64,000 nt of DNA from Paracoccus sp. (in: a-proteobacteria) (GTDB taxonomy: Bacteria > Pseudomonadota > Alphaproteobacteria > Rhodobacterales > Rhodobacteraceae). Made by a program: the position numbers and the translations under genes. Of the stretch, positions 1-64,000 are shown piece by piece (within the stretch, counting starts at the first letter, position 1; each line of letters starts with the position of its first letter). The notes below the pieces were generated by a model. That model was not told the origin of the DNA and did not search any database. It saw only the letters and a list, made by a program, of their open reading frames with translations. The DNA is taken from NCBI RefSeq assembly GCF_030604785.1, contig NZ_JAUVVF010000001.1, positions 101,227 through 165,226 of the forward strand, written 5' to 3'.

Positions 1-260
1 GCCCGGAAGATGCCGCTCATCAACGTAGTCGCGACGAGCGCCTAGCTAAGGCCGAGCAGCATGAAGGCTGGCAGTTCTGCGTGAAAAGCCAAGTCGGGTC
101 GCACGGGAGGGCTGAACTCGCTGAGCCCGCCGAATTGCAGCCGGTTGATCACTGTGCCTGCCACCGCGGCTATGTCGTCGGACGCGATCACGACCCGCAG
201 CGGCTGATCTTCGAACATCACCAGAAGAACCCGCCGCTCCGCGACAATGCCTAGTCCTAA
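1..260 (-). pseudogene. ClC-type chloride channel fragment (truncated by the window edge, with an in-frame stop)
   Basis: Minus-strand translation reads ...VLLVMFEDQPLRVVIASDDIAAVAGTVINRLQFGGLSEFSPPVRPDLAFHAELPAFMLLGLS*ALVATTLM..., resembling the ClC segment around ELPxFxLLG; interrupted by a stop. Confidence 0.45.
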
Positions 261-489
261 CCGCTGGTTCGGGCTGATCTAACGGCATTTCGGCCGGGAT
301 TACCTGCGAGCCTTTGGTGTGTCGGAGAGGGATGGCGAGGTGATTCACGCGCCGTTCGATGCCGATTTCCTGTGTATCGATTTGGTGGATAATGGCGCTT
401 TGTCGCTCCCCGGGCCGCTTGACGACCTTTGACCTGCCACGGGATTTTTTCTCCATCTGCGATTAGAGTCCGGCCCATGGAGAGGACGG

Positions 490-759
490 ATGATGAAGAA
501 GGCGCGACTAACGGAAGAGCAGATCATTGGCATTTTGGAGGAGTATGAGGCAGACGCGAATTGTGCTGATCTCTGCCGCAAGCATGGGAGGTCGGAACGG
601 ACGTTCTATGCCTGGAAGGCGAAGTATTCCGGGATGACGGTGTCTGAGGCCAAGCGGCTGAAGGCACGGGAAGATGAGAGCGCGAATCTGAAGCGGCTCT
701 TGGCCGAGCAGATGCTCGACATGGCTGCGATGAAGGAACTGCTGTCGAAAAACTGGTGA
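490..759 (+). CDS. IS3-family transposase OrfA (HTH_8-like)
   Basis: MMKKARLTEEQIIGILEEYEADANCADLCRKHGRSERTFYAWKAKYSGM... Confidence 0.85.
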   Translation: MMKKARLTEEQIIGILEEYEADANCADLCRKHGRSERTFYAWKAKYSGMTVSEAKRLKAREDESANLKRLLAEQMLDMAAMKELLSKNW

Positions 760-1645
760 CGCCCGTCGCGAAGCGTGAGGCTGTCGCGCATCTGAAGTCC
801 CATCGCGGGCTGTCGGAGCGGCGGGCGTGTCAGATTGCCGGGGCGGACCGCAAGATGGTGCGCTACGAGCCGCATCGTGCGCCATACACGGCGCTGCCGG
901 GCCGATTGCGGGATCTGGCCAATGAGTGGCGACGGTTCGGATATCTGCGGCTCTTCGTCCTGCTCAGGCGGGAGGGTGAGGCGTCGGGGATCAACCGCAT
1001 CTACCGGCTCTACCGCGAGGAAGGGTTAACGGTCCGTAAACGCAAAGCACGCCGCAAGGCCCTTGGCAAAAGGCCCCGATCCTGATGGAGGGACGGGCCA
1101 ATGCGCGCTGGTCACTGGAATTAGACGGATCAAAAAAAGTTCCGGGGGCTGCTTTCCCGTCGAATGGGCATGACCAGTTCGCCTGCCGGCGACGCTTCCG
1201 CGTGCTGAACGTAGTTGATGACGCCACGCGGGAATGCATTGCCGCCAATCCGGTCGCGATCGGCCTCGAACCGGTGGCGGCACGATGGCTCACCCTCGAT
1301 CGATGGCTGCCGCGTAGCGCGGGAGATGACCGCGCTGATCGAACGCCGCGACAAGCTTGGGATGATCGTCAGCGATAATAGGACGGAACGGACCTCGAAC
1401 GCGATTCTGAAGTGTGCGCCGAGCAAAAGGTCGAGTGGCGTTACATCGCGCCGGGCAAGCCGATGCAGAATGGCTTTGTAGAAAGCCTTAACGGCAGGAT
1501 GCGGAACGAGTTCTTGCACGAGACGCAGTTTCGTAACCTCGCCCATGCCCGCAACCTCATCGCGGTCTGGGTCACAGGCTACAACACCGCAATGCCCCAT
1601 TCGGCCCTTGATACCAGACCCCCGCAGGCTTCGCCTTGCATCTGA
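756..1645 (+). pseudogene. IS3-family transposase OrfB, frameshifted
   Basis: rve-integrase segments split over three frames: ...INRIYRLYREEGLTVRKRKARRK / FACRRRFRVLNVVDDATRECIA / VAREMTALIERRDKLGMIVSDNRTE / EWRYIAPGKPMQNGFVESLNGRMRNEFLHET. Confidence 0.8.
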
Positions 1646-2029
1646 CCACCGCAATCGCCCGACCCGCTGCACGCGATCAGGGCTCCGTGCGCCGGGCGAT
1701 TGCTCAACCCACGCCAGAGGGCGTAAATCAACAACCGGCTCCGGTCGCGGCTGGATGAAAGAACAGTGGCAGCTCGGGGACGTTTGAGGGGGCAGGCCAC
1801 TCGTGTTGAATTGAATGATCGAGCCACAGAGCCCGCATATGCAGGCCCTTTTTCTTTGCCACGGCTCCGAGTGCGTAGGACCGCGTCCCGAACTCGAATA
1901 AACTTTGCTCCGAGGTGAGGGAGGAACATTGATTTTGTGAGTCAACTCCTCGTTCCTGGCACAAACTATGCTTGGAATAACACGCGCCCGCGAAAGCCGT
2001 TGACAGGATGCGGTCATCCGTCGCAGATG

Positions 2030-2212
2030 GGCGCTGCTACGGTTCCGGCGCTGGCCGGATGAAAAGGGAATGCCGGTGCGCCCCGTCAGGGGCAAGGCCG
2101 CAGCTGCCCCCGCAACTGTAAGCGGCGAGCGACGGTCCATCATGCCACTGGAGCGATCCGGGAAGGCGGACCCCAGCCCAGACCCGCAAGCCAGGAGACC
2201 TGCCGCAGCGAT
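2030..2212 (+). promoter_or_regulatory. Cobalamin (AdoCbl) riboswitch
   Basis: Conserved blocks: GCCGCAGCTGCCCCCGCAACTGTAAGCGG, GCCACTGG...CGGGAAGGC, GCAAGCCAGGAGACCTGCC; directly upstream of a btuB-like gene. Confidence 0.9.
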
Positions 2213-2344
2213 CACCCATTTCCGGTGCGGGGCGCGCCAGGAAAGCGGTCGATCCGCAGAGGTGACAGTCACCGTTCTGCGGCGCCGCTGCAGGACATTT
2301 CTGTTTGCCGCAGGCTTTGCCTGCCATGCGAAAGGTCCGACCGG

Positions 2345-4201
2345 ATGCGTCGCACGCTTGCTGTTCTGGCGCTTGGCGCCGTTTCTCCTGCCCTGCCTGC
2401 CATGGCCGACCCACAGCCCTTCCTGCTGGACGAGATCGTCCTGTCGGGGGGCCTGACCCCGGTGCCCGCCGACGGCTATGCCCGAGCCTACAGCGTCGTC
2501 ACCCGCGCCGAGATCGAAGAGCGCGGCCTTGTCACCGTCGAGGATGCGTTGCGCGCGCTGCCGGGCGTCTCGGTCAGCAGCAGCGGGGGCAGTCTGACGC
2601 AGGTCCGCATCCGGGGCGGCGAAGCCAATCACACGCTGGTCCTGATCGACGGGATCGAGGCTTCGGGGGGCTCGGATTCCCATGTCTTTTCAGGGCTCGG
2701 CACCAACGATATCGATAGGATCGAGGTTCTGCGCGGGCCGCAATCGGTGATCTACGGCTCGAACGCCTCGGGCGGGGTCATCAACATCATCACTCGCCGG
2801 GCGGAACAGGGGCGCGGACATGGCGGCAGCGTCGAGGTCGGCAACGGCGCGGCCGGCTCGGGCTGGGTCACGCAGCGCGGCGAGCGTGGCGGTCTGGCGC
2901 TGAGCCTTGCGGCCCGCAACGATCGGGGCTTCGATCATTCCGGGGATGGCGGCGAACGGGACGGGCTGAACAGCCGCAGCGCCACGATTTCCGGCGATGT
3001 CGCTGCGACCGACAGCCTGCGGATCGGCGCGACGCTGCGGCGCGAGCGACTGCGCTATGATTACGACGCCGAAAATCCCGACTGGGCGGCGACGGATGCC
3101 GACAGCTACATCGTCGACGCGCCGCTTTTCGGACAGCGCGACGGCCTGCGCGCCGCGCTCTGGGCCGAGCTGGAGCGGTTCGACGGGCGCGTGACGCAGC
3201 GCCTGCAATGGCAGCAGAGCCGTGACCGGGCCAGCGAGAATGACGGTCCGCAAAGGCGCGGCGAGACGCGGACGCTGAAATACCGCGCCTCGGTCGGGCT
3301 GGACGGGCGGGCCTTGGATGCGCGCCATCTGCTGAACCTTCTGGCCGAGCGGCAGCGCGACACGAACAGCGTTGCCCCCGATCAGCGGCGCGCGGTGAAT
3401 TCTGTCGCGCTGGAATATCGCGCGCGGCTGGACGGGCTGGATGTCCAGGCCGGGCTGCGCCACGACGACAACCGCGCCTTTGGCGATTTCACAAGCTGGA
3501 ACGTGGCGCTGTCTTGGCAGGCGCCGGACCTTCCGCTGCGGCTGCACGGTTCGGCCGGGACCGGGCTTGTGAACCCCTCGTTCACCGAGCTTTTCGGCGG
3601 TTTCGGCACGATTGGCAATCCTGATCTGCGGCCCGAGCAGAACCGGGGCGTCGATCTGGGGGTCGAGTGGCAATGGCCGCAGGGCGGGCTGGTCGGGCTG
3701 ACCTGGTTCCGCGAAAGCCTCGAGGACGAGATCGAGTTCTTCGCGACGCCCTCGGGCGATTTCTCGTATCGCAACCAGTCGGGCCGCAGCCCGCGCGAGG
3801 GGGTCGAAATGTCCGCGCGGCTGGCGCCGACCGATGCGCTGACGATTGGCGCCAGCTATACCTATCTGGACGCGAAGAACCCCGATGGCAGCGTCGAGAT
3901 CCGCCGCCCCCGCCACGAGGCCGGGTTGAATGCCACGCTGTCGGTGCTGGACGGGCGCGGGCAGCTCTCGGGCGAGGTGCGGCGGGTCTCGGGGCTGCCG
4001 GACACGCAGTTCTGGGGCGATTTCGAGACGCGCGAATTGCCCGCCTATACGGTCGTGAACGTCGCGGCGGGCTATGATCTGACCCCGAATGTGCGGGCGA
4101 CGGCGCGGGTGGTGAACCTGTTCGACCGCGCCTATTCGGATGTCTGGGGCTATGCCAGCCAGGACCGCACTGCCCATATCGGGTTGCAGGCCCGCTGGTG
4201 A
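2345..4201 (+). CDS. btuB: TonB-dependent vitamin B12 outer-membrane receptor
   Basis: Signal peptide, plug (VEDALRALPGVSVSSSGGSLTQVRIRGGEANHTLVLIDGIEA), terminal beta-strand; follows the B12 riboswitch. Confidence 0.85.
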   Translation: MRRTLAVLALGAVSPALPAMADPQPFLLDEIVLSGGLTPVPADGYARAYSVVTRAEIEERGLVTVEDALRALPGVSVSSSGGSLTQVRIRGGEANHTLVLIDGIEASGGSDSHVFSGLGTNDIDRIEVLRGPQSVIYGSNASGGVINIITRRAEQGRGHGGSVEVGNGAAGSGWVTQRGERGGLALSLAARNDRGFDHSGDGGERDGLNSRSATISGDVAATDSLRIGATLRRERLRYDYDAENPDWAATDADSYIVDAPLFGQRDGLRAALWAELERFDGRVTQRLQWQQSRDRASENDGPQRRGETRTLKYRASVGLDGRALDARHLLNLLAERQRDTNSVAPDQRRAVNSVALEYRARLDGLDVQAGLRHDDNRAFGDFTSWNVALSWQAPDLPLRLHGSAGTGLVNPSFTELFGGFGTIGNPDLRPEQNRGVDLGVEWQWPQGGLVGLTWFRESLEDEIEFFATPSGDFSYRNQSGRSPREGVEMSARLAPTDALTIGASYTYLDAKNPDGSVEIRRPRHEAGLNATLSVLDGRGQLSGEVRRVSGLPDTQFWGDFETRELPAYTVVNVAAGYDLTPNVRATARVVNLFDRAYSDVWGYASQDRTAHIGLQARW

Positions 4202-5025
4202 TTGGCTGGCCCGCCCTTGCGCTGGCCCTGCTGGCGATGACGGGACCGGCGCTCGCCGATCCCGCGCCGCAGGCCGCGCCTTTGCGGGTCCTGTCGATGA
4301 ACCTTTGCACCGACCAGCTGGCGATGCTGGTCGCGGCGCCGGGGCAGCTAGTGTCGGTCAGCCACATGGCGCGCGATCCGCTGGTCTCGGCCATGGTGGA
4401 CGAGGCCGCGTCGCTGCCCGCGAATTACGGCCAGGCCGAGGACATCCTGCGCCATCGCCCCGATCTGGTTCTGGCCAGCATGTTCAGCGCGCCGGTGACG
4501 CTGGACATGCTGCGCCGGCTGGGCATCCCGGTCGCGGTCTTTCCGCCCGAGAACGACATGGAGGGCATCCGCGACAATCTGCGCCTTATGGGCGAGGTTC
4601 TGGGCCGCGAGGCCGAGGCCGGGGCGATCATCCAGCGGTTCGATGCGGATCTGGCGGCGCTGGCCTCGGCGCCGCCTTCGGGGCGGCGGGCGGCGCTTTA
4701 TGCGGCGAACGGCTACACATTGGGCCGGGGCAGCCTGGCCGATGCGATCCTGTCGGCGGCGGGCCTGTCGAATGTCGCCGCCGAACTGGGCCTGTCGCAG
4801 GGCGGCGTCCTGCGGCTGGAACGGCTGGTCATGGCCCGGCCCGACCTGATCGTGACCAGCCAGCCCTATCCCGGCGGCTCGCGCGCCGAAGAGATCCTGA
4901 GCCACCCCGCCCTGCGCGCCCTGACCGCCGAGGCGGGCGCCGAGGCCGTGTCGGACAGCGACTGGGTCTGCGGGACGCCCCATGTCCTGCGCGCGGTCGC
5001 GCGTTTGGCGGAGGGCGCGTCATGA
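4198..5025 (+). CDS. btuF: ABC transporter substrate-binding protein (cobalamin)
   Basis: LRVLSMNLCTDQLAMLVAAPGQLVSVSHMARDP; overlaps btuB by 4 nt. Confidence 0.8.
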   Translation: MIGWPALALALLAMTGPALADPAPQAAPLRVLSMNLCTDQLAMLVAAPGQLVSVSHMARDPLVSAMVDEAASLPANYGQAEDILRHRPDLVLASMFSAPVTLDMLRRLGIPVAVFPPENDMEGIRDNLRLMGEVLGREAEAGAIIQRFDADLAALASAPPSGRRAALYAANGYTLGRGSLADAILSAAGLSNVAAELGLSQGGVLRLERLVMARPDLIVTSQPYPGGSRAEEILSHPALRALTAEAGAEAVSDSDWVCGTPHVLRAVARLAEGAS

Positions 5026-6002
5026 GGCTGATGCTGGCCCTATCGGCGCTGGTTCTGGCGCTGGCGATGGCATCGTTGCTGGTCGGGGCGGTCTGGCATC
5101 CGCCGGGTGCCGCGCTGGCGGCGCTTTTCGGGCACGGCGATCCGCTGCTGGTTCTGGTCATGCAGGAATTGCGCCTGCCGCGTGCGATCCTGGGCGCGGC
5201 GGTGGGGGCTGCGCTCGGGCTGGCGGGGGCGGCGATGCAGGGCTTTCTGCGCAACCCTCTGGCCGAGCCCGGGCTGATCGGCACATCGGCCATGGCCTCG
5301 CTTGGGGCGGTTCTGGCGATCCAGACGGGGATGGCGGCCGCGCTGCCTCTGGCGCTGCCGGGCGCGGCGCTGGCGGGGGCGGGGCTGTCGGTCGCGCTGG
5401 TTCTGGCGATGGCCGGGCCGCGGGGCGGCGCGCTGGCGCTGATCCTTGCTGGGATCGCGGTCTCGGCGCTGGCCGGGGCGCTGACCTCGCTGGTCCTGAA
5501 CCTGTCGCCCAACCCTTTTGCGGCGAACGAGATCGTCTTCTGGATGATGGGCTCGCTGGCCGACCGCTCGATGCTGCATGTGCAGATCGCGCTGCCGGTG
5601 ATGGCGGCCGGGGCGCTGATCCTCTGGCCCCTGGGTCGCGGCCTGCGGGCCCTGTCCCTGGGCGAGGATGCCGCCGCCAGCATGGGCGTCAGCCTGCCGC
5701 GCCTGCGGGTGAGGCTGGCGCTTGGCTCCGCGGCGCTGGTCGGCGGAGCCACGGCCGTGTCGGGGGCGATCGGCTTCGTCGGGCTGGTCGTGCCGCATCT
5801 CTTGCGCCGCGCGGTGGGCGGCGATCCGGGGCGGCTGATGGCGGTCTCGGCGCTTGGCGGTGCGGCGATGGTGCTGGCCGCCGATATCGCGGTGCGCCTG
5901 ATCCTGCCCGAGCGCGACCTGAAACTGGGCGTTCTGACCGCGCTGATCGGCGCGCCCTTCTTCCTGCACCTGATCCTGCGGCTGAGAAGGCAGATGCCAT
6001 GA
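5022..6002 (+). CDS. btuC: FecCD-type ABC permease
   Basis: LRLPRAILGAAVGAALGLAGAAMQGFLRNPLAEPGLIGTSAMASLGAV. Confidence 0.85.
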   Translation: MRLMLALSALVLALAMASLLVGAVWHPPGAALAALFGHGDPLLVLVMQELRLPRAILGAAVGAALGLAGAAMQGFLRNPLAEPGLIGTSAMASLGAVLAIQTGMAAALPLALPGAALAGAGLSVALVLAMAGPRGGALALILAGIAVSALAGALTSLVLNLSPNPFAANEIVFWMMGSLADRSMLHVQIALPVMAAGALILWPLGRGLRALSLGEDAAASMGVSLPRLRVRLALGSAALVGGATAVSGAIGFVGLVVPHLLRRAVGGDPGRLMAVSALGGAAMVLAADIAVRLILPERDLKLGVLTALIGAPFFLHLILRLRRQMP

Positions 6003-6751
6003 GCCTGATGACGCTGTCCGGCCTGTCGGTCCATCGCGGCGCCTGTCCGGTTCTGGACGGGATCGACCTGTCGGTGGGGCCGGGCGAGTTCGTAGGCCTG
6101 TTGGGGCCGAACGGGTCGGGCAAGACGACGCTGCTGCGCGCGGCGATGGGGCTTTTGCCTGCGCGCGGGCGCGCCTCGCTGGCAGAGCTGGCGCCGGTCG
6201 CACGGGCGCGGCGCGCCGCCTATCTGCCGCAGGGGCGCGAGATCGCCTGGCCCATGCCCGTGGGTGCGGTGGTGGCGCTTGGCCGGATCGCGCATGGCGA
6301 GGGGGCCGCGCCCCGGGACCGCGCCGCAACCGAGGCCGCGATGGCGGCGCTTGGCCTGGGCGCGATGCGCGACCGCGACGCGACGGCGCTGTCGGGGGGC
6401 GAGCAGGCGCGCGTCCTGATCGCCCGCGCCCTGGCGCAGGAGACGCCGCTTCTGATCGCGGACGAGCCCATTGCGGGCCTTGATCCGGCGGCGTCGATCC
6501 GGGTCATGGCGCTGTTCTCGGACCTTGCCCGGCAGGGGCGCGGTGTGGTCGCGGCCCTGCACGATCTGGGCCTTGCCGCGCGCCATTGCACGCGGCTTGT
6601 GGTGCTGCATCAGGGCCGGATCGCGGCCGACGGCCCGCCCGAGGCCGTGCTGACGCCCGACCTTCTGGCCCACGTTTTCGGGATCCGCGCGCATCTGTCC
6701 GATGGGCCGGACGGGCCTCTGTTCCAGGTGCTGGGCTGTCTGGACCCCTAG
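5999..6751 (+). CDS. btuD: ABC transporter ATP-binding protein
   Basis: Walker A GPNGSGKTT, signature LSGGEQARVLIARALAQ. Confidence 0.85.
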   Translation: MSLMTLSGLSVHRGACPVLDGIDLSVGPGEFVGLLGPNGSGKTTLLRAAMGLLPARGRASLAELAPVARARRAAYLPQGREIAWPMPVGAVVALGRIAHGEGAAPRDRAATEAAMAALGLGAMRDRDATALSGGEQARVLIARALAQETPLLIADEPIAGLDPAASIRVMALFSDLARQGRGVVAALHDLGLAARHCTRLVVLHQGRIAADGPPEAVLTPDLLAHVFGIRAHLSDGPDGPLFQVLGCLDP

Positions 6752-7302
6752 CGCCGCCGCCAGGGCGACATGCGCTGCCAGATCCCGTCGCGCAGGATCA
6801 GGCCATGATGGGCGGCCGCCGCCAGATGCAGGGCCAGCACCGCCAGAAGCAGCAGCCCCGAGGCCCAGTGCACCAGGCTTGCCCATTCCGCCAGCGCATC
6901 CGAGCGCGGCACGATCCGGCCCGCGCCCGACAGGCCCAGCATCTCGATCGGGAAGCCCCCTGCGCGGACCCGGATCACCCCCGACAGCGGCATCACGACC
7001 AGCAGCGCGTAAAGCAGCCCGTGCGACAGGCCGGCCGCCCGGACCTGCCAGCGCGGCATCGAGGCCGGCAGCGGCGGGGCGGGGTGGCGCAGCCTGACCC
7101 AGATCCTCAGCGCGATCAGCGGGATCAGCAGCGTCCCGAGGTTCTTGTGCAAGAGGAACAGCGTGTCGCGCGTGGCGCGCGGCAGGGCCTCGTCGGTCAT
7201 CAGGATGCCCGCCGGGATCATCACGAGGATCGGCAGGGCCACCGACCAATGCAGCCAGATGGCGGGGCGGCTATAGCGTTCGGGTGCGCCGGGGTGCGAC
7301 AT
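6748..7302 (-). CDS. Cytochrome b561 family protein
   Basis: RPAIWLHWSVALPILVMIPAGILM...LHKNLGTLLIPLIALRIWVRLRHP. Confidence 0.85.
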   Translation of the reverse strand: MSHPGAPERYSRPAIWLHWSVALPILVMIPAGILMTDEALPRATRDTLFLLHKNLGTLLIPLIALRIWVRLRHPAPPLPASMPRWQVRAAGLSHGLLYALLVVMPLSGVIRVRAGGFPIEMLGLSGAGRIVPRSDALAEWASLVHWASGLLLLAVLALHLAAAAHHGLILRDGIWQRMSPWRRR

Positions 7303-7392
7303 GGTGACCTCCTGTCGGACCAGCATAGCGCAAAAGCGTGATGCGGCGAAGCGGGCGCTTGACGCGGGCGGACGGGCGGCGTTCGATGCGAC

Positions 7393-8142
7393 ATGCGCGA
7401 CCTGCCCCTGACCGATACCGAACGATTTCCCGAACCGCATCCGAAGCTTGCGATCCCCGACCTGCTGCGCGCGGGGATGGTGGGTCTGGCCGTGACGCTG
7501 GCGGCGCTGCCGGTCCTGTCGGCCGGGCCGGGGGCCGTGGGGGTCGCAATTCTGGCCTATGGCGCGGCCTTTGCGCGTGTCGCTCAGGTCATGCGGCGCG
7601 CCTATCCGCATGAGCGGTTCGGGGCCTGCAATCTGGTGACCCTGTGCCGGGCGGGCATGGTCGCTGCGCTTCTGGGCGCGGTGGTGGGCGCACCGGAAGG
7701 GGGGCAGGCGGCGGGCTGGGCGGTCGCCGTGGTGGCGGGCATCGGACTGGCGCTGGACGGGATCGACGGCTGGCTGGCGCGTCGCTCGGGCCTCGTCTCG
7801 GATGTCGGGGCGCGCTTCGATCTGGAGGTCGATGCCGCGCTGGCCCTTGTTCTGGCGCTGCATGTCCTGTCGGGCACGGCGGTCGGGGCCGAAGTGCTGG
7901 TGCTGGGCTCGCTGCGTTACGTCTTTGTCGCGGCGGGCTGGATTGCGCCCTGGCTGCGGGGCGATCTGCCCTTCAGCCAGCGCAGGCGGGTGATCTGCGT
8001 GGTGCAGATCGCGGCGCTGATCTTTCTGGTGACGCCTCTGGCGGGCGACGATCTGGCGATCTGGACCGCACGTCTGGCCAGCGCCGCGCTGGTCTGGTCC
8101 TTCGCGGTCGATGTGGCCCATCTGTGGCGGGTGCGGGCATGA
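7393..8142 (+). CDS. CDP-alcohol phosphatidyltransferase family protein
   Basis: DGIDGWLARRSGLVSDVGARFDLEVDA matches the DGxxAR..GxxxDxxxD-type motif. Confidence 0.8.
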   Translation: MRDLPLTDTERFPEPHPKLAIPDLLRAGMVGLAVTLAALPVLSAGPGAVGVAILAYGAAFARVAQVMRRAYPHERFGACNLVTLCRAGMVAALLGAVVGAPEGGQAAGWAVAVVAGIGLALDGIDGWLARRSGLVSDVGARFDLEVDAALALVLALHVLSGTAVGAEVLVLGSLRYVFVAAGWIAPWLRGDLPFSQRRRVICVVQIAALIFLVTPLAGDDLAIWTARLASAALVWSFAVDVAHLWRVRA

Positions 8143-9695
8143 GCGCGGCGCGCATCCTGCCGCCGCTGCTGGCGGCCGGCCTGCTGTGGCTGCCCTTTGC
8201 CATGCCGCTGCGGCCCGGCCCGGGGCTGGGCCAGTGGTTCCCGCTGGCGCCGGAATGGCCCGCCTTGCTGCTGGCTCTGGCATTGGCGGGGCGCTGGCTG
8301 CGCCTGCCGGCGGTGATCCTGCTGCTGGCGTTGGTGGCGCACAAGCTGGCCGATATCGCGATGCATTCCGCGCTGGCGCGAGGCTTCAACCTGCGCGCCG
8401 ATCTGCCGCTGATCGAGGCGGGCCTGCGCCTGCTGGCCGGTTCGGTGGGGGTGGTGGCAAGCGTGGCGCTGGCCGTGCTGGCGGTGCTGGCCTTGGCGGG
8501 ATTTGCGCTGCTGGCCTGGTGGGCAGCGGGGGTCTGGGCGCGCATCGGCGGCGGATGGCGACTGCGCCTGCCCCTGGCTGTACTGGCGCTTGTGGCGCTG
8601 GTGCCGGTGCAGACGGGCGCGATCCGGGCGGAAAGCGCGCTCTATGCCAAGGGGCGGATCGACCTGTTCCGCAACACGCAGCGCGAATTGACGCGCTTTG
8701 CCGCCGAGGCCGCGAACGATCCCTTTCTTGGGGCCACCGGGCTGCTGGAACGCATCGACCGCGACGTGCTGCTGATTTTCGTCGAAAGCTATGGCCGCAC
8801 CAGCTTTGACACGCCGCTTTACGCCGAGACCCATCTGCCGCTGCTTGAGCAGGCCGAGGCGCGGCTGGCGCAGGCGGGGCTGGCGATGCGGTCGGGCTTT
8901 GTCGCCGCGCCCACGCGGGGCGGGCAGAGCTGGCTGGCGCATGGCACCCTGTCCAAGGGGTTGTGGATCGCGGACCAGACCCGCTATCGCGCGGCCCTGG
9001 CCAGCGGGCGGCAGAGCCTGTTCCACCATGCCTCGCGCGCGGGGTTCCGGACGGCGGCCGTGATGCCCGCGATCACGCTGCCCTGGCCCGAATCCAGCCG
9101 CATGGGCTTCGAGACCGTGCTTGAGGCCGCCGATCTGGGCTATGAGGGGCTGCCCTTCAACTGGGTGACGATGCCCGACCAGTTCACCATGACCGCCCTG
9201 GACCGGCTGCTGCGCGATGGCAGCGACCCGCGCCGGCTGTTCGCGCAGGTGGCGCTGATCTCGTCCCACGCGCCCTGGGTGCCGGTGCCGCGCATGATCG
9301 ACTGGAACCTTGTGGGCGATGGCAGCGTATTCGACGACATGGCGCAAGAGGGCGACCCGCCCTCGGTCGTCTGGCGCGACCGCGACCGCGTGCGCGACCA
9401 GTATCGGCAGGCCGTCGCCTATTCGCTTGAGGTCGTGATGGATTATGCCCTGCGCCATGCCGACGATCCGCCGCTGATGCTGGTCATCGGTGATCATCAG
9501 GCCGCCCCGCGCATCGCGCTGGACGAGCGCCCCGATGTGGCGCTGCATGTCATCGGACCCAAGGCGCTGGTGGCCGAGACCGCGGCCTGGGGCCTGACCC
9601 CCGGCCTGATCCCGCCGCCGGACAGCGAGGCCTTTCCGATGGACCGGCTGCGCGACCTGATCCTTGGCAGTTTCGGCGGAAGGCCGCGCTCATGA
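8139..9695 (+). CDS. Membrane sulfatase-like (alkaline phosphatase superfamily) hydrolase/transferase
   Basis: N-terminal TM segments then DVLLIFVESYGRTSFD...PTRGGQSWLAHGTL...VIGDHQ. Confidence 0.7.
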   Translation: MSAARILPPLLAAGLLWLPFAMPLRPGPGLGQWFPLAPEWPALLLALALAGRWLRLPAVILLLALVAHKLADIAMHSALARGFNLRADLPLIEAGLRLLAGSVGVVASVALAVLAVLALAGFALLAWWAAGVWARIGGGWRLRLPLAVLALVALVPVQTGAIRAESALYAKGRIDLFRNTQRELTRFAAEAANDPFLGATGLLERIDRDVLLIFVESYGRTSFDTPLYAETHLPLLEQAEARLAQAGLAMRSGFVAAPTRGGQSWLAHGTLSKGLWIADQTRYRAALASGRQSLFHHASRAGFRTAAVMPAITLPWPESSRMGFETVLEAADLGYEGLPFNWVTMPDQFTMTALDRLLRDGSDPRRLFAQVALISSHAPWVPVPRMIDWNLVGDGSVFDDMAQEGDPPSVVWRDRDRVRDQYRQAVAYSLEVVMDYALRHADDPPLMLVIGDHQAAPRIALDERPDVALHVIGPKALVAETAAWGLTPGLIPPPDSEAFPMDRLRDLILGSFGGRPRS

Positions 9696-10627
9696 ACCTT
9701 GCGGCCTGTTTGCGGCTGGGGGCCAGCCTGGCCATTCTGGGGCTGGTCTGGTGGCAGATCGACGCACCCGACGCCGCCGCGCGTCTGGCCGAGGCGCATC
9801 CGGGCTGGCTTATGGCGGGGCTGGCGGCGCTTTGGGCCCAGACGCTGCTATCGGCCTGGCGCTGGCGGCTGGTGGGGCGTGCGCTTGGTGTGATGATCGC
9901 GCCCGCCCGCGCGCTGTCGGAGTATTTCCTTGCGCAGCTGGTCAACCAGACGCTGCCGGGCGGCGTTCTGGGCGATCTGTCGCGCGCCTGGCGCAGCGCG
10001 CAGGGGGCGGGCTTTGCCCGGGCGGGCGGGGCGGTTCTGGCCGAGCGCGTGCTGGGGCAGGTGGCGCTGATGGCGCTTCTGGTCGCCGGGCTGGTCTGGG
10101 CGGCGCGGGCGCCGGGCCAGATCCGCGTTCCGGCCGAGGTGCTGATCCCGGCAGGTCTGGTCCTGGGCCTGCTGATCGCGGGCCTTTGCGTCGTGCTGCT
10201 GATGCCGCGCCTGGCCCAGGCTGGTCGGGCGCTGCTTCCGGCGGGCGTGATGCTGCCGCAACTGGCCCTTAGCCTGGGCGCCGCGGTGCTGAATCTGCTG
10301 GCCTTCGACTTTGCCGCGCGCGCGACCGGCACGACCCTGCCACCCGCCGCCATCGCGGTCCTTGTGCCGCTGATCCTGCTGACCATGCTGGTGCCGGTGA
10401 CGGTCAGCGGATGGGGCCTGCGCGAGGGGGCGGCGGCCGCCCTGTTCCCGCTGGCGGGGGCCAGCGATGCGGCGGGGCTGGCGGCCAGCACGGCCTTCGG
10501 GCTGATCTTCCTGATCTCGACGCTGATCGGGACCGGGGCCTGTCTGGCCCATGGAGCGGTCTCGGGGCGGGCTTCGACCGTGCGTCCCGCCCTGCGCCCG
10601 TCGCGCGCCCGCCCGGAACAGAGGTGA
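9692..10627 (+). CDS. Lysylphosphatidylglycerol synthase-TM / UPF0104 flippase-like membrane protein
   Basis: SAWRWRLVGRALGV...FLAQLVNQTLPGGVLGDLSRAWR; multi-TM. Confidence 0.7.
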   Translation: MNLAACLRLGASLAILGLVWWQIDAPDAAARLAEAHPGWLMAGLAALWAQTLLSAWRWRLVGRALGVMIAPARALSEYFLAQLVNQTLPGGVLGDLSRAWRSAQGAGFARAGGAVLAERVLGQVALMALLVAGLVWAARAPGQIRVPAEVLIPAGLVLGLLIAGLCVVLLMPRLAQAGRALLPAGVMLPQLALSLGAAVLNLLAFDFAARATGTTLPPAAIAVLVPLILLTMLVPVTVSGWGLREGAAAALFPLAGASDAAGLAASTAFGLIFLISTLIGTGACLAHGAVSGRASTVRPALRPSRARPEQR

Positions 10628-10631
10628 TCCC

Positions 10632-11678
10632 ATGAGCCCGACCCCCGCTGCCTTTGCCCTGCCGGGTGACATCACCACGGTGACGGGGGGCTATCTCTAT
10701 GACCGCCGCCTGTTTGAGGGGTTGGAGGGACTGGGCCATGCGATGCGGCTTGTGCCTCTGTCGCCGCAATTCCCCTTCGCCGACGCGACGGCGATGGCGG
10801 AAAGTCTTGCCACGCTGGCAGACCTGCCCGCCGATTGTCCGGTCATCGTGGACGGGCTGGCCTATGGCGCGATGGAGACCGAGGCGCTGGCGCGGGTGCG
10901 TGCGCCCATCGTTGCGCTGGTGCACCACCCCTTGGCGCTGGAAAGCGGGCTGCCCGCCGATCGGGCCGCGCATCTGGAAGCGACCGAGCGCGCCAATCTG
11001 CGCCTGGCGCGGCATGTGCTGGTTCCCAGCCCCCATACCCGCCGCATCCTGATCGAACGCTACGACGTGCCGCCCGGCGCGATCACCGTCGCCCGGCCTG
11101 GCGTCCAGCCGGTGCGGATTGCGCCCGCCCCGAAGGTTCCGCCGCTGATCCTGTCGGTGGGGATCCTGCATCCGCGCAAGGGCCACGACATTCTGATCGC
11201 GGCCCTGGGCGAACTGGGCGATCTGGATTGGCGCGCGGTGATCGCCGGCACTCCGTGGGAGGCGGGCCATGCCGATGCGCTGGCGCGCCAGATCGCCGCC
11301 AGCCCGGTTGCCGACCGGATCACACTGGCCCGGGCCGTGTCGGATGAGCGGCTCGAGGCGCTTTACGCCGAGGCCAGCCTTTTCGCGCTGGCCACCCGCT
11401 ACGAGGGGCATGGGCTGGTCTTTGACGAGGCGATCCTGCGCGGCCTGCCGATCCTGTCCTGCCGCACCGGGGCGGTGCCCGACACGGTGCCGCAGGATGC
11501 GGGGCTGCTGGTCGCGCCCGACGATGCCGGGGCCTTTGCCGGCGCGCTGCGGCTGATGCTGACCGATCGCGCGCTGCGCGAGGGCGCGGCGCTGGCGGCG
11601 CGGCGTGCGGCGGCGGCCTTGCCTGACTGGCCCGCGACGGCGCGGGTCGTCTCGGGCGTGCTGCAGCGGCTGGCCTAG
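10632..11678 (+). CDS. Glycosyltransferase family 4
   Basis: LSVGILHPRKGHDILIAAL...YEGHGLVFDEAILRGLPILSCRTGAVPDTV. Confidence 0.85.
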   Translation: MSPTPAAFALPGDITTVTGGYLYDRRLFEGLEGLGHAMRLVPLSPQFPFADATAMAESLATLADLPADCPVIVDGLAYGAMETEALARVRAPIVALVHHPLALESGLPADRAAHLEATERANLRLARHVLVPSPHTRRILIERYDVPPGAITVARPGVQPVRIAPAPKVPPLILSVGILHPRKGHDILIAALGELGDLDWRAVIAGTPWEAGHADALARQIAASPVADRITLARAVSDERLEALYAEASLFALATRYEGHGLVFDEAILRGLPILSCRTGAVPDTVPQDAGLLVAPDDAGAFAGALRLMLTDRALREGAALAARRAAAALPDWPATARVVSGVLQRLA

Positions 11679-12448
11679 TCTTCGTCCGAGGGTCGGTTGC
11701 GCAGCCTGAGCCGTGCGATGGCGTCCTGTTCGTCGGCCTTGCGCTGCGCTTCCAGCGCCTCGGCCACGCAATCCAGATGCGATTCCAGCGTGCGGCGGGC
11801 CAGCGGGCCGTCGCGCGCCTGAAGGGCGGCGTTGATCGCCTCGTGCTGGTCCAGGATGCGGTCGCGCAAATCGCCGCGTGCAAAGATGCGGGGGCGGTTG
11901 AACAGCATCCCCTGCCGCAGCAGGTCCTGCATGGCACGCATCATGTGCAGGGCGATGATGTTGTGGCTGGCCTCGACGATGGCCATGTGGAAATCGGCAT
12001 CCAGCGCGGCCTCGGCCTCGGGATTGGCGACGGCATGGGCGTGGCGCATGTCGGTGACGATCCGGTCCAGCAGGTCCAGATCGGCCTGCCCGGCCTCGGT
12101 CGCGGCGCGTTCGGCGGCCAGCCCCTCCAGATCCTTGCGAAAGCGCAGGAAGTCGCCCGCGGCGCGGGGATGGCGGGCGATCAGCCGCACCAGAGCGGGC
12201 GAGAAGGCGCTGCCCAGAACCTCGGCCACGAAGATGCCCGCATTGGGGCGCGAGACCAGCAGCCCGTCGGCCTGCATCGCCGCCAGGGCCTCGCGCAGCG
12301 AGGGGCGGCTGACGCCCATCCGCGCGGCCAGATCGCGTTCGCCCGGCAGGCGCTGGCCCGGACGCAGCACGCCCTGCAGGATCAGCCATTCGATCTGGCG
12401 TGTCACCTCTTGCGACAATTTAGCGGCGTCGATCTTTTCAAAGGGCAT
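11675..12448 (-). CDS. GntR/FadR-family transcriptional regulator
   Basis: LRPGQRLPGERDLAARMGVSRPSLREALAAMQADGLL plus FCD domain. Confidence 0.88.
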   Translation of the reverse strand: MPFEKIDAAKLSQEVTRQIEWLILQGVLRPGQRLPGERDLAARMGVSRPSLREALAAMQADGLLVSRPNAGIFVAEVLGSAFSPALVRLIARHPRAAGDFLRFRKDLEGLAAERAATEAGQADLDLLDRIVTDMRHAHAVANPEAEAALDADFHMAIVEASHNIIALHMMRAMQDLLRQGMLFNRPRIFARGDLRDRILDQHEAINAALQARDGPLARRTLESHLDCVAEALEAQRKADEQDAIARLRLRNRPSDED

Positions 12449-12517
12449 GGAATGTCGGCTTTTCGGGGAAATGCAGGCGCGGCGGATTCAGATTAGGCGA
12501 GGGGGCGCGGGAATGCA

Positions 12518-12544
12518 AAAGGGGCCGGACAAGCCGGCCCCTTT
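12518..12544 (-). terminator. Intrinsic terminator, symmetric stem
   Basis: AAAGGGGCCGG-acaag-CCGGCCCCTTT, downstream of the minus-strand OmpA-family gene. Confidence 0.75.
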
Positions 12545-12563
12545 CGTCAGATGCGTGCCGCGA

Positions 12564-13223
12564 TCACTGCGTCGGGCGGATCAGGATCTCGACGCGGCGG
12601 TTCTGGGCGCGCCCGGCCTCGGTCGCGTTCGAGGCGACGGGCTGGGTGTCGGCCACGCCCACCGCGCTGAGACGGTTCTGGGCGACGCCCGCGGCGGCCA
12701 GGATGCCCGCCACCGATTGCGCGCGGCGCTGCGACAGATCGCGGTTGATCGCCTGGGTGCCGGTGCTGTCTGTGTGGCCCACGACTTCGACCCGGCTGTT
12801 CGGATACTGGTTCAGGTTGCGCGCGACGGCATAGAGGTCCTGCTGGGCGGGGCCGGACACGGCGGCCGAGCCGGTCGCGAAGAGGATGCCGTCGGGCATC
12901 ACGACCTGCAGATACGATCCGTGATTGACGACGCGGATGTTCGGGTTGGTCAGCGATTGCTGCAGCGCCTGGGCCTGGCGGTCGAGCATGTTGCCCGCGA
13001 CCGCGCCCACGGCGGCGCCGACGATGGCACCGCGCGCGGCGTCGCGGCTGCGGCCGCTGCTGTCATCGTCGCGGGTGCCGGCGAGGACGGCGCCAACGGC
13101 GGCGCCGGCCAGCGCGCCCTGCTGGGTGCGGCTCATGCCGCCGCCGTTCATGGCCGGGTCGGCGCAGGCGGTCAGGACCAGAAGCCCCGAGGCGGCGATA
13201 ATGGTTGTGGCGCGGAGTTTCAT
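12564..13223 (-). CDS. OmpA-family lipoprotein (YiaD-like)
   Basis: Lipobox LVLTACAD, glycine-zipper region, OmpA domain VVGHTDSTGTQAINRDLSQRRAQSV. Confidence 0.9.
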   Translation of the reverse strand: MKLRATTIIAASGLLVLTACADPAMNGGGMSRTQQGALAGAAVGAVLAGTRDDDSSGRSRDAARGAIVGAAVGAVAGNMLDRQAQALQQSLTNPNIRVVNHGSYLQVVMPDGILFATGSAAVSGPAQQDLYAVARNLNQYPNSRVEVVGHTDSTGTQAINRDLSQRRAQSVAGILAAAGVAQNRLSAVGVADTQPVASNATEAGRAQNRRVEILIRPTQ

Positions 13224-13446
13224 GCGGCTCCCTCTCCTTGTGATGGGCTGTGCCGGATTGGCATGGCCGTCAAATCCTGTGCTGGCGGTCCGATTCCGGT
13301 CCACGGCAGCAACGCGCGTCACGCTGTCGCAGTTCCCGGCGGAAGGGAAGCGCAAGTTTCGGTGAAGGCGCTGGAATGACGTCACAAACAGGCGATGAGC
13401 GCAGGTGCTTGCATCGCGCCGCCCATGAGGCCAGAAGAGGGCGGTC

Positions 13447-14109
13447 ATGGCCCGCTTGTCCCGCATCCCCCCGGCGCTGCCCTTCGCCGCCCAGGTCGCG
13501 ATCTTCTCGCGGCTGCAGGCGGCCAACCCCGCGCCCGAGACCGAACTTGAATTCGTGAACCCCTTCACGCTGGTCGTGGCGGTGGCCCTGTCCGCGCAGG
13601 CGACCGATGTGGGCGTCAACCGCGCCACGCGGGGCCTCTTCGCCGTGGCCGACACGCCCGAGAAGATGCTGGCCTTGGGCGTCGAGGGCGTCACCGAGCA
13701 CATCAAGACGATCGGCCTGTTCCGCCAGAAGGCGAAGAACGTCATCGCGCTGTCGCGCATCCTGGTCGAGGATTATGGCGGCGAGGTTCCCGACAGCCGC
13801 GCCGCCCTGACCAGTCTGCCGGGCGTCGGGCGCAAGACCGCCAATGTGGTTCTGTCCTGCGCCTTCGGCCATCCTGCCCAGGCGGTGGACACGCATATCT
13901 TCCGGGTGGGCAACCGCACCCGCATCGCGCCCGGCCGCGACGTGGACGAGGTCGAGCGCGCCATCGAGGATCACGTTCCCGCCCGGTTCCAGACCCATGC
14001 CCATCACTGGCTGATCCTGCATGGCCGCTATGTCTGCCAGGCCCGGCGGCCCCGCTGCGGCATCTGCCCGATCGCCGATCTCTGCCCCTATGAGGAAAAG
14101 ACCGAATGA
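13447..14109 (+). CDS. nth: Endonuclease III
   Basis: LPGVGRKTANVVLSCAFG HhH motif; C-terminal FeS cysteines CQARRPRCGICPIADLC. Confidence 0.95.
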   Translation: MARLSRIPPALPFAAQVAIFSRLQAANPAPETELEFVNPFTLVVAVALSAQATDVGVNRATRGLFAVADTPEKMLALGVEGVTEHIKTIGLFRQKAKNVIALSRILVEDYGGEVPDSRAALTSLPGVGRKTANVVLSCAFGHPAQAVDTHIFRVGNRTRIAPGRDVDEVERAIEDHVPARFQTHAHHWLILHGRYVCQARRPRCGICPIADLCPYEEKTE

Positions 14110-15134
14110 CCCGCGCCTCTGACAAGACCCCCTATGTGATCGGGATCGGCAATGCCGTGATGGACATCATCGCCCCCACCGAAGAGGCGCGGCTGGCCGA
14201 TCTGGGCATCACCAAGGGCATCATGCAGCTGGTCGAGCGCGAGCGGTCCGAATTCCTGATGGCGGCGCAGGCCGACGATCATTCCGACCGGAGGCTCGAA
14301 TCGCGCATGGTCGCGGGCGGCAGCGTCGCCAACACGCTGGCGGGGATCGGCGGGCTGGGCCTGAAGACCGCCTTTATCGGTCTGGTCGCGGATGACGAGA
14401 TCGGGCGGCTTTATGCCCGCCAGACGGAGGCGGCGGGGACGCGCTTCGTGAACGCGCCGGTCGCGGGGTCGGACCTGCCGAGCTCGCGCACGATCATCTT
14501 CGTCACGCCCGATGGCGAGCGGTCGATGAACACCTATCTGGGCATCTCGGCCGAGCTGGGGCCCGAGGATGTGGACCCCGCCGTCTTTGTCGGCGCGGGC
14601 TGGCTGTTCCTGGAGGGGTATCTCTTTGACAAGGGCAAGGGGAAGGCCGCGTTCCTGAAGGCGGCCGAATGCTGTCACGCGGCGGGCGGCCAGGCCGGGA
14701 TCGCGCTGTCGGACCCGTTCTGCGTGGACCGCCACCGCGACGATTTCCGCAAGCTGGTCGCGGGGCCGATGGATTACGTGATCGGCAATGTCCACGAATG
14801 GCAATCGCTCTATCAGGTCGAGGATCTGGAGGAGGCGCTGCGACTGGCCGTGGCCGATTGCCGGACGGTGATCTGCACGCGGTCGGGCGAGGATGCGATC
14901 CTGATCCGCGAGGGCGAGCGGGTCAGCGTGCCGGTCCAGCGCGTGGTGCCGGTTGATGCCACGGGCGCAGGCGACCAGTTCGCGGCGGGCCTGATCTATG
15001 GGCTGGCCAGCGGGCGCTCCCTGTCGGCGGCCGGGCGGATGGGCTGCATCGCGGCATCCGAGGTGATCGGCCATGTCGGCGCGCGCCCCGAGGCCGACAT
15101 CATGGCGCGGTTCCGGGCCGAAGGGCTGGTCTGA
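14106..15134 (+). CDS. Adenosine kinase / PfkB-family sugar kinase
   Basis: VVPVDATGAGDQFAAGLIYGL; GNAVMDIIAP. Confidence 0.88.
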   Translation: MTRASDKTPYVIGIGNAVMDIIAPTEEARLADLGITKGIMQLVERERSEFLMAAQADDHSDRRLESRMVAGGSVANTLAGIGGLGLKTAFIGLVADDEIGRLYARQTEAAGTRFVNAPVAGSDLPSSRTIIFVTPDGERSMNTYLGISAELGPEDVDPAVFVGAGWLFLEGYLFDKGKGKAAFLKAAECCHAAGGQAGIALSDPFCVDRHRDDFRKLVAGPMDYVIGNVHEWQSLYQVEDLEEALRLAVADCRTVICTRSGEDAILIREGERVSVPVQRVVPVDATGAGDQFAAGLIYGLASGRSLSAAGRMGCIAASEVIGHVGARPEADIMARFRAEGLV

Positions 15135-15323
15135 GGTCGTCGGTCCCGGGATTGCGTCCCGCGACGGCGGGGGGCCAGCCCCCCGCACCCCCCCTGCACC
15201 ACCCGGGGGCATCGCTGCGACCGGGACGGGGCGGCGGGAAGGCGCTGGCCCGCGCGGGCCTGTGGCGTTGCGCGGCGCGGGGGCGGCGTGTATCAGGGCG
15301 GAAATTGCGAGCAGTTGAAGGAC

Positions 15324-16592
15324 ATGCGGATGCGCCGGGTTGTTGTCACGGGATTGGGGATGGTCACGCCTCTGGCCTCTGGGGTCGAAGCGAGCTGGGA
15401 GCGCCTGCTGGCCTGCAAGTCGGGCGCCGGGCCGATCACGCGGTTCGATCCCAAGGACGTGGCGACGAAATATGCCTGCGAGATCCCCCTGGGCGACGGG
15501 ACGGACGGCACCTTCAATCCCGATGACTGGATGGAGCCGAAGGACCGGCGCAAGGTCGATGATTTCATCCTCTACGGCATGGCCGCGGCGCAGCAGGCCG
15601 TCGAGGATGCCGGATGGATGCCCGAGGACGAGGAGGGCCGGCTGCGCACGGGCGTGATGATCGGCTCGGGGATCGGCGGGCTGTCTTCCATCGCCGAGAC
15701 CGCCGTGCTGATCAAGGAGCGCGGGCCGAAGCGGGTCAGCCCCTTCTTCATTCCCGGCGCGCTGATCAACCTGATCTCGGGTCAGGTCTCGATCCGCTAC
15801 GGGTTCAAGGGGCCGAACCATGCCGTCGTCACGGCCTGCTCGACCGGCGCCCATGCCATCGGCGATGCGGCGCGGCTGATCCGCTACGGCGATGCCGATG
15901 TGATGATCGCGGGCGGCGCCGAAAGCCCGATCAGCGAGATCGGGATCGCGGGCTTCAATGCCTGCAAGGCGCTGTCCACCAAGCGCGCCGATGATCCGCA
16001 GGCCGCGAGCCGCCCCTATGACGCGGACCGCGACGGGTTCGTGATGGGCGAGGGCGCGGGCGTCGTCGTGCTGGAGGAATACGAGCACGCCAAGGCACGC
16101 GGCGCGAAGATCTATGCCGAGGTTCTGGGCTATGGCCTGTCGGGCGACGCCTATCACATCACCGCCCCGTCCGAGGATGGCGATGGCGGCTATCGCGCGA
16201 TGGAGGCGGCGCTGCGTTCGGCCGGGCTGACGCCGGACCGGATCGACTACATCAACGCGCATGGCACCAGCACCATGGCCGACACGATCGAGCTGGGCGC
16301 GGTCGAGCGGCTGATGGGGGATGCCGCTTCGGGGGCGGTGATGTCGTCCACGAAATCGAGTATCGGCCACCTGCTGGGCGCGGCCGGCGCGGTCGAGGCG
16401 ATCTTCTGCGTGCTGGCGATCCGCGACCAGATCTGCCCGCCGACGATCAACCTGGACAACCCTGCGGTCACGCCCAGGCTGGACCTGGCGGCCAACGCCG
16501 CCGTGCGCCGCAAGGTCGATGTGGCGCTGTCCAACAGCTTTGGCTTTGGCGGGACCAATGCCAGCCTGATCCTGGGGCGCGTGGCGGAATGA
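15324..16592 (+). CDS. fabF: Beta-ketoacyl-ACP synthase II
   Basis: RRVVVTGLGMVTPLASG; VVTACSTGAHAIGDAAR; NAHGTSTMADT; start codon approximate. Confidence 0.93.
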   Translation: MRMRRVVVTGLGMVTPLASGVEASWERLLACKSGAGPITRFDPKDVATKYACEIPLGDGTDGTFNPDDWMEPKDRRKVDDFILYGMAAAQQAVEDAGWMPEDEEGRLRTGVMIGSGIGGLSSIAETAVLIKERGPKRVSPFFIPGALINLISGQVSIRYGFKGPNHAVVTACSTGAHAIGDAARLIRYGDADVMIAGGAESPISEIGIAGFNACKALSTKRADDPQAASRPYDADRDGFVMGEGAGVVVLEEYEHAKARGAKIYAEVLGYGLSGDAYHITAPSEDGDGGYRAMEAALRSAGLTPDRIDYINAHGTSTMADTIELGAVERLMGDAASGAVMSSTKSSIGHLLGAAGAVEAIFCVLAIRDQICPPTINLDNPAVTPRLDLAANAAVRRKVDVALSNSFGFGGTNASLILGRVAE

Positions 16593-17773
16593 TCTGGCGC
16601 AACCTTGCCTCGAACATGCTGACGCTGCTGCTGGTGCTGCTGGTGGCGGCGGCGGCGGCGGTGGCCTGGGCCAAGCGCGAGTTCAGCGGGCCGGGCATCA
16701 GCGAGGTCGCGCAATGCGTCGAGATCGCGCCGGGCGCCAGCCTGGGCGCGGTCAGCGAGCGGCTGGCGGCGCAGGGGGCGATCTCGAACGCCTATGTGTT
16801 CCGGGCGGGGGCGGATTATCTGGGACGTGCGGGCGATCTGAAATTCGGGAGCTTCCTTGTCCCGCCCCGCGCCAGCATGGAACAGATCGTCGATGTGATC
16901 ACGGCGGGCGGGCCGTCGACCTGCGGGACCGAGATCGTGCTGCGCGTGGGCGTCCGCGAGACCGTGATGCTGCTGCGCGACACCAATCCCGAGACCGGCG
17001 CCTATGAGGAGGTCGCGCGCTTCAACCCGGCCGCAGGCGAGCGCCCGGAGGTGATCGCCGAGGCCGAGCAGCGCGGCGATATCCGCATGTCGCTGGTCGT
17101 GGTCGAGGGCGTGACCAGCTGGCAGGTGGTCGAGGGGCTGAGGGCCGCGACCTTCCTGACCGGCGAGGTGGCCGACATCCCCGCCGAGGGGACATTGGCG
17201 CCCGATACCTATCTGCTGTCGCAGGGCGGCGACCGGGGCGCGATCTTGGCCGAGATGGCCCGGCGTCAGGAGGCGATCCTGGCTGCCGAATGGGAAAACC
17301 GCGCCGAGGGCTTGCCCTATGCCAATCCGCAGGAGGCGCTGATCATGGCCTCGATCGTGGAGAAGGAGACCTCGGTTCCTGCCGAGCGGCCGCAGGTGGC
17401 CAGCGTCTTCGTCAACCGGCTGCGGCAGGGGATGCGGCTGCAGACCGATCCGACGGTGATCTACGGCGTGACCGAGGGCCGGGGCATTCTGGATCGCGGC
17501 ATCCGCCGGTCGGAGCTGGATGCGCGCACGCCCTGGAACACCTATCAGATCGACGGGCTGCCGCCGACGCCGATCGCCAATCCGGGCCGCGCTTCGATCC
17601 GGGCGACGCTGAACCCCGATACGACGGAATACCTGTTCTTCGTGGCCGACGGGACAGGGGGGCACGCCTTCAGCCGGACCCTGGCCGAGCATAACGCCGC
17701 CGTCGCCCGCTGGCGCGAGATCGAGCGGCAGCGCGGCCTGCCCGCCGACAGCCCCGTCCAGACCGACCAGTAG
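16589..17773 (+). CDS. mltG: Endolytic murein transglycosylase
   Basis: IMASIVEKETSVPAERPQVASVFVNRLRQGMRLQTDPTVIYG. Confidence 0.93.
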   Translation: MIWRNLASNMLTLLLVLLVAAAAAVAWAKREFSGPGISEVAQCVEIAPGASLGAVSERLAAQGAISNAYVFRAGADYLGRAGDLKFGSFLVPPRASMEQIVDVITAGGPSTCGTEIVLRVGVRETVMLLRDTNPETGAYEEVARFNPAAGERPEVIAEAEQRGDIRMSLVVVEGVTSWQVVEGLRAATFLTGEVADIPAEGTLAPDTYLLSQGGDRGAILAEMARRQEAILAAEWENRAEGLPYANPQEALIMASIVEKETSVPAERPQVASVFVNRLRQGMRLQTDPTVIYGVTEGRGILDRGIRRSELDARTPWNTYQIDGLPPTPIANPGRASIRATLNPDTTEYLFFVADGTGGHAFSRTLAEHNAAVARWREIERQRGLPADSPVQTDQ

Positions 17774-17797
17774 GCCGCGCGGGATTTGACATTGAGA

Positions 17798-17833
17798 GGC
17801 CTCCGGACCAGTCTTCTGGTGCGGGGGCCTTTT
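17798..17833 (+). terminator. Intrinsic terminator after mltG
   Basis: GGCCTCCGGACCAG-tctt-CTGGTGCGGGGGCC-TTTT. Confidence 0.8.
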
Positions 17834-17883
17834 CATTGCGGCGCGGCACGGGGCCGCGACGGGCCTTGCCGGAGGATGCTGCC

Positions 17884-18324
17884 ATGAAGATGTCGGATAT
17901 GTTTGCGATGCTGGCCGAGAATGCCCGGACCTTCGAGGAGCGGATGAACGCCTTGCAGGCCGAGATGTCGAAGAACAGCGAGAACGCGATGGAGCATGCC
18001 CGTCAGTGGCAGGCCAGCGCGATGGAGCGGCAGGAGGAAGTGAACCGCCAGATCCGCGAGCACATGGCGAATGCCAACGAACAGGTTCGCGAGCAGTGGC
18101 AGAAGATGCAATCCGGCTGGGAGGCGCAATACGAGAAGATGCGCGCCCAGGGCGAGGAGATGCGCGCCGCCGCGATGAAGATGGCGGGCGGCAAGGACGG
18201 GCAGGGCATGGCCGACTGGGCCGAGGCCTATGCCGCGCAGATGGTGGCCTTCGCCCAGAAGGTGCAGGCCGAGGCCGCCGAGGCCATCGCCAAGGCCACC
18301 GAGGCGCGCAGCAAGAAGGGCTGA
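17884..18324 (+). CDS. Phasin-like coiled-coil hypothetical protein
   Basis: 146 aa, Met/Ala/Glu/Gln-rich helical sequence (MKMSDMFAMLAENARTFEERMNALQAEMSKNSENAMEHARQWQAS). Confidence 0.55.
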   Translation: MKMSDMFAMLAENARTFEERMNALQAEMSKNSENAMEHARQWQASAMERQEEVNRQIREHMANANEQVREQWQKMQSGWEAQYEKMRAQGEEMRAAAMKMAGGKDGQGMADWAEAYAAQMVAFAQKVQAEAAEAIAKATEARSKKG

Positions 18325-18458
18325 GAGGGCTTGGAAACGGGCGATTCCGTGCTGGTGTTGCGCGGTTTCGCCTTGCGTGCGCTGGGGGTGTTGCGTGGAT
18401 TAAGGCCTTGTTGTGGATCGCTAAATCGGTGCGAAAGGCTCGCCCCAGGGTTTAGCGA

Positions 18459-18487
18459 TTGACTCACAGAACGGCCTGAAGTAGAAC
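18459..18487 (+). promoter_or_regulatory. Candidate sigma70 promoter upstream of the GTA cluster
   Basis: TTGACT (18459-18464), 17-nt spacer, TAGAAC (18482-18487). Confidence 0.5.
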
Positions 18488-18513
18488 TTACCCATGCTGG
18501 GAGAAATGGGCAG

Positions 18514-18546
18514 GCGGCCGGGGGGTGACCCCTCAGGCCGCTTTTT
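18514..18546 (+). terminator. Strong intrinsic terminator between the candidate promoter and GTA g1
   Basis: GCGGCC-GGGGGGTGACCCCTCA-GGCCGC-TTTTT; outer stem perfect, inner GC pairing. Confidence 0.78.
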
Positions 18547-18590
18547 CATTTCGAGGCTCGTGCGGACAGGACACGAGGCGGGACAGTTGC

Positions 18591-19007
18591 ATGAACGATA
18601 TGGAATGGGGCGGCGCGGGGGAACCCGTGGGACCTTTCATGGCCGCAGGGCAGTCCGAGGCCGGGCCGGCCGACGAGCTGCGCGCGGCCGGAGCGCCAGT
18701 GGACGAGGACGAGATCGCCGTCGCCCAGTGGTTGTTCTGGGATTACGTCAAGGATCTGCGCCAGCATCAGGCCGAGCTTGTCTCGGCCCGAGGGGGCGAG
18801 ACCGATCCGGCCCGGCTGAAAAAGGCGGTGGATGCGGCGCGCACGGTTCGTGACGCGATCCAGCTTCTGATGGTGGAAAGGAACAAGGTTGACAAACTTC
18901 GCAAGGAGATCGCGGGCGGGGTCGCAGGAGGCTGCCTTGACCTTGACGCCGCACGAGACGAGATCGGGCGCCGCCTGGCTTGCCTCCGCCGAGCCGGAGC
19001 AGGTTGA
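18591..19007 (+). CDS. GTA g1, small terminase-like
   Basis: Position immediately upstream of and overlapping the large terminase; MNDMEWGGAGEPVG...; acidic/helical. Confidence 0.6.
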   Translation: MNDMEWGGAGEPVGPFMAAGQSEAGPADELRAAGAPVDEDEIAVAQWLFWDYVKDLRQHQAELVSARGGETDPARLKKAVDAARTVRDAIQLLMVERNKVDKLRKEIAGGVAGGCLDLDAARDEIGRRLACLRRAGAG

Positions 19008-20304
19008 GGAATTCCTGGGCGGGCTGTCGGACAATGCGCTGATGGCGCTGCCCTGGCTGTTCGAGTTCTGGGCCTTGCCGCACCAGCTGCCCCCCGAGGG
19101 TGACTGGAAGTCATGGGTCATCATGGGCGGGCGCGGCGCGGGCAAGACCCGCGCGGGTTCGGAATGGGTGCGGCGGATGGTCGAGGGGCCGTCCGCCGCG
19201 GCGCCGGGGCAATGCCACCGCGTCGCGCTGGTGGGCGAGACATTTGATCAGGTGCGCGAGGTGATGATCTTCGGCGAGTCGGGCATTCTGGCCTGTTCGC
19301 CGCCCGACCGCCGCCCCGTCTGGGAGGCCGGGCGCAAGCGTCTGGTCTGGGCCAATGGCGCGACCGCGACCTGCTATTCGGCGCATGAGCCGGAGGCGCT
19401 GAGGGGGCCTCAGTTCGATGCGGCCTGGGTGGACGAGCTGGCCAAGTGGAAGAAGGCCGAGGATGTCTGGGACATGCTGCAGTTCGCGCTGCGTCTGGGC
19501 GAGCATCCCCAGCAGGTCATCACCACCACGCCGCGCAATGTGGGCGTGCTGAAGCGGATACTGGGCAATGCCTCGACCGTGGTGACGCATGCGCCGACGG
19601 ACGCCAACCGCGCCTATCTGGCCGAGAGCTTCCTGGCCGAGGTCGAGGCGCGCTATGGCGGCACGCGGCTGGGTCGGCAGGAGCTGGAGGGCGTGCTGCT
19701 GGATGATGTCGAGGGTGCGCTGTGGACCACCCCCATGCTGGAGGCGGCCCGGCAGGACGAGGCACCCCGGCTGGACCGGATCGTCGTGGCCGTCGATCCG
19801 GCCGTGACCGGGGGCGCGGGCAGCGACGAATGCGGGATCGTGGTGGCGGGCGTCGAGATGCGCGGCGAGCCGCGCGACTGGCGGGCCTGGGTGCTGGAGG
19901 ATGCCAGCGTCCGTGGCGGCCCGACCGACTGGGCGCGTGCCGCCATCGCGGCGATGGAGCGCCACGGCGCCGAGCGTCTGGTGGCCGAGGTCAATCAGGG
20001 CGGCGATCTGGTCGAAAGCGTGATCCGGCAGATCGACCCTCTGGTGCCGTTCCGGGCGCTGCGGGCCTCGCGCGGGAAGGGTCTGCGGGCCGAGCCGGTG
20101 GCGGCGCTCTACGAGCAGGGCCGCATCCGGCATCTGCGCGCGGGCAATCTGGGCGCGCTGGAGGACCAGATGTGCCAGATGACGGTGCGCGGCTACGAGG
20201 GGCGGGGCAGTCCTGATCGGCTGGATGCGCTGGTCTGGGCGATGCACGAGCTGATGATCGAGCCCGCCGCAAGCTGGCGGCGACCGCAAATGCGGCGGCT
20301 TTAG
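18889..20304 (+). CDS. GTA g2, large terminase / DNA-packaging ATPase
   Basis: WVIMGGRGAGKTRAGSEWVR Walker A; nuclease domain VVAVDPAVTGGAGSDECGIVVAG; true start may be internal. Confidence 0.92.
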   Translation: MTNFARRSRAGSQEAALTLTPHETRSGAAWLASAEPEQVEEFLGGLSDNALMALPWLFEFWALPHQLPPEGDWKSWVIMGGRGAGKTRAGSEWVRRMVEGPSAAAPGQCHRVALVGETFDQVREVMIFGESGILACSPPDRRPVWEAGRKRLVWANGATATCYSAHEPEALRGPQFDAAWVDELAKWKKAEDVWDMLQFALRLGEHPQQVITTTPRNVGVLKRILGNASTVVTHAPTDANRAYLAESFLAEVEARYGGTRLGRQELEGVLLDDVEGALWTTPMLEAARQDEAPRLDRIVVAVDPAVTGGAGSDECGIVVAGVEMRGEPRDWRAWVLEDASVRGGPTDWARAAIAAMERHGAERLVAEVNQGGDLVESVIRQIDPLVPFRALRASRGKGLRAEPVAALYEQGRIRHLRAGNLGALEDQMCQMTVRGYEGRGSPDRLDALVWAMHELMIEPAASWRRPQMRRL

Positions 20305-20376
20305 CGCCGGGCGGGTCGTCGGGGGTTCGCCCCCGGACCGACAGGACAATGGATCAGGACGAAGGGCCGGGCCGCA

Positions 20377-21603
20377 ATGGCGCCGGCCCTTTCCTTTGGC
20401 CGCATGAAGGAGGCGAGGATGGCGTTTCGATTGTTTTCACGGGAGGCCAAGGGCGCGCCCGTTCCCGAAAGGAAGGCCAGCGCGACGGGCCGGGTCGTGG
20501 CCCTGGCCAGCGGGTCTGGCCGGGCGGTCTGGTCGGCGCGCGATACGGGCAGTCTGACGCGGGGCGGGTTCGTCGGCAATCCGATCGGCTTTCGCAGCGT
20601 CAAGCTGATCGCGGAAGCCGCGGCGGCGGTGCCTCTGGTCTGCGAGGATCACGAGCGGCGCTATGACGTGCATCCGGTGCTGGATCTGCTGCGGCGTCCC
20701 AATCCGGGGCAGGGCCGGGCCGAGCTGTTCGAGGCGCTGTTCGGGCAGATGCTGCTGTCGGGCAACGGCTATCTGGAGGCGGTGGGCTTGGGCGCCTCGG
20801 GGTTGCCCGAGGAACTGCATGTCCTGCGCTCGGACCGGATGAGCGTGGTTCCGGGCGAGGATGGCTGGCCGGTGGCCTATGAATATGCCGTGGGTGGGCG
20901 CAAGCACCGGTTCGACATGACCGGCAGTCCCGATCCGATCTGTCACATCAAGAGCTTTCACCCGCAGGACGACCATTACGGTCTGTCGCCCCTGCAGGCG
21001 GCGGCGGTGGCGCTGGATGTCCATAACAGCGCCAGCGCCTGGTCGAAGGCTTTGCTGGACAATGCCGCCCGGCCCAGTGGCGCGATCGTCTACAAGGGGC
21101 TGGACGGGCAGGGCACGCTGAGCCCCGAGCAATATGACCGGCTGGTTGGCGAGATCGAGATGAACCATCAGGGCGCGCGCAATGCGGGCCGTCCGATGCT
21201 GCTGGAGGGGGGGCTGGACTGGAAGCCGATGGGGTTCAGCCCGTCGGACATGGAGTTCCACGAGACCAAGCTTTCGGCCGCGCGCGAGATCGCGCTGGCC
21301 TTCGGCGTGCCGCCCATGCTGTTGGGCATTCCGGGCGACGCGACCTATGCCAACTACGCCGAGGCGAACCGGGCGTTTTACCGGCTGACGGTGCTGCCCC
21401 TGGCGACGCGGGTCGCGGCCTCGGTCGCGTGGTGGCTGTCCGAGCATCTGGGCGCCGAGATCGAGCTGCGTCCGGACCCCGATCAGGTGCCTGCACTGGC
21501 TGAGGATCGCAACCAGCAATGGGCGCGCGTGGCCGCCGCGACCTTCCTGACCGATGCCGAGAAGCGCACGTTGCTGGGTCTGCCACCGCTGGAGGGGGCG
21601 TGA
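20377..21603 (+). CDS. GTA g3, phage portal protein (HK97 family)
   Basis: RRPNPGQGRAELFEALFGQMLLSGNGYLEAV...AFGVPPMLLGIPGDATYANYAEANRAFYR. Confidence 0.93.
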   Translation: MAPALSFGRMKEARMAFRLFSREAKGAPVPERKASATGRVVALASGSGRAVWSARDTGSLTRGGFVGNPIGFRSVKLIAEAAAAVPLVCEDHERRYDVHPVLDLLRRPNPGQGRAELFEALFGQMLLSGNGYLEAVGLGASGLPEELHVLRSDRMSVVPGEDGWPVAYEYAVGGRKHRFDMTGSPDPICHIKSFHPQDDHYGLSPLQAAAVALDVHNSASAWSKALLDNAARPSGAIVYKGLDGQGTLSPEQYDRLVGEIEMNHQGARNAGRPMLLEGGLDWKPMGFSPSDMEFHETKLSAAREIALAFGVPPMLLGIPGDATYANYAEANRAFYRLTVLPLATRVAASVAWWLSEHLGAEIELRPDPDQVPALAEDRNQQWARVAAATFLTDAEKRTLLGLPPLEGA

Positions 21604-21606
21604 GGG

Positions 21607-21837
21607 ATGGAAGGGTCTCGGTTCGTCAGGGACGGGGCTTGGCATGACCAGCGCTTCGAGGCGCAGGAGCGGATCATGGCGCTGCAGTTCGGCGCTGTCG
21701 AGAAGCGCCTGGAGCGGATCGAGGCGCTGATCGAGGGTTTGGAGCGGCGGCTGTGGATGACGGTTTACGGCGTCGTCGCCGTGATCCTGACACAGGCCGT
21801 CCAAGGGATACTGGATTATGTGCCGAAAGGAGGCTGA
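21607..21837 (+). CDS. GTA g3.5 small protein
   Basis: 76 aa ORF between portal and protease with a C-terminal hydrophobic helix. Confidence 0.6.
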   Translation: MEGSRFVRDGAWHDQRFEAQERIMALQFGAVEKRLERIEALIEGLERRLWMTVYGVVAVILTQAVQGILDYVPKGG

Positions 21838-21840
21838 GGA

Positions 21841-22371
21841 ATGGTTCCGGGGCTTGAGGTGAAATTCGCGGGCGGGGCGCCGGTCCTGTCCCAAGGCCAC
21901 GTGATCGAGGGCTATGGCAGCCTGTTCGGGCTGACCGATCAGGGCGGCGACGCGGTGATGCCGGGCGCCTTTGGTGCCTCGTTGAAGCGGCTGGCGGGGC
22001 GGGGCGACAAGGTGCGGATGCTGTGGCAGCACGATCCGTCCAAGCCCATCGGGGTCTGGGACGAGATCCGCGAGGATGCCAAAGGTCTGTGGGTCCGGGG
22101 GCGTCTGCTGCCCGAGGTCGCGCAGGCCCGCGAGGCGGTCGCGCTGATCGAGGCGGGCGCCATCGAGGGTCTGTCCATCGGCTATCGCACGCTGCGCGCC
22201 ACCCGCGATGAGAAGGGCCGCCGCATGCTGGCCGAGGTCGAGCTGTGGGAGGTGTCGCTGGTGACTTTTCCGATGCTGCCCGAGGCGAAGCTGGGCCGCA
22301 AGGAGGCTGACGAGGTCTCTGAATTCGCCGCCATGCTGACAGAGGCCGCCCGCGCGCTGCGCGGCGCCTGA
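21841..22371 (+). CDS. GTA g4, HK97-family prohead protease
   Basis: IEGYGSLFGLTDQGGDAVMPGAF...VRMLWQHDPSKPIGVWDEIRED...IEGLSIGYRTL. Confidence 0.92.
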   Translation: MVPGLEVKFAGGAPVLSQGHVIEGYGSLFGLTDQGGDAVMPGAFGASLKRLAGRGDKVRMLWQHDPSKPIGVWDEIREDAKGLWVRGRLLPEVAQAREAVALIEAGAIEGLSIGYRTLRATRDEKGRRMLAEVELWEVSLVTFPMLPEAKLGRKEADEVSEFAAMLTEAARALRGA

Positions 22372-22493
22372 GGATTTCGGGGTCGCGCGTGATGCGCGGC
22401 CCTTGCAGGTTCGGGCCGTCCCCAGAGGCGGCCCGTCAACAGGGGCGCCCCTTACCGGGGCCGGTCCCGATCATCCGCGATGAGGAGAAGACC

Positions 22494-23657
22494 ATGACCG
22501 AGGCAAAGGCCGCGGGCGGCAGCGACATGCCGGCCGACCTGAAGGGGGCCATGACCGGGTTCGTCAGCGAACTCAGGGCTTTCCGTGACGACATCCAATC
22601 CCAGCTCAAAGCACAGGACGAGCGCATGACCATGATCGACCGCAAGACCGCCCTTCGCAGCCGCGCCCCGCTTTCGACCTCGGCCGTGACCGAGGCGCCG
22701 CACCAGAAGGCGTTCAACGCCTATCTGCGCAGCGGCGATGATGACGGGCTGCGCGGCCTAGTCATCGAAGAGAAGAACCTGACCGTCGCCAGCGATGGCG
22801 GGTTCCTGGCCGCGCCTCGGGTGGCCGAGACGGTGCAGGCGGTGCTGCGTTCCAGCAGCTCGCTGCGACAGATGGCCAATGTCGTGACCATCGAGAGCGC
22901 CGTCTACGAGGCGCTGGTCGAGAAGGGCGAGATGGGCGCGGGCTGGGCCACCGAGACGGCGGCGCCCGGCACGGCCTCGGCCAGCATCGAGCGCATCTCG
23001 ATCCCGCTGCACGAGCTGTCGGCGGTGCCGCGCGCCAGCCAGCGCCTGCTGGATGACGCGGCCTTCGATGTCGAGGGGTGGCTGGCCGAGCGCATCGCCG
23101 ACCGCTTTGCCCGCGCCGAGGCCGCGGCCTTCGTGAACGGTGACGGCGTGGACAAGCCGCGCGGTATCCTGCGCTACACCACCGCGCCCGTCGCCACGGC
23201 GACCGACATGCAGGTGGGCTTTGTCAATTCGGGCGCGCTGGGCGGCTTTGCGGCGACGAACCCTGCGGATTGCCTGATTGACCTGGTCTATGCGCTGGGT
23301 GCGGCCTATCGCGCCAATGCGGCCTTCATGATGAATTCGAAGACCGCCGCCGCCGTGCGCAAGATGAAGGATGCCGATGGCCGCTTCCTGTGGACGGATG
23401 CGCTGTCGGTCGGGCAGGTGCCGCAGCTTCTGGGCTATCCGGTGCTGATCAGCGAGGACATGCCCGACATCGCGCCCAATGCCTTTGCCATCGCCTTCGG
23501 CGATTTCCGCGCGGCCTATACCATCGTCGAGCGCCCCGATCTGCGCGTGCTGCGCGATCCGTTCAGCGCCAAGCCGCATGTGCTGTTCTATGCCACCAAG
23601 CGTGTCGGCGGCGGCGTGACCGATTTCCGCGCCCTGCGTCTGCTGCGGTTCGCCTGA
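22494..23657 (+). CDS. GTA g5, HK97-family major capsid protein
   Basis: N-terminal coiled coil, then AVPRASQRLLDDAAFDVEGWLAERIADRFARAEAAAFVNGDG. Confidence 0.93.
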   Translation: MTEAKAAGGSDMPADLKGAMTGFVSELRAFRDDIQSQLKAQDERMTMIDRKTALRSRAPLSTSAVTEAPHQKAFNAYLRSGDDDGLRGLVIEEKNLTVASDGGFLAAPRVAETVQAVLRSSSSLRQMANVVTIESAVYEALVEKGEMGAGWATETAAPGTASASIERISIPLHELSAVPRASQRLLDDAAFDVEGWLAERIADRFARAEAAAFVNGDGVDKPRGILRYTTAPVATATDMQVGFVNSGALGGFAATNPADCLIDLVYALGAAYRANAAFMMNSKTAAAVRKMKDADGRFLWTDALSVGQVPQLLGYPVLISEDMPDIAPNAFAIAFGDFRAAYTIVERPDLRVLRDPFSAKPHVLFYATKRVGGGVTDFRALRLLRFA

Positions 23658-23844
23658 TCCTTCCGGGGATCGGGTGACGGGCGGGGGGCGCGCTTGGGGC
23701 TGGCCGTTCCGGCTTTGCAACTGTCCGCGCGCGCTGATGGCTGGCGTGCGGGCGCGCCCTCTGCCCGAGAGAACCGAGGCGGGGCCCCTGGGTGGGGCCT
23801 CGTCCTGAGCAACGATGCGGACGGCAGGACGGGAGGTTCGCGAG

Positions 23845-24459
23845 ATGATGCTGATAGAGGAAACCGGGGTGCCGGCCGGGGCCTTGCCCGTCGCAGCACT
23901 TCGGTCCCATTTGCGGCTGGGCACGGGTTTCGACATGCCCGAGGACGCCGCCGAGACCGCCGCGCTGCAGGGTTTTCTGCGCGCGGCCATCGCCACGATC
24001 GAGGCGCGGACGGGCAAGGTGCTGCTGCGCCGGCGCTTTGTGATGCGGCTGGATGATTGGCGCGACAGGCTGGGGCAGTCACTGCCCCTGGCGCCGGTTC
24101 TGGCGGTCGAGCGGATCGCGATCGAGGACGGCGCAGGGACCGAAACGGAACTGCCCCCTGAAAGCTGGCGGCTGGTGCCCGACAGCCAGCGCCCGATGAT
24201 CCTGCCTGCGGGCGTGGTTCTGCCGCATGTGCCACGCCGGGGCAGCCTGTCGGTCACTTTCGAGGCCGGTTTCGGTGAAAGCTGGGATGAGGTGCCTTCG
24301 GACCTGGCGCATGCGGTGATCATGCTGGCCGCGCGCTATTACGAGGTGCGCCATGACGAGGCCGCCCGGCAGGCGCTGCCCTTCGGGGTCAGCGCGCTGA
24401 TCGAGAAATGGCGCGCGGTCCGCACGCTGGCCGGGCGCGGCAGCCGGGAGTGGCGCTGA
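23845..24459 (+). CDS. GTA g6, head-tail connector
   Basis: LRLGTGFDMPEDAAETAALQGFLRAAIATIEARTGKVLLRRRF; position. Confidence 0.85.
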   Translation: MMLIEETGVPAGALPVAALRSHLRLGTGFDMPEDAAETAALQGFLRAAIATIEARTGKVLLRRRFVMRLDDWRDRLGQSLPLAPVLAVERIAIEDGAGTETELPPESWRLVPDSQRPMILPAGVVLPHVPRRGSLSVTFEAGFGESWDEVPSDLAHAVIMLAARYYEVRHDEAARQALPFGVSALIEKWRAVRTLAGRGSREWR

Positions 24460-24797
24460 TGGATGTGCCACGGCTGAATGTGGAACTGGCGCTGGAGGAC
24501 GGCACGCGCGTCCCCGACGGGATGGGCGGCCACAGGCTGGAGTGGCGAGAGATCGGGCGGCTCTGGGCGGCGCTCGAGGCGCGGTCGGGGCGTGAAAAGG
24601 GCACCGGCGCGGGTCTGGTCAGCGTGGTGCAGTGGCGCATCACGGTGCGGGGCGCGCCTGCGGGCGATCCGCGCAGGCCGCGGCCTGGCCAGCGATTCAG
24701 GCTGGGCGCGCGGCTCTTTCGCGTCGAGGCGGTGGCCGAGGCCGATGGCATGGGCCGCCATCTGGACTGCTTTGCCCGAGAGGAGGACAGCCAATGA
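24459..24797 (+). CDS. GTA g7, head-tail adaptor
   Basis: RLNVELALEDGTRVPDGMGGHRLEW...GQRFRLGARLFRVEAVAEAD. Confidence 0.82.
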   Translation: MDVPRLNVELALEDGTRVPDGMGGHRLEWREIGRLWAALEARSGREKGTGAGLVSVVQWRITVRGAPAGDPRRPRPGQRFRLGARLFRVEAVAEADGMGRHLDCFAREEDSQ

Positions 24798-25213
24798 GCT
24801 ATGGCGCAAGCGCGGCCCTTCAGGCTGCGGTCTATCAGCATCTGCGCGCCGACGAGGCGCTGGCCGATCTGGTGGGCGATGCGATCTTTGACGCGATGCC
24901 GGTCGCGTCGCCCGCCGGGGTCTATGTGACGCTTGGCCCGGAAGAGGTCGCCGAGGCGGGTGACGCCACCGCGCCGGGTGCGCGGCACGATTTCGTCGTC
25001 TCGGTCCTGTCGGGCCAGGATGGCGGCGCGGGCTTTGCGGCGCTGAAGGCGGCGGCGGCGCGGGTCTCGGACCTCCTGGATCAGGCGCAGCTCGCGCTGG
25101 ACCGGGGCCAGCTGGCGGGAATGTGGTTCCTGCGCGCCGTCGCGCGCCGGGTGGATAATGGCGCGGCGCGGCAGGTCGATCTGACCTTTCGCGCGCGCGT
25201 CGATTTGGGCTGA
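24794..25213 (+). CDS. GTA g8, DUF3168 tail-completion-like
   Basis: ALQAAVYQHLRADEALADLVGDAIFDAMP...YVTLGPEEVAEAGDATAPGARHDFVVSVLS. Confidence 0.85.
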   Translation: MSYGASAALQAAVYQHLRADEALADLVGDAIFDAMPVASPAGVYVTLGPEEVAEAGDATAPGARHDFVVSVLSGQDGGAGFAALKAAAARVSDLLDQAQLALDRGQLAGMWFLRAVARRVDNGAARQVDLTFRARVDLG

Positions 25214-25224
25214 GGAGCAAGACC

Positions 25225-25638
25225 ATGTCAGTGAAGAACGGGCGCGACCTGCTGATCAAGATGGACATGACGGGCGACGGCGCCTTCGAGACGGTGGCGG
25301 GTCTGCGCGCCACGCGGCTGTCCTTCAACGCCGAGACGGTGGATGTCACCAGCCTGGAAAGCGAGGGCGGCTGGCGCGAGCTGCTGGCGGGGGCGGGCGT
25401 GCGGAGCGCCTCGATCTCGGGGTCGGGGGTGTTTCGCGATGCGGCCACCGATGGCCGCGCGCGGCAGGCCTTTTTCGACGGCGAGGCGCCGCGCTGCCAG
25501 GTGGTGATCCCCGATTTCGGGCGCATCGAGGGGCGGTTCCAGATCACCTCGCTGGAATATGCGGGCCGCCATAACGGCGAGGCGACCTATGAGGTCGCGC
25601 TGGCCTCGGCGGGTGCGCTGACCTTCGTGGCGATCTGA
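25225..25638 (+). CDS. GTA g9, major tail protein
   Basis: NGRDLLIKMDMTGDGAFETVAGLRATRLSFNAETVDVTSLES. Confidence 0.9.
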   Translation: MSVKNGRDLLIKMDMTGDGAFETVAGLRATRLSFNAETVDVTSLESEGGWRELLAGAGVRSASISGSGVFRDAATDGRARQAFFDGEAPRCQVVIPDFGRIEGRFQITSLEYAGRHNGEATYEVALASAGALTFVAI

Positions 25639-25952
25639 TGGCGAACCCTCTGCGCGGTGAGGTCGATCTGGTGATCGACGGCCAGCCCCGGCTGGCGCGC
25701 CTGACCCTGGGCGCGCTGGCCGAGCTGGAGGGCGCCCTGGCCGCGGGCAGCCTGATGGAACTGGCCGAGCGGTTCGAGACCGGGCGCGTCTCGGGGCGCG
25801 ACGTGATGGCGGTTCTGGTCGCGGGCCTGCGCGGCGCGGGCTGGACGGGCCGGGCCGAGGATCTGATGGCCGCCGATATTCAGGGCGGCCCCCTGGCTGC
25901 GGCGCGGGCTGCGGCGCAATTGCTGGCGCTGGCCTTTCGGGGGCCGGAATGA
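25638..25952 (+). CDS. GTA g10, gene transfer agent family protein
   Basis: LRGEVDLVIDGQPRLARLTLGALAELEGALAAGSLMELAERF. Confidence 0.85.
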   Translation: MANPLRGEVDLVIDGQPRLARLTLGALAELEGALAAGSLMELAERFETGRVSGRDVMAVLVAGLRGAGWTGRAEDLMAADIQGGPLAAARAAAQLLALAFRGPE

Positions 25953-26203
25953 ATGATGGCGCGGGGCGGGTGGATTGGGCGGGGATGATGCGGGCGGGTC
26001 TGCGCGACCTCAGGCTGCATCCCGATGCCTTCTGGGCACTGACCCCGGCGGAGCTTGCGCTGATGCTGGGGCTGGAGGCCGCCGCCCCGCCGATGACGCG
26101 CGACCGGCTGGCCGAGCTTGCGCGGCTTTATCCCGACGATCCGGCCCCGGCGCCGGGCGTCCCTGACACGAATTCCCAGGAGGACAGCGATGCCGATGGA
26201 TGA
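25949..26203 (+). CDS. GTA g10.1, phage tail assembly chaperone
   Basis: GLRDLRLHPDAFWALTPAELALMLG. Confidence 0.8.
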   Translation: MNDGAGRVDWAGMMRAGLRDLRLHPDAFWALTPAELALMLGLEAAAPPMTRDRLAELARLYPDDPAPAPGVPDTNSQEDSDADG

Positions 26204-26843
26204 GGCACAAGGCGCCGGGATTGGCGGCCTGAACGACGATCTGGCCCAGAGCGCCCGGATGGCCGCGGCCTTCGAGGGGGAATTGTCGCGTCTGCGGCAG
26301 TCGATGCTGTTCACCTCGCGCGAGATGGGCAGCCTGACCTCGGGGCTTGAGGGCGGGCTCAGGCGCGCCTTTGACGGGCTGGTCTTTGACGGCGCGCGGC
26401 TGTCGGACGCGCTGAAGGGCGTGGGCCGCGCCTTGGCCGACAGCGTCTATGCGATCGCCATGAAGCCCGTGCAGCAGGCTTTGGCCGGGGGCATGGCCAA
26501 TATGCTGGGCGCGGCCCTGCCGGGGGCGATCACGCCTTTTGCCAATGGCGGCGTGTTCCAGCAGGGCCGCGTCTCGGGCGGGGGCGAGGTGATCGGCGGG
26601 CCGGTCACATTCCCGATGCGCGGCGGGCTGGGCCTGATGGGCGAGGCCGGCCCCGAGGCGATCATGCCCCTGCGGCGGGGCGCTGACGGTCGGCTTGGGG
26701 TCGCGGCCGAGGGCGGAGGCGCGCGGCCCGTCCATGTGACCTTCAACATCCAGACGCCCGATGTCGCGGGCTTTCAGCGCAGCCAGTCGCAGATCGCGGC
26801 GCAGATGTCGCGGCTGATGGCCCAGGGCCAACGCAACAGCTGA
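26190..26843 (+). CDS. GTA g11, short tail tape measure protein
   Basis: About 217 aa; GAITPFANGGVFQQGRVSGGGEVIGGPVTFPMRGGLGLMGEAGPEAIMPLRRG. Confidence 0.88.
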   Translation: MPMDEAQGAGIGGLNDDLAQSARMAAAFEGELSRLRQSMLFTSREMGSLTSGLEGGLRRAFDGLVFDGARLSDALKGVGRALADSVYAIAMKPVQQALAGGMANMLGAALPGAITPFANGGVFQQGRVSGGGEVIGGPVTFPMRGGLGLMGEAGPEAIMPLRRGADGRLGVAAEGGGARPVHVTFNIQTPDVAGFQRSQSQIAAQMSRLMAQGQRNS

Positions 26844-26853
26844 GGAGGGGACG

Positions 26854-27486
26854 ATGGCGTTCCACGAGGTGAGATTTCCTGCCAACCTGTCCTTTGGCGC
26901 GGTCGGCGGCCCCGAGCGGCGGACCGAGATCGTGTCTCTGGCCAGCGGCTTCGAGGAGCGCAACACGCCCTGGGCCCATGCGCGGCGGCGCTATGATGCG
27001 GGAATGGGCCTGCGGTCTCTGGACGATCTGGCCGAGATTGTCGCCTTCTTCGAGGCGCGGTCCGGGCAGTTGCACGGCTTTCGCTGGAAGGACTGGTCGG
27101 ACTACAAGAGCTGCCTGCCCTCGGCCGCGCCCGCCTTCGGCGATCAGGTGATCGCCAAAGGTGACGGACAGACGCGCAGCTTTGCGCTGGTCAAGACTTA
27201 TGTCTCGGGCGCCGAGCGTTATCTGCGCCCGATCACCAAGCCCGTCGTGGGCAGCGTCCGCGCGGGCATCGCGGGCGACGAGAAGTTTCCGGGCACGAAT
27301 TACACGGTCGATCACCTGCGCGGCATCATCACCTTCAACGAGCCGCCCGAAGTTGGCGCCGATGTCACGGCGGGCTATGAGTTCGACGTCCCGGTTCGTT
27401 TCGACACTGACCGGATCGCGGTTTCGGTCTCGTCCTTTCAGGCGGGGCAGGTTCCCGACATTCCGGTGATCGAGGTGCGGATATGA
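26854..27486 (+). CDS. GTA g12, DUF2460 distal tail protein
   Basis: FHEVRFPANLSFGAVGGPERRTEIVSLASGFEERNTPWAHARRRYDAG. Confidence 0.92.
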   Translation: MAFHEVRFPANLSFGAVGGPERRTEIVSLASGFEERNTPWAHARRRYDAGMGLRSLDDLAEIVAFFEARSGQLHGFRWKDWSDYKSCLPSAAPAFGDQVIAKGDGQTRSFALVKTYVSGAERYLRPITKPVVGSVRAGIAGDEKFPGTNYTVDHLRGIITFNEPPEVGADVTAGYEFDVPVRFDTDRIAVSVSSFQAGQVPDIPVIEVRI

Positions 27487-28316
27487 GCGCGCAGACCCTT
27501 GCCCGCGCCTGGTCGATCCGTCGCGCCGACGGGTTGGTTCTGGGCTTTACCGATCACGACCGCCGCCTGCGTTTCGCGGGCGTGACTTTCCGGCCCGATC
27601 AGGGCCTGACCGCGCGGGCGATCAGTCAGGCGACCGGGCTTGCCGTGGACAACAGCGAGGCCGTCGGCGCGCTGAGCGACGATGCCATCACCGAGATCGA
27701 TCTGCTGTCGGGGCGGTGGGACGGGGCCAGCCTGCGGATGTGGGAGGTAGATTGGCGCGACGTGAGCCAGCGGCGGCTGGTCTTCCGGGGCTCGCTTGGC
27801 GAGGTCTCGCGCGCGAACGGCGCCTTTCGAGCCGAACTGCGCGGGCTGGCCGAGCCTCTGAACCAGCCGCAGGGCCGGATCTATCATCCCCGCTGCACCG
27901 CCGAACTGGGTGATGCGGCCTGCAAGATGGGTCTGGATGCACCCGCCTGGACCGTCGAACTGGCCGTCCAGGGGCAGGACGAGGCGCGGACCTTCCGGCT
28001 GACGGGTTTTCCGGCCTATGATGCGAACTGGTTTGAGGGCGGCACACTGGAGGTGCTGGATGGCGCGGCGAAGAGCCTGCGCGGGCGGATCAAGAACGAT
28101 ACCGCCCGCCCGGGCCAGAGCCGCGAGATCGAGCTTTGGGCAGGGCTTGCCATTCCGCCCGCACCGGGGGATCGCATCCGGCTGGTCGCCGGTTGCGACA
28201 AGGCCGCCCGGACCTGCCGTCTGAAATTCGCCAATCTGCTGAACTTCCGCGGCTTTCCCCATATGCCGCCCGAGGATTGGCTGCTGGCGCCTCAGGTCGG
28301 TGGCCGCAATGGATGA
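27483..28316 (+). CDS. GTA g13, DUF2163 tail hub protein
   Basis: GRIYHPRCTAELGDAACKMGLD...GCDKAARTCRLKFANLLNFRGFPHMP. Confidence 0.92.
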   Translation: MSAQTLARAWSIRRADGLVLGFTDHDRRLRFAGVTFRPDQGLTARAISQATGLAVDNSEAVGALSDDAITEIDLLSGRWDGASLRMWEVDWRDVSQRRLVFRGSLGEVSRANGAFRAELRGLAEPLNQPQGRIYHPRCTAELGDAACKMGLDAPAWTVELAVQGQDEARTFRLTGFPAYDANWFEGGTLEVLDGAAKSLRGRIKNDTARPGQSREIELWAGLAIPPAPGDRIRLVAGCDKAARTCRLKFANLLNFRGFPHMPPEDWLLAPQVGGRNG

Positions 28317-28737
28317 GCCCCGCGAGGTCACCATAGCGCGCGCCTGGCTGGGGACACCCTATGTCCATCAGGCCAGCACGCGCGGTGCGGGCGCCGATTG
28401 CCTGGGCCTGATCCGGGGCGTCTGGCGCGAGATCTACGGCACCGAGCCGGAAACCCCCCCGCCCTATAGCGGTGACTGGGCGGAATGCGGCGGTGCGGAA
28501 GTCCTGTGGCAGGCTGCCCTGCGGCACCTGCGGGCGGTTCCTGCGGATGCCGCTGTCGCTGCGGGGCAGGTTCTGCTGTTCCGCATGCGCGAGGGCGCGA
28601 TCGCCAAGCATCTGGGGCTTGTCTCGGACCCGGGCGGGTCGCGTTTCATTCATGCCTATACGTCTCATGGTGTCATCGAAAGCCCGCTGACGCGGCCCTG
28701 GGCGTGCCGGATCGTGGCGCGCTTCCGCTTTCCCTGA
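28309..28737 (+). CDS. GTA g14, NlpC/P60 peptidase
   Basis: ARAWLGTPYVHQASTRGAGADCLGLIRGVWREIYG. Confidence 0.9.
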   Translation: MDEPREVTIARAWLGTPYVHQASTRGAGADCLGLIRGVWREIYGTEPETPPPYSGDWAECGGAEVLWQAALRHLRAVPADAAVAAGQVLLFRMREGAIAKHLGLVSDPGGSRFIHAYTSHGVIESPLTRPWACRIVARFRFP

Positions 28738-28764
28738 CACATCCTGTTTGCGAAGGAAGAAAAC

Positions 28765-31700
28765 ATGGCCACGATTGTCCTGTCTGCCGTGGGCGCATCG
28801 CTAGGCGCGGGTTTCGGCGGCACGGTGCTGGGCCTGTCGGGCGCGGTTCTGGGGCGCGCTGCGGGCGCTTTGGCGGGCCGGGTGATCGACCAGCAATTGC
28901 TGGGCGGCGGCGCCCGTGCGGTCGAGACTGGGCGCATTGACCGGCTGCGCATCCAGACGGCCGGCGAGGGGGTGCCCATCCCGCGCGTCTGGGGGCAGAT
29001 GCGGTTGCCGGGCCATGTCATCTGGGCCTCGCCCCTGACCGAGGTGACGCGCAGCCAGTCGGTGCGCGGCGGCAAGGGCGCCCCCCGGACGCAGGTGACC
29101 GAGATCAGCTATCGCCTGTCGGTCGCGCTGGCCTTGTGCGAGGGGCGCACCCTCAGCGTCGGGCGCGTCTGGGCGGATGGCGAGGAGATCGCGCAATCCG
29201 ACCTGAACATGCGCGTCTACCGTGGTGGAGAAGGCCAGATGCCCGATCCCGCCATCGCCGCGATCGAAGGCGACGCTGCCCCCGCCTATCGCGGCACCGC
29301 CTACGTCGTGCTGGAGGATCTGAGCCTTGAGCGATGGGGCAACCGGATGCCGCAGCTGAGCTTCGAGGTCACCTGTCCGGCCCGTGACGGCACGGGCTTG
29401 TCGCGCGATGTGCAGGCCGTTGCGCTGATCCCCGGCACGGGTGAATATTCGCTGGCCACCACCCCCGTCACGACCGAGACCGAACCGGGCGAGGCGCGCA
29501 GCTTCAACGTCAACACCCCGATGGGCGGCACGGATTTCCGGGCCTCGCTGGATGTGCTGGGTCGGGAATTGCCGAATGTCGGGTCGGTTTCGCTGATCGT
29601 GTCCTGGTTCGGCAGCGATCTTCGCATCGGCGAATGCCGGGTCGAGCCCAAGGTCGAATTCGCCAGCGATGACGGGACCGAGATGCCCTGGCGTGCGGGC
29701 GGCATCGACCGGACGCAGGCGCGCGAGGTTGCCCGCATCATGGATCGGCCGATCTATGGCGGAACGCCCTCGGACCAGTCGGTGATCGAGGCGATGAGGG
29801 CGCTGACCGCCTCGGGGCGCAAGGCGATCTTCTATCCCTTCATCCTGATGGAGCAGATCGCGGGCAACGGCCTGCCCGATCCCTATGGCGCCAACGAGCA
29901 GCCCGTCATGCCTTGGCGCGGGCGCATCACGACGCGCATCGCGCCGGGCCGGCCCGGCACGACCGACCTGACGGCCGCCGCCACCGCCGAGGTCTCGGCC
30001 TTTTTCGGCTCCGCCCAGCCCGGCGACTTCACGCGCGATGGCGACGTGATCCGCTATGGCGGCCGGGACGAGTGGTCCTATCGCCGCTTCATCCTGCACT
30101 ACGCGCATCTCTGCGCGGCGGCGGGTGGCGTCGACGCGTTCCTGATCGGCAGCGAGATGGTCGCGATGACGCAGATCCGTGGGCCGGGCAACGGCTACCC
30201 GGCGGTCGCGGCGCTGCGCCAGCTTGCGGCGGATGTCCGCGCAATCCTAGGGCCGGGGGTCAAGATCGGCTATGCCAGCGACTGGTCGGAATACTTTGGC
30301 CACCATCCCGGCAATGGAGAGCTGTTCTTCCATCTGGATCCGCTGTGGTCGGACCCCAATATCGACTTCATCGGCATCGACAATTACATGCCACTGTCGG
30401 ATTGGCGCGATGGCGACGATCATCTGGACGCGCATTGGGGGCGGATCGACAATATCGATTATCTCAAGGCCAATGTGGTCGGAGGCGAAGGCCATGACTG
30501 GTTCTATGCCAGCGAGGCTGACCGCGAAGCCCAGATCCGCACGCCGATCACCGACGACCTCTACGACGAGGCCTGGGTCTGGCGCTACAAGGACCTGAAG
30601 AGCTGGTGGCAGAACCTGCACTATGACCGACCCGGCGGAGTGCGCAAGAGGCAACCCACCGGCTGGGTGCCCGGGTCGAAGCCGTTCTGGTTCACCGAAT
30701 TCGGCTGTGCGGCTTTGGACAAGGCCACGAACCAGCCCAACAAGTTTCTCGACGCGATGAGTTCGGAAAGCCAGCTGCCCTGGTATTCGAACGGCACCCG
30801 CAACGACGCCATCCAGGCCGCCTATGTCGAGGCAGTCATGGGCTACTGGAACGATCCCGCGAACAACCCGCGCATGGTCGACGGGCGCTTCATGGTCGAG
30901 CCCGGTCGCGCCCATGTCTGGGCGTGGGATGCGCGGCCTTATCCGGCCTTTCCGGGTCGCCGGGACCTGTGGTCGGACGGTCCGGCCTGGGATCGCGGCC
31001 ATTGGCTGAACGGACGCGCCGGCGCGGTCACGCTGCGCGCGGTGGTGGGCGATCTGTGTCGGGCGGCGGGTGTGGCCGCTTGGGATACATCGGGCCTGTC
31101 GGGCGTGGTGCGGGGCTATGCGCTGGCAGGGCAGGAAAGCGGCCGGGCGGCGTTGCAGCCCCTGATGCTGGCGCACGGCTTCGACGCGGTCGAGCGCGAG
31201 GGCGTGCTGACCTTCCTGATGCGGGACGGGCTGGCGAAGGCCCGGCTGGGCGCTGACCATCTGGCGCTGGCGGGCGATCTCGCGGGGTTCGAACCGACCC
31301 GTGCGCCCGAGGCCGGCATTGCCGGGCGTGTCCGGCTGATCCATGTCGAGGCTGGTGCCGATTACGCGGTGGCCGCCGCCGAGGCGGTGGGTGTCGCCTC
31401 GGCCCGGCGTTCGGTCGCAGAGACCGAGTTCCAGATGGTGCTGACCCGCCCCGAGGGCCGCGCCATCGCCGATCGCTGGCTGGCCGAGGCCGAGATCGCG
31501 CGCGACACGGCGCGCTTCGCCCTGCCGCCCTCGCGCACGGATCTGGCGCCGGGCGACGTGGTGATCATGGAACGGCCCGGTCTGCCCGACAGCCGCTGGC
31601 GGATCGACCGGGCCGAACGTGCCGGGGCGATCACGCTGGAGGCCGTCCGCGTCGATCCGGGCCTCTACCGTCCCGCGATCAGCCATCAGGAACAGGGCAG

Positions 31701-32649
31701 CATCCGGCGCTATCAGCCGCCCATGCCGGTCCGGCCTGTCTTTCTGGACCTGCCGCTTCTGCGCGGCAACGAGGTGCCCCATGCGCCCTGGCTGGCAGTC
31801 TCGGCCCATCCTTGGCCGGGGACGGTCGCGGCTTATGTCTCGGATGATCCGGATGGCGGTTTCGAGAGCAACCTGCTGCTGGACCGGCGCTCGCTGATCG
31901 GGCGCACGCTGACGCCGCTTGCCCGCGCGCGGCCCGGTGTGCTGGATCGCGGCCCGGGGCTGCGGCTGCGGCTGGCCAATGACCCCCTCGCGTCGGTCAC
32001 GATGCGGGCGCTGCTGTCGGGCGCCAATGCGCTGGCGATCGGCGATGGCAGTCTGGAGCATTGGGAGGTGATGCAATTCGCCCGCGCTGAACTGGTCGCC
32101 CCGAATGTCTGGGAGATCAGCCTGCGTCTGCGGGGTCAGGCGGGCACGGATGCAATGATGCCGGATGTCTGGCCTGCGGGCAGCATTGTGGTCCTGCTGG
32201 ATGGCGGGCCGCGTCAGGTGGATCTGCCCCCATCCGCGCGCGGGCAGGAGCGGTTCTGGCGGATCGGCCCCGCGCCTCGGGCGCCGGACGATCCCAGCTA
32301 TCGCAGCCGCAGCACGGTCGCACGGGGGATCGGTCTCAGGCCCTATGCGCCCTGCCATCTGAGGCTGCAGGGGCGCAGCCTGTCCTGGACGCGCCGGAGC
32401 CGGATTGAGGGAGATGGCTGGGACGGCCCCGACATCCCCTTGGGCGAGGAGCAGGAGCGTTATCTTTGCCAGGTCCTTCAGAACGGACAGATCCGCCACG
32501 ACGTGACGGTCGCCGTCTCGCAGCACGACCTGCCGCAGGCGCTGCTGACCGAGTTGACGCAAGCCGGGGCCTTTACGGTGCGTGTCGCGCAATTGTCGCA
32601 GACCTTCGGGCGCGGCCTCTTTGTCAGGAGAGACTTCAATGTCCAGTGA
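28765..32649 (+). CDS. GTA g15, megatron tail protein (glycoside-hydrolase/TIM-barrel-like)
   Basis: 1294 aa; Gly-rich N-terminus, TIM-barrel region FIGIDNYMPLSDWRDGDDHLDAHWG, phage-tail C-terminus. Confidence 0.93.
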   Translation: MATIVLSAVGASLGAGFGGTVLGLSGAVLGRAAGALAGRVIDQQLLGGGARAVETGRIDRLRIQTAGEGVPIPRVWGQMRLPGHVIWASPLTEVTRSQSVRGGKGAPRTQVTEISYRLSVALALCEGRTLSVGRVWADGEEIAQSDLNMRVYRGGEGQMPDPAIAAIEGDAAPAYRGTAYVVLEDLSLERWGNRMPQLSFEVTCPARDGTGLSRDVQAVALIPGTGEYSLATTPVTTETEPGEARSFNVNTPMGGTDFRASLDVLGRELPNVGSVSLIVSWFGSDLRIGECRVEPKVEFASDDGTEMPWRAGGIDRTQAREVARIMDRPIYGGTPSDQSVIEAMRALTASGRKAIFYPFILMEQIAGNGLPDPYGANEQPVMPWRGRITTRIAPGRPGTTDLTAAATAEVSAFFGSAQPGDFTRDGDVIRYGGRDEWSYRRFILHYAHLCAAAGGVDAFLIGSEMVAMTQIRGPGNGYPAVAALRQLAADVRAILGPGVKIGYASDWSEYFGHHPGNGELFFHLDPLWSDPNIDFIGIDNYMPLSDWRDGDDHLDAHWGRIDNIDYLKANVVGGEGHDWFYASEADREAQIRTPITDDLYDEAWVWRYKDLKSWWQNLHYDRPGGVRKRQPTGWVPGSKPFWFTEFGCAALDKATNQPNKFLDAMSSESQLPWYSNGTRNDAIQAAYVEAVMGYWNDPANNPRMVDGRFMVEPGRAHVWAWDARPYPAFPGRRDLWSDGPAWDRGHWLNGRAGAVTLRAVVGDLCRAAGVAAWDTSGLSGVVRGYALAGQESGRAALQPLMLAHGFDAVEREGVLTFLMRDGLAKARLGADHLALAGDLAGFEPTRAPEAGIAGRVRLIHVEAGADYAVAAAEAVGVASARRSVAETEFQMVLTRPEGRAIADRWLAEAEIARDTARFALPPSRTDLAPGDVVIMERPGLPDSRWRIDRAERAGAITLEAVRVDPGLYRPAISHQEQGSIRRYQPPMPVRPVFLDLPLLRGNEVPHAPWLAVSAHPWPGTVAAYVSDDPDGGFESNLLLDRRSLIGRTLTPLARARPGVLDRGPGLRLRLANDPLASVTMRALLSGANALAIGDGSLEHWEVMQFARAELVAPNVWEISLRLRGQAGTDAMMPDVWPAGSIVVLLDGGPRQVDLPPSARGQERFWRIGPAPRAPDDPSYRSRSTVARGIGLRPYAPCHLRLQGRSLSWTRRSRIEGDGWDGPDIPLGEEQERYLCQVLQNGQIRHDVTVAVSQHDLPQALLTELTQAGAFTVRVAQLSQTFGRGLFVRRDFNVQ

Positions 32650-33349
32650 AACCGCCCGCCTTCAGATGCCGCTGCTGCAGCCGGCACAGGCGCAGAAGCA
32701 TGTCACCGTGAACGAGGCGTTGATGCGTCTGGATGCCAGCGTCAATCTGGTGATCCAGAGCGTCTCGCAGGCAAGCCCGCCCGACGCCGTGCTGGACGGA
32801 CAGTGCTGGGGCGTTCCGGCGCTGGCCCAGGGTGCCTGGACGGGGCAGGGCGGTCGGCTGGCCATCGGGTCGAACGGCGGCTGGATCTTCGTGCCGCCGC
32901 GGGCGGGCATGCGCGCCTTCGTCGCCGATCGCGGATTGCCCGCGATCCACGATGGCACCGAATGGGCCGTGGGCGCGCTGAGCCTTGGCGTCAGCGGCGC
33001 AGGAATGATGGCCGGCATGGCCGAGGAGGACGTCGTGATCACCGCCGGCAACCAGATCACCACGCCGCTTTTCATCCCCTCGGGCGCGATGGTGATCGGC
33101 GCGGTGGCGCGGGTCACATCGGCGCTGACCGGCACGCTGACGACTTGGCGCATGGGCACGGCGGGCGCAACGAACCGCTTCGGTCAGGGGCTGGGCAAGG
33201 CCGAGGGGTCGTTTGCGCGCGGAATTCTTGGCGCGCCGATGACCTATTACCAGCCCGAGCCGCTGCTGCTGACCGCTGAGGGGGGCAATTTCGCAGCCGG
33301 GCGCGTGCGTCTGTCGGTCCATTGGTGGGAACTGCGCCTGCCGCGTTAG
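32639..33349 (+). CDS. DUF2793 protein, candidate GTA tail-fibre/host-specificity protein
   Basis: LQPAQAQKHVTVNEALMRLDASVNLVIQSVSQASPPDAVLDGQCWGVPALAQGAWTGQGGRLAIGSNGGWIFVPPRAGMRAFV; overlaps the end of g15. Confidence 0.8.
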   Translation: MSSETARLQMPLLQPAQAQKHVTVNEALMRLDASVNLVIQSVSQASPPDAVLDGQCWGVPALAQGAWTGQGGRLAIGSNGGWIFVPPRAGMRAFVADRGLPAIHDGTEWAVGALSLGVSGAGMMAGMAEEDVVITAGNQITTPLFIPSGAMVIGAVARVTSALTGTLTTWRMGTAGATNRFGQGLGKAEGSFARGILGAPMTYYQPEPLLLTAEGGNFAAGRVRLSVHWWELRLPR

Positions 33350-33428
33350 GTCGCGGCGTCGGCCCGCCCGCTTTTCCTGCCCTGCAAGATGCGCTAGTCA
33401 GGAGTGGAAACGATCGGGTGGGCCAAAA

Positions 33429-34256
33429 ATGACCATGCACGCTGCCACGAAAGAGCCCCTGTCGGCGGACCGCGACGCGATCTGGTCGCAATTACGCCAA
33501 GAGGCGCGGATGGCCGTCTCGGACGAGCCGCTTCTGGGCTCGCTGATCCATGCGGGGCTTCTGCACCATCAGAGCTTCGAGGCCGCGCTGGCATACCGCT
33601 TTTCGCTGAAGCTGGCCTCGGGCGAGATGTCCGAGCAGATCCTGCGCGAGATCGCAGATGCGGCCTATGCAAGCGCGCCGGAACTGGGCGATGCGGCACG
33701 GGCCGACCTGATGGCGGTCTATGACCGCGATCCGGCAACGCATCGGCTGTTGCAGCCCGTCCTGTTCTTCAAGGGATTTCAGGCGCTGCAGGCCTACCGG
33801 ATGGCGCATTGGCTGTGGCAGCAGGGTCGGCGCGACATGGCCTATTTCGTGCAGATGCGCTGCTCGGAATGCTTCGGCGTGGATATCCACCCTGCCGCGC
33901 GGATCGGGACCGGGGTGATGATCGACCACGCCCATTCCATCGTCATCGGCGAGACGGCCTGCGTCGGCAACGACGTGTCGATGCTGCATTCGGTCACGCT
34001 TGGCGGCACCGGCAAGGAGGATGGCGACCGCCATCCCAAGATCGGCGACGGCGTGCTGATCGGGGCGGGCGCCAAGGTTCTGGGCAATATCCGCGTGGGC
34101 AGCCATTCGCGGATCGCCGCCGGTTCGGTGGTGCTGCACGAGGTTCCGCCCTGCAAGACCGTGGCGGGCGTTCCCGCGCGCGTGATCGGGGATGCGGGTT
34201 GTCCCGAGCCCTCGCACAGCATGAACCACCTTCTGGGCGCCGAAGAGTATCGCTAG
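33429..34256 (+). CDS. cysE: Serine O-acetyltransferase
   Basis: [47 protein letters not shown]. Confidence 0.95.
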
Positions 34257-35314
34257 AGCCAGTCGGCCACGCCGCTGCCGGTCACTTCCGCGATCGTCAT
34301 GCCCTCTGCCTGCAGGCGCCGGTCGAGGTCATTGGCGATGCGCGGGATCAGCGACAATCCCTGGTAGATCATCGCGGAATAGACCTGCACAGCGCTGGCG
34401 CCGGCGCGCAGCTTCTGCCACGCATCCTCGGCGCTGGAGATGCCGCCCACGCCGATGATCGGCAGGCGGCCCTGCGTGTCGCGATAAAGCTGCGCCACGA
34501 CACAGGTCGAACGCTGGAACAGGGGCCGCCCCGACAGGCCGCCCGCCTGGGCCGCGTGAGGCCCCGAAATGCCGTCGCGCGACAGGGTCGTGTTCGTGGC
34601 GATGATACCATCGAGACCCAGATCAGAGGCGACGGCCGCGATTTCGGTGATCTCGGCCGGGGACAGGTCCGGAGCGATCTTGACCAGAACCGGCGGGCGG
34701 CGAGACAGGCTGTCGCGGGCCTCGATCACGCCTTGCAGCAGCGCGGCAAGGGCCTGCGCGCCCTGAAGATCGCGCAGCTTTTCGGTATTGGGCGATGAGA
34801 CGTTCACCGTCAGGAAATCAGCATGCTCGCCCGCCATGCGGACCACCTGCGCGAAATCGGCCGCGCGATCGGCGCTGTCCTTGTTGGCACCGATATTGAG
34901 GCCCACCGGGATACCGGCGGTGCGCGCGGCGAGGCGGCGACCGATGGCCTCGGCCCCCTCATTGTTGAAGCCGAAGCGGTTGATGATCGCCTGATCCTCC
35001 GACAGCCGGAAGAGGCGCGGCTTGGGATTGCCGGGCTGCGGCCGGGGCGTCGCCGCGCCGACCTCGACAAAGCCGAAGCCCGCCCGCATCAGCGGACCGA
35101 CCACGCGGGCGTTCTTGTCGTATCCCGCCGCCAGCCCCACCGGGTTCGGCAGATCGAGCCCCGCCAGCCGCAGCCGCAGGCGTTCGGACGTGACAGGGCC
35201 GCCGTTCAGAGGCGCCAGACCCGCCGCAAGCGCCCGGATCGAGAGGTCATGCGCGCGTTCCGGGTCCATGCGATGCAGAAGGGCAAGGCCCGCGCGCTCG
35301 ATCAACGACATCAT
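34253..35314 (-). CDS. pyrD: Quinone-dependent dihydroorotate dehydrogenase
   Basis: [60 protein letters not shown]. Confidence 0.95.
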
Positions 35315-35646
35315 GATACTCCGGTCTGGTGCTGCCCGTCCGGGCCGCGCGCAAGAGGGCGCCAGGACACGACATCGCCCATCTCCAGCGCCCGGTAGAG
35401 ATGCGGGAACAGATCGCCCCCGCGCGAAGGTTCCCATTTCAGCGCATCGCCCAAGGATGCGGCATCGCAGCTGACCAGAACCAGATCGTGCTCGTCGGCG
35501 AAATGCCGCGAAAGCGTGCCGGGCAATTGGGCGGCCGTCGAGAAATGGATGTAGCCGTCGGACAGATCGACGGGCGCGCCCTCGGTCCGGCCCTCGGCCT
35601 GAAACTGGCGCCATTCCTGGGCGCGGAGGATCTTGTGGATCAGCAT
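35311..35646 (-). CDS. DUF952 family protein
   Basis: [47 protein letters not shown]. Confidence 0.9.
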
Positions 35647-35779
35647 GGCGGCATTTGCCTTGCGCGGCGACCCCGGGTCAAGCCCCCGCTGCGGGAGGGT
35701 ATTTGTCTATGGAATTGACCGCGCCCCGCGGCTGGGCCAACCTTCACCGCATCCTCAATGTGCCTGAAGGGAACAGCCC

Positions 35780-37378
35780 ATGATCCGATTGCTTGCCGCC
35801 GCCTCTGCTCTTGCCCTGATCGCGGGGACGGCACAGGCCGAGACGGTCCTTCACATCCTGCACACCAATGACCTGCACAGCCGGATCGAGCCGATCGGCG
35901 CGACCGACAGCACCTGCGGCGCCGAGGCGCGCGAGGCGGGCGAGTGCTTCGGCGGCGTGGCCCGGATCGCCGCCAAGGTCGCAGCCCTGCGCGCCGAGAT
36001 CGAGGAAGCGGGCGAGAAGGTCATCCTTCTGGATGCGGGCGACCAGTATCAGGGGTCGCTGTTCTACACGACCTACAAGGGCGCCGATGTGGTCGAGTTC
36101 ATGAACGCCATCGGCTATGATGCGATGGCTGTCGGCAATCACGAATTCGACGACGGTCCCGAAGGTCTGGATGTGCTGCTGTCGGGCGTCGATTTTCCGG
36201 TGATCTCGGGCAATATCGACGTCTCGCAATCGAACCTGCTGGCCGGGCGCGTGCCGCCTCATGTGGTGCTGGATCTGGACGGCGCGCGGATCGGTCTGGT
36301 CTCGGCCCTGGCGATGGACACACCCGAAACCTCGTCCCCCGGTCTGAAGGTGATCTTCCGCGATGATATCGACGGCCTCAAGGCCGGGGTCGAGGCCCTG
36401 TCCGGTGAAGGCGTGACGAAGATCATCGCGCTGACCCATTCCGGCTATCTGCGCGATCTGGACTATGCCGCTGAAGTGCCCGGCCTCGATGCGGTCGTGG
36501 GCGGCCATTCCCACACGCTGCTGGGCGATATGGAGGGGGCGACGGCGCCCTATCCCACGATGGTCACCGGACCTGACGGCGCGGATGTGCCGGTCGTGCA
36601 GGCCTATGCCTATGGCAAGTATCTGGGCCATCTGCGCCTGACCTTCGACGACGAGGGCAATGTCACCTCGGCCGAGGGGCAGCCGATCCTCTTGGACAAT
36701 TCGATCCCCGAAGACGAGGCCATCGCCGCCCGCGTGGCGGAGATGAGCGCGCCCATCGACGAATTGCGCGCGACCGTGGTGGCGCGCAGTCTGGCCGCGA
36801 TCGACGGCAGCCGCGAAACCTGCCGCGCGCAGGAATGCGAGATGGGCAATCTGGTCGCCGATGCGATGCTGGACCGCGCCAGCGGGCAGGGCGTGACCAT
36901 CGCCATCCAGAACGGCGGCGGCCTGCGCGCCTCGATTGACGAGGGCGAGGTGACGATGGGCGAGATCTACACCGTCCTTCCCTTCCAGAATACGCTGGCG
37001 ACTTTTGAACTGGACGGCGCCGACATCATCGCGGCGCTCGAGAACGGCGCCAGCCGGATCGAGGAGGGCGCCGGCCGCTTCGCGCAGGTCGCCGGGCTGA
37101 AATACACGATCGACGCCGCAGCCGAACCGGGCCAGCGCGTCAGCGAGGTGATGGTGCGCGACGGCGATGACTGGGCGCCCATCGACCCGGCCGCCAGCTA
37201 TGGGGTGGCGACCAACAACTACATGCGCAGCGGTGGCGACGGCTTCGACGTCTTTGCCGAGAATGGCCGCAACGCCTATGATTTCGGCCCCGACCTGGCC
37301 GAGGTCGTGGCCGAATACCTGGCCGCCGCGGAAGACGGCTACCAGCCGCTTCTGGACGGGCGCATCACGATGCGCTGA
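35780..37378 (+). CDS. Periplasmic 5'-nucleotidase / metallophosphoesterase
   Basis: LHILHTNDLHSRIEPI; VGNHEFDDGPEGL; GGHSHTLLG; NGGGLRASIDEGEVT. Confidence 0.92.
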   Translation: MIRLLAAASALALIAGTAQAETVLHILHTNDLHSRIEPIGATDSTCGAEAREAGECFGGVARIAAKVAALRAEIEEAGEKVILLDAGDQYQGSLFYTTYKGADVVEFMNAIGYDAMAVGNHEFDDGPEGLDVLLSGVDFPVISGNIDVSQSNLLAGRVPPHVVLDLDGARIGLVSALAMDTPETSSPGLKVIFRDDIDGLKAGVEALSGEGVTKIIALTHSGYLRDLDYAAEVPGLDAVVGGHSHTLLGDMEGATAPYPTMVTGPDGADVPVVQAYAYGKYLGHLRLTFDDEGNVTSAEGQPILLDNSIPEDEAIAARVAEMSAPIDELRATVVARSLAAIDGSRETCRAQECEMGNLVADAMLDRASGQGVTIAIQNGGGLRASIDEGEVTMGEIYTVLPFQNTLATFELDGADIIAALENGASRIEEGAGRFAQVAGLKYTIDAAAEPGQRVSEVMVRDGDDWAPIDPAASYGVATNNYMRSGGDGFDVFAENGRNAYDFGPDLAEVVAEYLAAAEDGYQPLLDGRITMR

Positions 37379-37448
37379 ACGATCCGGCATCACGGGGGCG
37401 GGGCATATGCCGATTGGCTTGGCTCGCGCGATGCGCTAACCGGGCGAA

Positions 37449-38048
37449 ATGAAGACGGGTTATCCCATCGCGCTGCCCGGCCAGCGCATCGGTCTGTTGG
37501 GCGGGTCCTTCGATCCCGCCCATCAGGGCCATCTGGGCATCAGCCGCGCGGCCCTGTCCCGCCTGTCGCTGGATCGGGTCTGGTGGCTGGTCTCGCCGGG
37601 CAATCCGCTGAAGCAGAACGGCCCCGCGCCTCTGGCCGAGCGTCTGAGGGACGCCCGGCGACTGGTCCGCGACCCTCGCATCCTCGTCACCGATATCGAG
37701 GCGAAGCTGCGCCTGCGCAAGACGGCCGACACGATCGGGGCGCTGCGCCGCCTTTATCCGGGTGTGCATTTCGTCTGGCTGATGGGGTCCGACAATCTGG
37801 CGCAATTCCATCTGTGGGACCGCTGGGGCAGCATCGCCGAGGCGGTGCCCTTCGCGGTGCTGGCGCGCCCCGGCTCGCGCCTTTCGGCCCGCAATGCACC
37901 GGCGGCGCGCGCCCTTCTGGCCTCGCGCCTGCCCGAGGCGCGGGCGGCGGAACTGCCCACGCGCCGCCCCCCCGCCTGGACCCTGCTGGACCTGCCGCTG
38001 TCGCCCCTGTCCTCGACCGCCCTGAGGAGCGCGCGCCATGAGGATTGA
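37449..38048 (+). CDS. nadD: Nicotinate-nucleotide adenylyltransferase
   Basis: IGLLGGSFDPAHQGHLGISRAAL; WLMGSDNLAQFHLWDRW. Confidence 0.94.
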   Translation: MKTGYPIALPGQRIGLLGGSFDPAHQGHLGISRAALSRLSLDRVWWLVSPGNPLKQNGPAPLAERLRDARRLVRDPRILVTDIEAKLRLRKTADTIGALRRLYPGVHFVWLMGSDNLAQFHLWDRWGSIAEAVPFAVLARPGSRLSARNAPAARALLASRLPEARAAELPTRRPPAWTLLDLPLSPLSSTALRSARHED

Positions 38049-39438
38049 CCGCCGCACCCTGCTGGCGGGGCTGATGGGCGCCGCATTCGCGCCTTCGGGC
38101 GCGCTGGCCGATCCGCTGGCCGCGCGGCCGCCGCGCCGGCCCCCTGCCGATCCGCGCCTGCTGCTGGCCCGCGCGGGCCTGCCCGGCAAGGCGGGCTTTG
38201 CACTGATCCGGCCGGGCCAGCCCACCCCGCCGCAGCATCTGGCGCAGGCCACCACACCCATCGCGCCGGCCAGCACCGTCAAGGCGCTGACCGCGATGTA
38301 TGCGCTGGACCGGCTGGGCGCGGCGCATCGCTTCCGCACCCGGCTGATCCTGGCGGGCGACATGCTGATCCTGGCGGGCGGCGGCGATCCGACGCTGTCC
38401 ACCGACGATCTGGGGCGGCTGGCGGCCGATCTGGCCGCGCTTGGCCGCCCGATGCCTGCGCGTTTCGCGGTCTGGGACGGCGCGCTGCCCATGCTGGCGC
38501 AGATCGCGCCGGAGCAGGCCGTGCATCTGCCCTACAACCCCTCGATCTCGGGGATGATGCTGAACTTCAACCGCGTCCATCTGGGCTGGAGCCGCGTCGG
38601 CGTCGATTACCAGATCGGGCTCGAGGCGCGGGGCGCCGCGCTGTCGCCGCAGGCCCATACGATCAGTGCCCGCCCCGCGGATCAGAATGCGCTCTTCACC
38701 TATCGCGAGGATGGCGCGCGGGAATTCTGGACCGTGTCGCGTGCCGCGCTCGGCCGTCAGGGCAGCCGCTGGCTGCCCGTGCGGCTGCCGGCGCTCTATG
38801 CGGGCGACGTGTTCCAGACGCTGGCTCGCGCGCGCGGTCTGGCGCTGCCCGCACCCGAGGTGATCACCCATCTGCCGCAGGGCGAGGTGCTCGCTTATCA
38901 TGACAGCGTGCCGCTGGACACGATGATCCGGGACATGCTGCGCTATTCCACCAACATCACCGCCGAGTCGCTTGGGCTTCACGCCAGCGGCGCCGCGGAT
39001 CTGGCGCAATCGGGCGCCCGGATGCTGGACTGGCTGACCGCGGATGATCCGGGGCTGCGGCAGGGGATGCGACTTGCCGATCATTCGGGCCTGTCGGACG
39101 CGAGCCGCGTCAGCGCCCTGTCGCTGGCGCGCATCCTGGCGGGGCCTGGAGCAGAGACCGGCCTGCCCGACCTGCTGCGACGGAACCCGCTGCAACAGGA
39201 GGCCCCCGCCCCCGAGGTCGCTGCCAAGACCGGCACGCTGAACTTCGTGTCGAACCTGGCGGGCTATGTGCAGGGCCCGTCGGGGGCGCGCGGCGCCTTT
39301 GCCATCCTCTGCGTCGATCCGGCCCGTCGTGCGGCTGCGGTGGGACAGGAACAGCCCGCAGGCGTGCAGGGCTGGACGCGCCAGGCGCGCGCCCTGCAGG
39401 CGGGGCTGCTGTCGGCCTTTTCGGCGGGCCTGGGCTAG
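38038..39438 (+). CDS. dacB: D-alanyl-D-alanine carboxypeptidase/endopeptidase (PBP4 family)
   Basis: ASTVKALTAMYALDRLG (SxxK); YSTNITAESLG (SxN); AKTGTLNFVSNLAGYV (KTG). Confidence 0.9.
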   Translation: MRIDRRTLLAGLMGAAFAPSGALADPLAARPPRRPPADPRLLLARAGLPGKAGFALIRPGQPTPPQHLAQATTPIAPASTVKALTAMYALDRLGAAHRFRTRLILAGDMLILAGGGDPTLSTDDLGRLAADLAALGRPMPARFAVWDGALPMLAQIAPEQAVHLPYNPSISGMMLNFNRVHLGWSRVGVDYQIGLEARGAALSPQAHTISARPADQNALFTYREDGAREFWTVSRAALGRQGSRWLPVRLPALYAGDVFQTLARARGLALPAPEVITHLPQGEVLAYHDSVPLDTMIRDMLRYSTNITAESLGLHASGAADLAQSGARMLDWLTADDPGLRQGMRLADHSGLSDASRVSALSLARILAGPGAETGLPDLLRRNPLQQEAPAPEVAAKTGTLNFVSNLAGYVQGPSGARGAFAILCVDPARRAAAVGQEQPAGVQGWTRQARALQAGLLSAFSAGLG

Positions 39439-39441
39439 CGC

Positions 39442-39867
39442 CTACATCGTCAGGTGGCGCACCCGCGACGACAATTCGATCGCGGCGGCATGCAGGCGCG
39501 AGATGTCCAGCTGATCGCGGATCTCGGCCAGCATGACGATCTCGTTCTCGTAGAGCCGCCCGTCCGCCGCGGCCACATCGCAGGCCAGCGCATAGGCGGT
39601 TTCGTAGAGCTTGGGCGGCAGCGCCTCGCGGATCAGGCCGAACAGCGCGTCCAGCCCGTCCTCTTCCTCGAACAGGGTCATCACCGTCTGGCTGACCGCG
39701 CGGATGCGGTCGTCGTCATATTGCGCGAAGACCGGCGCGTGATCGACCATCCGCTGGATGGCGACCAGCTCGGATGTCCGCATCCGGCTGTCCGAGGCCG
39801 AAACCGCAACCATGACCGCCACCAGAGCGTCACAGGGCGACAGAGAGGGCAGGTCGGTCGTCATCAC
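39442..39867 (-). CDS. TerB-family tellurite-resistance-like protein
   Basis: LVAVMVAVSASDSRMRTSELVAIQRMV...DVAAADGRLYENEIVMLAEIRDQL. Confidence 0.8.
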   Translation of the reverse strand: MMTTDLPSLSPCDALVAVMVAVSASDSRMRTSELVAIQRMVDHAPVFAQYDDDRIRAVSQTVMTLFEEEDGLDALFGLIREALPPKLYETAYALACDVAAADGRLYENEIVMLAEIRDQLDISRLHAAAIELSSRVRHLTM

Positions 39868-39953
39868 GTTCTCCTAACGGCTCAGGTGCAAATTATTGAC
39901 GATCCTGCGGGCTTTCAATAAGGCGTCGAGGGCTTGAGACAGGAGAAAAGCCC

Positions 39954-41531
39954 ATGACCACCCTGCGCGACGCCGCGATGCAATCGAAGGCCTGGCCGTT
40001 CGAAGAGGCGCGCCGGGTGCTCAAACGCTACGAAAAGGCCCCGCCCGCAAAGGGCCATGTCCTGTTCGAGACGGGCTACGGCCCCTCGGGCCTGCCCCAT
40101 ATCGGCACGTTCGGCGAGGTCGCGCGCACCTCGATGATCCGCCGCGCCTTCGAGATCATCAGCGACATTCCCACGCGCCTCGTCTGCTTCTCGGACGATA
40201 TGGACGGGATGCGCAAGGTGCCCGACAACGTGCCCCAGCAGGACATGCTGCGCGAGCATCTGCAAAAGCCGCTGACTTCTGTGCCCGACCCGTTCGGCCA
40301 GTATGACAGCTTCGGGCATCACAACAACGCGATGCTGCGCCGTTTCCTCGACACGTTCGGCTTCGACTACGAATTCGTCAGCGCGACCGATTTCTACAAG
40401 TCCGGCCAGTTCGACGAGACGCTCCTGCGCGCCGCCGAACGCTATGACGCGATCATGGAGGTGATGCTGGCCTCCCTGCGCGAGGAACGCCAGCAGACCT
40501 ATTCCTGCTTCCTGCCGATCAGCCCGACCACAGGCCGCGTCCTCTACGTGCCGATCAAGCATGTGGACGCCAAGGCCGGCACGATCACCTTCGACGAGGA
40601 CGGGCGCGAGCTGACGCTTCCCGTCACCGGCGGCAACGTCAAGCTGCAATGGAAGCCCGATTTCGGGGCCCGTTGGGCCGCGCTGGATGTCGATTTCGAG
40701 ATGTATGGCAAGGACCACTCGACCAACACCCCGATCTATGACCGCATCTGCGAGATCCTCGGCGGCCGCAAGCCCGAGCATTTCACCTATGAGCTGTTCC
40801 TCGACCAGCACGGCCAGAAGATCAGCAAGTCCAAGGGCAACGGGCTCTCGATCGACGAATGGCTGACCTATGCGGCGACCGAAAGCCTCAGCTACTTCAT
40901 GTATCAGAAGCCCAAGACCGCCAAGCGGATGCATTTCGACGTGATCCCCAAGGCGGTGGACGAATACCATCAGCAGCTGCGCGCCTATCCCGACCAGACG
41001 CCCGACCAGCAGGCCGCGAACCCGGTCTGGCACATCCATGGCGGCGACGTTCCGGCATCCGACATGGTCGTGTCGTTCCAGATGCTTCTGAACCTCGCCT
41101 CGGTCGCGGGCGATACGGGCAAGGACGGGCTCTGGGGCTTCATCCGCCGCTACGCGCCCGAGGCCAGCCCCGAAACCCATCCCGGCCTCGACCAGGCGGC
41201 GGGCTTCGCGTTGCGTTACTTCCAGGACTTCGTCGCCCCGACCCGCCAATACCGCCTGCCCACCGAGACCGAGCGCAAGGCGATCGAGGATCTCGATGCC
41301 CGGCTGGCCGCCTGGGACCAACCCGCCGATCCCGAGGCGCTGCAATCCATGGTCTTCGCGGTGGGCAAGGACCACGGCTTCGAGCCGCTGCGCGACTGGT
41401 TCGCTGCCCTCTACCAGGTGCTGCTGGGCGCCGATCAGGGGCCGCGCTTCGGCGGCTTCGTCGCGCTCTACGGGATCGAGGAAACCCGCGGCCTCATCGC
41501 GCGCGCGCTGGCGGGCGAACTGGCGGCCTGA
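39954..41531 (+). CDS. lysS: Lysine--tRNA ligase, class I
   Basis: [42 protein letters not shown]. Confidence 0.95.
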
Positions 41532-41758
41532 CCGCCCCTTTGCCTTGGTGAAAATATCCTCGGGGGGAATCGCGCGTCAGCGCGATGGGGGGCGGAAGGC
41601 CCCCCTTTCCCCGGCCGCGCCCCAAGCCGCCGTTGCGGGCGGGCGCGATGCAACGCACGCCCCCTTCAGCCCCCGTTAACCTTTCATCAACTATTCCCTT
41701 ACCGGAACGCAGGCCCGCCACGGGCAGGCCCGCCGCCACCGGACAAGGGAGACAGCCG

Positions 41759-44053
41759 ATGAACATTGCCATCACGAACGGGCTCTTGCTGATGCCGCCC
41801 GCCTTCCGCGCGGGCCTCGCCGCCTGGTCGCGCGGCAATGGCACGCCGGGCAGCCCGACCTGGGCCAGCGCGGACAATGCCGCGATCGTGCCGGCCGATC
41901 AGGATTTCGGTGCCTGCCTCGAGATCCTCAAGCAGCAGACCACGACCAGCATCCGCTTCATGGGCGAGACGCCGATGATCCCTGGCGTTTATCTGCGCAT
42001 CTCGGCGCGGGTCAAGGCGGTGGCAGGGGCGCTGGCCAGCGCGCGGATCGGCGCCTTCGCGGGCGACGGTCAGCGCAATGCCGTGACCGGCCTCACCCTG
42101 ACGGGCCCCACCGTGGCGCTGCAATCCTATGGCGAGGTGGTCGAGGTCTCGGCCATCGTCGGCGTCGGCTCGCGCAGCGGCGTGGACATGAGCTGGGGCA
42201 CGCGGCCCGTCTATGGCCATTTCGGTCTCGACCTTGTCGGCGCCAATGGCGGCGCCTTCCGGATCGAGAGCGTCCGGATCGAGGACATCACCTCGGCCTT
42301 CGTGCCGTCGCTGCTGGATTGGGTCGATGTGCGCGATTTCGGCGCGGTGGGCGACGGGGTCACGAATGACCGCGCGGCCTTCGTGGCGGCGGACAATGCG
42401 GCGGGCGGCGGCTCGATCCTCGTGCCCGACGGCACTTTCCTCATCTCGGGCGATCTGTCGATCAACAGCCCGATCCGCTTCAAGGGGCGCCTCGTGACAC
42501 CGGCCACGACGCGCATCGCCCTGTTGCAGAGCTTCGATTTCCCGACCTATGCCGATGCCTTCAAGGACGAGACGCTCGGCATGAAAAAGGCGCTGCAGGC
42601 GCTTCTGGGCTTCACCGACCACATCTCGCTGGACCTGCGCGGCCGCCGGGTGGATCTGGACGAGCCGCTGGTCATGGCAGATATCGCGCCCGCGCTCGAG
42701 GGCTTCTCCAACCGGCGGGTGATCCAGAACGGCTCGATCCAGGCCAAGCCGGGACCGGCCTGGACGACCGGGCGCTGGACCAGCGTGGCGACCTATGCGC
42801 CCTCGAACCCGCTGACCCTGACCAACGTCGCCAATGTCGCGGCCATCGAGGTGGGCAGCCGCGTCATCGGCAACGGCGTCGGGCGCGAGGTCTATGTGCG
42901 CGCCAAGAACGTCTCGGCCGGCACGATCACGCTGTCGCAGCCGCTGTTCGGCGGGGCCGGCACCCGCACCTACAGTTTCGAACGCTACCGCTATCTGTTC
43001 GACTTCTCGGGCATGCGAGAGATCAGCCGCCTGAACTTCGTAAATGTCGATTTCGGCTGCGACCGGATCTCCAGCGGTGTGCTTCTGGCTCCGGGCGGCG
43101 AGATGATCCAGTTCACCGGCTGCTACTTCACCCGCCCGCTGGACCGGGGCATCACCTCGATCGGGCGGGGCTGCCAGGATCTGCTGGTCGACAATTGCCA
43201 GTTCCTGTCCAACGACATGGACCTGCCCGCGCAGCAGCGCACCACCGTGGCGATCAACGTGAACGCCAACGACATCAAGATCCGCAACAACCGCTTCGTG
43301 CGCTTCGCCCATTTCCTGGTGGCCAATGGCGGCGGCCACATCATCAGCGGCAATCACTGGTTCCAGGGCGACGGCTCGGGCGAGGGATTGCGCTTTGCCG
43401 GTCTGGTCCTGACCCAGCCCAACGTGCAGACCACGGTCAGCGGCAATTACATCGACAACGCCTCGATCGAATGGACGAACGAGCACAGCGCGGTGCCGAA
43501 CTTCACCGGGCAGGAATTCAGCTTCGGCGGGCTGACGCTGACCGGCAACACCTTCCTCTGTTCGAACACGGTGCCGTGGTTCACCTGGCTGGTCGTCAAG
43601 CCCTACGGGACAGGCCATTTCATCCAGGGGCTGAACGTGGTGGGCAATGTCTTCAAGGCGCTTTTCGGCAATGTCGAGCGGATCGACCGCGTGGACACCT
43701 CGATCGCCGACCTGAATTACGGCGCCATGCGGAACCTGCAATTCGAGGCCAACACCTTCAACGGCGTGAACACCTATGTGGCCAATCCGTTGATGATCCA
43801 GTTCAACCAGAGCAGTGTCAGCAACAACTGGACGCTGCCGGTGATCACCGGGCTGCCCTTTCAGGGCTGGGCGCGTTCGGTCCAGTCGGTCATCAACGAG
43901 ACCGCGCTTCTGAACAGCGCGGGCCAGAGGGTCGATGCCGCGCCCCATGTGCAGGTCGAGATCGGCACGACCCGGCGCCAGATCCGCCTGACCTGGGCGC
44001 AGCAGGTGCGCGGACGGGTTTGCATCTACGCCAGGATGGACCGCCCGCAATAG
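41759..44053 (+). CDS. Right-handed beta-helix / pectate-lyase-superfamily (GH28-related) protein
   Basis: WVDVRDFGAVGDGVTNDRAAFVAADNAAGGGSILVPDGTFLISGDLSINSPIRFKG, followed by repeated NNRF/GNHW/GNYI beta-helix turns; no obvious signal peptide. Confidence 0.78.
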   Translation: MNIAITNGLLLMPPAFRAGLAAWSRGNGTPGSPTWASADNAAIVPADQDFGACLEILKQQTTTSIRFMGETPMIPGVYLRISARVKAVAGALASARIGAFAGDGQRNAVTGLTLTGPTVALQSYGEVVEVSAIVGVGSRSGVDMSWGTRPVYGHFGLDLVGANGGAFRIESVRIEDITSAFVPSLLDWVDVRDFGAVGDGVTNDRAAFVAADNAAGGGSILVPDGTFLISGDLSINSPIRFKGRLVTPATTRIALLQSFDFPTYADAFKDETLGMKKALQALLGFTDHISLDLRGRRVDLDEPLVMADIAPALEGFSNRRVIQNGSIQAKPGPAWTTGRWTSVATYAPSNPLTLTNVANVAAIEVGSRVIGNGVGREVYVRAKNVSAGTITLSQPLFGGAGTRTYSFERYRYLFDFSGMREISRLNFVNVDFGCDRISSGVLLAPGGEMIQFTGCYFTRPLDRGITSIGRGCQDLLVDNCQFLSNDMDLPAQQRTTVAINVNANDIKIRNNRFVRFAHFLVANGGGHIISGNHWFQGDGSGEGLRFAGLVLTQPNVQTTVSGNYIDNASIEWTNEHSAVPNFTGQEFSFGGLTLTGNTFLCSNTVPWFTWLVVKPYGTGHFIQGLNVVGNVFKALFGNVERIDRVDTSIADLNYGAMRNLQFEANTFNGVNTYVANPLMIQFNQSSVSNNWTLPVITGLPFQGWARSVQSVINETALLNSAGQRVDAAPHVQVEIGTTRRQIRLTWAQQVRGRVCIYARMDRPQ

Positions 44054-44125
44054 CGCGATCCGCATCATGCGTTGACAAGCCCCGCGCGCCTTTCGATGCT
44101 GCAGGCGTCGCGCATGGGGGGACGG

Positions 44126-45676
44126 ATGCGCTATCGGCCTGCATTTCTTGATCTTTCGCCCGGCCTGAAGGACCTTCAGGCCGGGCTGACCGTTGCCATC
44201 GTGGCGCTGCCCCTGTCGCTGGCCATCGCCATCGCCAGCGGCGTGCCGCCCGACCGGGGGCTTGTCACCGCCATTGTCGGCGGCTTTCTGGTCAGCGCGC
44301 TCGGCGGCACGCGCCACCAGATCGGCGGCCCGGCAGGCGCCTTCATCGTGCTGGTCTCGGCCTGCGCCGCCGCCATCGGGATCGAGGGGCTGATCCTTGC
44401 CACCTGCCTGTCGGGGATCATGCTGGCGGCCCTGGGCGCGCTGAGGCTGGGCGGCGCGATCCGCTTCGTGCCCTATCCGGTCATCCTGGGCTTCACGGCC
44501 GGGATCGCGGTCATCATCGCGGCCAGCCAGCTGGGCGACCTGCTGGGCATCCGGGGCGCGGGGCATGGCGGGCTGCCGCAGATGCTCGCCGGTCTCTGGG
44601 CCGAGCGGGCGCAGTTTCAGCCGGGCGCGCTGGCGCTGGCTTTGCTGACCATCGCCACGATCGCGCTGTCGCAGCGGCTGGCGCCCAGGCTGCCATCGCT
44701 GCTGATGGGGGTGGGCGCGGCCACGCTGGCCGCCCAGATCATCCCGGCCGAGACCATCCTCGACCGGTTCGGCGCATTGCCCGCGGGCTTGCCCCTGCCG
44801 GAGCTGCCGCAGATCACGCCCGAGGCCGTGATGGCCGCCTTGCCCTTTGCCATCGGCTTCGCACTTTTGGGCGCCATCGAATCGCTGCTGTCGGCGATGG
44901 TGGCCGACCAGATGTCGGGCAGCCGAATGCGGCCCGATGACGAATTGCTGGGGCAGGGGCTGGCGAATGTCGGGGCGGGGCTGTTCGGCGGCTTCTGCAC
45001 CACCGGCACCATCGCGCGCACCGCGACCAATGTGAAGGCGGGCAGTCGCGGGCCGCTCTCGGGCATGATCCATGCGGGCCTGCTGCTGGTCTTTCTGACA
45101 TTCGCGGGGCCGCTGATGGGGGCGATCCCGCTGGCAGGGCTTGCGGGTCTGCTGATGGTCGTCAGCTGGAAGATGATCGAATGGCACGCCATCCGCTCGC
45201 TCGTCCGCATCGACCGCGCCGAGGCCGGCGTGGCGGGGCTGACCTTCCTGACCGTCATCCTGGGCGATCTTGTCACGGGGATCATCACGGGCACGGCCTT
45301 GTCGGGCCTGTTGTTCATCGCGCGGATGGCGCAGGACGGCGATGCCAGCCCCGTGCCCCAGCCGCCCGATCAGGCCCGCGAGGGCGAGATGATCCTGCGC
45401 CTGACCGGGCCGCTCTTCTTCGCATCGGTCGCGCGGATCGAGCGGGTGCTGGACCGCATCCCCGAACAGCCGCGCCTGCTGGTGCTGGACCTGTCGGGGG
45501 TCAGCCTGTTCGACCAGAGCGGCGCGCAGATGCTGGCCGAGTTGTCGCGCCGGGTCGGCCGGCGCGGCGGCCGGGTCGCCGCAATCGGCGTGCTGCCTTC
45601 GCTGCACGGGCTTCTGCCGCCCGACCTGCCGGCCGCAGCCGACCTGTCGGAGGCGAGGCGCCTCGCAGGTTTGTGA
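44126..45676 (+). CDS. SulP-family anion transporter with C-terminal STAS domain
   Basis: LQAGLTVAIVALPLSLAIAIASGVPPDRGLVTAIVGGFLVSALGGTRHQIGGPAGAFIVLV; STAS LLVLDLSGVSLFDQSGAQML. Confidence 0.9.
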   Translation: MRYRPAFLDLSPGLKDLQAGLTVAIVALPLSLAIAIASGVPPDRGLVTAIVGGFLVSALGGTRHQIGGPAGAFIVLVSACAAAIGIEGLILATCLSGIMLAALGALRLGGAIRFVPYPVILGFTAGIAVIIAASQLGDLLGIRGAGHGGLPQMLAGLWAERAQFQPGALALALLTIATIALSQRLAPRLPSLLMGVGAATLAAQIIPAETILDRFGALPAGLPLPELPQITPEAVMAALPFAIGFALLGAIESLLSAMVADQMSGSRMRPDDELLGQGLANVGAGLFGGFCTTGTIARTATNVKAGSRGPLSGMIHAGLLLVFLTFAGPLMGAIPLAGLAGLLMVVSWKMIEWHAIRSLVRIDRAEAGVAGLTFLTVILGDLVTGIITGTALSGLLFIARMAQDGDASPVPQPPDQAREGEMILRLTGPLFFASVARIERVLDRIPEQPRLLVLDLSGVSLFDQSGAQMLAELSRRVGRRGGRVAAIGVLPSLHGLLPPDLPAAADLSEARRLAGL

Positions 45677-45853
45677 ACAATTTACCAGTAAACCGCAAAC
45701 TCGGTCAATTTATTTACAGAAAAATCGTTAAAAGAAAGGGGCTTAACTTTTTGCGGCCTTTGTGATTAACATCCCCTTGATAGCGGCTGGCGCGTCATCA
45801 TGATCCGGATCGGACCGCGCCCGCCCGTGACAGCGCTATGAGGAGGGGATGTC

Positions 45854-47809
<1,956 letters not shown>

Positions 47810-47816
47810 TCCACGA

Positions 47817-47841
47817 GGCCGGGCGCAACCAGCGCCCGGCC
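47817..47841 (+). other. Perfect 10-bp intercistronic hairpin after acs
   Basis: GGCCGGGCGC-aacca-GCGCCCGGCC, no U-tract. Confidence 0.75.
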
Positions 47842-47929
47842 CGCCGCGCAACGGGTGTCCGCCGGCCCGCTGCGCCAGATTGCCAGAGCGGAGAAGCAAC
47901 ATGTCTGAACAGGGGAGGGACCGAAGGAC

Positions 47930-48187
47930 ATGAGTGACAGAACATCTTCAAATGCCTATTGGCAGGCGAACCTCAGGATCATCTACATCTGCATCGCCAT
48001 CTGGGCCGTCGTGTCCTACGGCTTTGCGATCCTGCTTCGCCCGCTGCTGGCCGCGATCCCGATCGGCGGCACCGATCTGGGCTTCTGGTTCGCGCAGCAG
48101 GGATCGATCCTCATCTATATCGTGCTGATCTTCTGGTACACGGCACGGATGAACAAGCTCGACGCCGAGCATGGCGTGGACGAGTGA
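47930..48187 (+). CDS. DUF4212 small membrane subunit of an SSS symporter
   Basis: YWQANLRIIYICIAIWAVVSYGFAILLRPLL...GTDLGFWFAQQGSILIYIVLIFWYTARMNKLD. Confidence 0.92.
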   Translation: MSDRTSSNAYWQANLRIIYICIAIWAVVSYGFAILLRPLLAAIPIGGTDLGFWFAQQGSILIYIVLIFWYTARMNKLDAEHGVDE

Positions 48188-48200
48188 GGGATAAAGGCAC

Positions 48201-50012
48201 ATGACTCAGTTCACACTCAACCTCATCGTGATCGGCATGAGCTTCGCGCTCTATATCGGGATCGCGATCTGGGCTCGTGCGGGTTCCACCGCCGAGTTCT
48301 ACGCCGCCAACCGCGGCGTCGGCCCGGTCACCAACGGCATGGCTACTGCGGCTGACTGGATGTCGGCGGCCTCGTTCATCTCGATGGCCGGTCTGATCGC
48401 CTTCACGGGCTATGACAACTCGACCTTCCTGATGGGCTGGACGGGCGGCTACGTGCTGCTGGCCCTGCTGCTGGCGCCCTATCTGCGCAAGTTCGGCAAG
48501 TTCACCGTGCCGGAATTCATCGGCGACCGCTTCTACTCGCGCAGCGCCCGCATCATCGGCGTGATCTGCCTTCTGATCATCTCGATCACCTACGTGATCG
48601 GCCAGATGACCGGCGTGGCCGTGACCTTCGCGCGCTATCTGGAAGTTTCCAACGCGACCGGCCTGTGGATCGGCGCGGCGCTGGTCTTCATGTATGCGGT
48701 TCTTGGCGGCATGAAGGGCATCACCTACACGCAGGTGGCCCAGTACATCGTGCTGATCACCGCCTACACGATCCCGGCGATCTTCATCTCGCTGTCGCTG
48801 ACCGGCAACTTCCTGCCGCCGCTCGGCCTGTTCAGCACGCATGACGCCTCGGGCATGGCCTTCCTGGCCAAGCTGGACCAGCTCGTCACCGATCTGGGCT
48901 TCCGCAGCTATACCGGGCATCACCGCTCGACCCTCGACATGGTGCTGTTCACCCTGGCGCTGATGATCGGCACCGCGGGCCTGCCGCACGTGATCATCCG
49001 CTTCTTCACCGTGCCGAAAGTGTCCGACGCCCGCAAATCGGCCGGCTGGGCGCTGGTCTTCATCGCGCTGCTCTACACCGTCGCTCCGGCGGTCGGCTCG
49101 ATGGCCCGCTTCAACCTGACCGCCACGATGTGGCCGGGCGCCACCACGGGCGACACGTTCAGCCAGCCCGCCGTGTCGCTGGAGGCGATCGAGACCGCAC
49201 CGGAACTGCAATGGATGCGGAACTGGCAGGTCACGGGTCTGCTGGCCTGGGAAGACAAGAACGGTGACGGCCTGATCCAGTACTACAACGAAGCCGGTGC
49301 CGCCAACGAGCCCATCGCCTCGGTCATCGCCGAGCAGGGCCTCGTCGGCAACGAACTGACCACCGTGAATAATGACATCATGGTTCTGGCCAACCCGGAA
49401 ATCGCCAACCTGCCGGGCTGGGTCATCGCCATCGTGGCGGCGGGCGGTCTGGCTGCGGCGCTCTCCACGGCGGCGGGTCTGCTGCTGGCGATCTCGGGCG
49501 CGGTGTCGCATGACCTGATCAAGGGCACGCTTGCTCCGAACATCAGCGAAAAGACCGAACTGCTGGTGGCGCGGATCTCGATGGCCTTCTCGATCCTGGT
49601 CGCGACGCTCCTGGGCCTGAACCCGCCGGGCTTTGCGGCGCAGACGGTGGCGCTGGCCTTCGGTCTGGCGGCCAGCTCGATCTTCCCGGTCCTGATGATG
49701 GGCATCTTCGTGAAGCGCATCAACAAGCACGGCGCGATCTGGGGCATGATTGCGGGCATGGCGACGACGATTGTCTACATCTTCGTCTACAAGGGCTGGT
49801 TCTTCATCGCCGGCACCAACATGCTGCCCGACACGCCCGATGCCTGGCTGTTCGGCATCTCGCCGGCATCCTTCGGTGTGATCGGCGCGCTGATCAACTT
49901 CATCGTCGCCTTCCTCGTCTCGAACATGACCGAGGAAACCCCGGCCGAAGTGCAGGAACTGGTCGAATCGATCCGTATCCCGCGCGGCGCCGGTGCGGCG
50001 GTCTCGCACTGA
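48201..50012 (+). CDS. Sodium:solute symporter (ActP/VC_2705-like)
   Basis: ATAADWMSAASFISMAGLIAFTGYDNSTFLMGWTGGYVLLALLLAPYLRKFGKFTVPEFIGDRFYS. Confidence 0.93.
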   Translation: MTQFTLNLIVIGMSFALYIGIAIWARAGSTAEFYAANRGVGPVTNGMATAADWMSAASFISMAGLIAFTGYDNSTFLMGWTGGYVLLALLLAPYLRKFGKFTVPEFIGDRFYSRSARIIGVICLLIISITYVIGQMTGVAVTFARYLEVSNATGLWIGAALVFMYAVLGGMKGITYTQVAQYIVLITAYTIPAIFISLSLTGNFLPPLGLFSTHDASGMAFLAKLDQLVTDLGFRSYTGHHRSTLDMVLFTLALMIGTAGLPHVIIRFFTVPKVSDARKSAGWALVFIALLYTVAPAVGSMARFNLTATMWPGATTGDTFSQPAVSLEAIETAPELQWMRNWQVTGLLAWEDKNGDGLIQYYNEAGAANEPIASVIAEQGLVGNELTTVNNDIMVLANPEIANLPGWVIAIVAAGGLAAALSTAAGLLLAISGAVSHDLIKGTLAPNISEKTELLVARISMAFSILVATLLGLNPPGFAAQTVALAFGLAASSIFPVLMMGIFVKRINKHGAIWGMIAGMATTIVYIFVYKGWFFIAGTNMLPDTPDAWLFGISPASFGVIGALINFIVAFLVSNMTEETPAEVQELVESIRIPRGAGAAVSH

Positions 50013-50022
50013 TCCAGACAAG

Positions 50023-50046
50023 GCCGCGTCCCTTCGGGGGCGCGGC
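50023..50046 (+). other. UUCG-tetraloop intercistronic hairpin after the SSS gene
   Basis: GCCGCGTCCC-ttcg-GGGGCGCGGC. Confidence 0.7.
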
Positions 50047-50066
50047 ACCCCGCATTCCGTCAACAG

Positions 50067-51887
50067 GTGGCCCGGCCGATGTCCGATATCGCAGATTTCA
50101 TCGCCACGGTTCACCCCTATGACGCCCTGAAGCGGGACGAGCTGGCGCGTGTGGCCGGTTCCTTCAGCCGCAGGGACTTCACCGCAGGATCGGTGATCTA
50201 TCAGCACGGAGAGCCGCTTTCCGGCCTCTACTTGATTCGGCACGGCAAGGTCGCGGTCACGGATCGCAACGGCGACAGCGTCTCGCAGCTGGGGCCTCGC
50301 AATTCCTTCGGCGAACGCGGCCTCTTGCGCGACGGTGTGGCCATGACCAGCGCCACGGCGGAAACCGACTGCACCGTGCTGCTACTGCCCCGCGACGAAC
50401 TGCGCCGCCTGATCGCCGAGAACCGCGCCGTCGCCCGTTTTTTCGATCGCGGGCGCGGTCCGGGCGATCGCGGGGCCGAGGTGGCGATGCTGAAGGTCGG
50501 CGAATTGATGTCATCCCGCGCCTTGTCCTGCGGCCCCGACACGCCGATCATCGAGGCTGCGCGGCTGATGCGCGACGCCCATGCCTCAAGCCTGGGGATC
50601 TGCGAGGGGGGGCGTCTGGTCGGGCTGGTCACGATCCGCGACATGTCGAACCGCGTCGTGGCGGAAGGGCGCGACATGCGCCGTCCGGTGCGCGAGGTGA
50701 TGACCGAGGGGCCGGTGACCCTGGCCCCGACCGCGCTTGGCTATGATGTGCTGAACATCATGCTCGAACGCCGCATCAGCCATCTGCCGGTGGTCGAGGA
50801 TGGCCGCTTCCTGGGCATGATCAGCCAGACCGACCTGACCCGGGTCCAGGCAATCTCGGCCTCGGGCTTGATCCGCGAGGTCGCGGGCGCCGAGGGCGTG
50901 AGCCAGATGGCCCGCGTGACGGCCCGCATCCCCGAATTGCTGCTGCAGCTGGTGAATGCCCGCCATCGGCACGAGATCATCACGCGGATGATCACCGACA
51001 TTGCCGACGCGGTCACGCGCCGCCTGATCGCGCTGGCCGAGGCGCGACTGGGGCCTGCCCCCGCCGCCTGGTGCTGGGCCGCCTGCGGCAGCCAGGGGCG
51101 GCAGGAACAGACCGGCGTCAGCGATCAGGACAATTGCCTGATCCTTGCCCCCGGTACCGACCCGGCCGATCCCTGGTTCCGCGACATGGCCCGCCTGGTC
51201 AGCGAGGGGCTTGATGCCTGCGGCTACATGTTCTGCCCCGGCGACATGATGGCGACCAATCCCCGCTGGTGTCAGCCACTGGATGTCTGGCAGGGCTACT
51301 TCCGCGACTGGATCGCCCATCCCTCGCCCGAGGCCCAGATGCTGTCCTCGGTCATGTTCGACCTGCGCGCCATTGCCGGGGACGAGACGCTGCTGTCGGA
51401 ATTGCAGGCCGGCACGCTGGACATGGCGGCGCGCAATTCGATCTTTGTCGCGCATATGGTGTCGAACTCGCTCAAGCACCGGCCGCCGCTCGGGCTGATC
51501 GGGGGCTTCGCGACGATCCGCTCGGGCGAGCATCGCCACCACATCGACATGAAGCATAACGGCGTCGTGCCGGTCGCCGATCTGGCGCGGGTCTATGCGC
51601 TGCAGGGGCGGATCCCCGCCGTGAACACCCGCGCCCGGCTGGAGGATGCCGAAACGCGCGGCATCGTGTCCGCCTCGGGGGGGCGGGATCTTGTCGCCGC
51701 CTATGACATGATCCAGACCGTCAGGCTGGAGAACCAGGCGCAATTGATCAAGGCCGGGCGCAAGCCCGACAATTACCTGTCGCCCGCGGATCTTCCGGAC
51801 TTCCAGCGCAGCCATCTGCGCGACGCCTTCGTGGTGGTCCGGTCGATGCAGTCGGCGGTGGGACACGGAAAGGGAATGCTGGGATGA
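50067..51887 (+). CDS. cNMP-binding / CBS / DUF294 nucleotidyltransferase-like signalling protein
   Basis: cNMP domain SVIYQHGEPLSGLYLIRHGKVAVT; paired CBS; WCWAACGSQGRQEQTGVSDQDNCLIL nucleotidyltransferase motif. Confidence 0.9.
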   Translation: MARPMSDIADFIATVHPYDALKRDELARVAGSFSRRDFTAGSVIYQHGEPLSGLYLIRHGKVAVTDRNGDSVSQLGPRNSFGERGLLRDGVAMTSATAETDCTVLLLPRDELRRLIAENRAVARFFDRGRGPGDRGAEVAMLKVGELMSSRALSCGPDTPIIEAARLMRDAHASSLGICEGGRLVGLVTIRDMSNRVVAEGRDMRRPVREVMTEGPVTLAPTALGYDVLNIMLERRISHLPVVEDGRFLGMISQTDLTRVQAISASGLIREVAGAEGVSQMARVTARIPELLLQLVNARHRHEIITRMITDIADAVTRRLIALAEARLGPAPAAWCWAACGSQGRQEQTGVSDQDNCLILAPGTDPADPWFRDMARLVSEGLDACGYMFCPGDMMATNPRWCQPLDVWQGYFRDWIAHPSPEAQMLSSVMFDLRAIAGDETLLSELQAGTLDMAARNSIFVAHMVSNSLKHRPPLGLIGGFATIRSGEHRHHIDMKHNGVVPVADLARVYALQGRIPAVNTRARLEDAETRGIVSASGGRDLVAAYDMIQTVRLENQAQLIKAGRKPDNYLSPADLPDFQRSHLRDAFVVVRSMQSAVGHGKGMLG

Positions 51888-52384
51888 CCGGGATCGGGGC
51901 TGATATTCTGGGCGTGATCGCCGTGGGCATCGGGATGGCGGCGGTGCTTTATGCGGGGCTGCACGCGGCCCGCAAGGCCGGGCTGAAGCCTGCGCCCTGG
52001 CTGATGCCCGCCGGGATCGGCGCGGCGATGGTGCTGTATTCGGTCTGGAACGATTACGCTTGGCTGCCGCGCGCGCTGGACCGCCTGCCGCCGGGCACGC
52101 AGGTGCTGATGGTGGGCGAGGCCACGCAGATCTGGGCGCCCTGGACCTATCTGGTGCCCGTCGGCGTGCGCTTCGCGGCGCTGGACCCCTCGGCCGTGAC
52201 CGAGGGCGAGGACGGGCAGCGCCGCGCCCAGATCATGCTGTTCGAGCGGCGTGGCCAGACCGTGGTCGTGCCGCAGGAATTCGATTGCGCGGCCGGTCTG
52301 ATCCGGCCCGCGCGCGGCGACTGGGCGCCCGCGCCCGGCGACGATCCGGCTTTCGCCGCGGTCTGCGGCGGTCAGGGGGGGTGA
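51884..52384 (+). CDS. Hypothetical membrane-anchored protein
   Basis: Overlaps neighbours by 1-4 nt; N-terminal TM segment GADILGVIAVGIGMAAVLYAGLHAA. Confidence 0.75.
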   Translation: MTGIGADILGVIAVGIGMAAVLYAGLHAARKAGLKPAPWLMPAGIGAAMVLYSVWNDYAWLPRALDRLPPGTQVLMVGEATQIWAPWTYLVPVGVRFAALDPSAVTEGEDGQRRAQIMLFERRGQTVVVPQEFDCAAGLIRPARGDWAPAPGDDPAFAAVCGGQGG

Positions 52385-52755
52385 TGGCCGAGATTCTGGT
52401 GATCGAGGACGAGGACAACATCGCCGTGGCGCTGGACTTCCTGCTGACGCGGGACGGTCACAGCCATGCGCGGATGGCGACCGGGGCGGGGGCGGTGGCG
52501 CGAATCCGCGAGATGCATCCCGATCTGGTCCTTCTGGACGTGATGCTGCCCGATGTGTCGGGCTATCAGATCGTGCAGGATGTCCGCGCCGATCCGGCGC
52601 TGGCCGATGTGCGGGTGCTGATGATGACCGCGCGCGGCTCGGTCGTCGAACGGCGCAAGGGCATGGCGCTCGGCGCGGACGGGTTCATCGCCAAACCATT
52701 CGAGCTGGCCGAGCTGCGCTCGGAAATGGCGCGGCTGCTCGACAAGCCATGCTAG
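52384..52755 (+). CDS. Stand-alone response-regulator receiver protein
   Basis: ILVIEDEDNIAVALDFLL...PDLVLLDVMLPDVSGYQIV...MMTARG...FIAKPF; no output domain. Confidence 0.93.
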   Translation: MAEILVIEDEDNIAVALDFLLTRDGHSHARMATGAGAVARIREMHPDLVLLDVMLPDVSGYQIVQDVRADPALADVRVLMMTARGSVVERRKGMALGADGFIAKPFELAELRSEMARLLDKPC

Positions 52756-54698
52756 GCGGGCTGTCGCTGCGGCTTCGGGTCCTGCTGATGTTCGCGGGGC
52801 TTGCGGCGGGGGCCATGGCGCTGCTGGTCTCTGCCCTGTGGCTGGCCCATGCGCGACTTGCGGCGCAGGGCGTGGCGCAGGCGCAGATGCTGGACGGGCT
52901 GATCCAGGCAGGGCTGGTCGCGGGCTTCGGGATGCTGGGGGGCATCACCGGGCTCTGGTATCTGTTCGACCGCAACATGGCCCGCCCGATCGAGACGCTG
53001 GCCGGGGGCCTTCGGACCGGGCAGGCCCCCGATCTGGAGGAGGCGCGCTATCTGGCCGATCTGGGCCCTGCCGCGCGCGAGGCGGCGCAGGCGCGGGCGG
53101 CCTCGGCCGAGGCTCTGGCCGAGGCGATCCAGGACCACGCCGCCGATCTGGCGCGCGAAAAGGCGGCTCTGGAATCGATCCTCGCGGATTTCGGGGCGGG
53201 CGCGGTCATCACCGACCGTCAGGGGCGGGTGCTGTTCTACAACGCCTCGGCCGCGCGGTTGCTGCCGGGGCTGGCGCTGGACCGGCCGCTGGACCGCCAT
53301 CTGCGCCGCGGCGCGCTGGATGCGGCCGAGGCGCGGCTGGGATCGGGGGCGGCTGCGACCGATCTGATCTGCCTGACGGCCGAGGGCGCGCGCCTGTCGG
53401 GCCGGATGCGCCGGGTCGATGACGGCACGCTGCTGATCCTGCGCGACCGGCCCGCCGAACGCCCCGCCCCGCGCGGCACGCTGGAAACGCTGCGCCGTCA
53501 TGCCGCAACGCTGGTCCCGATGCTGGACGCGCTGGACGGGCCGATCCCGCCCGACCTGGCGCGCGCGATCCGGGACGAGGGGCAGGGGCTGGCGCTGGCG
53601 ACCCGCCAGCTGTCCGAGATCCTTGCGGGCGATGCGCCGGGCGGCGTTGCGGGGCTGGACGAGCTGGGCTCCGGCATCGCCCTCATGCCAGATCTGCCGC
53701 GGCTGCGTTTTCAGGCCGAGGCGGGGCCGGTCAACGCGCTTCTGCGCGACCTCGACGCGCGGCTGCGGGGGATGGGCCTGACGCCCAGTCTGGGGGTGCA
53801 ACCCGCCGAGGCGGGAGAGGCGGGGCTGATCCTCGAATGGCGGGGCGCGCCCCTTGGCATGGACATGCTGGAAGGCTGGCTGGCCGAGGCGCCCGATCCG
53901 GGTCAGCCCGACCTGTCGGGGGCCGAGATCCTGGCCAGCCACGGCACCGGCATCTGGCCCGAAGGCGGGCAGGGGATGGCGCGTCTGGTCCTGCCGCTGC
54001 GGCTGGCGGCCTGGCGTGACGAAGGTTCGGGCGTGACCTACGATTTCGCGCTGGCGACGCGGGGCGTGGCCTCGAGCCGGTTGTCCGACCTGACCTGCGT
54101 GGTGTTCGACACCGAGACAACCGGGCTGACCGACAATGACCGCATCGTGCAGATCGCGGGCCTCAGGATCGCGCGCGGGCGCCTGACCGGGGAACGCTTC
54201 GAGACGCTGGTTCATCCGGGCCGCCCGATTCCCCCGGCCTCGACCGCGATCCACGGCATCACCGATGCGATGGTGGCCGATGCGCCCGACATGAGCACCG
54301 CGCTGACCGCATTCCACCACTTCGCCGAAGGGGCGGTGCTGATCGCGCATAACGCGCCGTTCGACATGGGCTTCCTGCGCCGCGCCGCGCCCGAGACGGG
54401 GGCGCATTTCGACAATCGCGTGCTGGATACGGTGCTGCTGTCGGCGATGGTCTGGGGGCAATCGGCAACGCATTCGCTGGATGCGCTGACCGAACGGCTG
54501 GGGATCACCATCCCGCCCGAGGATCGCCACACTGCGATGGGCGACACGATCGCCACGGCCGAAGCCTTCCTGCGCCTAATCCCGGCGCTGGAGGCCAAGG
54601 GGATCGAACGCTTCGAGGAGGCGGTGGCCGAGGGCCGCCGGTATCGCCGCCTGATCGGGGATGCCAACAGCCCCGCCGCGCTGGACGTGGCCGGCTGA
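52749..54698 (+). CDS. Membrane sensor (2 TM / PAS-like / degenerate kinase-like) fused to a DnaQ-like DEDDh 3'-5' exonuclease
   Basis: N-terminal TMs; ILADFGAGAVITDRQGRVLFYNASAARLL (PAS); CVVFDTETTGLTDNDRIVQIAGLRI ... STAIHGITDAMVADAP ... AVLIAHNAPFDMGFL ... HTAMGDTIATAEAFL. Confidence 0.88.
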   Translation: MLGGLSLRLRVLLMFAGLAAGAMALLVSALWLAHARLAAQGVAQAQMLDGLIQAGLVAGFGMLGGITGLWYLFDRNMARPIETLAGGLRTGQAPDLEEARYLADLGPAAREAAQARAASAEALAEAIQDHAADLAREKAALESILADFGAGAVITDRQGRVLFYNASAARLLPGLALDRPLDRHLRRGALDAAEARLGSGAAATDLICLTAEGARLSGRMRRVDDGTLLILRDRPAERPAPRGTLETLRRHAATLVPMLDALDGPIPPDLARAIRDEGQGLALATRQLSEILAGDAPGGVAGLDELGSGIALMPDLPRLRFQAEAGPVNALLRDLDARLRGMGLTPSLGVQPAEAGEAGLILEWRGAPLGMDMLEGWLAEAPDPGQPDLSGAEILASHGTGIWPEGGQGMARLVLPLRLAAWRDEGSGVTYDFALATRGVASSRLSDLTCVVFDTETTGLTDNDRIVQIAGLRIARGRLTGERFETLVHPGRPIPPASTAIHGITDAMVADAPDMSTALTAFHHFAEGAVLIAHNAPFDMGFLRRAAPETGAHFDNRVLDTVLLSAMVWGQSATHSLDALTERLGITIPPEDRHTAMGDTIATAEAFLRLIPALEAKGIERFEEAVAEGRRYRRLIGDANSPAALDVAG

Positions 54699-54700
54699 GG

Positions 54701-55441
54701 TCAGGCCGTCTGCTGCGGTAGTGCCTGACGCATGGCGCGGAACTTGTCCCAGGCCTCGTTCAGGCGGCGGGTGCGGGCTTCGGCCAGCCGGATCGCCTCG
54801 GGCGGCAGGCCGCGCGCGATGGCGCGGTCGGGATGAGCCTCGATGATCAGCTGGCGCCAGCGCTTGCGTGCCTCGGGCAGGGGCGTGTCGATGGCGATGC
54901 CCAGGATCTCGCAGGGGGGGCAACCGGCCTGAGGGTCGTGACGGGCGCGGATCTCGGCCAGGCGCTGTGCGGGGATGGCGAAGATGCGCGCAACCTCGTC
55001 GAGGAACGCGATTTCGGCCTGATGCAGCGCGCCATCGGCGACGGCGATGATGAAGAGGCCTTCGATCACGTCCTCCAGCACCGGATCGCCGGGCGAGAAC
55101 ATGGCCGCGATCTTGCGGGCCCAGGCGTCGAAGCCCGCCACGTCCTGCCGCGCCAGATCGAAGACGCGGGCGGCGTTCTTTTCCTCGGCGCGCGGGATGA
55201 TGAAGACGCGACGGAAGGCCGCCACTTCGGAGCGGGCAACGGTGCCGTCGGCCTTGGCCAGCTTGGCGCCAAGCGCGATCACCGCGATGGTGAACGCGAC
55301 CGAGCGTTCGCGCGGCGTCGCGGGGCGGCTTGTCCACAGAAACGCGACCACGCGATCCGCAATCCGCTGCCAGAAGCTGCGGGGTGCGGGAAGGGCGGGG
55401 CAGGGACCGTCACAGGTCAGGGGGTTGTCGCAACATTCCAT
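54701..55441 (-). CDS. TerB/DjlA-like J-domain protein
   Basis: VIALGAKLAKADGTVARSEVAAFRRVF ... CEILGIAIDTPLPEARKRWRQLIIEAHPDRAIARGLPPEAIRLAEARTRRLNEAW (HPD motif). Confidence 0.88.
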   Translation of the reverse strand: MECCDNPLTCDGPCPALPAPRSFWQRIADRVVAFLWTSRPATPRERSVAFTIAVIALGAKLAKADGTVARSEVAAFRRVFIIPRAEEKNAARVFDLARQDVAGFDAWARKIAAMFSPGDPVLEDVIEGLFIIAVADGALHQAEIAFLDEVARIFAIPAQRLAEIRARHDPQAGCPPCEILGIAIDTPLPEARKRWRQLIIEAHPDRAIARGLPPEAIRLAEARTRRLNEAWDKFRAMRQALPQQTA

Positions 55442-55507
55442 GGCCCGATGTTAGCGCCCATTGCCGCGCTGCGATAGAGGCGCAATGTCGCCGCGCTGAC
55501 CCCTGCG

Positions 55508-56008
55508 TCAGGCCGCCGCGACCAGATCCTTGCCCATCAGCACAAGGTCATGGAACTGCCCGAATTTCCAGCCCGCCGCCGGGATGCGGCCCCATTCGCG
55601 GTAGCCCGCAGCCGCGTGAAAGGCCAGCGAGCCGGTATTCGAGCCGGTGATGCCGCCGATCATCAGGCGGTGCCCTGCGGCGCGGGCGTGATCCTCGATG
55701 GCGGCCAGCAGAATGCGGCCAAGCCCCTTGCCGCGCGCCTCGGGTGCCAGATGGATCGTGTGCTCCATGCTGCGCGCATAGCCCGCGCCGCCCCGGAACT
55801 GGCCATAGGTGGCGAAACCGATGACCCGCCCCGCATCCTCGGCCACAAGATAGGCGTGGCCGGCCTGATGGCGCTCGGCGATGATCGCGGCGATTTCGGC
55901 CTCGCTGCGTTCGGTCGGCCAGAAGGTGATCGCGGTGTCGCGGATGATCGGGTTCCAGATCGCGCCGACCGCGCCGGCATCATCGGGACGGGCGGCGCGC
56001 AGCATCAT
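55508..56008 (-). CDS. GNAT-family N-acetyltransferase
   Basis: [43 protein letters not shown] ... [20 protein letters not shown]. Confidence 0.9.
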
Positions 56009-56805
56009 CCGCGATGTGCGCCTTCGGCCAGCGCCGCGACGAAGTCCAGGATCTCGGGCACGGGCCGCCCTTCGCCGATCAGCTTGACGATGGCGCTGCC
56101 CACGACGCAGCCATCCGCGACCGAGGCGATGGCCTGCGCTGCATCGGGCGTCGAGATGCCGAAGCCCACGACCACGGGCAGCCCGGCCGCGGCGCGGATC
56201 CGGGCGACTTCGGGCGCGACCTCGGCGGCATTGGCGGCGGGGCCGCCGGTGATGCCCGTGACGCTGACGTAATAGACGAAGCCCGAGGTGTTGCGGACGA
56301 CGGCCGGCAGGCGGCGGTCATCGGTGGTGGGCGTCGCCAGCCGGATGAAGTTCAGCCCCGCGCGGGCCGCGGGCAGGCACAGCTCGTCATCCTCTTCGGG
56401 GGGCAGGTCCACGACGATGAGGCCGTCGATCCCGGCCTCGACCGCCTCGGCCAGAAAGCCCTCGACCCCGCCGGGGCGGGCATAGATCGGGTTGTAATAG
56501 CCCATCAGCACGATGGGCGTCGTGTCGTCGTCCTTGCGGAAGGCGCGCACCATGTCCAGCGTGCGCGAGACGCTGCCGCCCGCCGCCAGCGCCCGCTGAC
56601 CCGCCGCCTGGATCGTCGGGCCGTCGGCCATGGGATCGGTGAAGGGCATGCCCAGTTCGATGATGTCGACACCCGCGCCAGGCAGGCCACGCATGATCCG
56701 AAGCGCCGTGTCCTGATCGGGGTCGGTCGCCATCATGTAGGCGACGAACGCTTTTTTCCCCTGCGCTTTCAGCGTCTCGAAACGCGTGTCGATTCTGGTC
56801 ATCAC
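56005..56805 (-). CDS. trpA: Tryptophan synthase alpha subunit
   Basis: [54 protein letters not shown]. Confidence 0.95.
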
Positions 56806-56935
56806 CGCCCCCGTCTGGCCTTTGCGCCAGCACTAGCCGCCTTGGCCGCGCAGCGCAATGCGCGCAGGCTGGACTTGCCTGCCCGGGTTGCGTAACAGAC
56901 GCGCGGATTTCAGGCTTTGGAAAAGGGGCGCGCAG

Positions 56936-58033
56936 ATGGGCTTTCGCATGGGGATCGTCGGGCTGCCGAATGTGGGCAAGTCCACGCTGTTCAACGCGCT
57001 GACGCGCACCGCCGCCGCGCAGGCCGCGAATTTCCCCTTTTGCACGATCGAGCCGAATGTGGGCGAGGTCGCCGTGCCCGATCCGCGTCTGGACAAGCTG
57101 GCCGCCATCGCGGGCAGCAAGCAGATCATCCCGACGCGCATCACCTTTGTGGACATTGCTGGCCTGGTGAAGGGCGCCAGCAAGGGCGAGGGTCTGGGCA
57201 ACCAGTTCCTGGCCAATATCCGCGAGGTCGATGCCATCGCCCATGTGCTGCGCTGCTTCGAGGATGGCGACATCACCCACGTCGAGGGCCGCGTCGATGC
57301 GCTGGCCGATGCCGAGGTGATCGAGACCGAGCTGATGATCGCCGACATGGAGTCGATCGAGCGGCGTTTGGCCAATCTCGCGCGCAAGCTGAAGGGCGGC
57401 GACAAGGATGCCGCCCAGCAGGAGGCACTGCTGAAACGCGCGCTGGCCGCGCTGGAGGATGGCCGCCCCGCCCGCACCGTCGAGGTGGCCGAGGATGACC
57501 GCAAGGCCTGGAACATGCTGCAATTGCTGACCTCGAAGCCGGTCCTCTACGTGTGCAACGTCGCGGAATCCGATGCTGCGCAGGGCAATGCCATGTCCGA
57601 GAAGGTCCGCGAGATGGCCGAGGCGCAGGGCGCGGGCCATGTCGTCATCTCGGCCCGGATCGAGGAAGAGATCAGCCAGCTCGACGCCGACGAGGCACAG
57701 ATGTTCCTGTCCGAGATGGGGCTGGACGAGGCGGGTCTGGATCGCCTGATCCGGGCGGGCTACGGGCTTCTGGGCCTTCAGACCTATTTCACCGTCGGCC
57801 CCAAGGAGGCGCGCGCCTGGACCATCACGCGCGGCACGCTCGCTCCGCAGGCCGCCGGCGTGATCCACGGCGATTTCGAACGCGGCTTCATCCGGGCCGA
57901 GACCATCGCCTATGACGATTACATCGCCGGCAATGGCGAAGTCGGCGCCCGCGAGGCCGGCAAGCTGCGCGTCGAGGGCAAGAGCTACGAGGTCAAGGAC
58001 GGCGACGTCCTGCATTTCCTCTTCAACGCCTGA
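56936..58033 (+). CDS. ychF: Redox-regulated ATPase YchF
   Basis: MGIVGLPNVGKSTLFNALTRTAAAQAANFPFCTIEPNVGEVAVPDPRLDKLA. Confidence 0.96.
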   Translation: MGFRMGIVGLPNVGKSTLFNALTRTAAAQAANFPFCTIEPNVGEVAVPDPRLDKLAAIAGSKQIIPTRITFVDIAGLVKGASKGEGLGNQFLANIREVDAIAHVLRCFEDGDITHVEGRVDALADAEVIETELMIADMESIERRLANLARKLKGGDKDAAQQEALLKRALAALEDGRPARTVEVAEDDRKAWNMLQLLTSKPVLYVCNVAESDAAQGNAMSEKVREMAEAQGAGHVVISARIEEEISQLDADEAQMFLSEMGLDEAGLDRLIRAGYGLLGLQTYFTVGPKEARAWTITRGTLAPQAAGVIHGDFERGFIRAETIAYDDYIAGNGEVGAREAGKLRVEGKSYEVKDGDVLHFLFNA

Positions 58034-58159
58034 TTCTCCGATTCGCCGGATCCCGGGGCGGCGCAACCTGCGCCGCCCTTTGCATCTGCAGATAGCGGCT
58101 TTCGGGGGCCTTCACCGGACTGTCATCCGGCCGTCATCCATAGGTCACGCTGCGAAAAT

Positions 58160-58246
58160 AGAAAAAGGCCGCAGCCTTTGCTCGCTGCGGCCCCTTGCGC
58201 AGTTTTCCTGCACAGGCTCCCTGCCGGACTGGCCGGTCATCATTGG
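58160..58246 (-). ncRNA. Candidate small RNA with its own promoter and intrinsic terminator
   Basis: Minus strand: TTGACG (58280-58275), 17-nt spacer, TAGCGT (58257-58252), structured ~85 nt, terminator GGCCGCAGC-gagcaaa-GGCTGCGGCC-TTTTT. Confidence 0.45.
58162..58192 (-). terminator. Intrinsic terminator, best U-tract on the minus strand
   Basis: 9-10 bp GC stem at 58167-58192 with A5 at 58162-58166 on the plus strand. Confidence 0.75.
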
Positions 58247-58343
58247 TCGCAACGCTAATCGCGCCTCGCCCTCGCGTCAACATCCGATAGCGTGGATTTG
58301 CGTTCCCGACGGGGGGTCCGAGCCTGTTTGAACCTGCCGATGG

Positions 58344-58369
58344 AAAAAGGCCGCGCCCGAAGGCGCGGC
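58344..58369 (-). terminator. UUCG-tetraloop intrinsic terminator on the minus strand
   Basis: Minus strand GCCGCGCC-TTCG-GGCGCGGC-CTTTTT. Confidence 0.75.
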
Positions 58370-58507
58370 AGTCCAACAGGGAGGAAGGTCCGAGGCACGG
58401 CACGCAGCCCCGAACGACTCAACCATGACATGAAAAAGTTAATCCTGTCTTGCCTTGTCGCGCGTTGCATGCAGGCTTGCGGAAACTTGCCGGTGAATGG
58501 TGTCGCG

Positions 58508-60037
58508 ATGCGGTCAGTGCTGGATCTTGAGGCAGGAACGGTTTTCGTGGGCGGCTGCGGCCCGGATCGTGGAACCGCCGAGACTTTGCTGCTGCGGCAG
58601 GCCAACCGCCACGGGCTGATCGCCGGGGCGACGGGCACCGGCAAGACGGTGACGCTGCAGACGCTGGCCGAAAGCCTGTCCCTTGCGGGCGTGCCGGTCT
58701 TTCTGGCGGATGTGAAGGGCGATCTGGCGGGGCTGTCGCAGCCGGGCGATCCGACAGGCAAGCTGCACGGCGCCTTTGCCGCGCGGGCCGAGCAGATCGG
58801 CATGGCGCTGCATTACCAATCCGTGCCGGTCGTCTTCTGGGATGTGTGGGGCGAAAGCGGCCATCTGGTCCGCACCACCCCGGCCGAGATGGGGCCGCTG
58901 CTTCTGTCGCGCCTGCTGGGTCTGACGGCGGTGCAGGAGGGGGTGCTGAACATCGCCTTTCGCGTGGCCGACGAGGAGGGGCTGCCGCTGCTGGATCTGA
59001 AGGATCTGCAGGCGATGCTGCTCTGGGTGGGGCAGAACGCCCCGGCCCTGTCGCTGCGATACGGCAATGTCAGCGCGGCCAGCGTGGGCGCGATCCAGCG
59101 CGCGCTTCTGGTGCTGGAGGGCGAAGGCGGGGACCGGCTGTTCGGCGAGCCGGCGCTGGCTCTATCCGATCTGATGCGCTGCGACTCATCGGGGCGGGGG
59201 GTCGTGAACATCCTGTCGGCCGAGAGACTGATGAACGCGCCGCGCCTTTACGCGACCTTCCTGCTGTGGCTTCTGTCGGAACTGTTCGAGCAGCTGCCCG
59301 AGATCGGCGATCCCGACAAGCCGCGCATGGCCTTCTTCTTCGACGAGGCGCATCTGCTGTTCAACGATGCGCCCAAGGCGCTGATCGACAAGGTCGAGCG
59401 CGTCGCCCGGCTGATCCGGTCCAAGGGTGTCAGCGTCTGGTTCATCAGCCAGAGCCCGACCGACATCCCCGATCCCGTCCTGTCGCAACTGGGCAACCGC
59501 GTCCAGCACGCGCTGCGCGCCTTCACCGCGCGCGACCAGAAGGCGCTGCGCGATGCGGCGCAGAATTACCGTCCGAACCCCGAATTCGACATCGCCGAGG
59601 CGATCCAGCAGGTCGTCACCGGCGAGGCCGTGACTTCGTTTCTCGAGGCCAAGGGCGCGCCGGGGATCGCGCAGCGCACGCTGATCCGGCCTCCGCTGAG
59701 CCGCCTTGGGCCCATTGCGCCCGAGGAACGGGCGGCGCTGATGGAGCAATCCGGGATGGGTGCGCGCTATGATCGGGCCATCGACCGCGATTCCGCGCAT
59801 GAGATGCTGGCGCGGCGAACGGGCATAGACGCCGACCCCGATGCAGGCGCGGGCGAGTTCCGTCAGGCGCGCCGCTATCAGCCGGGCGGCGCGAAACCGG
59901 CTTCACCGCGCACAGGGGGGTCGCGCAGCGACAGCATCGCCGAGACCTTCGGCAAGAGCCTTGCCCGCCAGCTTGGCACCAAGGGCGGGCAGGCGCTGGT
60001 GCGCGGCATCCTGGGGTCGCTGACCCGGCGCCGCTGA
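58508..60037 (+). CDS. HerA-like / DUF853 P-loop ATPase
   Basis: HGLIAGATGTGKTVTLQTLAESLSLAGVPVFLADVKGDLAGLSQPG; MAFFFDEAHLLFNDAPKAL; WFISQSPTDIPDPVLSQLGNRVQHALRAFT; start chosen from upstream options. Confidence 0.9.
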   Translation: MRSVLDLEAGTVFVGGCGPDRGTAETLLLRQANRHGLIAGATGTGKTVTLQTLAESLSLAGVPVFLADVKGDLAGLSQPGDPTGKLHGAFAARAEQIGMALHYQSVPVVFWDVWGESGHLVRTTPAEMGPLLLSRLLGLTAVQEGVLNIAFRVADEEGLPLLDLKDLQAMLLWVGQNAPALSLRYGNVSAASVGAIQRALLVLEGEGGDRLFGEPALALSDLMRCDSSGRGVVNILSAERLMNAPRLYATFLLWLLSELFEQLPEIGDPDKPRMAFFFDEAHLLFNDAPKALIDKVERVARLIRSKGVSVWFISQSPTDIPDPVLSQLGNRVQHALRAFTARDQKALRDAAQNYRPNPEFDIAEAIQQVVTGEAVTSFLEAKGAPGIAQRTLIRPPLSRLGPIAPEERAALMEQSGMGARYDRAIDRDSAHEMLARRTGIDADPDAGAGEFRQARRYQPGGAKPASPRTGGSRSDSIAETFGKSLARQLGTKGGQALVRGILGSLTRRR

Positions 60038-60040
60038 TCG

Positions 60041-60388
60041 TCAGGGACGCGCGGCCAGCAAAGGCGCGGGCGCGGCCTCGATCGCGGCCTTCATTTCGGC
60101 CAGAATCGCGATCATCAGCAGGACGTGGCGCTGCAGCGGATAATCGGCCGCGGCGTTCAGGCGCATGTCGTTCAGCATCGCCTCTTCCGCGCGCAGGCGG
60201 GGCAGGCAGGCGCCCGGCCGAGGGCAATTGTCCAGTCGCAGCAGCCGCGCCAGATCGCGGTCGCGCCGCCAGTGACGCTGGCCCTCACGGGCCGCGCGGA
60301 TCAGCAGGCGCGGCCGGCGCAGCGAGGTCTCGGGGCTGCGGGCCGGAAAGGGGACGATGTTGTCCTTGCGGCTGAGGGATGCGGTCAT
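60041..60388 (-). CDS. DUF6477-like small protein, divergent from the DUF6456 gene
   Basis: LRRPRLLIRAAREGQRHWRRDRDLARLL...LPRLRAEEAMLNDMRLNAAADYPLQRHVLLMIAILAEMK. Confidence 0.55.
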   Translation of the reverse strand: MTASLSRKDNIVPFPARSPETSLRRPRLLIRAAREGQRHWRRDRDLARLLRLDNCPRPGACLPRLRAEEAMLNDMRLNAAADYPLQRHVLLMIAILAEMKAAIEAAPAPLLAARP

Positions 60389-60602
60389 GGCGTGATCCTC
60401 GTTGATACGACGGGGCCAGCTTCACACAACCTTAGCGAGTGTTGCCAAATCCTTGGTCGCAGCGCGCGCCGCCGCAAGGTTTCTTTAGGATTTGTTAGGG
60501 AATGTTGCTTCTACGTGCAGAAATGCTCCGTTAACCACGACGGAAAAAATGCAACCCAGGGTGGTTACTGCCGGACCGCTCGAGGATGACGAGGGAAGTG
60601 AC

Positions 60603-61757
60603 ATGACGATATTGACCGGTGATTTCGCACTTGGCGCCAGCGCGGCGGAGCACCGTGGGGATGGCGCTGCCGCATTGTCCTGCCCGTCCGCGCCGGGCGA
60701 CGAGCTGGCGCTGGACGCGCAGCTTTACCTGCGCCATGTCGAGAACGGCGAGGCGATCCGCGCCCTTGCCCGCGAGGCGGGCTGCCACGCCTCGACGATC
60801 CTGCGCCGCATCCGCCGGTTCGAGGCCCGGCGCGACGATCCGCTGGTCGATGGCGCGCTGACCAAGACAACCGACGCCGCGGCCTTCGACGAGAGGCAGG
60901 CCCTGCGGATCCTGCGCCGCCTGTCCGAGTCCGGCGCGGTGATGGTCTCGGCGGCGGGGATGGACAAGGCCATCGTCACCCGCGACGACATCCGCACCGC
61001 CGTCCTGGACCGCGCGCTGGCCGAAGAGATGGCCCTGCGCGGTTGGGTGGTGCAGTCGGGGCAGGGCGGGCGGCTGGCGCGCTATGTGCTGGCCCCGGCG
61101 GGGCGCGACGCGCTGCGCCGGATGCTGCGCTCGCCGCGCCAGCGCGATGCGGTGCCTGGGCCCGGCGCTTTCTGCGATGCCCGCCCGGTCGAAAGCGCGC
61201 GCCCCGAAAGCGCCATGGCCGAGGCGCCCGCCGCCTTTGATCATGCCGAACGCCACCGCGTCTGGGAGGATCGCGTCATCCGCGACCCCGAGGATGACAG
61301 CCGCCAGCGCGTGCGGGTCAACATCGCCGAATCTCCCCTGCTGCTGCTGGCGCGGCGGCGCGACGGCAATGGCCAGCTGTTCCTGACGCCCGGCATGGTG
61401 GCGGCGGGCGAACGTCTGCGAGAGGATTTCGAGATGGCGCAGATGGGGCCACGCGTCACGCAGAACTGGGACGGGTTCATGACCGCGGGCATCGACGTCT
61501 CGCGGCAGGGCGGCGGCGGGCATCGCGGTGGCTCTGACAGCGCACGTGACCGGGTGGCGCTGGCGCTGCGTGATCTGGGGCCGGGCATGGGAGATATCGT
61601 GCTGCGCGTGTGCTGCTTTCTCGAGGGGATCGAGACGACGGAACGGCGGCTGGGCTGGTCTGCGCGGTCGGGCAAGATCGTGCTGCGCCTGGCGCTGATG
61701 CGGCTGGAGCGGCACTATGCCGAGACCTATGGCAAGGGGGCGCCGCTGATCGGTTGA
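60603..61757 (+). CDS. gafA: DUF6456 HTH protein, candidate GTA activator GafA homologue
   Basis: N-terminal HTH YLRHVENGEAIRALAREAGCHASTILRRIRRFEARRDDPLVD; C-terminal NIAESPLLLLARRRDGNGQLFLTPGMVAAGERLREDFEMAQMGPRVTQNWDGFMT. Confidence 0.65.
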   Translation: MTILTGDFALGASAAEHRGDGAAALSCPSAPGDELALDAQLYLRHVENGEAIRALAREAGCHASTILRRIRRFEARRDDPLVDGALTKTTDAAAFDERQALRILRRLSESGAVMVSAAGMDKAIVTRDDIRTAVLDRALAEEMALRGWVVQSGQGGRLARYVLAPAGRDALRRMLRSPRQRDAVPGPGAFCDARPVESARPESAMAEAPAAFDHAERHRVWEDRVIRDPEDDSRQRVRVNIAESPLLLLARRRDGNGQLFLTPGMVAAGERLREDFEMAQMGPRVTQNWDGFMTAGIDVSRQGGGGHRGGSDSARDRVALALRDLGPGMGDIVLRVCCFLEGIETTERRLGWSARSGKIVLRLALMRLERHYAETYGKGAPLIG

Positions 61758-61820
61758 GCCCCGCCTTCCCGCGCGATAAGCTGGCATGGCGCGCGCCCCT
61801 TTGGTCGATCAGGTCCGTTT

Positions 61821-62738
61821 ATGAACATCACCTTGCGCCAACTGCGCTACTTCCTCGCCCTGGCCGAACATGCCAGCTTCACCCGCGCTGCCGAGGCGAT
61901 CAACGTCACCCAGCCTGCCTTGTCGATGCAGATCCGCCAGCTTGAGGATTGCATCGGCATGGCGCTGGTCGAACGAATGCCCGGCGGCGTGGTCCTGACG
62001 CCGCAGGGCCGCGCGCTCGAAGCGCATGCGCGGCGGGTCATGGCCGACATGGCAGGGCTGGAACAGGCGATGCGCCAGCCGGGGCAGGGCGGGCGGCTGA
62101 TGCTGGGCATGATCCCCACCGTCGCGCCCTATCTGCTGCCCGTGGTCCTGCCCCTGCTGCGCGCCCAGAATGTCGGGCGCGACCTGCATCTGCGCGAGGC
62201 GCAGACCGAACGCCTGCTGGACGAACTGGCGGCGGGGCGGCTGGATGCCATTGTCGTGGCGACCCCGCCTCAGGGCGCGGGGGTCGAGGCGGTGGACCTG
62301 TTCACGGATCGCTTCCTGCTGGCGGGCAGCCCCGCCCGCATCGCCGATCTGGACGCGCGCAGCATCGAGCCGCGCGATCTGGATCCGGGCCAGCTGCTGC
62401 TGCTGGACGAGGGGCATTGCCTGGGCGATCAGGCGCTGGAGGTCTGCGGTCTGGGGCGGCGGTCCAGCCGTCTGGACCTTGGCGCGGCCTCGCTGGCGAC
62501 GCTGTGCCGGCTTGCGGCGCAGGGGATGGGCCTGACCTTCCTGCCCGAGATCGCCCGCCAGCAGGAAATGGCCGCTGCCCCCGGCCTGACCGCGATCCGT
62601 TTTCCCGATCCGCAGCCCGCCCGCCAGGTCGTGCTGATGCGCCGCGCCTCGACGCCTTCGGGGGGGTGGTTCGACGAATTGGCCGGGCTTCTGTCGGCCG
62701 CCGCCTTGGGGCTGCTGGCAGACGAGCCTTCGCCATAG
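61821..62738 (+). CDS. oxyR: OxyR-type LysR regulator
   Basis: Lys[39 protein letters not shown]; redox-cysteine motif [16 protein letters not shown]. Confidence 0.85.
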
Positions 62739-62829
62739 GGTCAGCCATGCGCCCGGCGCATGGGCCGGGGTTCCGCAATTGCCAAATGGGCCGGAACGGC
62801 CTAGATGTGGGGGAACCGCGACGGAAAGG

Positions 62830-63789
62830 ATGACGGCCTTGCGCGACCTCAGGATCCCGGATCAGCGCCACCCGGAAAAGGCGCATCGCCCCGATCAGGC
62901 GCAGCCGAAGAAGCCCGCCTGGATCCGCGTCAAGGCGCCCACCTCGGAAGGCTACAAGCAGACCCGCGATCTTCTGCGCGAGAACCGCCTGTCCACCGTC
63001 TGCGAGGAAGCCGGCTGTCCGAATGTCGGCGAATGCTGGAGCCAAGGTCACGCCACCATGATGATCATGGGCGAGATCTGCACGCGCGGCTGCACCTTCT
63101 GCAACGTCGCCACGGGCAAACCCAATGCGCTGGACGTGTTCGAACCGGGCCGCGTCGCCCATGCCGTCCAGAAGCTGGGCCTGAACCATGTCGTCATCAC
63201 CAGCGTGGACCGCGACGATCTGGCCGATGGCGGGGCCGAGCATTTCGCCCAGACCATCCGCGCGATCCGTCACCGCTCGCCCGATGCCACGATCGAGGTG
63301 CTGACCCCCGACTTCCTGAAATCCGCCCCCGGCGCGCTTGAAACGGTGGTCGAGGCGCGGCCCGACGTCTTCAACCACAATCTGGAAACCGTGCCCGGTC
63401 TCTATCCGACCGTGCGGCCCGGCGCGCGCTATTTCCATTCGCTGCGGCTTCTGCAGCGGGTCAAGGAACTGGACCCCACGATGTTCACCAAATCCGGGAT
63501 CATGGTGGGTCTGGGCGAGGATCGGCAGGGCGTGCTGCAGGTCATGGACGACATGCGCGCCGCCGATATCGATTTCATCACCATCGGCCAGTATCTGCAA
63601 CCGACGCCCAAGCATCACCGCGTGGACCGCTTCGTCACCCCCGAGGAATTCGAGGGCTACGAAAAGGCCGCCTATGGCAAGGGCTTCCTGATGGTTTCGG
63701 CCACGCCGCTGACGCGCTCGTCCTATCATGCGGGCGACGATTTCGCGCGGCTGCGGGCCGCCCGGCTGGAAAAGCTGGGCCGCGCCTGA
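62830..63789 (+). CDS. lipA: Lipoyl synthase
   Basis: [44 protein letters not shown]. Confidence 0.96.
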
Positions 63790-63877
63790 CAGGCAGGCCG
63801 CGGGCCCGCATCGCACGGGCTTGCAAATCCCCGCGCGCCGATTTACGCCACGATCAGGCCAGGGCGCCGGCAGGTCC

Positions 63878-63961
63878 GGGGGTATGGCGGAATGGTAGAC
63901 GCAGGGCATTCAAAATGCTCCGCCGCAAGGCATGGGGGTTCGAGTCCCTCTACCCCTACCA
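63878..63961 (+). tRNA. tRNA-Leu (anticodon CAA), CCA encoded
   Basis: Acceptor GGGGGTA/TACCCCT, anticodon loop TTCAAAA, variable arm, T-arm GGGGGTTCGAGTCCCTC, ACCA end. Confidence 0.92.
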
Positions 63962-64000
63962 CCGCCCTGGCACTTTCTGCATCGCAGCATCTTGCATCCC

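Follow-up and report, generated by a model that had tools for sequence, protein, structure and literature searches.

A control region related to the one studied here has been described for the gene transfer agent (GTA) of Caulobacter. GafZ of this organism binds between the -10 and -35 elements and, together with NusA, NusE and NusG, lets RNA polymerase (RNAP) pass a terminator (PMC11150451). This terminator, terGTA, consists of three 150-bp GC-rich repeats located downstream of the first gene, gtaT, after a leader of ~250 nt (PMC11150451). In Rhodobacter capsulatus, GafA binds a region 76-125 bp upstream of g1 that covers the -10 element and the transcription start site (TSS) (PMC6363796). 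A fragment spanning -35, -10 and TSS is bound by the C-terminal domain of GafA and fragments on both sides of it by the N-terminal domain; the protein was reported to be an activator that contacts the omega subunit of RNAP (PMC9638019). Searching the open text of PubMed Central for a leader or for antitermination in Rhodobacterales GTAs turned up only the Caulobacter paper, which agrees with the opinion of the first-pass annotation that a leader of the kind reported below has not been described before.

We analyzed a stretch of 64,000 nt from a Paracoccus genome, hereafter referred to as the window. As the TerL protein of P. bogoriensis BOG6 (L032) is 99% identical to that of the window, the genome appears to be close to P. 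bogoriensis. The window harbors an RcGTA-type cluster that is headed by the leader and has the terminase genes TerS and TerL as its first genes. The first cluster gene, g1 (18591-19007, plus strand), was assigned to the GTA terminase small subunit based on its translation, which starts at ATG 18591 directly before TerL; no Pfam match for g1 was obtained. The terminase large subunit is encoded by g2 (18889-20304, plus strand), as identified by a Terminase_6N/6C domain match. At 60603-61757 (plus strand), where the first-pass annotation had placed gafA, an N-terminal HTH domain (weak match) and a C-terminal DUF6456 domain were found. By these matches the protein has the domain composition of GafA and is the candidate activator/antiterminator. 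Upstream of the cluster are located mltG (16589-17773) and, between mltG and the GTA promoter, a phasin-like gene (about 17884-18324, in the stretch 17836-18324), both named from reading of their translations. The gene next to the GTA promoter on its upstream side appears to be mltG itself in several other genera. The window also contains a cobalamin riboswitch at 2023-2221 (Rfam RF00174, 119 bits).

The putative GTA promoter on the plus strand comprises the -35 element TTGACT (18459-18464), a spacer of 17 bp (18465-18481) with the conserved motif (C)GMACGGYC, and the -10 element TAGAAC (18482-18487). These elements had been proposed by the first-pass annotation, and they are present in the sequence and conserved in relatives. 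A consensus promoter scan missed TTGACT-17-TAGAAC because the scanner requires a T at position 6 of the -10 element; the support for this predicted promoter comes from conservation. In a profile of 79 orthologous loci (L067 and L107 were left out by the anchor pattern but included in later counts), the TTGAC positions of the -35 element were each conserved to 96-99%. The information content per column, ~0.1 bit upstream, reached 1.7-1.9 bits within TTGAC, 1.3-1.9 bits within the spacer core GAACG, 1.4-1.7 bits for positions 1-4 of the -10 element, and close to 2 bits along much of CATGCTGGGAGAARTGGGCAAGCGGCC. The predicted +1 and the conserved initial transcribed sequence ATGCTGGGAGAAATGGGC occupy 18494-18511 (plus strand; family consensus CANGCTRGAAGAARTGGGC). 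The high conservation of the initial ~18 transcribed bases, CANGCTRGAAGAARTG, and of the spacer motif GMACGGYC was not part of the first-pass annotation. The distance from -35 to +1 was 33-39 nt in 83 of 84 further genera. Both in the window and in locus L203 the predicted +1 is located ~94-97 bp upstream of g1, so that the bound R. capsulatus fragment would cover the spacer, the -10 element and the initial sequence. The spacer motif is thus a candidate binding element for the GafZ-like C-terminal domain (DUF6456) of GafA.

Within the window's genome, promoter plus spacer is unique: a single site with one mismatch occurs, all others have three mismatches and are fewer than in the control, and no other promoter of the GTA-leader type was found above chance. 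Pairing alone does not explain the near-invariant first 18 nt. A leaderless mini-ORF beginning at ATG 18494 was rejected. The codon in this position is ATG in 42, AAG in 33, AGG in 5 and ACG in 2 out of 82 genera, and as ATG is replaced in half of the genera, the initial sequence is not a coding start. No conserved short ORF of the kind expected for a leader-peptide attenuator was found either, with ATG in only 42/82 genera and loop lengths that shift the frame. With regard to the sigma-dependent, promoter-proximal pause of Q-type antitermination loci, a -10-like TAGAAG occurs inside the initial transcribed sequence of 31/82 genera; the corresponding sequence in the window is TGGGAG. Further upstream, at 18354-18401 of the window, there are two direct repeats, GGTGTTGCGYGGWTT, spaced 33 nt apart. 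GTGTTGCG recurs upstream of the GTA promoter across many other Paracoccus loci, and GTGTTGCC is located upstream of gafA (60439). The repeats upstream of the promoter are a candidate site for the N-terminal HTH of GafA or for a bending protein. An AACCNNNGGTTTAG-like motif abuts the -35 element in the window (18441-18459) and in the Paracoccus loci L033-L090; it is moderately conserved in Paracoccus and weakly elsewhere in the family.

The promoter is followed on the plus strand by a predicted intrinsic terminator (18513-18546), identified by folding and in orthologous leaders. It is formed by a GC hairpin (18513-18542) and a T5 run (18542-18546), confirming the strong hairpin and T-run that the first-pass annotation had noted before g1 at 18591. 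The fold of 18493-18546 has a minimum free energy (MFE) of -29 kcal/mol with a z-score of -3.24 against dinucleotide shuffles, and a stable GC-rich hairpin followed by a U-run is the structure of a rho-independent terminator. The terminator begins ~20 nt after the predicted +1 and before the first gene. Six plus-strand terminators in the 64-kb window scored above the cut-off. The leader terminator ranks second among them, after the separate terminator of mltG itself (17798-17829, plus strand); no terminator above the cut-off is located inside the GTA cluster and no other one on the plus strand between 18.6 and 36 kb. A bidirectional terminator was rejected since the minus-strand tail lacks a T-run. 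The small hairpin CCCAT/ATGGG (18491-18510), which the first-pass annotation had listed as a leader feature, was discarded. As it begins upstream of the likely +1 and its 5' arm varies among relatives, it is unlikely to be a genuine element.

A hairpin of at least 6 bp with a dG of -8 or lower and a T-run directly after it was found in 180 of 182 orthologous, closer leaders versus 23 of 1271 upstream 70-mer controls (1.8%), which excludes chance. In nearly all leaders the terminator starts at a fixed position, +15 to +22 relative to the start of GTA transcription. About 95% of the detected leaders have kept the terminator. A few genera (L257, L311, L317, L346) retain promoter and GTA genes with a weak or missing terminator, which shows that some genera can do without it. 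L257 (G410) and those genomes of its genus that lack a model match have kept the promoter and GCTAGAAGG, with only a 4-bp hairpin ahead of TTTT; here, the strong terminator has been lost naturally.

A terminator in this place could also serve as an insulator that ends transcripts arriving from upstream (from mltG, or from the phasin-like gene in Paracoccus) and silences the GTA genes, with the promoter being incidental or activated by GafA without antitermination. Between the phasin-like gene and the leader there is no further strong terminator, so that the transcript of this gene, too, probably ends at the leader terminator. However, the natural place for an insulator is upstream of the promoter, the fixed position at +15 to +22 would not be needed, and another terminator is already present upstream of the -35 element in 45/182 loci (13/17 in Rhodobacter). 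We consider insulation an improbable explanation of the leader, and ending the transcript of the upstream gene is unlikely to be the main role of the terminator.

A comparison with relatives bore out the promoter followed at once by a terminator that the first-pass annotation had proposed at the head of the GTA cluster, and showed this layout to be conserved in the lineage. All 80 named loci retrieved through their TerL contained the element, as does the window, in the same order and place. These loci belong mostly to Paracoccus, but also to Thioclava, Sinirhodobacter, Sedimentimonas, Rhodobacter maris and others. A profile trained on the named loci alone matched 83 of 88 one-per-genus TerL loci at iteration 0 and 84 after iteration. 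Of 40 additional genera, chosen as more divergent, 32 yielded a match, 28 of these with a terminator, and 8 had no match. The leader thus occurs in 116 of the 128 Rhodobacteraceae genera sampled (84/88 and 32/40, one locus per genus). It was also found in 17/17 GTA-bearing genomes of the genus Rhodobacter, to which R. maris belongs and among which R. capsulatus should be.

With a covariance model of the leader, 36 of 37 Paracoccus genomes gave exactly one match each, located just upstream of TerL wherever both were on one contig; the exceptions were the fragmented G034, with leader and TerL on separate contigs, and G021 and G031, which have no full TerL. Strict filters left matches in 96 of 150 genomes drawn from the order, each of them with a single copy except for one genome, and 24 genomes of other families yielded one weak match (E 0.007). 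The leader is still in place in G021 (L248) and G162 (L249), where the GTA cluster has collapsed to g1 and the start of g2, with the end of the last genes joined on. The collapsed cluster of L249 reads as one 835-aa frame, and in G021 gafA is interrupted as well. In another Paracoccus genome, the TerL frame contains an in-frame TGA (G090:C1:705309-706721). A gafA homologue was detected in 121/121 Paracoccus genomes. Every leader-bearing genome tested carries gafA, but genomes without a GTA do so as well and, therefore, the co-occurrence of leader and gafA is uninformative.

Two further conserved helices were identified on the plus strand. In the outer stem (18503-18552), which the first-pass annotation had overlooked and which is predicted by folding and covariation, GAAATG (18503-18508) pairs with CATTTC (18547-18552) and thereby encloses the terminator and its U-tract. 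The stem displays compensatory changes, with 92.8-94.7% of cells paired. A second hairpin, CTCGTG...CACGAG (18557-18577), located between terminator and g1, was recognized by its pairing across relatives, with 95.6% of cells paired in a Paracoccus-rich set and 83.7% family-wide. Covariation was tested for the outer stem, the terminator stem and the second hairpin. The score was 0.186 for 60 sequences, compared to 0.131 for shuffled and at most 0.070 for slid controls, and 0.254 for 109 family-wide sequences, compared to 0.176 and at most 0.097, respectively, with controls that leave some relatedness. In the family-wide set, 86 cells were changed on both sides versus 26 expected, a comparison from which relatedness is not fully removed. 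The 3' arm of the outer stem is located beyond the U-tract and, therefore, only RNA that extends past the terminator can form it. The many G-U pairs point to selection on RNA rather than on a DNA palindrome. Since the outer stem closing across the U-tract covaries, the read-through RNA itself appears to be under selection, which argues that read-through happens and matters.

These structures bear on three other views of the leader. It might be an independent trans-acting sRNA of ~53 nt that has its own promoter, a conserved unpaired 5' seed and a terminator hairpin. Both the near-invariance of the first 18 nt and the terminator hairpin at the 3' end are common features of sRNAs, and late promoters of the lambda type also yield a short terminated RNA. 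However, the covarying partner strand of the outer stem lies beyond the terminator and would be absent from the terminated sRNA. A trans-acting role also leaves the strict position and single copy at the head of the GTA cluster, remnants included, unexplained, and there is no Rfam family; no Rfam score for the leader exceeded the gathering threshold. We regard an sRNA as very unlikely. Slightly less probable still is attenuation by RNA alone, in which the leader would sense a ligand, a ribosome or an RNA-binding protein through a switch between terminator and antiterminator folds. The leader is conserved, structured and equipped with a terminator, and the outer stem uses nucleotides just 5' of it. 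However, the terminator is nested within the outer stem and the two can form together instead of excluding each other, no competing antiterminator appeared in the MFE or centroid structure, and neither a conserved ORF nor an Rfam match was found. A third and rather tentative idea, which we think doubtful but worth more than the other two, is that the leader RNA is a conserved cis-acting antitermination element whose near-invariant initial sequence and outer stem may help to load or hold GafA and Nus factors on RNAP; it would be a GTA-specific, previously undescribed counterpart of nut/put sites. The sequence GCTCGTG was considered as a BoxA-like site and rejected as too far from boxA to claim.

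Among the TerL loci of other alphaproteobacterial families examined, the full Rhodobacteraceae leader was absent. One of them, L268, contains TTGACCCCAGAACGGTCC...CACGCTCAAGAATTGGG upstream of g2; its spacer, GAACGGTCC, is that of the Rhodobacteraceae leader and its initial sequence is similar, but it has no terminator. This suggests that promoter and initial sequence may be the older part. Traces of both occur in L258, and in L261 and L266 CACGCTGAGAG is followed by a terminator. Layouts of a promoter followed by a terminator were seen by eye in L265, L275, L293 and L294. The upstream regions from other families contained 14 plus-strand versus 4 minus-strand terminators, and the reverse strand of these loci gave no match below E = 1. 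Leader-like layouts beyond the Rhodobacteraceae are suggestive only. The Caulobacter ZBE palindrome had only chance-like matches in the other-family loci, mostly in coding DNA, and the phage TerL search yielded no phage terminase above 60% identity.

With a probability of roughly 0.64, we propose that the leader controls the GTA late operon, which would be off by default until GafA-dependent antitermination occurs. A sigma70-type promoter would start RNA at ~18494, and the intrinsic terminator would halt unmodified RNAP after ~53 nt, which would keep the operon off even when the promoter fires. GafA would bind the promoter, with its GafZ-like C-terminal domain at the spacer element and additionally with its N-terminal HTH, and would load onto the early transcription complex, probably aided by the conserved initial transcribed sequence. 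The complex would thereby become terminator-resistant and proceed into g1-g15, and the leader of the read-through RNA would refold into a longer hairpin. GafA loading and passage of the terminator at +20 to +53 is favored because Caulobacter GafZ antiterminates, GafA corresponds to GafY plus GafZ, and the binding in R. capsulatus covers spacer, -10 and initial sequence. By analogy with Caulobacter GafZ and lambda Q, GafA-dependent antitermination appears to be the best explanation, and the GTA genes probably remain silent unless RNAP is allowed past the stop by a helper protein, which is most likely GafA.

Alternatively, GafA could be purely an activator of initiation, with the terminator setting a level of partial constitutive attenuation. 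The published role of R. capsulatus GafA as an activator contacting RNAP omega (PMC9638019) and the several genera that manage without a terminator are in line with this. However, the C-terminal domain of GafA is a homologue of Caulobacter GafZ, a protein with demonstrated antitermination activity (PMC11150451), and retention of the terminator in most leaders argues for a switch. Activation alone is, hence, unlikely to account for the leader.

Compared to described systems, the proposed antitermination switch shares with the GafYZ-controlled PgtaT/terGTA of Caulobacter crescentus the GTA class, homologous regulator domains, a regulatory element between -35 and -10 (a candidate in the window) and a terminator that has to be passed before the cluster is expressed. 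In contrast to terGTA, which follows gtaT, the Paracoccus window has a single compact intrinsic terminator ahead of the first gene. The RcGTA promoter of R. capsulatus has its -35, -10 and TSS in the same position relative to g1 and is bound by GafA, whereas a terminator or structured leader is not mentioned in the two R. capsulatus GafA papers (PMC6363796, PMC9638019). The late promoters controlled by lambda Q and phage 21 Q (qut, tR') have the same layout of promoter, spacer binding element (a candidate in our case), short leader, intrinsic terminator and phage-type operon downstream. The late leader of lambda differs in its length of ~194 nt. In addition, GafZ has no sequence or structural similarity to Q (PMC11150451). 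According to PMC11150451, AlpA of Pseudomonas aeruginosa is an antiterminator loaded from a promoter-near element, but belongs to another protein family and acts on another target operon. The first-pass description of the leader as lambda-late-like and antitermination-ready stands with regard to anatomy (the spacer element, a terminator from +20, a GafA with a GafZ-type domain and the published binding of the GafA C-terminal domain to the matching R. capsulatus fragment), while termination and read-through are what we infer from it. We observed the parts of the leader, their conservation and fixed spacing, the single copy, the GTA linkage and the covariation at the RNA level; the element is real and conserved, and most likely switches the GTA operon in a Q-like, default-off manner.

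GTAs are widespread gene-transfer machines of the Alphaproteobacteria. For GafA of the Rhodobacterales, binding and omega contact were already known, and the leader turns the step it controls into a direct test of terminator passage and offers candidates for the GafA site at the nucleotide level. In most Rhodobacteraceae it constitutes an undescribed conserved leader RNA that occurs once per genome. The leader is, furthermore, a DNA signature of GTA clusters and their remnants, and also marks where control was lost.
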